Source: a bacterium
GTDB lineage: Bacteria > Armatimonadota > Chthonomonadetes > Chthonomonadales > Chthonomonadaceae
Assembly: GCA_021805395.1 (NCBI GenBank)
Contig: JAJZFJ010000233.1
Location: forward strand, 1-37,247
Direction: 5' to 3'
DNA length: 37,247 nucleotides
Positions 1 to 37,247 of the stretch are shown here, piece after piece; the stretch's first letter is position 1; the number at the start of each line of letters is the position of its first letter. The translations under genes and the position numbers were made by a program. The notes under the pieces were generated by a model. It was not told the origin of the DNA and searched no databases. It worked only from the letters and a program-made list of their open reading frames with translations.

Positions 1-27
1 CACGTCTCGTTCCTTAAGGTGAAACCA

Positions 28-243
28 ATGAAAAAAATCCCTACTCCAGTCATCATCACAGTCTGTATTCTAGCAGTACTGCTTTGTGGTTATGCAGCAT
101 ACAATGCATTTATGCCAGGTCCAGCTCAGGCTGGCAACGTAGCCTCGATCGCTTCTCAAGTTACAGCTTCAGTCCCCAAGAACGCACCGGGCTTACCTCC
201 GGGAATTGACCCCACAAAAGGTGCCACCATGGGCAAAAAATAG
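28..243 (+). CDS. small membrane-anchored peptide, unknown function
   Basis: This encodes about 71 residues beginning MKKIPTP. Residues about 7-27 form one hydrophobic segment, which would be an uncleaved anchor or a signal peptide ending near the AQA at residues 34-36. The remainder is short, rich in Ala, Ser, Pro and Gly, and ends in GKK, so it would lie outside the inner membrane. An in-frame GTG lies 9 bases upstream, at 19, but the AAGGTG at 16-21 is correctly spaced for the ATG at 28, so I chose the ATG. The gene is followed closely by an intrinsic terminator, so it is probably the last gene of an upstream unit. I do not recognise a family. Confidence 0.6.
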   Translation: MKKIPTPVIITVCILAVLLCGYAAYNAFMPGPAQAGNVASIASQVTASVPKNAPGLPPGIDPTKGATMGKK

Positions 244-285
244 ACAGGTCCATCACAGTTTGGATACTGCCTGATTAAAATAACG

Positions 286-318
286 AAACTCTCTACCTCT
301 TCATGGGGTAGAGAGTTT
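286..318 (+). terminator. intrinsic terminator
   Basis: A perfect 12-bp stem (286-297 with 307-318, arm sequence AAACTCTCTACC) encloses a 9-base loop and runs into TTTTG. It lies 43 bases after the stop codon of the small anchored peptide. This is a classical rho-independent terminator and separates that gene from the paralogue gene that follows. Confidence 0.85.
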
Positions 319-391
319 TGTGTCTTATGAGCAAGTTACTGGTTCATCTCTATTATTATAAGCAAAGTAGAATTACAGGAGCAAATAAGCA

Positions 392-1405
392 GTGCCAAGT
401 GAGTTTTCACATTTATCGGGATTGCCTTCATTCATGGTATGTGCTTTAGTATTGGGTTTTCAGATGAAGCTTCCACTACCCCAATACCCTGTTCATATTG
501 AGGCTGCCCCATATACGAACAATGCATATTACACCTATCAAACTGCATACCATCAAATCCGAAGAAAAAAGCTGTTGCAGCAGGTGGAGATGCAATTGCC
601 TCAGTCTAATGGAATGGAAACGTCTGATATTCATACTGTGCTGGAAGCAAATCGACCTGCTATCCACACCATTATGCAGGGGCTAAAACAGCCATTTATT
701 TGTAAACCCGTCAAATCATTTAGTACTTTTGTTCCTAATTTTATGTTCCGGGCAGATGCGCGACTGCTGGAACTGAAAAGGACATATATGGAACAGCAAG
801 GAATGTGGTATGAAGCAGCCGTACTTGGTTTAGATATTGAGAAATTGGGGATACAGGTTCCTCACAATGGAGGAGAGATAGAAGAGCTCGTTGGAATAGC
901 TATTACAGACCTGGCAACTGAAAACCTACCTGAAGAAATCTCACATCTAACCAAATCTGAGTGCCACATGCTGTATGTGAAAGATGTGCAAATCCTGGAT
1001 GAGAAGCAAACAGAATCTCAGACAATCCTTGAAGAACATGAGTCAGCTTTATCACGGATTAACCAACTTTTGAAGCTGGAACCTGTCAATAAAATAATGT
1101 ACCTATATCCGACACATTCAACCGACGTTAATCATCGTAGATCATCCTTTCTGAAATCTATGATCTCAACTCGTGGTAAAGTCTTGTTGAAAGATACAGA
1201 CACGATGTTCAATGAGGAGAGCAAATGCTTGACCAAGACTTATGGATTAAACGCAGGAGAGCTTAATAAGGTAGAGAGTATGAGACAGCAAGACCCCATT
1301 GCTTCCATATTTGTGCCTTCATTAATCCAATTGAATATTTTGTATAAAAAACAGGCTGGCAGTCTAAGCCATATCCTTATGATCCTGCAGCATTATTCAG
1401 TCTAA
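392..1405 (+). CDS. exported or anchored protein of unknown function, paralogue of the 2167-3225 product
   Basis: The product has 337 residues with a GTG start preceded by AGGAG at 377-381. An N-terminal hydrophobic stretch (residues about 10-24) suggests export or membrane anchoring. It shares two blocks with the protein at 2167-3225. One lies just after the hydrophobic segment (pattern NNxxYTYQxAY). The other is near the middle (YxxAxLGLDxExxxxxxPxNG). The body is hydrophilic and mostly helical in appearance, with no catalytic motif that I can recognise. The pairing with its paralogue around one intervening gene suggests a duplicated, lineage-specific family of cell-surface proteins. No function can be assigned. 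Confidence 0.65.
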   Translation: MPSEFSHLSGLPSFMVCALVLGFQMKLPLPQYPVHIEAAPYTNNAYYTYQTAYHQIRRKKLLQQVEMQLPQSNGMETSDIHTVLEANRPAIHTIMQGLKQPFICKPVKSFSTFVPNFMFRADARLLELKRTYMEQQGMWYEAAVLGLDIEKLGIQVPHNGGEIEELVGIAITDLATENLPEEISHLTKSECHMLYVKDVQILDEKQTESQTILEEHESALSRINQLLKLEPVNKIMYLYPTHSTDVNHRRSSFLKSMISTRGKVLLKDTDTMFNEESKCLTKTYGLNAGELNKVESMRQQDPIASIFVPSLIQLNILYKKQAGSLSHILMILQHYSV

Positions 1406-1518
1406 TCGTTTGAAAGCAAGATTGCCATGGTCTTACGTAATTTTTAACTTTATAGTGGCGCGGAATGATGCTGTCAATTGGGACGATAGCGACGGCTTAC
1501 AACAGAAGAGAGATAAGT

Positions 1519-2043
1519 ATGATAATACAGTTCCAGAAACATATTGACGGACGATCCACGATGAGATGCCTGCGAGATAATGGCAGCTCTACATACCAAA
1601 CTGAGTCTGAATACTTTGTGAAACATGACCTCCTGCATGTATCGGTTGAGTCTGTTCTAAATACAAAGAATGCCTTCTTTGGTCTCATTGCACAGGGATG
1701 GGATATTGACTGGTTTGAGATACCCGCACCAGGTGAAACGGAGAAGCGTTCAATTTCCGCTGAGGCACTGTTTGTGGAGCAACTGGTAGGTCTCGTTCAG
1801 CTAAGCTGGTATCGGGAGATCTCATTATCCGAACTCAGTGAAATGATCACGTTAAGTGAATGGAATTTGGACAAGCTGGATTGTCTTTCGGATAATGTGC
1901 TATTTCAGATTGATACTACATTTAGAAAGCTGCTGGAAGAGTGGGAGCACTTAACTCCCGGAAGCACTATGGAGATCTTTTTTGGACCTAACGGTTTTGA
2001 ACTGCCAGGCTCGGCCATAGCAAGCATAACTAAACAGGAATGA
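1519..2043 (+). CDS. conserved hypothetical protein
   Basis: The product is about 174 residues long if it starts at ATG 1519 (MIIQFQKH), which has the purine-rich AGAAGAGAG seven bases upstream; the frame is open back to 1465. The protein is soluble, with no signal peptide. The block VKHDLLHVSVESVL followed by FGLIAQGWDI resembles a widespread family of small uncharacterised proteins with a DLxHxxVE signature, recalled from experience rather than from a search. The C-terminal half is acidic and helical and ends in a short strand-like GPNGFELPG. It sits between two paralogous exported proteins, but the gaps on both sides (113 and 123 bases) do not prove an operon. Function is unknown. Confidence 0.65.
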   Translation: MIIQFQKHIDGRSTMRCLRDNGSSTYQTESEYFVKHDLLHVSVESVLNTKNAFFGLIAQGWDIDWFEIPAPGETEKRSISAEALFVEQLVGLVQLSWYREISLSELSEMITLSEWNLDKLDCLSDNVLFQIDTTFRKLLEEWEHLTPGSTMEIFFGPNGFELPGSAIASITKQE

Positions 2044-2166
2044 ACCAGTCCACTGCATTGAGATTTTTAACCTAAGCAAACCATCTGCTATACTACTGAT
2101 AACTTATCACCCTAATTCTGTATTTAAGAAGCTGCTAAATCAAACAAATATGGGAAACACCTCTAA

Positions 2167-3225
2167 ATGAAAAAAAGAGTGACAGCGATCTCAATAGTAA
2201 TCCTTGCCACCATGCTGACAGCATTTATACTTCTGGGACAGAGATCAAACAGTATTCAAATTCATTTTGTGCAGGCACCTCTACAAAACAATACCTTCTA
2301 TACATATCAGGCTGCATATCGCGAACTGCACGATAAGAACCTCATTTATAAGATAAGCTATTCACATCGAATTCTCTCACTTGTTCCTCAATCGATATTT
2401 GAACATATCGTGCATGATAATAAAAACTGTATAAAGATAATACAGACAGGCATCTCTGAGCCCTACGTGGAAGCACCTGTAATCCCCTCCAACCCAAATA
2501 TGAAATACCTGATGGAATGGAGAGAAATGATAAACCTGATTCATATCGAACAGGAATACTACAGCCAAAAGCACAACTACTTCAAAGCCGCCAAATTAGG
2601 ATTAGATGCAGAACAGTTCAGTGTTGAAATACCAAATAATGGACCTCTCATCAGTGATCTAGTCTCTGTTGCCTTCATACCCAAATCATGCAGAACTGTC
2701 GCGGCAGAACTGCCATATCTTAACAGGAAGCAGCTGCAATATTGTATCGAACGTCAAAATGAAATAATCCGTCTTCATGTACCGTTTTATAAAATACTAG
2801 AAACTGAGCGGGATACTCAGACAGCACAACTAAAATTTGATATTAAAAAACAGAATTTTACTACTGTTATGCACAATTATGCAAACTCGAATTTTCATGT
2901 TGGCCTGGCAAATGCGGCATTCGATATGCGTTATATTATGACCAGCGGGGACAATATTGTGCAGGACGACTGGACGGCTTTCAATTTAGAAATAGCAATC
3001 AACCGACCGGGGACACCAATAAACATAATTAACAATGATCAAATGCAACTCAAAAAGCTGGCCAATATTGATCCTGTTAATAACTCGGAAAATAATTTAT
3101 TGACAAATGTGAAAATTAAGCATGATTATGGAAGAAATTACATCACATCATTACTATCCACGATGCAAGATGAACTTGCGGAAAAAAGTAAATCCCCTTC
3201 TTCCGCAAGTCACCATTCTGTTTGA
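2167..3225 (+). CDS. membrane-anchored protein of unknown function, paralogue of the 392-1405 product
   Basis: The product has 352 residues. MKKR is followed by a clear hydrophobic segment (residues about 6-24), giving an N-terminal anchor or signal peptide. The domain after it repeats the blocks of the 392-1405 product: NNTFYTYQAAY near residue 40 and AAKLGLDAEQFSVEIPNNG near residue 140. The C-terminal third is Asn- and Lys-rich and A+T-rich, and it diverges from the paralogue. The stop codon lies only 10 bases from the stop of the convergent VanW gene, and I see no clear terminator hairpin between them. The protein is likely periplasmic or surface-exposed, of unknown function. Confidence 0.7.
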   Translation: MKKRVTAISIVILATMLTAFILLGQRSNSIQIHFVQAPLQNNTFYTYQAAYRELHDKNLIYKISYSHRILSLVPQSIFEHIVHDNKNCIKIIQTGISEPYVEAPVIPSNPNMKYLMEWREMINLIHIEQEYYSQKHNYFKAAKLGLDAEQFSVEIPNNGPLISDLVSVAFIPKSCRTVAAELPYLNRKQLQYCIERQNEIIRLHVPFYKILETERDTQTAQLKFDIKKQNFTTVMHNYANSNFHVGLANAAFDMRYIMTSGDNIVQDDWTAFNLEIAINRPGTPINIINNDQMQLKKLANIDPVNNSENNLLTNVKIKHDYGRNYITSLLSTMQDELAEKSKSPSSASHHSV

Positions 3226-3235
3226 ACCCTGTTTG

Positions 3236-4066
3236 CTATCTAACAGAAGGTTCATCAATCTGCACAAGGGCATTCATTGATTTATATGTGTCGTCGCTAA
3301 GTAACTGCCTGCTTATCTGTTTACCATTCTTTGTGAATATCCGGTACGTCTGCACACGAAACCCTGTCATTCCAGGGTTTCTGAGATATGCATAGTGTCC
3401 ATACGGACCAGACTCCGATACCATGCGCGATATCCTTTTCGGTCTTGTCTGTTCCAGCACAAGGGTAAGGATATGCACCTGGTATGGCGGCCGTCTGGGT
3501 GCCAGAACGCTCGCCACCAGACGGTTCTGCTCCGCATGGCACTCCAGTGTAACTGGCCATGGATACGGGTTTTTGATCTGCAGGTCTATCGTATACTGAG
3601 CCACTGCTGCATCTCTGCCAGGCGGCACATAGTCCGCTGTGTAGTCATGGTGATGCCTTTGTACTATCGTGAGGCCAGCAAGTAGTGCTGCATTGTACAG
3701 CGTGGAGGATGTCTGACAGACACCCCCTCCTGGCGCCATTATCAACTCTCCATCATAACTAACTGGGGCATCCACATATCCCCTGTCCTGAGACCACGAT
3801 CCCACTTTCCTGTTGAACGAGAAGACGCCTCCGGGAGGGATCGTGGTGTTGTTCAGCGTATTGCCAGCCAGTACAGCATTTCGCCGCTGGCGTGGTGTAC
3901 GTTGTGCGAGATTGGTAGCGTATGCGGCAATCTCTATCTCATGTGGGGATGCCGTAACTCCCAGGTTGAGTAAAAGTGCTCCTCCTGTAACCACCAGGAT
4001 AACCGGTACAATGATTTGAAGAGCCAGCCATGTCCTGTTCTGCTCGTGGTTTGCTGAACTGCTCAT
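3236..4066 (-). CDS. VanW family protein
   Basis: The product has 276 residues with one N-terminal membrane segment (about 12-34), so the bulk lies outside the cytoplasm. The VanW core is recognisable from the GGVFSFNRKVG block (about residue 78), then APGGGVCQTSSTLYNAALLAG (about 111-131), then HHHDYTADYVPPGRDAAV. VanW proteins are associated with peptidoglycan and glycopeptide-resistance loci, but their biochemical role is not settled. The first 4 bases overlap the end of the macroglobulin gene (ATGA type), so the two are translationally coupled, which suggests a shared role at the cell wall or periplasm. The family call is secure; the function is not. Confidence 0.9.
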   Translation of the reverse strand: MSSSANHEQNRTWLALQIIVPVILVVTGGALLLNLGVTASPHEIEIAAYATNLAQRTPRQRRNAVLAGNTLNNTTIPPGGVFSFNRKVGSWSQDRGYVDAPVSYDGELIMAPGGGVCQTSSTLYNAALLAGLTIVQRHHHDYTADYVPPGRDAAVAQYTIDLQIKNPYPWPVTLECHAEQNRLVASVLAPRRPPYQVHILTLVLEQTRPKRISRMVSESGPYGHYAYLRNPGMTGFRVQTYRIFTKNGKQISRQLLSDDTYKSMNALVQIDEPSVR

Positions 4067-7000
4067 TGTCCTGCCCTCACAGTGAGCAGATTGACAGGCG
4101 TCTCAGCATGCTCACCGGGTGCATATACTCCTTGCAGCTCTGTTGGGAGCGCACTATATAACCCAGGAGTTTGAACGCGAAGATTATACTCAATAACGCT
4201 GTCCCCTTTTGGTAAAGAGGTGGTGAAGAATGCAATCCGATCATCGCGTACATCCTCTCCAGACCACCAGTAGTTCCAGTCCTCATCATCCAGCGTGTCG
4301 TCGGAATAGTCCTGTACATCAGGTGTGCATCCTGCAGGAAATGGATCGACCAGCATTACATGCGTCATATTGGAAGGCGAGTGTATTTTGATATGCACCC
4401 GTATCAGCTCTCCCGGTGTGAGTACATCACCAGCGGGTTGTGTTTTAACGCCAGTCACTGTTCCACCAACGATCTTCAGATAACTTCGTGTCACAGTAAG
4501 CCCAGGAACATCAGACTGACTCGCTGACATATCAGGATTGATCTGCTGAAGTGTGATGGTATAGAAAACGGGACTGTTCCCTCCGGTTCTGGTAAGGGTA
4601 AGCTGATTTTTCCCGCCTTTCAGTAGTCTGGATGGTATCCAGACATCGATCTCCTGCTGTTGCAGTGTGTTACTGTTCAATGCGCAGCTACCAGCAGCTT
4701 GTCCATTTAGTGCAATCATCACATTGCCGGTGGATGTCTGTGTCTGGCTACTGTCTATCGTTGCACATAGAGCCAGGAGGGATTCCACCGTAGCCCTGTC
4801 ATCCATCCAGCCGTTGTCGATACGCTGCAGCATCAGCCATCGTATGCCAGGCTGCAGAAGTGTGCTATGCGGATCAGAATTTGCGATAGCACGCAACACA
4901 AGGGCGGTGGTGACATCACTATCGTCAGTTAGACCATTGTTAACAGTTCGCCAGTGCACCAGCTGCCCCTCATGTACTGCGCGTTTTCTAAGGAGAGACA
5001 GCGTATCTTCATCAGGCAGATTAAGAACCTGCTGAGTGAGTGTACGGTAAGCCAAGCCCGATGTGGTGTAAGCTGAAACCAGCATTTTGCGCTCTGCATC
5101 AAGTGCCTGCTTATGTCTGCCTGAAAGGGCTATGGCATATATCAGGAGCGGCTTAGTGGATGGTACACAGGTTTTGAGCATTAGTACAGCAGCATGCTGT
5201 GCTCGTGAAAGTGCTCCTGCATCCACAGGAACCCCATAAGCACGCGCTGTCGCGAGGGCTATGAGAGCATCGCTCGTCATATCCGGAGTGCTGGCATCGA
5301 AATGACACCAGCCCCAGCCGCCATCCTGATGCTGAAGCCTGTAGAGCCTTGCCAGTGCCTCAGTTACGGCATGTCTAACATCTGCAGAACTGGTTGTCTG
5401 CAATCCGTATTTGCTTAGGGTATGTCTCACAGTGAGTGAGGCAATCACAGTATCGGCTGTCTCATCCACAAACGAATATGGATAGTCAATCAGATTTTGC
5501 AGACCACCATTCAAAATGGAGCCAGGCGATGGGTTTAGTCTTACAAGCATAGTGCTTGACCCAAGAGTACTGCGTGAGTCAATTCGGAAGGTTTCGGTCT
5601 GTGATTCACTTGCATCCACAACACCTGAAACAGATGTCGAGATTCGTCTTCCATAGGGCACTATCTTAAGACTTTTTGTAAGACCATCTGAATATTGCAC
5701 ACCGTTGCTGCCCTTGATAGTCCATGCAGCCGCTGTCATGGAGACAGTTCCCGCAGTGGGACACTCTACTTGCCATGTCACAGACCCTGTTGCTCCACTT
5801 GCAATCTGTATAGACTGTGTGGAGGGTGTATCAAGGGTGATTCCGTTGCAATTAAGCCGGACGAAGGCAGTTTGTGGAGATCCTGTCTGATTGTGTACAA
5901 ACGCTGAGAACTCAGATTTGTCGTTTTGGGTGAGAGTAGCCGGCAGCTCCAGCTGTACCATGAATGGCTTTGTAACCTGGATTTTGCACATTCCAGAGCC
6001 TATAGCCGTCTCACTGGAAATCGCAACTGCAGTAGCTCTCCAGACTGTTAAATTATCTGGCAGAGTGAAACTGACATTTGCCACGCCCTGTGAATTTGTA
6101 TGAATTTCCGGGTTCCAGTAGGCTGTGTTCTTGAACTTGCTTCTCGCCACAATTTTTGGTTCTGCCTTATCAGCATCGCCAAGATAGACGGAATCGAAAG
6201 AGGTATCTGTATTCACATTGTTTGATCTTGATGGGTAGAAGTTACGGGCAAGTGACGTAGGGTCCCAATCCCTCATAGCGTAGATTGCCTCGTCTGATAC
6301 TCCAAAAGCCAGATCAGTGGAAACAGGGTGTCCCTGCATATCAGTCACATGCACCGTGAACTCTGCACTGTGACCGGGCAGATAGTTCGCCATGCCAGAA
6401 CTTGAAGCGGCTGCATGATTCGGTGTGACCCAAACTTTCAGCTGCTTCATCGTTAACAAAACTCTTAAAGGTGCTTCCGATGTTGCAAAGTGTGAATGAT
6501 GCACATAGCAGACATCCAGATATACATTTGGTCCGTATCTTTTCAGAATTGGAATATGTACTATGGTTGAATGTTGTGAAAGAACTACTGTCTGAGCAGA
6601 GTATATGCTGTTGCCTTCAACTGTCACAAGAGCTGTAACACCAACTGTAGGGCTGATGATAAGTGCTTTTGCGATATCTCCCGGGTTGTACTGCCTTTTA
6701 TCGGTAAGTAAAGATAGACTGTTCAACGATGTATCGCCGCCGTCTCCATTATCTGTTGCTGCCCAAATATCGCTACTGGCATGTACAATCTTTCCAGTGC
6801 TATCCGTTGCTGTCACTGAGAGGTCGTAATCGCCAGGTTTAGGCGGAGTAACGGGAAAAACTACCTGACCACTCGCATTGGTAGTTCCGTGAAGAGTTTG
6901 CGCAGCTCGCTTGCTCTGATGCAGATTGCCGTCTGCATCCCAGTGATTACGATACAGCTTGAGGGTTACAGGCACATTCATGCCTGGAGTTCCATCATAG

Positions 7001-8919
7001 TTCTGAGTGGAAATCACAGTCTCATCCACTTCTCCAGGCGTTGCCAGATATCCAGTAGGCTCCACTGTAAGCCGAAACAGTCCTGCAACCACTGGCACAG
7101 TTACATCCTGCTCAACGTCCCTCTGCTGAGCTCCGGTTACATCAATGCTGCAGGTGTAGTCAACTTCCTGTGGAAGGTCTGAAATGGGTTCAGAAGAATC
7201 TGCGGCTTTGAATTTAATGGTTGCTTCTCCATTTGCATCCAGGGTTGCTGTACCGCTTGCAATCTGATTACCGTAGTATTGAGATCCGTAGAGATTTGAG
7301 AGGAAATCGCTGCTGCCATTCTGGCTGTATCCAAAATCGTCCGGGTAATCCATTGCATAGTTAGGAGATGAGTACACATCGTAACTAACAGGAGCAGATC
7401 CGAGTGGTGCTCCAGAATACCAGGATGCTTTCACTTTAATGGTGACAGTCTGTCCTCTAAAATATCGTGGCTTTAGAGGCGTGGCAGTCACAGAAAATTG
7501 TGGTTTATGGTACGCATTCACAATCACATTATGCGAATAGCTGCTTCCACCACCAGCAATTACGGTATTAAGTGTGTACACCCCTGTGGAGTACTGTTTA
7601 AGAAGAGTGATTGTGCCAAAATATGTCCCCCATTGAGAGAGAACAAAGCTCTTCCCAAATACCTCAACACCATTAGGGTCCAGCAGTTCCACAAACACTC
7701 TTTTTCCAACCGGTATGGTGTATCGTGCTGGAAGAGAGTTTACTCCTGGTGAGATGGCGTGATACTCTGGAAATGTGTTCTCACGCACAACCCCTTTGAA
7801 TCTGATCGTTTGCCCCGGCCGATAAAGAGTTCTGTCTGTGTAATCGAACACAGCATATTGTTGTGAACTGTTAGTGAAGTCAGACAGGTTTGCCTGCCAC
7901 TCTGCCTCGTCATCTCCATTGTCCGCCAGCAGATAGGCAGTGTTGGGATTATTGTTGTTACCAATATTAAGCGGAATATGAAGCTGGCACAGCCCAGATT
8001 TATCTGTAATTCCAGTCGCTATTTTGCTGTTTTTTATGTAAAACGCCACTCTGCTGCCAGATATTGGTTCGCCTGTATGGATATTAACCACGTATGCAAG
8101 TAACTGTGTTCTCACCGCTTTGGTCACAATTGCAGTATCTGTAATATCCAGCCAGGTGCAGCAGTGGTTTGTCTCGTGACGCAAATTGATGAGATAGATA
8201 CCTGGCTTTAGCAGAGGAAGATAGTTACGCTGGTAGTAGAACCCCTCCCTGTTCGCAGTTTTAATAAGAACTGTTTTGTGAATGATGAGCACTGGCTTGC
8301 TGCCACTCACCGGGTTTAGCAGCGTCTCTGGCAGAGTTGGTGCAGGATCGGAATCTCTGCCGACTGTCTGAAAGTCAGTAGCTGATCTGGAGTTGCTCAA
8401 TATATTGGCGAACGTGGTTCTGTAGACGTCTATATGAAACCTGTCGGTTTTAGGCGGTCGATGTGAATCGGTATATCCCCGCACAGCAATAAGTGCTCGT
8501 TTGTTTGTACCCACCATTCTTTGATGCACTACCACTGAGAAAACGGGCATGTTCCGCTTTAAACCAAGTGCGATGGGAGTATCCGCACCCTCAAGAACAG
8601 TTATCTTGCTGCTCTGGACATCATGCTCTTCAGCAGATGCCGAGATCTCATAATCACCAGCAGGTACGTTTGGTATGATAAAGTGCCCTTTTGAATTGGA
8701 GATAGCGATCCTCACGGTATTTCCCGGTTCGTTTTGCACCTCCTGCATAAGGTATATCTCAGCACCACGATATGGCTGGAGACTGTCTGTCAGGTACACT
8801 TTTCCTGAGATCTCTCCCACAGGTACTTCAGCGTGAATCAGGTAATTCAGACTGAATCCTATCCCAATGAGTGCAAATATCAGTGCAAGGTTTCTGGGAA
8901 GTGGGGAACTGGAGTTCAT
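4063..8919 (-). CDS. alpha-2-macroglobulin family protein lacking the thioester motif
   Basis: The product has 1618 residues, similar in size to bacterial alpha-2-macroglobulins. An N-terminal hydrophobic segment (about 8-27) is followed by a carboxypeptidase-regulatory-like beta domain (about 33-110, EISGKVYLTD to AGDYEISAS). A macroglobulin domain then carries the family hallmark LYRPGQTIRFKG (about residue 360). Further macroglobulin domains follow, with the characteristic NPEIHTNSQGVANVSFTLPDNLTVWR spread over about 980-1005, then a helical thioester-like domain (about 1120-1400) and a C-terminal beta domain. In thioester members the domain opens with YPYxCxEQ. Here the same place (about 5455-5490) reads YPYSFVDET, so both the Cys and the Gln are absent. 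GGWGWC follows about 60 residues later. The protein is probably periplasmic and may trap or bind proteases, or play a structural role, without covalent linkage. It overlaps both neighbouring genes by 4 bases. Confidence 0.9.
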   Translation of the reverse strand: MNSSSPLPRNLALIFALIGIGFSLNYLIHAEVPVGEISGKVYLTDSLQPYRGAEIYLMQEVQNEPGNTVRIAISNSKGHFIIPNVPAGDYEISASAEEHDVQSSKITVLEGADTPIALGLKRNMPVFSVVVHQRMVGTNKRALIAVRGYTDSHRPPKTDRFHIDVYRTTFANILSNSRSATDFQTVGRDSDPAPTLPETLLNPVSGSKPVLIIHKTVLIKTANREGFYYQRNYLPLLKPGIYLINLRHETNHCCTWLDITDTAIVTKAVRTQLLAYVVNIHTGEPISGSRVAFYIKNSKIATGITDKSGLCQLHIPLNIGNNNNPNTAYLLADNGDDEAEWQANLSDFTNSSQQYAVFDYTDRTLYRPGQTIRFKGVVRENTFPEYHAISPGVNSLPARYTIPVGKRVFVELLDPNGVEVFGKSFVLSQWGTYFGTITLLKQYSTGVYTLNTVIAGGGSSYSHNVIVNAYHKPQFSVTATPLKPRYFRGQTVTIKVKASWYSGAPLGSAPVSYDVYSSPNYAMDYPDDFGYSQNGSSDFLSNLYGSQYYGNQIASGTATLDANGEATIKFKAADSSEPISDLPQEVDYTCSIDVTGAQQRDVEQDVTVPVVAGLFRLTVEPTGYLATPGEVDETVISTQNYDGTPGMNVPVTLKLYRNHWDADGNLHQSKRAAQTLHGTTNASGQVVFPVTPPKPGDYDLSVTATDSTGKIVHASSDIWAATDNGDGGDTSLNSLSLLTDKRQYNPGDIAKALIISPTVGVTALVTVEGNSIYSAQTVVLSQHSTIVHIPILKRYGPNVYLDVCYVHHSHFATSEAPLRVLLTMKQLKVWVTPNHAAASSSGMANYLPGHSAEFTVHVTDMQGHPVSTDLAFGVSDEAIYAMRDWDPTSLARNFYPSRSNNVNTDTSFDSVYLGDADKAEPKIVARSKFKNTAYWNPEIHTNSQGVANVSFTLPDNLTVWRATAVAISSETAIGSGMCKIQVTKPFMVQLELPATLTQNDKSEFSAFVHNQTGSPQTAFVRLNCNGITLDTPSTQSIQIASGATGSVTWQVECPTAGTVSMTAAAWTIKGSNGVQYSDGLTKSLKIVPYGRRISTSVSGVVDASESQTETFRIDSRSTLGSSTMLVRLNPSPGSILNGGLQNLIDYPYSFVDETADTVIASLTVRHTLSKYGLQTTSSADVRHAVTEALARLYRLQHQDGGWGWCHFDASTPDMTSDALIALATARAYGVPVDAGALSRAQHAAVLMLKTCVPSTKPLLIYAIALSGRHKQALDAERKMLVSAYTTSGLAYRTLTQQVLNLPDEDTLSLLRKRAVHEGQLVHWRTVNNGLTDDSDVTTALVLRAIANSDPHSTLLQPGIRWLMLQRIDNGWMDDRATVESLLALCATIDSSQTQTSTGNVMIALNGQAAGSCALNSNTLQQQEIDVWIPSRLLKGGKNQLTLTRTGGNSPVFYTITLQQINPDMSASQSDVPGLTVTRSYLKIVGGTVTGVKTQPAGDVLTPGELIRVHIKIHSPSNMTHVMLVDPFPAGCTPDVQDYSDDTLDDEDWNYWWSGEDVRDDRIAFFTTSLPKGDSVIEYNLRVQTPGLYSALPTELQGVYAPGEHAETPVNLLTVRAGQ

Positions 8920-10592
8920 GGCTGTACTCCCGTTGTTTGTCCATTAGATCGGATGAATGATCTCTTTGAACTCACTCTGTCTGCTATATCTGTTAACAAT
9001 GAAAATACGCCAATACATAGCAGAATAATGATAACAACATGCGCTTTTTCTGCGCGGCTCCACAGCGCAAGGGGAAGCACAAAATGTGTCCACTGAGACA
9101 TTGCCAGAGCTATTCCCATAGCGAGGAGAACAGGCCACACACGCAGGGCTGAGCTTGCCTTATCGTCTGCAGAGGATAGCATAAACATCGAGCATATCAC
9201 CGGATTAACCACTAATCCCATAAAAATACCGTCAGCACATTTGGGTCCAAATATCAGCAGCAGCAGAAAGGGAGTAAGCAGTGTGGTTAAACCAAGAATG
9301 GCTAAGCGAAAAAGTGAAATAGTTTCACTCTCAGCCCGGCTTCGGAGCATATACCCTGACTGCAGAATTGGTGTAAGCAGCCCAACAAGGAACCCGAACA
9401 ACGCATAGTGTGCTGTAATGTGAGTGCCCTGGAGATCTGCATGAAACCTTACATCAAACAGCCTGTATAACCCTAACAGGGAACCGGCGGCTAAAACAGA
9501 CAGAATCTCAAAACCTGTTCCACTCTCGTCGCTTTCAGTGCCAGTAGTTAGGACATGAATAGTTGGTAAAGAAGCCAGCCAAACAGCCGTCATTGTGATA
9601 CCAACCCCTATTCCTGCCATAAGCTGATAGGCTACCATACCGGCAGAGAGAATCACCAGGAAAGCAAGAGCTCCATTCTGCCAGCGGGTGGGTATCTCTC
9701 GTCCAGGAAGACTTGCTCTGGTGCTTACAAGCCAACTCACCGATATACCTGCACATGCTCCCACCAGTACAAGTATCGCGAACGGGGGGTGGTCAGAAGT
9801 CTTCTGTGCTAACATTATAGCGATGATAATGAGAATGAATGACATGAATGCGCCCCTCAACATGCCATCGAGTATCTTTCGGCTTCTCTCATCTGGCAGA
9901 AACCTGCTCACAATATCTCTTACTTGGTTAGAACCTGGGAGAGAGGATGTCCAACTCATTGGAATAAGAGTCAGCATAAGCAGCAGCGGCATCGAGGAGA
10001 GCAGAAGAATGGTAATGGCACTCCAGTGCAGCGGCATCACATCACTCGCAAACCTCACCTGCTCACGAAATTCTGACACAGACAAAAGCGCTGTAGATGT
10101 AACCACCATGCCTAGTCCAGACATAAGATAAAGAAGAGTGGCTCGCCCTGCAGGACCAGTACGAAGCAGATAAACTGCAGCGATTGTGATTTCTGTCACC
10201 CAGCCAATAGCAATTCCCATCTGGGCATCCAGAAGAATATGACGCATCCATATTTCGGGAATAGCCGCACATAATACCGCACTCACAATAGGACCCGCTT
10301 GTGCTACTCGGCGCTGCTCCCCGCCAGCCAGGAGCGGAAGTAAAGCAACAAGAGCCCCTATGGCACCTATAACGAAACCTTTACCAAATCCTCCTCCGGC
10401 AGAGAAAGGAGGATGAGTGGGAGAAGTTCCCAATATCACGATCACTGGCATTGCAATGAGAGCACACACAATTAGCGGCTGTTTGAGAATGCACTGTATT
10501 CCGGTTTTTATCTCTTTAAAAGATAAAAGATAGACTGAGACTTTAGATAGCAGAATGATAACGAATGCAGTAATAAAAAGATGATGTTCCAC
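8916..10592 (-). CDS. polytopic membrane protein of unknown function
   Basis: The product has about 558 residues. I chose GTG at 10592 because GGAGGA (10601-10606 on this strand) lies 8 bases upstream; the frame is open back to 10688 but lacks a comparable site. The sequence holds roughly a dozen or more hydrophobic segments separated by short loops, including a glycine-rich SAGGGFGKG loop near the start. There is no large soluble domain and no transporter motif that I recognise. Its stop overlaps the start of the macroglobulin gene by 4 bases, making it the first gene of a three-gene operon with the macroglobulin and VanW. It may anchor, export or flip something for them; that is inference only. 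Confidence 0.75.
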   Translation of the reverse strand: MEHHLFITAFVIILLSKVSVYLLSFKEIKTGIQCILKQPLIVCALIAMPVIVILGTSPTHPPFSAGGGFGKGFVIGAIGALVALLPLLAGGEQRRVAQAGPIVSAVLCAAIPEIWMRHILLDAQMGIAIGWVTEITIAAVYLLRTGPAGRATLLYLMSGLGMVVTSTALLSVSEFREQVRFASDVMPLHWSAITILLLSSMPLLLMLTLIPMSWTSSLPGSNQVRDIVSRFLPDERSRKILDGMLRGAFMSFILIIIAIMLAQKTSDHPPFAILVLVGACAGISVSWLVSTRASLPGREIPTRWQNGALAFLVILSAGMVAYQLMAGIGVGITMTAVWLASLPTIHVLTTGTESDESGTGFEILSVLAAGSLLGLYRLFDVRFHADLQGTHITAHYALFGFLVGLLTPILQSGYMLRSRAESETISLFRLAILGLTTLLTPFLLLLIFGPKCADGIFMGLVVNPVICSMFMLSSADDKASSALRVWPVLLAMGIALAMSQWTHFVLPLALWSRAEKAHVVIIILLCIGVFSLLTDIADRVSSKRSFIRSNGQTTGVQP

Positions 10593-11101
10593 AATCCGAT
10601 CCTCCAGAAATGAAAACAAAATTGTTCGATGTACAGAAATTATTAATGCAAAAAGAGTGTCTTCTCTCACATACACAGAAGAAAGCACTTGATAGATTCA
10701 GCAGATTGTATTATTTTGTGGTTCAGGTAAAAGGAGTCGGATTGTGACTGAAGTAAACAGTTTTTGTTCTGGAGGTCGTGAAACATTTCTGATTTTTACA
10801 AACTGTTATTACGAGCAGGCTGGGGAGGAAATTAAAGCATGTACGTTGGAAAGGGTCCGCATCAACAGCGGGCAGTCCACCCTCTTCTGAAATGGAGTGA
10901 TCCATAGTTAACAATCTGAGACCTGTCCTCTTTCTCGCTTTGAATAAGCGGTATACAGAAAATGAGATTGAAATACAAACACCCTCAAGACTATCTGTTT
11001 GAGGTTATGGATATAGACGTGGTGATAATGCAATAAGTGTCAGGATTTTTTAACTTTTTTTACATGCTGATCAGTCTTTTATTTCTTAACGCCTTAACCA
11101 G
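10593..11101. other. 509-base intergenic stretch between two minus-strand units
   Basis: This holds the promoter region of the membrane protein operon and the 3' flank of the PemK-like gene. I see an imperfect small hairpin with a 6-bp stem CCTCAA/TTGAGG (10983-10988 with 10999-11004), an A+T-rich tail with a run of T at 11047-11062, and one possible small plus-strand reading frame listed separately. No RNA gene or repeat is recognised. Confidence 0.5.
10744..10890 (+). CDS. possible small open reading frame, 48 residues
   Basis: A GTG start at 10744 is preceded by AGGAG (10732-10736) with a 7-base gap, an unusually good ribosome binding site for random sequence. The 48-residue product starts VTEVNSFCSGG, has three cysteines, and has a hydrophilic C-terminal half (LERVRINSG). 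It has no signal peptide and matches no family that I know. The opposing minus-strand frame over the same place (10723-10914) looks less natural. This may be a real small gene or chance. Confidence 0.25.
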   Translation: MTEVNSFCSGGRETFLIFTNCYYEQAGEEIKACTLERVRINSGQSTLF

Positions 11102-11704
11102 TTATTCGCCAGTTCCATCAGATTTCTTTAATATGTGATATGGCATTATTGCATCAACCGCCTGCTGGAATTCATCCACTGGTTTTTTAACTTTAACCAC
11201 CTTTATGTGTGGTACTGGAGGCGGAGGAGGTTGTGGGGTGCGTGCAGTTAACTGCTCTAACATCTCTGGTGTGAAAGCATCTGCAAGTCTGAATGTCTGC
11301 TTGTCCTGCTGGGCAGCTTGAGGCTCAAGGGTCTGCTCGAATCGTTTTCTATGCTGATGCTTGAAGCGTCTCAGATCTGCATGTATTACGGAGGAGTGGC
11401 TCTTTTCAAACAGCTCCCAATCTTTCCACTGAACTCCTGGTAACTGAAGGCGGGACTCAGGTACGTAATACAGTCCTCTGTTATGAACAACGTAGCTGTC
11501 CCCTGTACCATACAGATCCCCTATCCAGTCCGTTCCTCCTATACTGAACCGCACGCTGCTGCAGGGATATACTGCTGCATAGTTTCCGAATGAGGCTATA
11601 AGTAGAACTGGCCGGCTCTCCTTGTCGCTAAACTCATCACCTAAATTACTCTGTGATGTGTCGCACCAGTAGACGCGCCCTATCACCGCTGTTAACTCGC
11701 TCAT
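11102..11704 (-). CDS. PemK/MazF-like protein, possible toxin of a two-gene unit
   Basis: The product has 200 residues. The N-terminal half resembles the PemK/MazF fold: GRVYWCDTS near residue 9, a gap, then SRPVLLIASFGNYAAVYPCSSV (about 30-52), which fits the usual RPVLVIS strand followed by a substrate-binding strand. PemK/MazF proteins are mRNA endoribonucleases of type II toxin-antitoxin systems. The gene is longer than a typical toxin (about 110-120 residues). The extra C-terminal part is charged, contains a five-proline run near residue 160, and ends in a predicted helix. It follows a small acidic gene by 18 bases on the same strand. Family assignment is by eye and moderate; the toxin role is inferred. 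Confidence 0.5.
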   Translation of the reverse strand: MSELTAVIGRVYWCDTSQSNLGDEFSDKESRPVLLIASFGNYAAVYPCSSVRFSIGGTDWIGDLYGTGDSYVVHNRGLYYVPESRLQLPGVQWKDWELFEKSHSSVIHADLRRFKHQHRKRFEQTLEPQAAQQDKQTFRLADAFTPEMLEQLTARTPQPPPPPVPHIKVVKVKKPVDEFQQAVDAIMPYHILKKSDGTGE

Positions 11705-11722
11705 ATTTGTCAGTACCCATAC

Positions 11723-12082
11723 TCATGGAGTGTCATCCACATCTCCAAACAAGGACTGAAGCCGTTCAGAAAGCTGCTGTTCAATAGCATAGAACGACAT
11801 CTCAAACGACATCAACCACAAAAGGATGAGGGCATCTTCTGAGGGGCGCTCGAGTACACGTGCAAAAAAATCCTTCAGGATCTCTTCATACGTAGTCTTG
11901 CTCTCATTCAGTTCAAACAGGTGTTTTGTGCTGCCACTCAACTCCTCTTCCTGATAACACTCCATAAAATCACGCACATTGGCAGGTGTGGCTTTTTCGA
12001 GATCTGCTCCAAAGGTCTGAAACACCCTGGCCCGAAATCTTTCAAGTCTCGTTGTATCGCCTTCATCCTGCCAATCACTCAT
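11723..12082 (-). CDS. small acidic protein upstream of the PemK-like gene
   Basis: The product has 119 residues, is rich in Glu, Asp and Leu, and is predicted to be nearly all helical. It has no signal peptide or membrane segment. The ATG at 12082 has AGAGGT about 7 bases upstream, and a TATAAT box (12124-12129, this strand) lies further upstream. The order (small acidic protein first, PemK-like protein second, 18-base gap) is what an antitoxin-toxin operon would show, but the sequence has no recognisable DNA-binding domain (no AbrB, HTH or RHH pattern). I do not recognise the family. Confidence 0.55.
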   Translation of the reverse strand: MSDWQDEGDTTRLERFRARVFQTFGADLEKATPANVRDFMECYQEEELSGSTKHLFELNESKTTYEEILKDFFARVLERPSEDALILLWLMSFEMSFYAIEQQLSERLQSLFGDVDDTP

Positions 12083-12123
12083 TGAATTACCTCTGCTTCC
12101 TACCAGATCATCAAAGTCTCTCT

Positions 12124-12129
12124 ATTATA
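12124..12129 (-). promoter_or_regulatory. probable -10 box of the acidic protein / PemK-like unit
   Basis: A perfect TATAAT on the minus strand lies about 42 bases upstream of the ATG at 12082, in an A+T-rich tract. No good -35 hexamer stands at 17 bases (ACAGGG is at that place), so the promoter call rests on the -10 box and its location alone. Confidence 0.4.
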
Positions 12130-12340
12130 ATACGTATTTGCGATTTCCCTGTGGTTATATTAGCTAATTTATAGCAATTATCAAAGAATTTCTCAGGTTT
12201 AGTCAAATTTCACCTGAGGTAAAGGGCACGAATTACCAGAAGATGATATATCTGTTACTATTACTCTAAGGTTCTTCAATTCAAGAAAGAGTGTATACGG
12301 ATTCTGAACTTGATAGAGTTTGGAGTATGGAGGATCGAAA

Positions 12341-13288
12341 ATGGATGTTTCCTTTGGCAGTAATCTATTACTTGGGGCAGGGATTACCCTCACTACTCTC
12401 AACCTGGATGATATTACTGAATGGCAGAAGGCACTTCAGATGTTCGAAAACCACTCACTCATCCATCGCCCCGAATATTTGGCAGCATGCGAAGCAGGTG
12501 GGCTGGGGCGCGCAGAAGCCTGGTTACTCGAACGTGATGAACATAAACTTCTTCTGCCAGTAATAAGAGAACCATTTTTACTTGGAAAACAGGATGCTGT
12601 GGGTTTCGGCGGCGTATTGACACTAAATGCCGACCAGCAGTTCTTATCGGATGCCTGGAGTTTACTCAGGTCTATTTGGGGGAACGAACAGATTCAGCGT
12701 ATTTCCATTTATCTGGATCCTTTACACGATATCTCAAGTTATGGTGAGGGATGGCATATTCATGACGATGGACCAATTCATGCCCTGGAGACAGATAGTG
12801 TGTATGATTCAAACTTCTCGGATGCACTTATTATAGATGATTTACCACCACTTGGAGAAAGTATAGATCTATTCTTCGACCTGGCATCCAGGAGCTATCA
12901 GATAGCAAATTCGCCCCTAATGAATGATGATTACCTGAACTCCTTAATTTGGGAACTAGGTGATGAAGTACGCATTTTCTCAATAAGACGCAAACATAAA
13001 GCGGACGCTGAACAGGCTGTACTGGTTCTAAAAGATGGTACAAAGGCATATCTTGTGTTTGCAATTCCAGAGAATAGAGACACTTTAACCGAACTGTTTG
13101 TAAAACATATTGCTGAAACACTGTGTGCGGAAGGCGTATCGATACTCCTGTCGGGTAGTGCTCCTCCACTCCTGGGGGATACGGGTGCGGCTGTTATTCC
13201 TCCACATTCAACTTTAAGAAAACGAACTGCCATCTGGAACACTCAAATTGCTCCAGAGCTTTCAACGGATAATCTTAAAATTGCATAG
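12341..13288 (+). CDS. hypothetical protein, possibly of the GNAT/FemAB acyltransferase fold
   Basis: The product is about 315 residues long from ATG 12341 (MDVSFGSN), chosen because GGAGGA at 12329-12334 lies 6 bases before it; an in-frame TTG at 12320 lacks such a site. The N-terminal third has the pattern of FemAB/CelD-like acyltransferases: a helix, then HSLIHRPEYLAACEAGG, then a strand with a charged pair and LLPVIREP. The C-terminal third has a second mixed alpha/beta unit (AVLVLKDGTKAYLVFAIPE). No signal peptide is seen. The resemblance is to the overall pattern rather than to catalytic residues, so the function is a guess. It ends 61 bases before the next gene. Confidence 0.55.
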   Translation: MDVSFGSNLLLGAGITLTTLNLDDITEWQKALQMFENHSLIHRPEYLAACEAGGLGRAEAWLLERDEHKLLLPVIREPFLLGKQDAVGFGGVLTLNADQQFLSDAWSLLRSIWGNEQIQRISIYLDPLHDISSYGEGWHIHDDGPIHALETDSVYDSNFSDALIIDDLPPLGESIDLFFDLASRSYQIANSPLMNDDYLNSLIWELGDEVRIFSIRRKHKADAEQAVLVLKDGTKAYLVFAIPENRDTLTELFVKHIAETLCAEGVSILLSGSAPPLLGDTGAAVIPPHSTLRKRTAIWNTQIAPELSTDNLKIA

Positions 13289-13307
13289 GGGGAAGAAGGA
13301 ATAGAAA

Positions 13308-13342
13308 CTCTCAATTTAGAACTAGAGGGTAAAAGTTGAGAG
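13308..13342 (+). promoter_or_regulatory. stem that can hide the ribosome binding site of the 13350 gene
   Basis: CTCTCAA at 13308-13314 is complementary to TTGAGAG at 13336-13342, and the second arm overlaps the ribosome binding site GAGAGGTG (13338-13345). If this hairpin forms in the mRNA, translation from the TTG at 13350 would be damped. The stem is only 7 bp plus some A-T pairs, so regulation is possible rather than shown. Confidence 0.3.
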
Positions 13343-13349
13343 GTGAATT

Positions 13350-13862
13350 TTGAAAAAAATAGCCCAGATTGTATTTATCTGCATGCTGAGCTGGACTGCA
13401 GTTCTGTACTCATCCAAACCTGCTGGTGCTGAACATTTCGGCATACTCCTCGTTGTGCGCTCAGGTGATCATGAAGGTAGAGCGACAATGGATACCTCTC
13501 CGCCTGCAGCAGGCTACAACCCGCGCCCTGTCGTCCAGTGTCACCCTGGAGATGTTATCTCAATTAGATGGAGTATGAAGGACCAGTTTCCACACGGCGC
13601 ACTGGATAATGTTGGAGTTCACCTGTTTATAGTTCCTGAGAACAGGATTGGTCAGAAAACTGTTCCAGATCCAAAGTCCCAGACTACGGTATTTGATAAC
13701 TATTTCACGATGAGATTCACACCAAACTCTCAAACACACGGTGTACTTCGATACCATGCAGATAGTCCTGGTGTGTTTCTAATAAGGCTACAAAGCGAAA
13801 ACACAGCGCAGCAATTTGGACACGAACATTTTGCTGCAGTCGATCTCGATGTGGTTTCCTGA
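13350..13862 (+). CDS. exported protein of unknown function
   Basis: The product has 170 residues. The start is a TTG with GAGAGGTG just upstream. MKKIAQIVFICMLSWTAVLYSS followed by PAGA is a clear Sec signal peptide with likely cleavage after AGA near residue 27. The mature part (about 143 residues) has alternating strands and reads like a beta-sandwich: a PGDVISIRWSM block near residue 67 and FGHEHFAAVDLDVVS at the end. It contains several His residues but no full copper site of the cupredoxin type. A bidirectional terminator hairpin follows 30 bases after the stop. It is a secreted or periplasmic protein; no family is recognised with confidence. Confidence 0.65.
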   Translation: MKKIAQIVFICMLSWTAVLYSSKPAGAEHFGILLVVRSGDHEGRATMDTSPPAAGYNPRPVVQCHPGDVISIRWSMKDQFPHGALDNVGVHLFIVPENRIGQKTVPDPKSQTTVFDNYFTMRFTPNSQTHGVLRYHADSPGVFLIRLQSENTAQQFGHEHFAAVDLDVVS

Positions 13863-13892
13863 CAGTTACAATGCGGTGATAGATTTCCCTCA

Positions 13893-13925
13893 GAAAACCA
13901 GAGCAATCACCATGCTCTGGTTTTC
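13893..13925. terminator. bidirectional intrinsic terminator
   Basis: A perfect 13-bp stem (13893-13905 with 13913-13925, arm GAAAACCAGAGCA) has a 7-base loop. On the plus strand the stem ends in TTTTC followed by ATTTTG, and on the minus strand it also ends in TTTTC. It stands between the convergent 13350-13862 gene and serC and can serve both. Confidence 0.75.
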
Positions 13926-13956
13926 ATTTTGTTGGGATTAAACGATTCAGTTATCT

Positions 13957-15039
13957 CTATGCAGTATGAACAAATGACTTCAGATATTCAGCAAGTGCCT
14001 CACACCCATCTTCCGGAAACGCATTATATACAGAAGCTCTGAATCCACCAACAGATCTGTGACCTTTCAAGCCCTGCATATTTTTAGCTTCTGCACCTTC
14101 CAGAAACTGTTTCTCGCGCCCCTTGTCTCTTAACCTGAATGTTATATTCATTAGCGAACGGTGCGCAATATTCTTTACAGCTGGCTCATACACATCTGGA
14201 TAGGAATCTAGCGCATCATAGATAAGCGCAGCTTTGTGTCGGTTGCGTGCTTCCAGTTTACCCAGACCACCCTGCTCCTCAATCCATTTCAACACCAGTC
14301 CTACCACATATATCGAGAATGCGGGTGGAGTATTGTAGAGCGAGTCGGCTTTTGCATGCGTCTTGTAAGATAGCATTGGCGGTAGATCTTCTGTAGCTGT
14401 TTCCAGGAACACCTTGCGGGCAATAACCATTGTTACACCTGCTGGTCCGGCGTTCTTTTGTGCACCGGCGTACATTAGATCAAACTGATGGTGATCTCGA
14501 TTGACAGCAAAGATATCGGATGAGCAGTCGGCCACAAGAGGCACACCTGCTGTGTATGGCATTGGGAAGAACTCGGTGCCTTCTATGGTGTTATTAGTGG
14601 TGATATGGACATAACGTGCACCTGTGGTGAAATTAAATTGAGTTGGCAAAACCGAGAATAAGCTGTCTTCAGAACTTCCAGCCACATTCACATTTCCAAA
14701 CCGTTTTGCATCCTTAATTGCTTTGGAAGACCATTCACCGGTGTTTATATAGTCCGCTGTCTGCTCTTTACTCAAAAAATTCATAGGCAGCATAGCAAAC
14801 TGCATACTCGCACCTCCACCCAAAAAGAGAGCCGTATGGGTTTCAGCAGAAAGGCCTAACACCCGCAGCAGTCTCTCGGTGGTCTCATGGTGAATCTCTT
14901 CGTAATCCTTGCCTCTATGGCTCACCTCCAGAATGGACATTCCAGAGTTGTTTATCTCCAGTACGCCTTTGGAAGCCTCCTGAAGCACCTGTACAGGAAG
15001 GACAGCCGGTCCAGCACTAAAATTGTATATTCTATGCAT
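13957..15039 (-). CDS. serC: phosphoserine aminotransferase SerC
   Basis: The enzyme transfers the amino group of glutamate to 3-phosphohydroxypyruvate in serine synthesis and also serves the analogous step of pyridoxine synthesis. The product starts MHRIYNFSAGPAVLP, the family's N-terminal signature, and has about 360 residues, the normal length. The start is ATG 15039 with GGAG seven bases upstream; longer frames exist but add unrelated residues. MSILEVSHRGKDYEEI is the conserved block after the first helix. MYAGAQKNAGPAGV holds the PLP-binding lysine (QKN). HRSLMNITFR and GLKGHRSVGGFRAS near the end are also family blocks. It follows queC on the same strand by 35 bases and ends at a shared terminator. 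Confidence 0.96.
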   Translation of the reverse strand: MHRIYNFSAGPAVLPVQVLQEASKGVLEINNSGMSILEVSHRGKDYEEIHHETTERLLRVLGLSAETHTALFLGGGASMQFAMLPMNFLSKEQTADYINTGEWSSKAIKDAKRFGNVNVAGSSEDSLFSVLPTQFNFTTGARYVHITTNNTIEGTEFFPMPYTAGVPLVADCSSDIFAVNRDHHQFDLMYAGAQKNAGPAGVTMVIARKVFLETATEDLPPMLSYKTHAKADSLYNTPPAFSIYVVGLVLKWIEEQGGLGKLEARNRHKAALIYDALDSYPDVYEPAVKNIAHRSLMNITFRLRDKGREKQFLEGAEAKNMQGLKGHRSVGGFRASVYNAFPEDGCEALAEYLKSFVHTA

Positions 15040-15074
15040 AGTATTTCTCCAGGGGCAACGCTGGCCCCACTCTT

Positions 15075-15758
15075 TCAAATATAATTTGGTCGAACTATAT
15101 AAGGCAGCGGATCTGTTTCTCCAGCCAATTGAAAACCTCTCAATCTCAAGGCACAGCTGTCACATTCCCCACAAGCAACATCCTCATTCTGGTAACAGCT
15201 CCATGTGAGATTCAAGGGAGCACCTAAATCTACACCCGTACGCACAATCTCTTCCTTACTCATACCTATCACAGGGGTTTCAATGTGTATGTTTCCTTTT
15301 GCAGTACCCAGCCTGATTAGCTCATTGAAAGCAGCATAGTATGCTGGCCGGCAGTCTGGGTAACCACTGCTGTCCTCTTCTACAGCACCAATATAGATCT
15401 TCTCGGCATCAGTTACCTCCGCCCAGGAGACAGCAACACTGAGAATATGGGCATTACGAAAGGGTACATACGAGGACGGAATGGAGGTGTTTACTAGATC
15501 AGCCTTCGTTACAGGAATCGAGCTGTCCGTAAGACTACTTCCTCCGATGGCTGTTAGATGCTGAATGGATGAGACCATTCTATCTGAATGGGGTATCTGA
15601 TAGAAGTCCGCCAGATCATGAAAAGCTTTCAACTCTCTGGCTTCTGTACGCTGTCCGTAGTTGATATGAAGGAACTGCATGGAGCACCCTGCACGGCTGG
15701 CTAGTGCAATGGTTACACAAGAATCCATACCTCCAGATACCAACACGATAGCGCGCAT
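15075..15758 (-). CDS. queC: 7-cyano-7-deazaguanine synthase QueC
   Basis: The enzyme is an ATP-dependent synthase that converts 7-carboxy-7-deazaguanine to preQ0 on the route to queuosine in tRNA. The 227-residue product has the PP-loop SGGMDS at residues 8-13, INYGQRT near residue 33, the strand [11 protein letters not shown] near residue 96, and [17 protein letters not shown]. The C-terminal zinc-binding cysteines are complete ([16 protein letters not shown], about 187-202). It lies between the LptC/LptA-like gene (47-base gap) and serC, so the three are probably co-transcribed although their pathways differ. No other queuosine gene is in the window. Confidence 0.96.
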
Positions 15759-15805
15759 ATTATATCCTCATCAGGTTATTACGTATGAATTGTACCTTAA
15801 CTGAA

Positions 15806-17506
15806 TTAGTGGCCATGAGAGACTTTCTTCTTGGGAGTTGCAGTTACCTTAGCTGGAGTGTTAGATCCAGTGTCCGAACTCGTATCCGTTGTCTCAGCCG
15901 GGATTGTAGCTGTGAGATCGTTTCCTGATATCGTCTCATCACCTTTTGCTGTCCCGATTATGAAAGGCTGATCTGTCTCCATTGTCTGTCCCTCACTATC
16001 CTGATAGTGGATGGGTGGATAGAGTGTGAGGGTTTGAGCTGTCTGATCATACACTGCATGGTCTGCCGTTCCCTGACGTGTAATCTGCTTTCCGTCACTC
16101 ATAAACTTCTGCATAAATTTAAGATGCCCAGACAGCTCTGCTATACGTGTGTTGGAGTGATAAACAACTTTATCGCAGTTCACCACCATGCCATGCTCCC
16201 TGATATTGGCACCGGGGTGCTCCTGAGTAGAAACGCCTGGTGGTGGCGGAGTAGGTTTAATGGTGAGAACAACCGAGTTGTAAAATATCCTCTCATGTAA
16301 CAGTTGGTCTATATGTGCTTTTTCACAGGTTGCATGGTATTCAGGTGAATCATATACCAGGTGTCCTTTAGCATCCATCTGATGAGTACGCGTGTTCCAG
16401 GTGGCATAATCCCCCGTAATTGTGGCGTCTCCATCTACGCAGTTGAATGGAAACCCGTAATATATTCCTGTGGCCGAAGATCCTTCTGCATGCTTTGCGT
16501 GAATCACAAGTGGCTTGGAAACGTGTGGTGCGGGCTGAGTCGATGTCGTGCTCTGGAGAACAGTGGCTGCTAGTGCAATGGTATGAAGAAGGTTCATTTG
16601 ACCCATATCCTTCGTTTGATTCATAGTGAGCGATAGATTTTGAATTATAAACTGATGCTTTTTTTCGTTCAGAATTAGACTGGAGGCAGAAAATGGACTA
16701 TTTTCCAAACTGCCACTTACATTCTGGGGACAGTAGAGAGAATCGGTTGCAAGAGTAAGATAAGCACTTTGACTGACTAGTCTGGTTGCCGAAGTCTTAT
16801 TGGAAAGATCTGTGGCGACAACACCTCCTGTTGTTTCTACCACCTTTCCTGCGGGATCGAAGCGTAATTGGTTAGCTGAAATGGAAAGAGTTGGAGTAGT
16901 TAAGACTGCACCTTTATTACAAACTATAATCTGCTGCGGCTTTCCCGTTCTTCTATTAATAGTTTGGAAAAAATCCAGTTTAGGTGCCGATATCTTCTCA
17001 TTGCCTGAAGTTTGCAAGTTAACTCCATTATCCAGCTTAAATTCCCATTGAACAAGGTGATACTGAGTTAGAGTAACAGGCATACTGGTAAAACTACCCG
17101 TTGTGTAATGTCCTTCACCTGCCTTAAATGTTATGTTCTCCGGTTTGTGGCTAACGGAGCTAGAATGCCCATTCTGTCTTGAGGAGTAGATAACTCCGTT
17201 AGTGATTTGTGTGATATCAGCACTCCCCACAGCATCTGTTGCTCCAGATTGAGGTCGGTTTACCTTAATCTGATCTGCATGTACCGTCCAGTCTGGTTTT
17301 CCATCAGTGCTGCTTGTGAAGCTGCCATTATTCAGGATTACACTTGGAGTAAGTCCCACGCCTCCTGCATAAGTTGTTTGAGGTACATAGTGAGGCTGTG
17401 CCCATATATATAGCAAAGTGATAGCCGAAACAACTATTACAAAAGCAGCTGTATTCCTGATTTTAACTATATTGCGTTTTTTCCTGATAGTTAAGTCACT
17501 TGGCAC
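15806..17506 (-). CDS. LptC/LptA (OstA)-like LPS export protein
   Basis: The product has about 566 residues from GTG 17506 (VPSDLTIRKK), chosen because GAGGAG (17514-17519, this strand) lies 7 bases upstream; the frame is open to 17551. A single hydrophobic segment (about residues 18-36) anchors it. The next part (PDWTVHADQIKV, QWEFKLDNG) looks like an LptC-type jellyroll domain. The second half (VDGDATITGDYATWNTRTHQMDAKGHLVYDS) has the repeating strand pattern of LptA/OstA, followed by a low-complexity Thr/Ser tail and a Lys/His end. In proteobacteria these are separate proteins of about 190 residues each that bridge lipopolysaccharide to the outer membrane, so this would be a fused or extended form. 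The family call is good; the exact division of domains is uncertain. Confidence 0.75.
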   Translation of the reverse strand: MPSDLTIRKKRNIVKIRNTAAFVIVVSAITLLYIWAQPHYVPQTTYAGGVGLTPSVILNNGSFTSSTDGKPDWTVHADQIKVNRPQSGATDAVGSADITQITNGVIYSSRQNGHSSSVSHKPENITFKAGEGHYTTGSFTSMPVTLTQYHLVQWEFKLDNGVNLQTSGNEKISAPKLDFFQTINRRTGKPQQIIVCNKGAVLTTPTLSISANQLRFDPAGKVVETTGGVVATDLSNKTSATRLVSQSAYLTLATDSLYCPQNVSGSLENSPFSASSLILNEKKHQFIIQNLSLTMNQTKDMGQMNLLHTIALAATVLQSTTSTQPAPHVSKPLVIHAKHAEGSSATGIYYGFPFNCVDGDATITGDYATWNTRTHQMDAKGHLVYDSPEYHATCEKAHIDQLLHERIFYNSVVLTIKPTPPPPGVSTQEHPGANIREHGMVVNCDKVVYHSNTRIAELSGHLKFMQKFMSDGKQITRQGTADHAVYDQTAQTLTLYPPIHYQDSEGQTMETDQPFIIGTAKGDETISGNDLTATIPAETTDTSSDTGSNTPAKVTATPKKKVSHGH

Positions 17507-17527
17507 CAGGCAGCTCCTCAATATTTC

Positions 17528-17533
17528 ATTGTA
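17528..17533 (-). promoter_or_regulatory. probable extended -10 promoter of the lptC/A-queC-serC unit
   Basis: On the minus strand TACAAT is preceded by TGC, giving the extended -10 form TGNTANAAT, 22 bases upstream of the GTG at 17506. Transcription would start about 15 bases before the start codon, leaving just enough leader for GAGGAG. No strong -35 hexamer is seen, which is usual for extended -10 promoters. Confidence 0.45.
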
Positions 17534-17643
17534 GCATATACGAAGATTCAAGTTTGTTTACATCTTAGCCGATACTCTTACACATTCTCTAAAATTAACA
17601 GTTACGGATACCTAGCACTATGTTTATCTGCAGGAGCATGCAT

Positions 17644-19434
17644 GTGAATTCGGAAAATATTAAGCAGACTAAAAGTCACGAGTCTAATGGCTTTAATCCA
17701 GAGATTCCCGGCGATCTCAATTTTTCCGATTCGTCATTTTTGAATGGTGTTCTTGATAATGTTCCCTCCCTTATTTATGTGTATGATATCAGCACAGATA
17801 CAAACATATACGTTAATGATGCAATTGCTGATTTACTTGGCTACAGTAAAAACGAGCTCTCCCTCTCTGGACAAGGCATGCTGGAGCATATTGTGCACCC
17901 TCAGGATCAGAAAGTTGCATCTCGCCACTATGCCCGCATGAGGGCTGCGAAGAACAGATCGGTGCACTCCTGCGTTTTACGATGTAAAACACAGAGCGGA
18001 GACTGGCGATGGATCTGCACACGAGAGCGTGTTCTAACTCGCCAGGAGGGGCGCGTGCAGTATGTTCTAGGAATCGCTGAGGATATAACCAAGTCTAAGT
18101 TAGCTCAAAATCACCTCCAGCAGATGTATGCTTCTCTCTCGCGACAGATGGAGGTAGTTAGCGAGCAGGCAAAGTTGCTGAAAGAACAGGGCGATCAGCT
18201 GAGGGTTGCAAACGAAACACTAGGCACCCTGGCTGCCACAGATGGACTAACAGGGCTGAAAAATCATAAGACATTTCAGGATCTTGCCCAGCACGAAATG
18301 GTTCGAGCAGTTCGTTATGATACCCCCATGTCACTGGCTTTGCTGGATGTCGATAACTTTAAAGCATATAATGACAGTTTTGGACATCCGGCAGGCGATT
18401 TCGTATTAAAAACGGTTGCTGATCTCATGGTGAAAACCATGAGAAATACAGACCATGTGGCAAGGTATGGCGGCGAAGAGTTTGCAGTTATTCTACCAGA
18501 AACCGACCTCGACCAATCGATGATAGCACTTGAGCGTTTGAGGTCTGCCATCGAGCTGTATCCCTGGCCATTACGTCAGATCACTGTCAGTATTGGAGTG
18601 GCATCCTGCTCGGAAGATTATGAAAGCATTGCAGATTTAATTCTTGATGCAGACAAAGCTCTGTACTGCGCAAAACATGACGGGAAGAACCGTGTTTGTG
18701 ATTTGAAACTGACAGGAAACCACCTTACGGGAAGCGGTGCTAAAACTGCAATACAATCTGCCTATGATATGTGCCTGGCTCAGATCAATGAGATGCAGAA
18801 GATTGAAGTGAACCACGATGTTGAACATCATGAGATGATTGAGGCATACAACAGCACAATTGAGAGCTGGACACAGGTTTTGAGACTGCGGGACAGGGAG
18901 ACGGAAGGCCATGCGGAACGGGTAACAGAGCTGTCTGTTCGTCTTGCCAGAATTATTGGATTGAACGAGGACGAAGTGCGATCAGTGAGATGGGGCGCTA
19001 TGCTTCATGATATTGGGAAGATAGGAGTGCCCGACTCCATATTGCAAAAACCTGGTCCCTTAACACCTGAAGAGAGGCTGCAGATGGAGAAGCATCCGGT
19101 GCTTGCCTATGAACTGCTGTCCTCCATCTCCTATCTTAAGGACGTCATCGACATACCATACTGCCACCACGAAAGATGGGATGGTAAGGGTTATCCTCGA
19201 GGATTGAAAGGGGAAGAGATCCCTTTACCAGCACGCCTTTTCTCGGTGGTGGATGTGTGGGATGCACTCAGTTTTGACCGATGCTACAGGAAAGCATGGC
19301 CGCCAGAGAAGGTTGAGCAGTATTTGGAAGAGAATGCTGGAACCCAGTTTGACAAGCGTGCAGTAGATGTGCTGCTTGGCTTGTTGAGGGAAGGTAGAAA
19401 AGCTACTGAGAACGAAGTACTTGAAGCCGCATAA
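17644..19434 (+). CDS. PAS-GGDEF-HD-GYP cyclic-di-GMP enzyme
   Basis: This encodes a cytoplasmic protein of about 596 residues. GTG 17644 is preferred because AGGAG at 17632-17636 lies 7 bases away; ATG at 17638 or 17620 is possible. A PAS sensor domain comes first (about 30-155: FLNGVLDNVPSLIYVYD, DWRWICTRERVL, GIAEDIT), then a coiled-coil linker. The GGDEF domain carries an intact active loop RYGGEEF (18463-18483) and an RNTD inhibitory-site motif five residues before it. A second helical linker leads to an HD-GYP domain with HDIGKIG (19005 onward), HHERWDGKGYP (GYP at 19189-19197) and VVDVWDAL. Both the diguanylate cyclase and phosphodiesterase motifs are complete, so it could both make and degrade cyclic-di-GMP. 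The last 32 bases overlap the convergent cinA. Confidence 0.93.
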   Translation: MNSENIKQTKSHESNGFNPEIPGDLNFSDSSFLNGVLDNVPSLIYVYDISTDTNIYVNDAIADLLGYSKNELSLSGQGMLEHIVHPQDQKVASRHYARMRAAKNRSVHSCVLRCKTQSGDWRWICTRERVLTRQEGRVQYVLGIAEDITKSKLAQNHLQQMYASLSRQMEVVSEQAKLLKEQGDQLRVANETLGTLAATDGLTGLKNHKTFQDLAQHEMVRAVRYDTPMSLALLDVDNFKAYNDSFGHPAGDFVLKTVADLMVKTMRNTDHVARYGGEEFAVILPETDLDQSMIALERLRSAIELYPWPLRQITVSIGVASCSEDYESIADLILDADKALYCAKHDGKNRVCDLKLTGNHLTGSGAKTAIQSAYDMCLAQINEMQKIEVNHDVEHHEMIEAYNSTIESWTQVLRLRDRETEGHAERVTELSVRLARIIGLNEDEVRSVRWGAMLHDIGKIGVPDSILQKPGPLTPEERLQMEKHPVLAYELLSSISYLKDVIDIPYCHHERWDGKGYPRGLKGEEIPLPARLFSVVDVWDALSFDRCYRKAWPPEKVEQYLEENAGTQFDKRAVDVLLGLLREGRKATENEVLEAA

Positions 19435-20650
19435 TGTTAAGGGCTGTTTGTGATGAGCGGGTGCGAACTATGGAGCGGGAGCCAATAAACAGACACCTTT
19501 CGCACAAGGTTGTTTCTGGAGTACTGAGTGCAATGTATACCAGGCCAACAGGCTTCGCTTCGGTGCCTCCCCCAGGGCCAGCTATTCCAGTGATGCCAAC
19601 ACCTAGAGTGGTATGGAAACTTTTCCGTACTCCTTCAGCAAGTGCCACGGCTGTTTCCTCGCTTACTGCACCTGTTCGCTCAAGCTGATTTGGATCTACT
19701 CCCAGAAGTCGGATCTTCGTTTCATTGCTATAGCAGATTATCCCTCCAGGAAAGATTTCAGAACTGCCAGGCACATCCGTTATTCTCTGTGCAAGCAGTC
19801 CACCCGTGCAGCTCTCTGCCGTAGATATAGAGACCATCTTTGCTCTTAGCAGTGATACCACAGCTCTTTCAAGAGTCTCATCGTTTTCTGCATAGATCAC
19901 CTCTCCCAGTCGCTGCTTCAACTCCTCAACTCTGGCATTAATCAAATCATCAGCTTCCGATTTTGTTGCAGCTTTTGCCGTAACCCGAAGATGAACTTCG
20001 CCTACTTTTGCATAAGGAGCCACCGTAGGGTTAGTTGAAAGCATGAGGTCTTTAACGGTATCTTCAACAAGGCTTTCACCCATTCCAATTATGCGAAGAA
20101 CACGTGACTGGATTGTTGCTGTATCTCCTGTCATGGCATGAATGATGGGCGCCACTTCGTTTTCAACCATTGGAATGAACTCATTAGGAGGCCCAGGCAG
20201 AGCAAATGCCACTTTGCCATCTTTATGGAAATAGAGACCTGGAGCAGTTCCATGTGGGTTCTTAAGAGCCCTCCCATGGCGAGGTACATATGCCTGTCTG
20301 AAGTTGTTCTCTGTGGGAGTTACACCTCTAGCAAGGAAGAACTGAGTGAGATTTGCTACTATCTCCTCATCGCGTTCCAGTGTATCTCCCAGTGCTTCGG
20401 CAATTCCATCACGCGTTAGATCATCCATCGTCGGACCAAGTCCCCCTATGGTGATCACAATATCGTTTTCAGCAAATGCTGCTTTAAGAGCGGTAACTAG
20501 ACGAGGTAGATTATCTCCAACTGTTGTACGTCTGTATACTGTTATTCCGAGACTGGAGAGTGATTTAGCAAGATACGCCGCATTTGTATCCACGGTTTGA
20601 CCAAGCAGCAGTTCTGTTCCTACCGATACAACTTCAGCTCGTAATGACAT
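19403..20650 (-). CDS. cinA: CinA-like protein with nicotinamide-nucleotide amidase domain
   Basis: The product has 415 residues, the full two-domain length. The N-terminal domain (MSLRAEVVSVGTELLLGQ to about residue 170) is the MocF/COG1058 type with GGLGPTMDDLTRD and ALPGPPNEF; in this family it acts on ADP-ribose or FAD-type pyrophosphates. The C-terminal PncC-type domain (about 255-415) holds STAESCTGGLLA and GITGIAGPGGGTEAKPVG and hydrolyses NMN to nicotinate mononucleotide, recycling pyridine nucleotides. It is the last gene of a unit after cysS and the M24 peptidase, with an 11-base gap. It overlaps the convergent cyclic-di-GMP gene by 32 bases, so the last 9 or 10 residues (IMRLQVLRSQ) share DNA with that gene. 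Confidence 0.94.
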   Translation of the reverse strand: MSLRAEVVSVGTELLLGQTVDTNAAYLAKSLSSLGITVYRRTTVGDNLPRLVTALKAAFAENDIVITIGGLGPTMDDLTRDGIAEALGDTLERDEEIVANLTQFFLARGVTPTENNFRQAYVPRHGRALKNPHGTAPGLYFHKDGKVAFALPGPPNEFIPMVENEVAPIIHAMTGDTATIQSRVLRIIGMGESLVEDTVKDLMLSTNPTVAPYAKVGEVHLRVTAKAATKSEADDLINARVEELKQRLGEVIYAENDETLERAVVSLLRAKMVSISTAESCTGGLLAQRITDVPGSSEIFPGGIICYSNETKIRLLGVDPNQLERTGAVSEETAVALAEGVRKSFHTTLGVGITGIAGPGGGTEAKPVGLVYIALSTPETTLCERCLFIGSRSIVRTRSSQTALNIMRLQVLRSQ

Positions 20651-20661
20651 TGTTCTACTTC

Positions 20662-21780
20662 CTAACGTGCCTCTACTACTGGAAGCTCTGCAGGAGGATC
20701 CACATTTAATGATCGAACTCCCTCATCTTCCACTGTCACAATCACTTCCAGCCTAACTCCAAACCTGCCGGGCAGATAGATGCCCGGTTCCACAGAAAAG
20801 CACATTTTCTGTTCAAGCAACAATGAGTTGCCCCGGACAATGTACGGAGGCTCATGCCCGGAGAGTCCGATACCATGTCCGGTACGATGGATGAAATAGT
20901 CCCCATACCCTGCGGATTCAATCACAGTGCGCGCGGCTTCGTCCACAGCTTCGCATGAAATGCCGGGTGCAGCAAGTGCTCTTGCCGCCATGTGTGCCCT
21001 TTGCACAACTTTATAAATTAATCGGGCTTCTGGGTCCGAGGGTTCGCCTACAGAAAATGTTCTTGTTATATCTGAATGGTAGTGATTCCAGAAACAGCCA
21101 ATATCAAGTATCACTACATCGCCTTCTTTGAGAGGAGTGGAATCACTGGAGTGATGCGGCATGGCACCATTGGCACCGAAGCACACAAGCGGGGTGAAGG
21201 AGGGATGTGTGGAGCGTGCATGACAGGCATCCACAACCATTCTTTGGACCTCAGCCTCTGTTTGACCCAGCCGCACAGTGTGCATCACTTCCTCAGCAAT
21301 CGAGTCGATGAGAGAGGCAGCAGTCTGCATATCCTCAAGCTCGGTATCTGTTTTAATGCGTCGCATAACTGAGAGAACATCGTCAGCAGGTTTGTAGAAT
21401 TGACCTGGCATTAGACTTATCATGTGCATCAGGTGTACGCTCTGTAGTTCATCATCCACCAGTATAGTGGCATCGGAAGGAATGGCCATCTCCTGAAGCA
21501 GGCTGTTGTAGGAAGGCAGCCAGCCCTCAGCATCCCCCCAGCCTACCACATGGCTAATTCCTGCAGGGTTCTGCTTTGCCTGCTGAACATTCATTGATGG
21601 CACCAGGAATACCGGTTCACCCTTGGTAGGGATCAGCAATGCCAGTAACCGCTTGTGTCCATTTTCAAGATAGCCAGTGAGATAACGCATCTGATCGGTG
21701 AATGAGATTATTGCCAGAGAGGAGTGCTGTTCCTGCATGATCTCCTGCAAGCGTCTGACCCGGGAAATACCTGTACTCAT
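20662..21780 (-). CDS. M24 family metallopeptidase, probable Xaa-Pro aminopeptidase or dipeptidase
   Basis: The product has 372 residues and no signal peptide. The N-terminal creatinase-like domain (about 1-130: YLTGYLENGHKRLL, LVPSMNVQQAK) is followed by the pita-bread catalytic domain. The metal ligands are all visible: DIGCFWNHYHSDITRTF (two Asp), HRTGHGIGLSGHEPP (His), SVEPGIYLPG (Glu) and GVRLEVIV (Glu). Such enzymes remove or release residues next to proline in peptide turnover. The start overlaps the end of cysS by 4 bases and cinA follows closely, so the three are one unit. Aminopeptidase (PepP/YpdF) and dipeptidase (PepQ) cannot be told apart by eye. Confidence 0.9.
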   Translation of the reverse strand: MSTGISRVRRLQEIMQEQHSSLAIISFTDQMRYLTGYLENGHKRLLALLIPTKGEPVFLVPSMNVQQAKQNPAGISHVVGWGDAEGWLPSYNSLLQEMAIPSDATILVDDELQSVHLMHMISLMPGQFYKPADDVLSVMRRIKTDTELEDMQTAASLIDSIAEEVMHTVRLGQTEAEVQRMVVDACHARSTHPSFTPLVCFGANGAMPHHSSDSTPLKEGDVVILDIGCFWNHYHSDITRTFSVGEPSDPEARLIYKVVQRAHMAARALAAPGISCEAVDEAARTVIESAGYGDYFIHRTGHGIGLSGHEPPYIVRGNSLLLEQKMCFSVEPGIYLPGRFGVRLEVIVTVEDEGVRSLNVDPPAELPVVEAR

Positions 21781-23162
21781 CTGACTGCCTCCTCCAGTAG
21801 TTTGCGTTTCACCTGTGTTCCTTGTGGACCATCCAGCACATCGAATCCCATGGCTATAATCTGGTCTCTAATTGCATCTGATTCTGCCCAGTTTCGATTG
21901 GATCTGGCGGTATTGCGAAGAGTGATGAGGTCCTGCACTGATTGCGGTAGCGGCTCTTCCGCCCGCCGCGAATGCTCCTCTATCTGCAAGCCCAATACCT
22001 GATCGAACTCAAGCCACAATCGTCGGCTACCAATAGAATGCAGCTGTCCTATTACCTGAGAGATAGACAGGTCATCATTCAGGATCTCCAGCAGCCGTTT
22101 GTGTTCCGCCTGAAATTCATCCTCTTTATTTGCCAGCGGATCGTCTGCTTCTGACAGTGCATAGATTTTACGCAGACCAGATGCTGCCGCATCCAGCGCA
22201 TCTAATGAAAAGTTAAGTTCTCCCCTGTAGTGAGCCTGCAGGCAGAAGTAGCGGTAGGTCATGGGATCGTAACCAGCATCAACCAGAGACTGAAGTGTGT
22301 TAATGGAACCGCCTTTTGATTTTGAAATCTTTTCCTTATTCATCAACAGGAATTCACCATGCATCCAGTAATTTACGAAAGGATGGTGAGTTGCTCCTTC
22401 ACTCTGCGCAATCTCGTTTGTGTGGTGCACAGGAATGTGATCGATGCCTCCGCAATGGATATCAAAGGTTTCTCCAAGGTATTGCATTGACATTGCTGAG
22501 CACTCTATGTGCCAGCCTGGATACCCTGGGCCCCATGGGCTTGACCACTGCATGAGGTGATGTGGCTTATTTAGAAACCAGAGCATGAAATCTGATGGGT
22601 TTCGCTTGCTGTCATCTGAGATGACCTCATCGCGCTCAGTACGCTGGCCGGAGAGGTTCAGCCGTGCCATCTTCCCATAGTTTTCAAATAGGGCGGTGTC
22701 GAAATAGACCCCCTCAGGAGTCTGGTACGTGAGGCCGTTCTGCTCGAGCCTTCCTATGAGCTCTATCATCTGAACGATATGCTCGGTGGCCCTTGGGGCA
22801 GTATTTGGCCGCAGGATATTGAGACGCTGGGTATCCAGGAAAAACGCCTCTTCATAAAACCGTGCGATCTCAAGCGGGCTGCGGTTTTCCCTTCTTGCTG
22901 CAACTTCCATCTTGTCTTCGCCAGCATCTGCATCGGTTGTCATGTGGCCAACATCTGTTATGTTCATCACATGTTTAACCTTGTATCCGTTAAACTCCAG
23001 AGTGCGCCTCAGGAGATCCTCAAAGATATATGTGCGAAGATTGCCTATGTGGGCATAGTTGTATACAGTGGGACCGCAGCAGTATAGAGACACATGACCT
23101 TCTACCATAGGTACAAACTCTTGTTTGCTGCGGGAGGCAGTGTTGTAAAATGTCAGTTTCAT
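21777..23162 (-). CDS. cysS: cysteinyl-tRNA synthetase
   Basis: The enzyme is a class I aminoacyl-tRNA synthetase that charges tRNA-Cys in the cytoplasm. The 461-residue product has the family's usual length. [14 protein letters not shown] near residue 28 supplies the first zinc-ligand Cys and the HIGH motif in the form [14 protein letters not shown] supplies the second Cys, [10 protein letters not shown] the His and Glu zinc ligands, and KISKSKGG the KMSKS loop. The C-terminal helical domain and a basic anticodon-binding tail ([10 protein letters not shown]) are present. It is first in the unit with the M24 peptidase and cinA. GGAG lies about 10 bases before the ATG; an AGGAGG sits further upstream at 23202-23207. 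Confidence 0.97.
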
Positions 23163-23523
23163 GCTCTATACTCTCCGGTAAACGAATACCTGTTATTATA
23201 CCTCCTGGCGCCAGTATGTTTGAATATATTAAGCTGCCTTAAGTATGTGGTGATGGATAGGGTTATAGGGACAACCTAAACTATACCTGCTATGGCGAGA
23301 CCCATCCCCGGAAGCCTGCTACGCTTGCTAAGGGAGGGTAAGAGTGCGGACTGGGAGGTGGTAATGGCACTATGCAGGATTTAACTTCCTGTACTGAATT
23401 TTCTACTATTGCAATCAATAATGGTGTAATTACTTCTATAATGAGATATAAGCTTTTTGCAGTACCGGGAATTGGCAAGCTTACCTGCATAGCCTGTTAG
23501 TTTGATGATCAAGAGGAAAAGAA
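23163..23523. other. 361-base intergenic stretch between divergent cysS and the glyoxalase-fold gene
   Basis: The part near cysS is its leader on the minus strand. The middle (about 23290-23370) is more G+C-rich than its flanks and contains purine-rich runs (GGGAGGG, GGGAGGTGG). A TATAAT at 23437-23442 could be the -10 box of the glyoxalase-fold gene, although TTGCAA at 23409-23414 is 22 bases away, too far for a normal -35. I recognise no T-box, riboswitch or RNA gene. A 66-codon minus-strand frame over 23290-23490 looks accidental. Confidence 0.45.
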
Positions 23524-23895
23524 ATGACTGTTGACTACTGCATTCCAATAATCCCAAGTATCGATCTGGAGAAAAGCCTCCAGTTGTGGGTAGATGTCCT
23601 TGGGTTTTCAAAGAGTTCCGAAATGTACGAAGACGATAAGTTGATCTTCTGTATGCTCATGAAAGATGATCTGCAGTTTATGCTAAACCAGCGTGCTGGA
23701 ACTCCAGTCACGCCAGAAAACTATGAAGGCATTCGGCTTTACTGGACTCCCAAAGATATCCATATCCTCAGAGAGAGTTTGTTAAGCAGTGGGTATAAAG
23801 TTTCAGATATTGAAGATCGGGAGTACGGCCAGACTGAGTTCTTCCTGACTGATGATGATGGCTTTACTCATTGCTTTGGCGTATCTACACAGTAA
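23524..23895 (+). CDS. glyoxalase / bleomycin-resistance fold (vicinal oxygen chelate) protein
   Basis: The product has 123 residues, the usual length for a two-module VOC domain. IPIIPSIDLEKSLQLWVDVLGF is the first beta-alpha-beta unit of the fold; DDLQFMLNQRAG and the C-terminal EFFLTDDDGFTHCFG (equivalent to the usual F.DPDGN....) complete it. Purine-rich GAGGAAAAGAA stands just before the ATG. Members bind metal and act on small molecules or sequester antibiotics; the His and Glu positions are not complete enough to say that this one is an enzyme. The pattern is closest to the YycE or bleomycin-binding-like subgroup. It stands alone, with repeats following. Confidence 0.85.
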   Translation: MTVDYCIPIIPSIDLEKSLQLWVDVLGFSKSSEMYEDDKLIFCMLMKDDLQFMLNQRAGTPVTPENYEGIRLYWTPKDIHILRESLLSSGYKVSDIEDREYGQTEFFLTDDDGFTHCFGVSTQ

Positions 23896-24378
23896 GGCTA
23901 TAACGGTCACCATTGGAATGGGGTAACACTACACCTTAGCAACACATGCCAATTGACTTGTCTTGTTCGCATTAGTGGAAATCCACGTCTGCCTAGTTTC
24001 GTCTACCTACGTGGACGATATGCCGACACAGTAAACAATACGGAGAATTTGTTATTGAGAACGTTACCCCATTGACGGAAATCCCTATTGCAAAGCAGTC
24101 CCAATCCGACAACCGCGCAGGCGGGTGTGATTTAGCAGAGACGGGTTTCGACCCGTCCGACAGAGCCATATGAATGCGAAGCTAATACTATGCAACCCGC
24201 ACTATTGCCCGCCCCTTGGTGAGCGAAAGCGAACGTCCATGGGAGTGGTTGGAGATGTGGAATCCGGTCACTTTGAACACTGAATCCGTTCCATCTTGCA
24301 CGCCGATTCCGATCCGAACTTAACGCTTCTTAGAGAATGCTTGCCCTTCCAAAATCCAAAGTAAATCGAATTCTATTG
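23896..24378. other. noncoding stretch with inverted and direct repeats
   Basis: AATGGGGTAAC at 23917-23927 and its exact inverse GTTACCCCATT at 24063-24073 enclose about 135 bases. The second arm is the start of a 40-base unit (24060-24099) found again at 27965-28004. A 15-base string CCGCGCAGGCGGGTG at 24113-24127 recurs at 27780-27794. An ACGGG/CCCGT hairpin follows near 24140-24160. No coding frame is convincing here. Confidence 0.6.
24060..24099 (+). repeat. 40-base direct repeat, copy A
   Basis: The unit begins AACGTTACCCCATTG and ends CAAAGCAGT. It matches copy B (27965-28004) at 34 of 40 positions by eye, and differs only in a 2-base block and a 4-base block. Sequence further downstream also shows scattered similarity to the region after copy B (GGGTTT.ACCCGTCC, then AGAGCC against ACAGCC). 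The two copies enclose the AbrB-like and two-component genes. Confidence 0.7.
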
Positions 24379-24579
24379 TTAAAAAGTACTCTCATTTTTA
24401 AGTACAGACGGTGGAGTATTTTTTCTTCTAAGAACGAGTTGCGATTTATCCTCCACAAACCACTCCACTACTTCTCCTTGTGTGAATTCCATTGCCTGTG
24501 CAATTGCAGATGGAAATCCAACATACCACTGTTCGCTTGCAACTCGCTTGATGAGCTGAATTTTTGTAGGGCATCCCAT
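24379..24579 (-). CDS. AbrB/SpoVT-like small DNA-binding protein
   Basis: The product has 66 residues. The pattern KIQLIKRVASEQWYVGFPSAI then GEVVEWFVEDKSQLVLRRK matches the swapped-hairpin AbrB/MazE fold: a first strand, a short helix around FPSAIAQAM, and a strand ending in a basic turn. Such proteins bind palindromic DNA as antitoxins or regulators, and some small ones travel with insertion sequences. AGGAGG (24585-24590, this strand) is 5 bases before the ATG, and a perfect 16-bp palindrome lies just upstream. No toxin gene follows: 480 bases of noncoding repeats separate it from the next gene. It may be an orphan left by a lost partner. Confidence 0.65.
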   Translation of the reverse strand: MGCPTKIQLIKRVASEQWYVGFPSAIAQAMEFTQGEVVEWFVEDKSQLVLRRKNTPPSVLKNESTF

Positions 24580-24595
24580 AGCGGCCTCCTTGCTT

Positions 24596-24611
24596 CTAGT
24601 TATATAACTAG
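24596..24611. promoter_or_regulatory. 16-bp perfect palindrome upstream of the AbrB-like gene
   Basis: CTAGTTATATAACTAG reads the same on both strands and lies 17 bases before the ATG at 24579, immediately upstream of AGGAGG. Its centre TATATAA could be part of a -10 box. AbrB-fold proteins commonly bind such dyads at their own promoters, so this is a candidate autoregulatory operator. Confidence 0.5.
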
Positions 24612-24764
24612 ATACGCGAGAACGGAGTAAAGTTCCTTCAAAGAGTAGAAATTTTTAATAATCAGTATAAGTATATGACATAGAGAGGATTGACGTCCCC
24701 GGAAGTGCAGAGCATGGATATTCATCTATTTTTCAATATTAAGAAGAATATCTCAAGATCAGAC

Positions 24765-24786
24765 TGCTAAAGAGTACTTTTTAGCA
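24765..24786. promoter_or_regulatory. 22-bp near-perfect palindrome
   Basis: The arms TGCTAAA (24765-24771) and TTTAGCA (24780-24786) flank a central AGTACT with one mismatched pair. It could be a regulator binding site or a remnant of a mobile element end. It is upstream of the PepSY gene by about 310 bases and of the relic frame by about 42. Confidence 0.35.
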
Positions 24787-24827
24787 CAAGATACACCCTC
24801 TGACAGTGATAGGATGTGTGTGAACAT

Positions 24828-24991
24828 ATGGGAAACTATAAGGACCAACCGGGAAGAGAAGTTTAATTCAAGGTTTGCTTGTAGACTGGTTTGAGTACGG
24901 AGTTAAGAAAGAAAAACGCCCTAGAAAAGAAATTGTGTGGAACTATCTAGTAAATAGCCATTCCTCAGTGAGAGTGTCCATAGTCTTCTAA
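24828..24991 (+). pseudogene. possible frameshifted coding relic
   Basis: From ATG 24828 a short frame reads MGNYKDQPGREV and stops at 24864-24866. Continuing from 24863 in another frame gives 42 residues of protein-like sequence (LIQGLLVDWFEYGVKKEKRP, then RKEIVWNYLV) to a stop at 24989-24991. The two pieces read naturally as one amphipathic, charged protein with a frameshift near 24863. No family is recognised, and chance cannot be excluded. Confidence 0.25.
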
Positions 24992-25096
24992 GGAAACTCT
25001 CATGTAAAACTTAGGTTCATTTCAAAGTGGCTCAGTATACTATCTTCAAGCCCGCACAGGGTGGACCAAACAAACAAAGGAACACAGGAAGTCAAA

Positions 25097-25507
25097 ATGC
25101 AAAGCATACGAATGAAGACAGCACTATACACTACTCTTGGGATGATTACATTTCTCGCAGGGGTATCCGGGTTGCAGGTGGCGCATGCGCAACAGAACAG
25201 AGGTGGCGTACCACAACCCATTTGCAAAATTACACCGGTCAAAGCCATCAAGATTGCAGAAGGCAAGGTTTCAGGTAGACCACTGCAAGCCAATTTCGAG
25301 TTGGATGAAGGCAAGTGGGTGTATGGCGTGATAATCGTGAAGGGCAAAACAATCAGTGAGGTTGAGATAGACCCGATATCGGGCAAGGTGACCGATGAGG
25401 AAACCGTCATGCCGAGTGGTGAAGCGAACGAATTGCGTGACGAACTCACTAAAGCCATTGGCAGCACAGTCCGCACCAACACAGGGACAAAGGAGAGTGG
25501 AGAGTAG
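25097..25507 (+). CDS. PepSY domain exported protein
   Basis: The product is about 136 residues long from ATG 25097 (MQSIRMKTALY), with AGGAAG at 25086-25091. Residues about 8-31 form a signal peptide with likely cleavage after AHA. The mature part carries a PepSY domain: ITPVKAIKIAEGKVSGRPLQANFELDEGKWVYGVIIVKGKTISEVEIDPISGKV, read in pieces, has the typical helix then Y.V.V...G....V.VD..TGKV strands. PepSY proteins are periplasmic and often sit beside two-component systems or metallopeptidases, where they may inhibit or sense. It is followed by a terminator-like hairpin and then a response regulator and kinase, so it is a likely input or output partner of that system. Confidence 0.85.
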   Translation: MQSIRMKTALYTTLGMITFLAGVSGLQVAHAQQNRGGVPQPICKITPVKAIKIAEGKVSGRPLQANFELDEGKWVYGVIIVKGKTISEVEIDPISGKVTDEETVMPSGEANELRDELTKAIGSTVRTNTGTKESGE

Positions 25508-25547
25508 CCTAAAAAGCAGTATCCCTCTGCACTAAACAGTGCTACAG

Positions 25548-25575
25548 GCAGGCGAGGCAATGGGGCATCGCCTGC
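25548..25575 (+). terminator. terminator-like hairpin between the PepSY gene and the response regulator
   Basis: An 8-bp stem GCAGGCGA/TCGCCTGC (25548-25555 with 25568-25575) is followed by TTTATTTG. It lies 40 bases after the PepSY stop and 20 bases before the response regulator start. It could end the PepSY transcript or partly reduce read-through to the regulator genes. Confidence 0.55.
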
Positions 25576-25595
25576 TTTATTTGCGAGAAACATAG

Positions 25596-26273
25596 ATGAA
25601 TGTACTGATAGTGGAAGATGATAAGAGTTTGGCACGACTACTGCAACAGACAGTGAATGAAGCCGGGTATGTTACACAGGTAGAACACAATGGCTCTGTG
25701 GCGCTGCAACTGGCGCAAAATTTCAAGTTCGATCTAATCCTGCTGGATATAATGTTGCCCGGTCTGGACGGGTTGGAAGTCTGCCGGCGCCTACGCACAG
25801 CCCGCATTTTGTCGCCAGTGTTGATGATCACGGCGCGGGATGCGGTAGACAACAAGGTGGAGGGACTGGACAGTGGTGCGGATGATTACATCGTTAAACC
25901 CGTAGCCATACGGGAACTGCTGGCCCGGATGCGCGCTCTGATGCGGCGGGGCGATTCGACACCTGCCCTGCTGCGCGTTGCCGATCTGACGCTCGATCCG
26001 ACAGCGCGACGCGTGATGCGCGCGGGTATAACAATCTCGCTTTCTACTAAGGAATATGCACTACTGGAATACCTGATGCGAAATGCCGGGCGTGTGTTGA
26101 CCCGCTCTATGATTATGGAACACGTATGGCAGTATGACTTTGAAGGCACAGATAACGTTTTGGATGTGTATATAAGCTATCTTCGTAACAAGATAGACCG
26201 TAATCACTCCCCGGCACTCATTCGCACACTGAGGGGAGTGGGCTTCTGCCTGGATGCCCAGAATGAAACTTAA
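25596..26273 (+). CDS. OmpR/PhoB-family response regulator
   Basis: The product has 225 residues. The receiver domain (1-115) has the acidic pair ED-D at residues 7-9, the phosphoacceptor Asp 51 in LILLDIMLPG, a Thr/Ala switch site in MITARDA, and Lys 101 in DDYIVKP. The C-terminal winged helix (about 125-222) shows LTLDPTARRV, LSTKEYALLEYLMRNAGRVLTR and VLDVYISYLRNKID, ending RTLRGVGF, the OmpR recognition region. It is paired with the histidine kinase, whose start overlaps its last 20 bases. Codon use is visibly more G+C-rich than in the neighbouring core genes. It acts as a transcription factor, with targets perhaps including the PepSY gene upstream. Confidence 0.95.
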   Translation: MNVLIVEDDKSLARLLQQTVNEAGYVTQVEHNGSVALQLAQNFKFDLILLDIMLPGLDGLEVCRRLRTARILSPVLMITARDAVDNKVEGLDSGADDYIVKPVAIRELLARMRALMRRGDSTPALLRVADLTLDPTARRVMRAGITISLSTKEYALLEYLMRNAGRVLTRSMIMEHVWQYDFEGTDNVLDVYISYLRNKIDRNHSPALIRTLRGVGFCLDAQNET

Positions 26274-27588
26274 ATCGCTCCGCTCTCGCATGACTGCAAT
26301 GTTCGCCATTGCATTCGCCGCTTTGATTCTGATCTTCGGAACTTTCATCCTCTGGTTTGCTCGCCATACGTCGGAGCGGGACGCACACTCCACGCTGCAA
26401 ACAGCTGCCAGTAAGATGCAGAGAGAATATTCCGAAGCGCGCCAGGAACAAGATAATGATGGGTGGTCAGACGAGCAAGTCGAACTCACACAGCAAAACC
26501 TGGCGCTGGTGATTGTTAATGCAAAGGGGCACGGGACGCCGATAACCCCGGGGAAGGTTCCTCCCTGGCCTCGCATCAATAGGCAGGCGTGGCGTATTCA
26601 AACATTTGCATTAGGAAGCAAAACTGCGGTTCTGGGCTTTCACTGGCAAAAGACCGAAAGCACGTTACGGTCACAGGCTCTTATGCTGGTTGGATTATGC
26701 CTGACGTTGCTGTTGGCAGCAATCTTTGGAGTCTGGCTTCTCATCGGGCGGACACTCTTGCCGATTTATGAGCTTTCCGTGCAGGCGGATGCCGCTTCTC
26801 TGGAATACCTTCACGTTCGTATGGAAGCAACTTCACAGGATACTGAGATCGTGCATCTGGTCGGGACTCTGAACGGACTGCTGGAACGGCTCTCCGGCGC
26901 GATTTCGGCGAGAGAACGTTTTTATGCGGCTGCTTCACATGAACTTAGAACACCCTTGCAAACGCTCAATGGCTATCTGGAATTAGCATTGATGCGTGAA
27001 CGTAGCGTAGAGGATTATCGGGCGGTTCTGACAGAAGCCTATGCACAAAGTGAGAGTCTCTCATCACTCGTACAAGCGTTGCTTTTATTAAACCAGTTGG
27101 AAGCTACGTCGGTTCATGAGAAACAAACTTTCGATCTTGGGGAAGTCTGTGCGCGTTGGACGGAAGAATTTACATCGCTTGCCGAATCACGCGGGATCCG
27201 CTTTATAGTCTGCCCGTCGGAAATGTGTTGTGTTGAGGCCATGTCCTCGTATCTTGATATTCTGCTTCGTAACCTCTTGGAAAACGGAGTGAAATATGCA
27301 ATAACTGACAGCGAGGTTCATATTTGCATCGAGATTCTGCCAAAAGGGACAAGCCTGACGATCTTCAACCAGTGCGCGCCTTTGCCAGAATGGAATGAGG
27401 AGAAACTATTTGAGCCATTCTACCGCCCAGACGCTTCTCGTAACTCGGATACGGGCGGTAACGGCTTGGGACTAGCAATCTGCAAAGCCATAGCCGTTGC
27501 GAATGACTGGGATTTGTCGCTTAAGCAAGATGCAGGCGGCGTGCAGGCAAAAGTAACCTTCCCTCCCCGGGTGAATCAAACACATTAA
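26254..27588 (+). CDS. membrane sensor histidine kinase
   Basis: The product has 444 residues. Membrane segments at about 14-36 and 146-168 enclose a periplasmic sensor part of about 110 residues without a recognised domain. A HAMP-like linker follows. The dimerisation and phosphoacceptor helix has His 229 in AASHELRTPLQTLNGYL. The ATP-binding domain shows the N box LLRNLLENGVKYA, then FEPFYRPDASR and the G box GGNGLGLAICKAIA. ATG 26254 and ATG 26263 are both possible starts, as both lie within the end of the response regulator gene. Kinase and regulator form one operon, and the composition matches that of the regulator, supporting joint acquisition. Confidence 0.93.
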   Translation: MPRMKLKSLRSRMTAMFAIAFAALILIFGTFILWFARHTSERDAHSTLQTAASKMQREYSEARQEQDNDGWSDEQVELTQQNLALVIVNAKGHGTPITPGKVPPWPRINRQAWRIQTFALGSKTAVLGFHWQKTESTLRSQALMLVGLCLTLLLAAIFGVWLLIGRTLLPIYELSVQADAASLEYLHVRMEATSQDTEIVHLVGTLNGLLERLSGAISARERFYAAASHELRTPLQTLNGYLELALMRERSVEDYRAVLTEAYAQSESLSSLVQALLLLNQLEATSVHEKQTFDLGEVCARWTEEFTSLAESRGIRFIVCPSEMCCVEAMSSYLDILLRNLLENGVKYAITDSEVHICIEILPKGTSLTIFNQCAPLPEWNEEKLFEPFYRPDASRNSDTGGNGLGLAICKAIAVANDWDLSLKQDAGGVQAKVTFPPRVNQTH

Positions 27589-27601
27589 AGAGCCGTCTAC
27601 T

Positions 27602-27660
27602 GACGCCGGCTATCACTGGCACGTGCCAGCGTACGGTTAAAACCGGACGCTGGCGGCGTC
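27602..27660. repeat. compound GC-rich hairpin after the histidine kinase gene
   Basis: The outer arms GACGCCG/CGGCGTC (27602-27608 with 27654-27660) enclose an inner 12-bp stem with one mismatch (27625-27636 with 27643-27654) and loop TTAAAA; the two stems share base 27654. A perfect 12-bp palindrome TGGCACGTGCCA lies at 27617-27628. It begins 13 bases after the kinase stop. No T-run follows, so it is not a typical terminator, but it may end or stabilise the transcript. Confidence 0.5.
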
Positions 27661-27776
27661 ACAGTCCACCTGCGCGGACGAGTTGCACCAGACTGTAAAG
27701 CTTACGGGCTTAGCTGCTTAGCGTGTAGGCAATGCCAAGCAATAAATACCCAGCCGCAACGGGTCACCCTCCGGCC

Positions 27777-27943
27777 CACCCGCGCAGGCGGGTGCTGTCG
27801 ACCCCTGGAGGGGATTCATCCCCTCCGGGGTCGCGACGCACTCGCGGGGAGAGGTTTTAAAGCTAGTGTCACCACTAACAGCCCGGATTTGCGGCAATGC
27901 CTAAAGACATTGCCTGGGAATCACAAGCCCCCTGAAGGGGGCT
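27777..27943. repeat. chain of four hairpins
   Basis: The stems are: CACCCGC/GCGGGTG (27777-27783 with 27788-27794); a 15-bp stem with one bulged T (27799-27814 with 27819-27833, loop near TTCA); GGCAATG/CATTGCC (27893-27899 with 27908-27914); and AGCCCCC/GGGGGCT (27926-27932 with 27937-27943, loop TGAA). Such spacing is typical of repeat clusters or a structured RNA, not of coding sequence. Confidence 0.55.
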
Positions 27944-27964
27944 GCACGATCCCTGCATAGGGGT

Positions 27965-28004
27965 AACGTTACCCCATTGTGGGAAATCCCTCATACAAAG
28001 CAGT
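27965..28004 (+). repeat. 40-base direct repeat, copy B
   Basis: The unit begins AACGTTACCCCATTG and ends CAAAGCAGT, matching copy A at 24060-24099 in the same orientation apart from two small blocks. It is extended on the left into the palindrome GGGTAACGTTACCC. Together with copy A it brackets about 3.9 kb. Confidence 0.7.
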
Positions 28005-28214
28005 TCGCACGCCCACACTCCCTTAATGAGCGCTAGCGAATGGCAAGGGGAGGGTCGCGTCGAATGGCGAGGGGAGAGGTTTTCTGACATGGGTTTAACC
28101 CGTCCAGCACAGCCGTATGCAATTGCCCCTATCCACCTCTTACCGCTCTTAGCAACCGAAGGCACCGGAAGTGGCACAGACTACTTTAACCATTTGGCAT
28201 TCAGTAGACCTGGA

Positions 28215-29099
28215 CTAGCTGTAATGCTTCTTAGCGCCTACAAAGGCGTCCCACGCGCTCACTCCCCACACGGAGATAGCCGCAGCCACCACAGCAATGA
28301 GGGCTGTGCTAATGCCGCTATGCTGGTGAGCATTATTGAAACCATAGGGTGAGTAACCAAGCAGGTAAAACAGGAGGACATCTGCAATTATAAAAAAGAT
28401 CCCTTTACCAGTCTGGCCATTAAAAAACTGGCCAAGCCCTGGCAGCAACAGGGAAAGCAGGAGAGAGTAACCAGGCTTTCTGCCCTGCTCTTCCACCTCG
28501 ACCACAGCCCAATGCTGCTGCATACTGAGCAGATCGGCATACTTCTTTTCAGCAGAGGATCTCCTGGCATCCGCCTGAACAGCCCTTCTGTATGCTGCCA
28601 TAGCTTCCTCAATTCGGGCGACATCCTGCAGAATATCGCCAAGCAGCTCTAATCCGGATGCGTCTTTGGGATTAACTGCAATCCCTCGACGACATGTCTC
28701 TTCTGCCTCTTTTAACTTACCCTGTCTGCGAAGCATCATGGCTTCGCGCAAAGTTTTCTCACCCACCAAAAGATCCGCATCAGAAACAGTGCGAAACTCA
28801 GGAAACTTTTCTGTTAATTCGTTCACGCGCTGCAACAGCTTAGCGTTTCGTTCCGCTTCTGCAGCCGCAGCTATCGCATGCATATCCATTGCGGCAGCTG
28901 CCGGCTTGGAACTCATAACAGGCTGGCTTGCAACTGGAGTAGTTATCGAAGAGGCATCCGCATTCATCAGCTTTTGAATTTCAACTGGAGACATGCCCAT
29001 CTTTAGCAGATCCATTTCCACCTGTTTACGACGTTCAGGATTGTCTTTCAGGGGGTCGGACTGTTGAACAATACCACCAGCCGGCTTCTCTTCCATCAC
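28215..29099 (-). CDS. TPR-containing membrane protein
   Basis: The product has 294 residues. GTG 29099 or ATG 29096 may be the start; both are served by GAGGAG at 29105-29110 on this strand, and the former directly follows the rsfS stop. The N-terminal 70 residues are hydrophilic and Ala/Pro-rich. Two tetratricopeptide repeats lie at about 117-190 (GKLKEAEETCRRGIAVNPKD and RIEEAMAAYRRAVQADARR). The C-terminal part has membrane segments at about 213-245 and 262-280, with PGLGQFFNGQTGKGI, a motif seen in small TM2-type membrane proteins. TPRs bind partner proteins, so this may be an inner-membrane scaffold. It is the last gene after nadD and rsfS. Confidence 0.75.
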   Translation of the reverse strand: MMEEKPAGGIVQQSDPLKDNPERRKQVEMDLLKMGMSPVEIQKLMNADASSITTPVASQPVMSSKPAAAAMDMHAIAAAAEAERNAKLLQRVNELTEKFPEFRTVSDADLLVGEKTLREAMMLRRQGKLKEAEETCRRGIAVNPKDASGLELLGDILQDVARIEEAMAAYRRAVQADARRSSAEKKYADLLSMQQHWAVVEVEEQGRKPGYSLLLSLLLPGLGQFFNGQTGKGIFFIIADVLLFYLLGYSPYGFNNAHQHSGISTALIAVVAAAISVWGVSAWDAFVGAKKHYS

Positions 29100-29101
29100 A
29101 G

Positions 29102-29581
29102 TTACTCCTCGCTATTTAAAGTGAGTGGCTCTTCATCGAGATCAATAGCCAAACGTTTAGCTCCACTCCAAAACTCTTCGAGTCTGAAGTACTCTCGCTG
29201 CTCGGCAGCCATAATATGCACAATGATGTCCCCATAGTCCATCAGTATCCAGGTGGCCTCCTGATACCCTTCCACCCTGCGGCGTTTAATTCCTCTTTTG
29301 CCCATCCACTCTTCAATACGGTTGGAGATAGCTCTTATCTGTATTGACGATTTACCGGTGCATATAAGGAAGAAATCAGCAATAATCGTAAGCTCACGCA
29401 AATCCAGAACAATAATGTCTTCAGCCCTCACAGCAGAAGCTGCGTGTGCCATAAGCTCCACCCGCTCGGTGGATGTCAGATCCCCATCAAGCAGCTCTTC
29501 TTCTTCAGTCTCCTCTTCAAACTCTTCCAGTTCATCTTCAATCTCGTCCAATGCATCCGAGTTAATAAAATCTGTCATCAA
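29102..29581 (-). CDS. rsfS: ribosomal silencing factor RsfS
   Basis: The product has 159 residues, longer than the usual 105-120. The core (about 45-150) matches the family: HAASAVRAEDIIVLDLRELTIIADFFLICTGKSSIQIRAIS, then RRRVEGYQEATWILMDYGDIIVHIM and REYFRLEEFWSGA. RsfS binds ribosomal protein L14 and blocks subunit joining when nutrients are scarce. The extra N-terminal part (residues 10-36) is almost entirely Glu, Asp and Leu, an unusual acidic extension. The ATG overlaps the end of nadD by 4 bases. nadD-rsfS is a common order in bacteria and supports both calls. Confidence 0.95.
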   Translation of the reverse strand: MMTDFINSDALDEIEDELEEFEEETEEEELLDGDLTSTERVELMAHAASAVRAEDIIVLDLRELTIIADFFLICTGKSSIQIRAISNRIEEWMGKRGIKRRRVEGYQEATWILMDYGDIIVHIMAAEQREYFRLEEFWSGAKRLAIDLDEEPLTLNSEE

Positions 29582-30201
29582 TAATTCTCTCCCGTCTCTG
29601 GGGGTGGGCTATCTCCATAAATTTTATGTTGATAGATATAGTTTACTACACCATCAGGTGTCAGATATCTCACAGGAAGTTTTTTGGTTATCCGGTCTCT
29701 AATCATAGTTGATGATAAGTTCACCGCCGTTGTATTCAAAGGGAGTATCCTCTGAAGGTAGGCCATTGGTAACCTTCTCCTCAACTGGTTCAACGCAAAA
29801 CCAGGACGTGTTGCAGCCACAAACTGCGCTAACTGTATTACATCTTCATGGCTTTTCCATGACATCATTTCGGCAATTGCATCCACACCAGTGATATAAA
29901 ACAGCTCTGCAAGCGGATTCTCCCGCCTCAACTGATGCAGTGTATCTATGGTGTAAGATGGACCACTTCGTTGCACTTCCATGGGTGAGCACACAAACGT
30001 AGGGTTGTTGTGCGTTGCTATCAGAGTCATGGCATATCTGTGCCTGGCGGTTGTCATGGCTCCAACCTGTTTATGTGGAGGTATTCCGTTCGGAATGAAG
30101 ATCACTCTGTCCAGCTTGAACATCAGTCTGGCGTCTTCTGCTACAAAAAGGTGTCCATAATGTATAGGATCAAATGTGCCACCCATAATTCCGAGTCGCA
30201 T
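29578..30201 (-). CDS. nadD: nicotinate-nucleotide adenylyltransferase NadD
   Basis: The enzyme joins nicotinate mononucleotide to AMP to give deamido-NAD in NAD synthesis. The 207-residue product has the normal length. MGGTFDPIHYGH at the N terminus is the nucleotidyltransferase signature; FIPNGIPPHK, YTIDTLHQLR and ITGVDAIAEM are family blocks; LSSTMIRDRI near residue 160 is the ISSTxIR motif in slightly altered form. It lies between the PIG-L gene (28-base gap) and rsfS (4-base overlap). The cinA product upstream in the window also acts in pyridine nucleotide recycling, though in another operon. Confidence 0.96.
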   Translation of the reverse strand: MRLGIMGGTFDPIHYGHLFVAEDARLMFKLDRVIFIPNGIPPHKQVGAMTTARHRYAMTLIATHNNPTFVCSPMEVQRSGPSYTIDTLHQLRRENPLAELFYITGVDAIAEMMSWKSHEDVIQLAQFVAATRPGFALNQLRRRLPMAYLQRILPLNTTAVNLSSTMIRDRITKKLPVRYLTPDGVVNYIYQHKIYGDSPPPETGENY

Positions 30202-30229
30202 AGTTCTCCTGTATTTGTCTTTCTTTTCG

Positions 30230-31744
30230 TTAGGAGGGTCGAAGATAGTTTGATGTGAAAGGAGTACACCTCAACAACCTGACACCTGTTTTGTCTACTT
30301 CCATTTCAGAAAGCGTAGTATGTGCACTAATGCCTATGAAAGAAACATGTTTCCCACGAGTTTCTGTACTAATATCATTCCATGGTATGTCGAACAATAG
30401 CCATCTTCCACTTGCTTTGGTAACTGCGCCTTCTGGCAGATTTTTTTCGTTTGGATAGATGCTCCAGGATAGATCCTTATCAATAGAAAGCCCATCAGAA
30501 TTCACCGGGCGAAGATTAATCTGATATCTAAACCGAGTGCTAACAGGGCTTCTCAATTCAAGCAGCACATGCAGCGTATCTCCATACCTGCAGGCGAAAA
30601 CAGCGCAAATGTTAGCCCCACCGTTCAGCGCACGCAGCATATCATCCCTTTGAGGATTAAGTAGAATGGGTGGAATACTTTGCCACGTTGAAGGTGTTAC
30701 ACCAGGTTCTGCATCTGTGGTTGGTAGATCATACAGCATCTCTTCAGGAAGGTAACCAAACATCTCGTTTTTTCTCGCGAAAGATCTCAAAAACCGACCC
30801 ATCATTGCAGTTTGGCTTTTGTAGATATCGATGCTCTGCAGCTTTAATTCTGTCTGTTCAGGTGTGAGTGGCAAAGTCATCCAGCGCGTATCGAGATAGG
30901 CCATTGGATGCGGAGGAGTGAGCGGCATGTTCTCGTAAAGACCTTCCGGGGTTGGCCAGTCTCCTCTGTGCACCAGATAGTACAGGAGTTGGGAGTTCTG
31001 CATCCAGTTATGGGATGGTTTCATCTCTTTAAGTAGGTCGTATGAAAGAGTAACAAAAGCCGAAGCCCCCTCATGATCAGGATGATCATCCTGAGGGTGA
31101 GTAACCGTTATAATTGTTGGCTTGAACTGCTCCATCAGATCCTGCATTGCATGAACGATATTGGAACCACAGTATAGCGTATGTGGAAAGACAGCAAGCT
31201 TGTAGGGCACAGCATCCGTATCGGTGAATGGCGATGTAAATGGATCTTTGGTACTCCAGTGATTTTCCCAGATATGCATAGAGCCTCCGTCTGGGAATCC
31301 TAGAAAGAGGATATGACTTTTGGGTACACCGAGATGCATTAATGCCCTTTGAGACTCTCCCTGCCTCAGTGAGGCATACTTTATGAAGTCTGCAGGATGC
31401 ACATGTGTGGTATGTGCCATGCACTCCACTCCTGTCCTGAAAGCGTCACCATTTGTGAGAAATACCACTTCAACATCACCGCCAGCAGCTAAAGTCTGCT
31501 GTATAAGGCCACCACATCCTAGCGTCTCATCATCGCAATGAGGTGAGAAGACCATTAGTCTGGAAGATTTGGATACGGGTTTGACTTGAGGCATACGCAT
31601 CTGGGTGAACTCGGCATTCGCCCGTCGCTCTCTTACCATGAAGGAGATGCTTGCTCCAGCAATGTATACCAGAGGAACAAACAGCAGCATAACAAATATC
31701 TTTAATGCGGATTTGAATTTTGATTTACTGTGGGGCTGAGACAA
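30230..31744 (-). CDS. PIG-L/LmbE family deacetylase-like protein, membrane anchored
   Basis: The product has 504 residues with a TTG start at 31744 and AGGAG eight bases upstream. Residues about 12-34 are a membrane anchor. The LmbE domain (about 60-300) shows the zinc motif FSPHCDDETLGCGG and the second motif THPQDDHPDHEGA. These enzymes remove N-acyl groups from N-acetylglucosamine-type sugars or related conjugates. The C-terminal 150 residues (from about 350) form a beta-rich domain that I do not recognise, perhaps for carbohydrate binding. The anchor suggests an extracytoplasmic site. Rare start codon use may keep its translation low. nadD follows by 28 bases. Confidence 0.88.
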   Translation of the reverse strand: MSQPHSKSKFKSALKIFVMLLFVPLVYIAGASISFMVRERRANAEFTQMRMPQVKPVSKSSRLMVFSPHCDDETLGCGGLIQQTLAAGGDVEVVFLTNGDAFRTGVECMAHTTHVHPADFIKYASLRQGESQRALMHLGVPKSHILFLGFPDGGSMHIWENHWSTKDPFTSPFTDTDAVPYKLAVFPHTLYCGSNIVHAMQDLMEQFKPTIITVTHPQDDHPDHEGASAFVTLSYDLLKEMKPSHNWMQNSQLLYYLVHRGDWPTPEGLYENMPLTPPHPMAYLDTRWMTLPLTPEQTELKLQSIDIYKSQTAMMGRFLRSFARKNEMFGYLPEEMLYDLPTTDAEPGVTPSTWQSIPPILLNPQRDDMLRALNGGANICAVFACRYGDTLHVLLELRSPVSTRFRYQINLRPVNSDGLSIDKDLSWSIYPNEKNLPEGAVTKASGRWLLFDIPWNDISTETRGKHVSFIGISAHTTLSEMEVDKTGVRLLRCTPFTSNYLRPS

Positions 31745-31781
31745 TTACTGTACTCCTGCAACAACAAAAACGCCCTAACAA

Positions 31782-31870
31782 CGGAGTGAGAGGGATTCGA
31801 ACCCTCGAATGGTTTTTGACCATTACACGATTTCCAGTCGTGCTCCTTCGACCAACTCGGACATCACTCC
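31782..31870 (-). tRNA. tRNA-Ser (anticodon GGA)
   Basis: On the minus strand the 89-base gene folds as a class II tRNA. The acceptor stem is GGAGTGA/TCACTCC with discriminator G. The anticodon stem-loop is CACGA-CTGGAAA-TCGTG, giving anticodon GGA, which reads UCC and UCU. The long variable arm is ATGGT/ACCAT, and the T arm is GAGGGTTCGAATCCCTC. CCA is not encoded. It follows a good promoter and precedes the PIG-L gene by 37 bases on the same strand. Confidence 0.97.
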
Positions 31871-31887
31871 ACGCATACGCAAGTCTC

Positions 31888-31916
31888 ATTCTAGCATGAG
31901 GGCGTCATACTGTCAA
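31888..31916 (-). promoter_or_regulatory. sigma-70 type promoter of tRNA-Ser and probably the genes after it
   Basis: On the minus strand TTGACA (31911-31916) and TAGAAT (31888-31893) are separated by exactly 17 bases. Transcription would begin about 10 bases before the tRNA. No convincing terminator is seen between the tRNA and the PIG-L gene, only a TTTTT run without a stem, so read-through into PIG-L, nadD and rsfS is plausible. Confidence 0.8.
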
Positions 31917-32115
31917 GTTCTGGCTACATTTTGCAGGAAATGTCAGATTTGGAAGGTATTGTTTATTATGTACGAAGTTTTAGCTGTCTATTGTCGCTAG
32001 TGTCCAATCATGACAGTCAAAACAAACCAACGAATGTTGAAATACTGAAACCTGCAAAAGAGTTACCGCGTTTATATTTTGGATAATGGTGGCTTACAGC
32101 AATAGGGAGAAAACT

Positions 32116-32925
32116 ATGACCATTCAATATCGAAGAGTATTTCTGATTACAACTCTATTAACATATGCCGTATCAGTAATTACTAACTGCTCGGCACATC
32201 CCAGTGCATCCGTTATAATAAGCCACATTAATGCGAAATATTCTTCAGTACATTCCATTCAGCAAACATGGGTGATGGAGTCCAGCATAAGCACTGAAAC
32301 TATGAAAAGCTTCAGCACATTCAGAATGAACATTCATTGCTCAGATATCAAACAAGGTGTGAATGAGAGAATGATGTTTACGATGAAGGCAGATGATTCA
32401 GGTTCACCCGGCTCTAATAGCAGCAATAAAACAAAGACTTCAATAGAGTTTATAAACAATGGGAAATATGCATATTTCTATATCCCAGGTCGTAATTGAT
32501 ACCATAAAATTGACATGTTGAAATATCCCAAACTTGTAGCAGCCACTTCCAGGGATCAACGGCCGAGCAATCCAATTTTTTCATTCAAAAAGGGCAACGT
32601 ACAGTTTATTTGTTCTTCCAAGCTAATGAACATTCCTGTCTGGGTTCTGTCTTACACTTCCTCAAATTCATCCAAAGCAAAAGAACGCACGGGAATTATC
32701 TATGTTTCAAAAGCGAGTTATGACGTACTGGAAGTGAAAACGAAGCAGAAAACACCATTTGGCTATGAAACAACAGACTATCATCTACTTCACCAGACCT
32801 TGAATGCCTCTTTTCCACCTTCCAAGTTTGATTTTAAAGTACCGCCCGGGGCAACAGAAGCATCCTGGCAGGAAATGGGCATGCCACAAGACGTGGTTTC
32901 AAATCTGTTACAGGGTCGATCCTGA
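32116..32925 (+). pseudogene. exported LolA-like protein gene interrupted by an in-frame TGA
   Basis: ATG 32116 (GGGAG 6 bases before) starts a signal peptide and runs to a TGA at 32497-32499. The same frame then stays open to 32925. Together the two pieces (about 270 residues) match the layout of the paralogue at 33149-33907. The stop sits in YIPGRN-stop-YHKI where the paralogue has YVPMNNSYTI, so one codon, probably Ser TCA, seems to have mutated to TGA. The second part (from ATG 32515) has no ribosome binding site. The fold resembles the LolA/LolB-like outer membrane lipoprotein-sorting family by overall pattern only. TGA ends other genes here, so recoding is unlikely. Confidence 0.65.
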
Positions 32926-33148
32926 AACTGGTTTTCATCTGTAGAAACATCGTCCACGAGCTTTTGATTTTGGCAGTATCAGGCCAGGTATAAGAAGTTT
33001 TGCTAATGCTACAGTACATAAATGTCTTGAAATCATTACTGATGTGATAATAGTGTCATAATCAACTATGATTAAATCAGATCTGTAATATTTATGGATC
33101 TAGAATAATTTCTTAATCTTGTTTCTATAACTAATCCAGGAGTATCGA

Positions 33149-33907
33149 ATGAAGAAAACTGATAGCTGTAATCTACCAGCCATCGCTGCATGTGCAATAG
33201 TCTCTATTCTGCCTGTTAACGCAGCAGCCCAACCAACAGGGAATGCAATCATGAGTAAAACGGGAGCTGTGTATTCCCACGCTCACACTTTATCACAGGA
33301 CTGGGCTGCAACCATGGGTTTTGGCAAGATGCATATGTCTATGAGCATTCTTATTCGGCAGGAGGGAATTAAATCTCACGTCGATATGACCACACAGGTT
33401 AAAATGCCAGGTAAGATAAATGGTCAAAATCCTTATGCTCATGGAATCAAAACTGAGATGGTGAGCAACGGAAAAGATATTGCTGTATATGTGCCTATGA
33501 ACAACTCTTACACAATAACACCAATTCCAAACTCTGGGCCAGCCCGTCAGGCTATGTTAAGCCAAACTTCCGGCATGGTCCCTAATATGGCACATCTTGA
33601 CGGGAAATTTACCTTAATAAAAACTGGTATGGTTGGAAAAACTCCGGTATGGGAAGTTTCATATAAGGCAAACAAGGGTGCAAAAATCCCTATGGTGTTC
33701 TATGTCAACAGGGCAAATTATCACATCAAACAGATAACTTCCAGTGTTCCAACTCCAATGGGTACAACACAAGTTGTTATGACACTTCTCAGTGAGAAGA
33801 TTAATCCCCATTTGCCTGCAAGTCTGTTTGTTTTCGTACCTCCAAAAGGGGCACACAAATCGAGTATGGGCATGATGGGAATGCCAGGTGCAGGTGGCCC
33901 ACGATAG
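33149..33907 (+). CDS. exported protein, LolA-like, paralogue of the broken gene upstream
   Basis: The product has 252 residues and starts at ATG 33149 with AGGAG about 7 bases upstream. The signal peptide covers about residues 1-27 (cleavage near NAAAQ). The mature protein alternates strands: SQDWAATMGFGKMHMSMSI, KTEMVSNGKDIAVYVP, then KTPVWEVSYKANKGAKIPMVFYVNRANYHIKQI and FVFVPPKGA. This is the curved beta-sheet pattern of periplasmic lipoprotein-sorting-like proteins. It is unusually Met-rich, with MGMMGMPGAGG at the end. It shares the order of blocks with the 32116-32925 gene. Likely periplasmic; ligand unknown. Confidence 0.7.
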   Translation: MKKTDSCNLPAIAACAIVSILPVNAAAQPTGNAIMSKTGAVYSHAHTLSQDWAATMGFGKMHMSMSILIRQEGIKSHVDMTTQVKMPGKINGQNPYAHGIKTEMVSNGKDIAVYVPMNNSYTITPIPNSGPARQAMLSQTSGMVPNMAHLDGKFTLIKTGMVGKTPVWEVSYKANKGAKIPMVFYVNRANYHIKQITSSVPTPMGTTQVVMTLLSEKINPHLPASLFVFVPPKGAHKSSMGMMGMPGAGGPR

Positions 33908-34129
33908 AATAGGTACATCAGAAATCACTGATGAAGCCTTGTTATAGGTTATAGCAGCGGTGAGCGATGGTTTATGTCTCAGAGCAGTTACCTGTTTTGC
34001 TCACCCTGCATCAGCATTGCGCACCACCCGGAATAAATGCATCTAAACAAGCATACTTAAGGAAATACCCAGATCAAGTTCTGTATCATAAATTAATCTG
34101 ATTTATATATGTTAGTTGAACGATACGTG

Positions 34130-34903
34130 TTACTGTCTTTCAGTAATAATTCGCAAGCCTTCCAGTGTAATCATAGGATCTGTTAGCTCAATGGTACGGC
34201 TCACTGAACTTATCTGTTCTGCCAAACCACCCGTAGCAACAACCCTTGCATTAGGACCAAGCTCAGCCTTGAAACGCTCCACCATTGCATCTGTCTGACC
34301 AGCGAACCCAAAAAGCAGCCCGCTCTGCATAGCATGTACCGTAGTCTGCCCTATAGACTTCGGCGGCTCGGCCAGCTCCACTCTGAAGAGGCGAGCAGCC
34401 TGTTTGAAAAGTGCATCCATGGATATGCCAATTCCTGGCACAATCGCACCACCCAGATAGTCACCGTTCACATCTATTGCATCGAAGGTAGTAGCAGTAC
34501 CGAAGTCCACCACAATACAAGGACCTCCATACCGTGAGAATGCACCCACGGCATTGCAAATTCTATCTGCACCAACATCTGAAGCTGGTTTGTAATGGAT
34601 GGTGATACCAGAATCGGTTTCCGGTCCGACAACAAAGGGTGAGATATGGAAGTAAGTTTTACACATTTCAATGAGGGAAGCGTTAATTGGTGGTACAACG
34701 CTGGCAATGGCAATATTATGGATGTCGGAAAACGTAAACCCTCTGTCGTTTAGCAGATCTTTAACCAGCATGCCGTGCTCATCCGCTGTACGCTCTCTGT
34801 CGGTTCGAATTCGCCATTGGGCAGCAAGGTGTGCAGAAGCTCCACTCCCCTGGTATGCGCCAATAACAACATTGGTATTCCCGGCATCAATTGCAAGAAG
34901 CAT
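34130..34903 (-). CDS. coaX: type III pantothenate kinase CoaX
   Basis: The enzyme phosphorylates pantothenate in the first step of coenzyme A synthesis. The 257-residue product has the typical length. MLLAIDAGNTNVVIGAY is the phosphate-1 motif of this ASKHA-fold family; GADRICNAVGAF carries the conserved Arg/Asp region; IVVDFGTATTFDAID is phosphate-2; GGAIVPGIGISMDAL and ATGGLA complete the set. A possible -10 box TATACT (34936-34941, this strand) precedes it. It is transcribed away from aat and seems to be a single gene. Confidence 0.96.
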   Translation of the reverse strand: MLLAIDAGNTNVVIGAYQGSGASAHLAAQWRIRTDRERTADEHGMLVKDLLNDRGFTFSDIHNIAIASVVPPINASLIEMCKTYFHISPFVVGPETDSGITIHYKPASDVGADRICNAVGAFSRYGGPCIVVDFGTATTFDAIDVNGDYLGGAIVPGIGISMDALFKQAARLFRVELAEPPKSIGQTTVHAMQSGLLFGFAGQTDAMVERFKAELGPNARVVATGGLAEQISSVSRTIELTDPMITLEGLRIITERQ

Positions 34904-34980
34904 TGTGAACTCTCATTTCTAAGGGTATTCTGAAAAGTATACCACCAGATTTATAGCCGCTTCTTACATGGAGTCGCCAC

Positions 34981-35574
34981 TTGAACTTGGAATTCACACC
35001 GCAGGGTGTACTACAGGCATATGCAAACGGGATATTCCCCATGTACCATGCAGAAGAGGATATGCTGGGCTGGTATCAGCCAGATCCTCGTACAATCATA
35101 CCTCTCGATGGTTTCCATATTTCACGATCACTCGCCAAAACCATTAGAAAAGGCACTTATGAGGTTCGGATTGATACCGATTTTGAAGGTGTTATGCGGG
35201 GATGTGCAGACAGGGAGACTGGTACGTGGATAAGTGAAGAGTTCATTACGCTTTACTCCATACTTCACAGGGCAGGTTACGCACACAGTGTGGAGACTTG
35301 GCGGGCAGATCGACTTGTAGGTGGCACTTATGGCATTTCCATAGGAGCTGCGTTTATGGCTGAGAGCAAGTTCCATCGGGAGACAGATGCTTCCAAGGTA
35401 GCATTAGCCGCCTTAGTGGATACTTTGAATCGATCCCGTTTTGAACTGCTGGATGTTCAGTACCTCACGCCTCACCTTGCAAGCCTAGGAGCAATCGAGA
35501 TTCCACATTCAGAGTACGCTTCCCGTTTACGCAAGGCAATTAATCGAACAAGAACATTCAACGCCACAGCATAG
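34981..35574 (+). CDS. aat: leucyl/phenylalanyl-tRNA-protein transferase
   Basis: The enzyme transfers Leu or Phe from tRNA to N-terminal Lys or Arg of proteins, marking them for ClpS/ClpAP degradation. The 197-residue product is shorter than E. coli Aat (234) but holds the family blocks: FPQGVLxAYxxGIFPMYH in the form FTPQGVLQAYANGIFPMY, WYQPDPRTIIP, GTWISEEF, GGTYGISIGAAFMAESKFH and LLDVQYLTPHLASLGA. The start is a TTG with GGAG seven bases upstream. An imperfect inverted repeat begins at its stop codon. Confidence 0.94.
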   Translation: MNLEFTPQGVLQAYANGIFPMYHAEEDMLGWYQPDPRTIIPLDGFHISRSLAKTIRKGTYEVRIDTDFEGVMRGCADRETGTWISEEFITLYSILHRAGYAHSVETWRADRLVGGTYGISIGAAFMAESKFHRETDASKVALAALVDTLNRSRFELLDVQYLTPHLASLGAIEIPHSEYASRLRKAINRTRTFNATA

Positions 35575-35626
35575 TTTCCAATATATGGCACATTTCCGAA
35601 ATCGGAAAGTGTGCTAATATTGGAAA
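35575..35626. repeat. long imperfect inverted repeat after aat
   Basis: Two arms of about 25 bases (TTTCCAATAT...TTTCCGA and TCGGAAA...ATATTGGAAA) face each other with only AA between the inner parts. The outer 10 bp and inner 7 bp are perfect, and the 8 bases between them match poorly. It begins right after the aat stop and lies 143 bases from the end of the convergent AbiE-like pair. It may act as a terminator for either side, though no long T-run follows. Confidence 0.6.
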
Positions 35627-35768
35627 TATATAAAGATAAGGCACTTAAATAAGTGATCAGAAGTGGTCAGAAATCAAATTTATATACTATGATGAGCATT
35701 AATTTATTAAAGTAATTCGTTCGAACCTATATCCTGGCTTTTGATTCCCAGATTAATTGTGATGAGAT

Positions 35769-36662
35769 TTATTCCATCAATCCCAATACTGTTTGTAGCC
35801 CCTGCCAAAAGGTATCGTAATCGCTGGGAGTACCTTTCAACAGTTCAATTACTTTACGATAACCTGCATCATTAGGATCCCCAAAAAGTGAAATGGCATG
35901 CTCTTTAATCGAAACGGCAATCGGTAAATCTTTAAATTTACCTGATAATTCTCTACACACCTCCACCTCTTCTGATACTAACATAGCCACTAATACATAT
36001 ACATCATACACATGCTTCTCACTATTGTTCTTGATTCCATCTCCCTTTTTAATTGAACAATACCAATCATAAGCCGCCATCAACTTCATATTTATGAATG
36101 AATAGGGATGTGGGATCCTTACCACAGTATGGTTATTGTTATTTATAGTGCCATTACCACAGCAACTTATAGTAAGAGGTGCTTCATTAATTGCAAAAGC
36201 TTCTGGAGTTGAACGCCCATGAATGTGACCTGTTCCAACCCGTCTCGAATCTGATTTCACCTGCTCATTTTCGTTAGGGATTCTGCTGAGAAGATCTATC
36301 TTCACGCTCCATCTCTTAGTGATTGGGTCCTGGTCTTTTCCGAACTGATAATTTTTTGCAGAAGGAATAACCGAATATCCCAGTCTCTCCAGCATCCCTC
36401 GGAACTTACTGCTTCCATTTGGTTCGATCCACAAATCTAAATTCAGAAAGAAATCCAGATCCTGAGTGCTTCTGATAACAGGAATGGCAGGAATTAAGGT
36501 GCGGTTTTGCAATCCCTGCTCTCTGATAAATGCCGATTTAATTCTAATACCAAACCCGCCAGCTAAAATCAGATGGGTCGATTCAGGTTGAGAGACAATA
36601 TCGAGTATATGTGGTGTCAATGGATCCTTAGCAATTAACAAATCCAGATTGAGTTCATTCAC
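35769..36662 (-). CDS. AbiEii-like nucleotidyltransferase
   Basis: The product has 297 residues and is soluble. AGGFGIRIKSAF near residue 34 fits the glycine-rich start of the nucleotidyltransferase fold; TQDLDFFLNLD (about 66-76) supplies the two catalytic Asp of the D-x-D motif; VKIDLLSR supplies the third. HPYSFINMKLMAAYDWY and KHVYDVYVLVA match the helical region of the AbiEii/DUF1814 family, whose members are toxins of type IV systems that can protect against phage. The ATG overlaps the upstream gene by 4 bases, giving the usual AbiEi-AbiEii order. Family membership is fairly sure; toxicity is inferred from the family. Confidence 0.8.
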   Translation of the reverse strand: MNELNLDLLIAKDPLTPHILDIVSQPESTHLILAGGFGIRIKSAFIREQGLQNRTLIPAIPVIRSTQDLDFFLNLDLWIEPNGSSKFRGMLERLGYSVIPSAKNYQFGKDQDPITKRWSVKIDLLSRIPNENEQVKSDSRRVGTGHIHGRSTPEAFAINEAPLTISCCGNGTINNNNHTVVRIPHPYSFINMKLMAAYDWYCSIKKGDGIKNNSEKHVYDVYVLVAMLVSEEVEVCRELSGKFKDLPIAVSIKEHAISLFGDPNDAGYRKVIELLKGTPSDYDTFWQGLQTVLGLME

Positions 36663-37247
36663 TTAATATGCTCCCCACTACTATTGGCAAGTGCTTCTTC
36701 AAGTAAGGCTGCTGCTTCTTTCTCTCGTGGTCCTCCCATTTTTAACTCAATCCATGTTTGGATAGGGGATGCCCAGATCATGTCTGGGTCTCTTCGTGGG
36801 TCGAAGTAGACCATGTCATTATGTTCTTCGATTAGTTCGATGTTTGGAAATACTTTAGTGGGTTTAATATTCAGTAAATCAAGGGCTAAATCCAGATTAT
36901 TTACATATAGAGATGTTCTGTCTATTCCAGATAACAATTTATATCTACTCGCAGATCCAATTCCAGTGGATATAAATTTGATTCCCTTACTTGAATCTGT
37001 CATCTGATGTCTATCAATAGTTAAACGAGACTGTATCTCTGATATAGGATAATCAATGATCCCTGATATTTGACATTCACTTGGAGGCGTATAGTTATAC
37101 AACAGACCGTTCATCATGTCTTCAGCACCGACCACCTGAACTACTCTGCCATTCCTTCTGATCAGTGATTGTTCTTCAAGCTGTTGAATCACTTTAGATG
37201 CTGTTCCCATACTTAATCGAGCGGTAGAAATTTTTGGATCTACCGTG
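36659..37247 (-). CDS. winged-helix protein, AbiEi-like, cut by the window edge
   Basis: The frame stays open to the window end (37247), so the gene starts beyond it; the ATG at 37210 is internal. The visible part (about 195 residues) begins inside a helix-turn-helix: ISTARLSMGTASKVIQQLEEQ, then the wing LIRRNGRVVQVVG. Later come YKLLSGIDRTSLYVNN, a strand-rich part and PIQTWIELKMGG, then an alpha-helical end. The gene precedes the AbiEii-like gene with a 4-base overlap. By family analogy it would be the antitoxin and autorepressor of a type IV pair. The likeness to AbiEi is in layout rather than clear sequence identity. Confidence 0.65.
   Translation of the reverse strand, partial: TVDPKISTARLSMGTASKVIQQLEEQSLIRRNGRVVQVVGAEDMMNGLLYNYTPPSECQISGIIDYPISEIQSRLTIDRHQMTDSSKGIKFISTGIGSASRYKLLSGIDRTSLYVNNLDLALDLLNIKPTKVFPNIELIEEHNDMVYFDPRRDPDMIWASPIQTWIELKMGGPREKEAAALLEEALANSSGEHIK

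Follow-up and report, generated by a model that had tools for sequence, protein, structure and literature searches.

The three-gene operon described here, from a bacterium of the Chthonomonadaceae (Armatimonadota; Chthonomonadetes), combines a bacterial alpha-2-macroglobulin (A2M) and a VanW protein with a polytopic membrane protein (hereafter MEM), which is homologous to the membrane pyrophosphatases (M-PPases) by profile and fold comparison but, judging from its lost motifs, is not a pyrophosphatase. The module is widespread in Armatimonadota and normally thioester-armed. All of its parts are members or derivatives of known families. The new elements are the A2M-VanW pairing and, more surprisingly, the recruitment of an M-PPase that has shed its catalytic motifs; no relevant report of this pairing, or of an M-PPase with a macroglobulin, was found in the open-licence papers searched.

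The window, i.e. the whole stretch of 37,247 nucleotides analysed (contig JAJZFJ010000233.1), is part of a genome assembly of 4.16 Mb in 319 contigs. The three ORFs are on its minus strand in the order MEM, A2M and VanW (Table 1), and the four-base overlaps given in a preliminary description of this DNA were confirmed, with ATGA at both junctions and the coordinates right. MEM starts with GTG preceded by GGAGG; a longer alternative begins with the GTG at 10688, and the MERxL start of the relatives aligns at 10592. Scanning for promoters and terminators produced no matches above the chance level, and none were obtained with PADLOC. The organism is probably diderm, since a 581-aa ORF of the window (15806-17551, minus strand) carries LptC- and LptA-like stretches, which suggest lipopolysaccharide export and a diderm envelope.

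Table 1. Positions in the window of the three genes, their overlaps and the sites discussed in the text.
Feature	Position	Strand	Remarks
Gene 1, MEM	8916..10592	-	558-aa polytopic membrane protein; divergent M-PPase homologue (by profile and fold) without catalytic motifs
Gene 2, A2M	4063..8919	-	1618-aa bacterial alpha-2-macroglobulin; N-terminal hydrophobic segment; thioester Cys absent
Gene 3, VanW	3236..4066	-	276 aa; membrane helix 6-35, VanW domain 61-187, partial G5 domain 230-263
ATGA overlap, MEM stop / A2M start	8916..8919	-	
ATGA overlap, A2M stop / VanW start	4063..4066	-	
Degenerate thioester site YPYSFVDET, A2M residues 1146-1154	5458..5484	-	
A2M bait-region domain, residues 735-882	6274..6717	-	PF07703, E 1.6e-13
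Putative VanW catalytic residues Cys117, His138, His140 (GGGVCQ...RHHH)	3647..3718	-	Invariant in module alignment

A search of other genomes for the same three-gene order had been proposed earlier, with a neighbourhood not conserved in relatives as the outcome that would speak against a module. The order MEM-A2M-VanW was found to recur through 31 Chthonomonadetes genomes, where the genes mostly overlap or abut (gaps of -4 or near zero) and the flanking genes vary between genomes while the order stays. The co-conservation is also evident from the 24 good-quality genomes of the class, with MEM present in 21 (E <= 0.001) and the module A2M together with the module-type VanW in 22; MEM, A2M and VanW are jointly missing from two genomes (G027 and G028) that are 95-98% complete. 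VanW is located outside the locus in G013-G015 and G025, a clear orthologue (49-51% identity) being kept elsewhere in the genome. Across the phylum, MEM was detected in 78 of 255 Armatimonadota genomes, and the 12 MEM loci inspected have A2M directly downstream in nine cases, the sequence stopping in or just after MEM in the other three. Beyond the phylum, one weak match of 64 aa was obtained in 251 Chloroflexota.

MEM gave no match to Pfam, the PF03030 model included, and a profile search of the PDB sequences returned nothing up to E 10, so that its link to the M-PPases needs profile-profile or structure comparison. Structure prediction, as suggested in the preliminary description, yielded an AlphaFold2 model with a pLDDT of 85.7 and a pTM of 0.89, for which the best 34 matches in the PDB identified by Foldseek are all M-PPases (top E 3.9e-6, probability 1.00, TM ~0.6), the first other fold being ranked at E 0.34. 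Comparison by hhalign of 36 diverse MEM sequences with an M-PPase profile built from Chthonomonadetes and other phyla resulted in a collinear match of MEM columns 3-469 with M-PPase columns 68-702 (probability 98.3, score 127), and with only the 14 non-class MEM sequences the probability was 98.0 over MEM 1-526. The probability had been 6% in an early comparison of 18 MEM rows with M-PPases of the class only, and increased to 98% once both sides were diverse. Controls against MEM (reversed, MurJ, Nuo antiporter) scored 15-23 and M-PPase against MurJ 31, all with probabilities below 4. Block-shuffled MEM controls scored up to 81, compared to 101 for the unshuffled query-centred profile; these are an unclean null because the shuffled blocks retain true local matches, and reversed profiles and unrelated families took their place.

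The M-PPase motifs DVGADLVGK, EDDPRN...DNVGDNVGD, D.FGPI.DNA.GI.E and GNTTKA are gapped in MEM or aligned to unrelated residues, and the last motif (DTVGDPFKDTAGP) is outside the aligned range of the window-centred MEM alignment. MEM thus has the fold and the sequence homology of the M-PPases and, within the aligned range, lacks their catalytic motifs, a combination that makes it look like a non-hydrolytic branch of the M-PPase superfamily; the open-licence papers searched report no other M-PPase relative. A true M-PPase (PF03030) is encoded separately in 30 of the 31 class genomes, and none was found in the genome of the window, for which incompleteness of the assembly is a possible reason. 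The earlier view of the membrane protein as wholly unknown is superseded by the Foldseek and hhalign results, and the distinct envelope module with a new membrane partner, suggested at the same time, is retained as regards the conserved gene order and a partner undescribed in the literature searched, this partner being an M-PPase homologue. In a Fimbriimonadaceae genome (L263 and L264; G262:C12), an M-PPase was observed within an open frame of 1351 aa, possibly as a fusion.

The A2M of the window has the organisation of the bacterial alpha-2-macroglobulins (Pfam matches to MG2, bMG3, bait region, A2M and bMG10), with profile matches to YfhM and A2M structures, and its nearest solved structures are those of YfhM and the Salmonella counterpart. 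No second A2M was detected in its genome. The CxEQ thioester of the type I A2Ms is lacking, and so is the six-gene mag-type operon of the type II A2Ms (MagD lineage), the neighbours being MEM and VanW. Alignment of the thioester region with the bacterial relatives, proposed in the preliminary description, bore out the reading YPYSFVDET given there, against YPYGCxEQT in the relatives, and as read from these residues the covalent trap is gone. The same description had treated the thioester-less state as a defining trait of the module, which is ruled out by the class as a whole, where 23 of 25 module A2Ms retain an intact CxEQ. Two depart from it, those of the window (SFVDE) and of G020 (SSVEQ); the full site of G020 reads YPYSSVEQ, with the Cys lost, and in G019 the motif reads SCVEQ. 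The Pfam model TED_complement matches the thioester-bearing relatives tested (3/3) and misses the two cysteine-less A2Ms of the window and G020, and the bait-region domain is matched in all five module A2Ms tested.

Four changes in the A2M of the window (C1150F, E1152D, Q1153E and W1205C) affect residues invariant in 15 thioester-bearing comparison sequences, a further one (T1374D) affects an otherwise invariant position, and all five are inside the thioester domain. Its frame is open throughout and it still looks constrained, as 113 of the 128 family-invariant residues are retained. In the A2M tree it is placed beside the sequences of G022 and G024 (both GCVEQ), with G020 outside (support 94/93). 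Since it is nested among CxEQ-bearing A2Ms, the thioester loss is, on this tree, secondary, and the topology suggests two separate losses, in the window and in G020. The VanW tree weakly groups the window with G020 (80/76). A single loss common to both is disfavoured by the A2M tree and not rejected by the AU test (p 0.085).

The VanW protein was identified by PF04294 (E 8.9e-43) and a partial match to the G5 domain; its structural model (pLDDT 83.4) matches the PDB only in the C-terminal part, to G5 structures, the VanW domain fold being without a match. VanW domains are reported to form a second L,D-transpeptidase family, whose catalytic arrangement or triad is of the Cys-His type (PMC12729407; PMC11986978), an activity missing from some VanW proteins (PMC12729407), and the linkage of VanW to resistance alone, assumed earlier, cannot be upheld in view of these reports. 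The Cys-His signature of the family is present in the VanW of the module (Table 1), a putative L,D-transpeptidase, which scores 61.9 bits with the glycopeptide-resistance equivalog NF033128, compared to its cut-off of 365, and is therefore not that equivalog.

For a wider view of how VanW lies relative to A2M, 80 A2M loci of other genomes were surveyed; as the survey was partly seeded with the thioester motif, its thioester counts were left out. VanW is encoded on the same strand within two genes of A2M at 24 of these loci, VanW ORFs numbering only 25 among the 1034 ORFs of the survey. The 24 loci come from records labelled Armatimonadota, Bacillota, Vampirovibrio/Obscuribacterales, Omnitrophota, Geobacter/Desulfuromonadales and Proteobacteria. 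At one of the 24, in a Firmicutes record (UBA6811; L125:7773-12893), a single ORF of 1706 aa carries VanW fused after the bMG10 domain of A2M. A2M-linked VanW proteins from other phyla also show the Cys and His of GGGxC...RxxH, with sequences read by eye where the strict pattern failed. The A2M-VanW pairs outside Armatimonadota are without MEM. The pairing suggests, by analogy with A2M-PbpC, a common theme of a protease trap beside a peptidoglycan cross-linker.

According to the preliminary description, bacterial A2Ms are usually found either with PbpC or on their own; the pairing of an A2M with this peptidoglycan cross-linking enzyme is indeed known, but so are thioester-less type II A2Ms, encoded in a six-gene mag operon (PMC5764988). 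MagD of Pseudomonas aeruginosa, which has no thioester, traps a protease non-covalently and needs MagB, a membrane protein (PMC5764988); it also gives protection from some T6SS effectors that target peptidoglycan (PMC12663445). The YfhM/PbpC system of E. coli (type I) shares with the module the A2M architecture and the pairing with a peptidoglycan cross-linking enzyme, putative here; its partner is PBP1c in place of VanW (a putative L,D-transpeptidase), whereas the present operon adds an M-PPase-like membrane protein and, in the window, has an A2M without the thioester. MagABCDEF of P. aeruginosa likewise combines, in one operon, an A2M lacking the thioester with a membrane partner, but comprises six genes as against three here, where MEM and VanW are the neighbours and the thioester loss appears secondary. 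The M-PPases (PF03030; TmPPase, 4av3) resemble MEM in fold and profile over most of its length and differ in their size of 600-800 aa (558 aa in MEM), in the catalytic Asp/Lys motifs absent from MEM and in their detection by the Pfam model. LdtCd4 and LdtCd5 of C. difficile are membrane-anchored too, and their VanW domain also conserves the Cys and His; it is accompanied by PG4 domains and not by a C-terminal G5 domain. The VanW of the module differs also in its A2M linkage and in that its activity is putative.

The most likely model, to which we give an even chance, is that the operon specifies a periplasmic guard anchored in the inner membrane, a complex with a defence function in which A2M would be the trap, VanW the re-cross-linker of the wall and MEM the platform. 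In its favour are the co-conservation of the three genes, the recurrent A2M-VanW coupling, the L,D-transpeptidase activity reported in the VanW family together with the invariant Cys and His of the module, the MagD precedent, the M-PPase homology of MEM and the apparent constraint on the A2M. A2M in the periplasm would close on an intruding protease after cleavage of the bait region; in the genomes of the window and G020, with their decayed thioester, trapping would be non-covalent, the A2M of the window plausibly working like MagD, a likeness of action that does not imply membership of the MagD lineage. VanW, with a one-helix anchor and a partial G5 domain, would re-cross-link the peptidoglycan by L,D cross-links at the site of the breach. 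MEM, an M-PPase scaffold minus the cytoplasmic catalytic loops, may hold and stabilise A2M and VanW in the manner of MagB for MagD, or may contribute a transport function. MagB has one predicted transmembrane segment, and against the anchor role drawn from this analogy it may be argued that a polytopic pump scaffold would appear too large for anchoring alone. The guard model is also weakened by the A2M-VanW pairs that do without MEM outside Armatimonadota and by the inactivity of some VanW proteins (PMC12729407).

MEM could instead be an active transporter, its M-PPase ring kept as a channel for ions or lipid carriers that is driven or gated by something else than pyrophosphate and supplies the module with a flux of ions or with a wall precursor linked to lipid. 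In favour of such a channel, the scaffold recurs over the phylum, and the charged residues D122, R377 and K451 are conserved along with glycines in the predicted helices, but all the M-PPase catalytic motifs of the aligned range fall in gaps and nothing points to a substrate, and we consider this transporter role rather unlikely. Slightly less credence is given to the module as a cell-wall building unit unconnected with defence, where A2M would be a large periplasmic scaffold for VanW with no protease target and hence a dispensable thioester. Its loss in two genomes that keep the rest of A2M, the natural A2M-VanW fusion (L125) and the cell-wall enzymes beside other A2Ms (PBP transpeptidase-SpoIID, L175) agree with a building unit; the thioester retained by nearly all module A2Ms does not, nor does the bait-region domain of every module A2M tested, superfluous in a pure scaffold.

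The sequence of the A2M itself may be accounted for by simple decay to a non-working protein, for which the clustering of the five substitutions in the thioester domain and the lost Pfam TED match can be cited. Decay is nevertheless improbable for an open frame of 1618 aa with intact translational overlaps, most of its invariant residues and no second A2M detected in the genome. That a sequencing error, as raised in the preliminary description, or a binning error conceals a CxEQ motif, a possibility favoured by an assembly of 319 contigs, is scarcely credible, as at least four codons are changed at or near one site with the frame undamaged and the Cys is lost in a second genome (G020) too.

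The M-PPases, so far an isolated family, gain an apparent non-catalytic relative, which raises the question of what the membrane ring of a pyrophosphatase can do without pyrophosphate. A general rule suggests itself, by which the macroglobulins of bacteria go together with an enzyme that cross-links peptidoglycan, in some bacteria PbpC and in others VanW, with one natural fusion. The long-standing hypothesis that such systems 'trap the attacker and mend the wall' becomes testable in new organisms, and the VanW proteins outside the resistance loci acquire a likely context.

Other A2M loci showed additional arrangements. A secreted AMMECR1-domain protein is often the other partner of the A2M-VanW pairs outside Armatimonadota; at L132, L138, L141, L142, L179, L192 and L197 (Vampirovibrio/Obscuribacterales, Omnitrophota, Geobacter/Desulfuromonadales and Bacillota records), it has an N-terminal hydrophobic segment, and a non-cytoplasmic AMMECR1 is unexpected. 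Two acidobacterial A2M loci (L135 and L175) encode a DUF1175 protein and a 6-TM protein, L175 also encoding, on the opposite strand, a fusion of a PBP transpeptidase with SpoIID. The AMMECR1-A2M-VanW and DUF1175-A2M-6TM loci resemble the module in that their A2M adjoins VanW, or else a membrane protein and cell-wall enzymes, and differ from it in that no M-PPase-like protein was found beside their A2M. In G018, an A2M of 2079 aa with a TPR-like stretch (L117:4727-10966) is encoded separately from the module.
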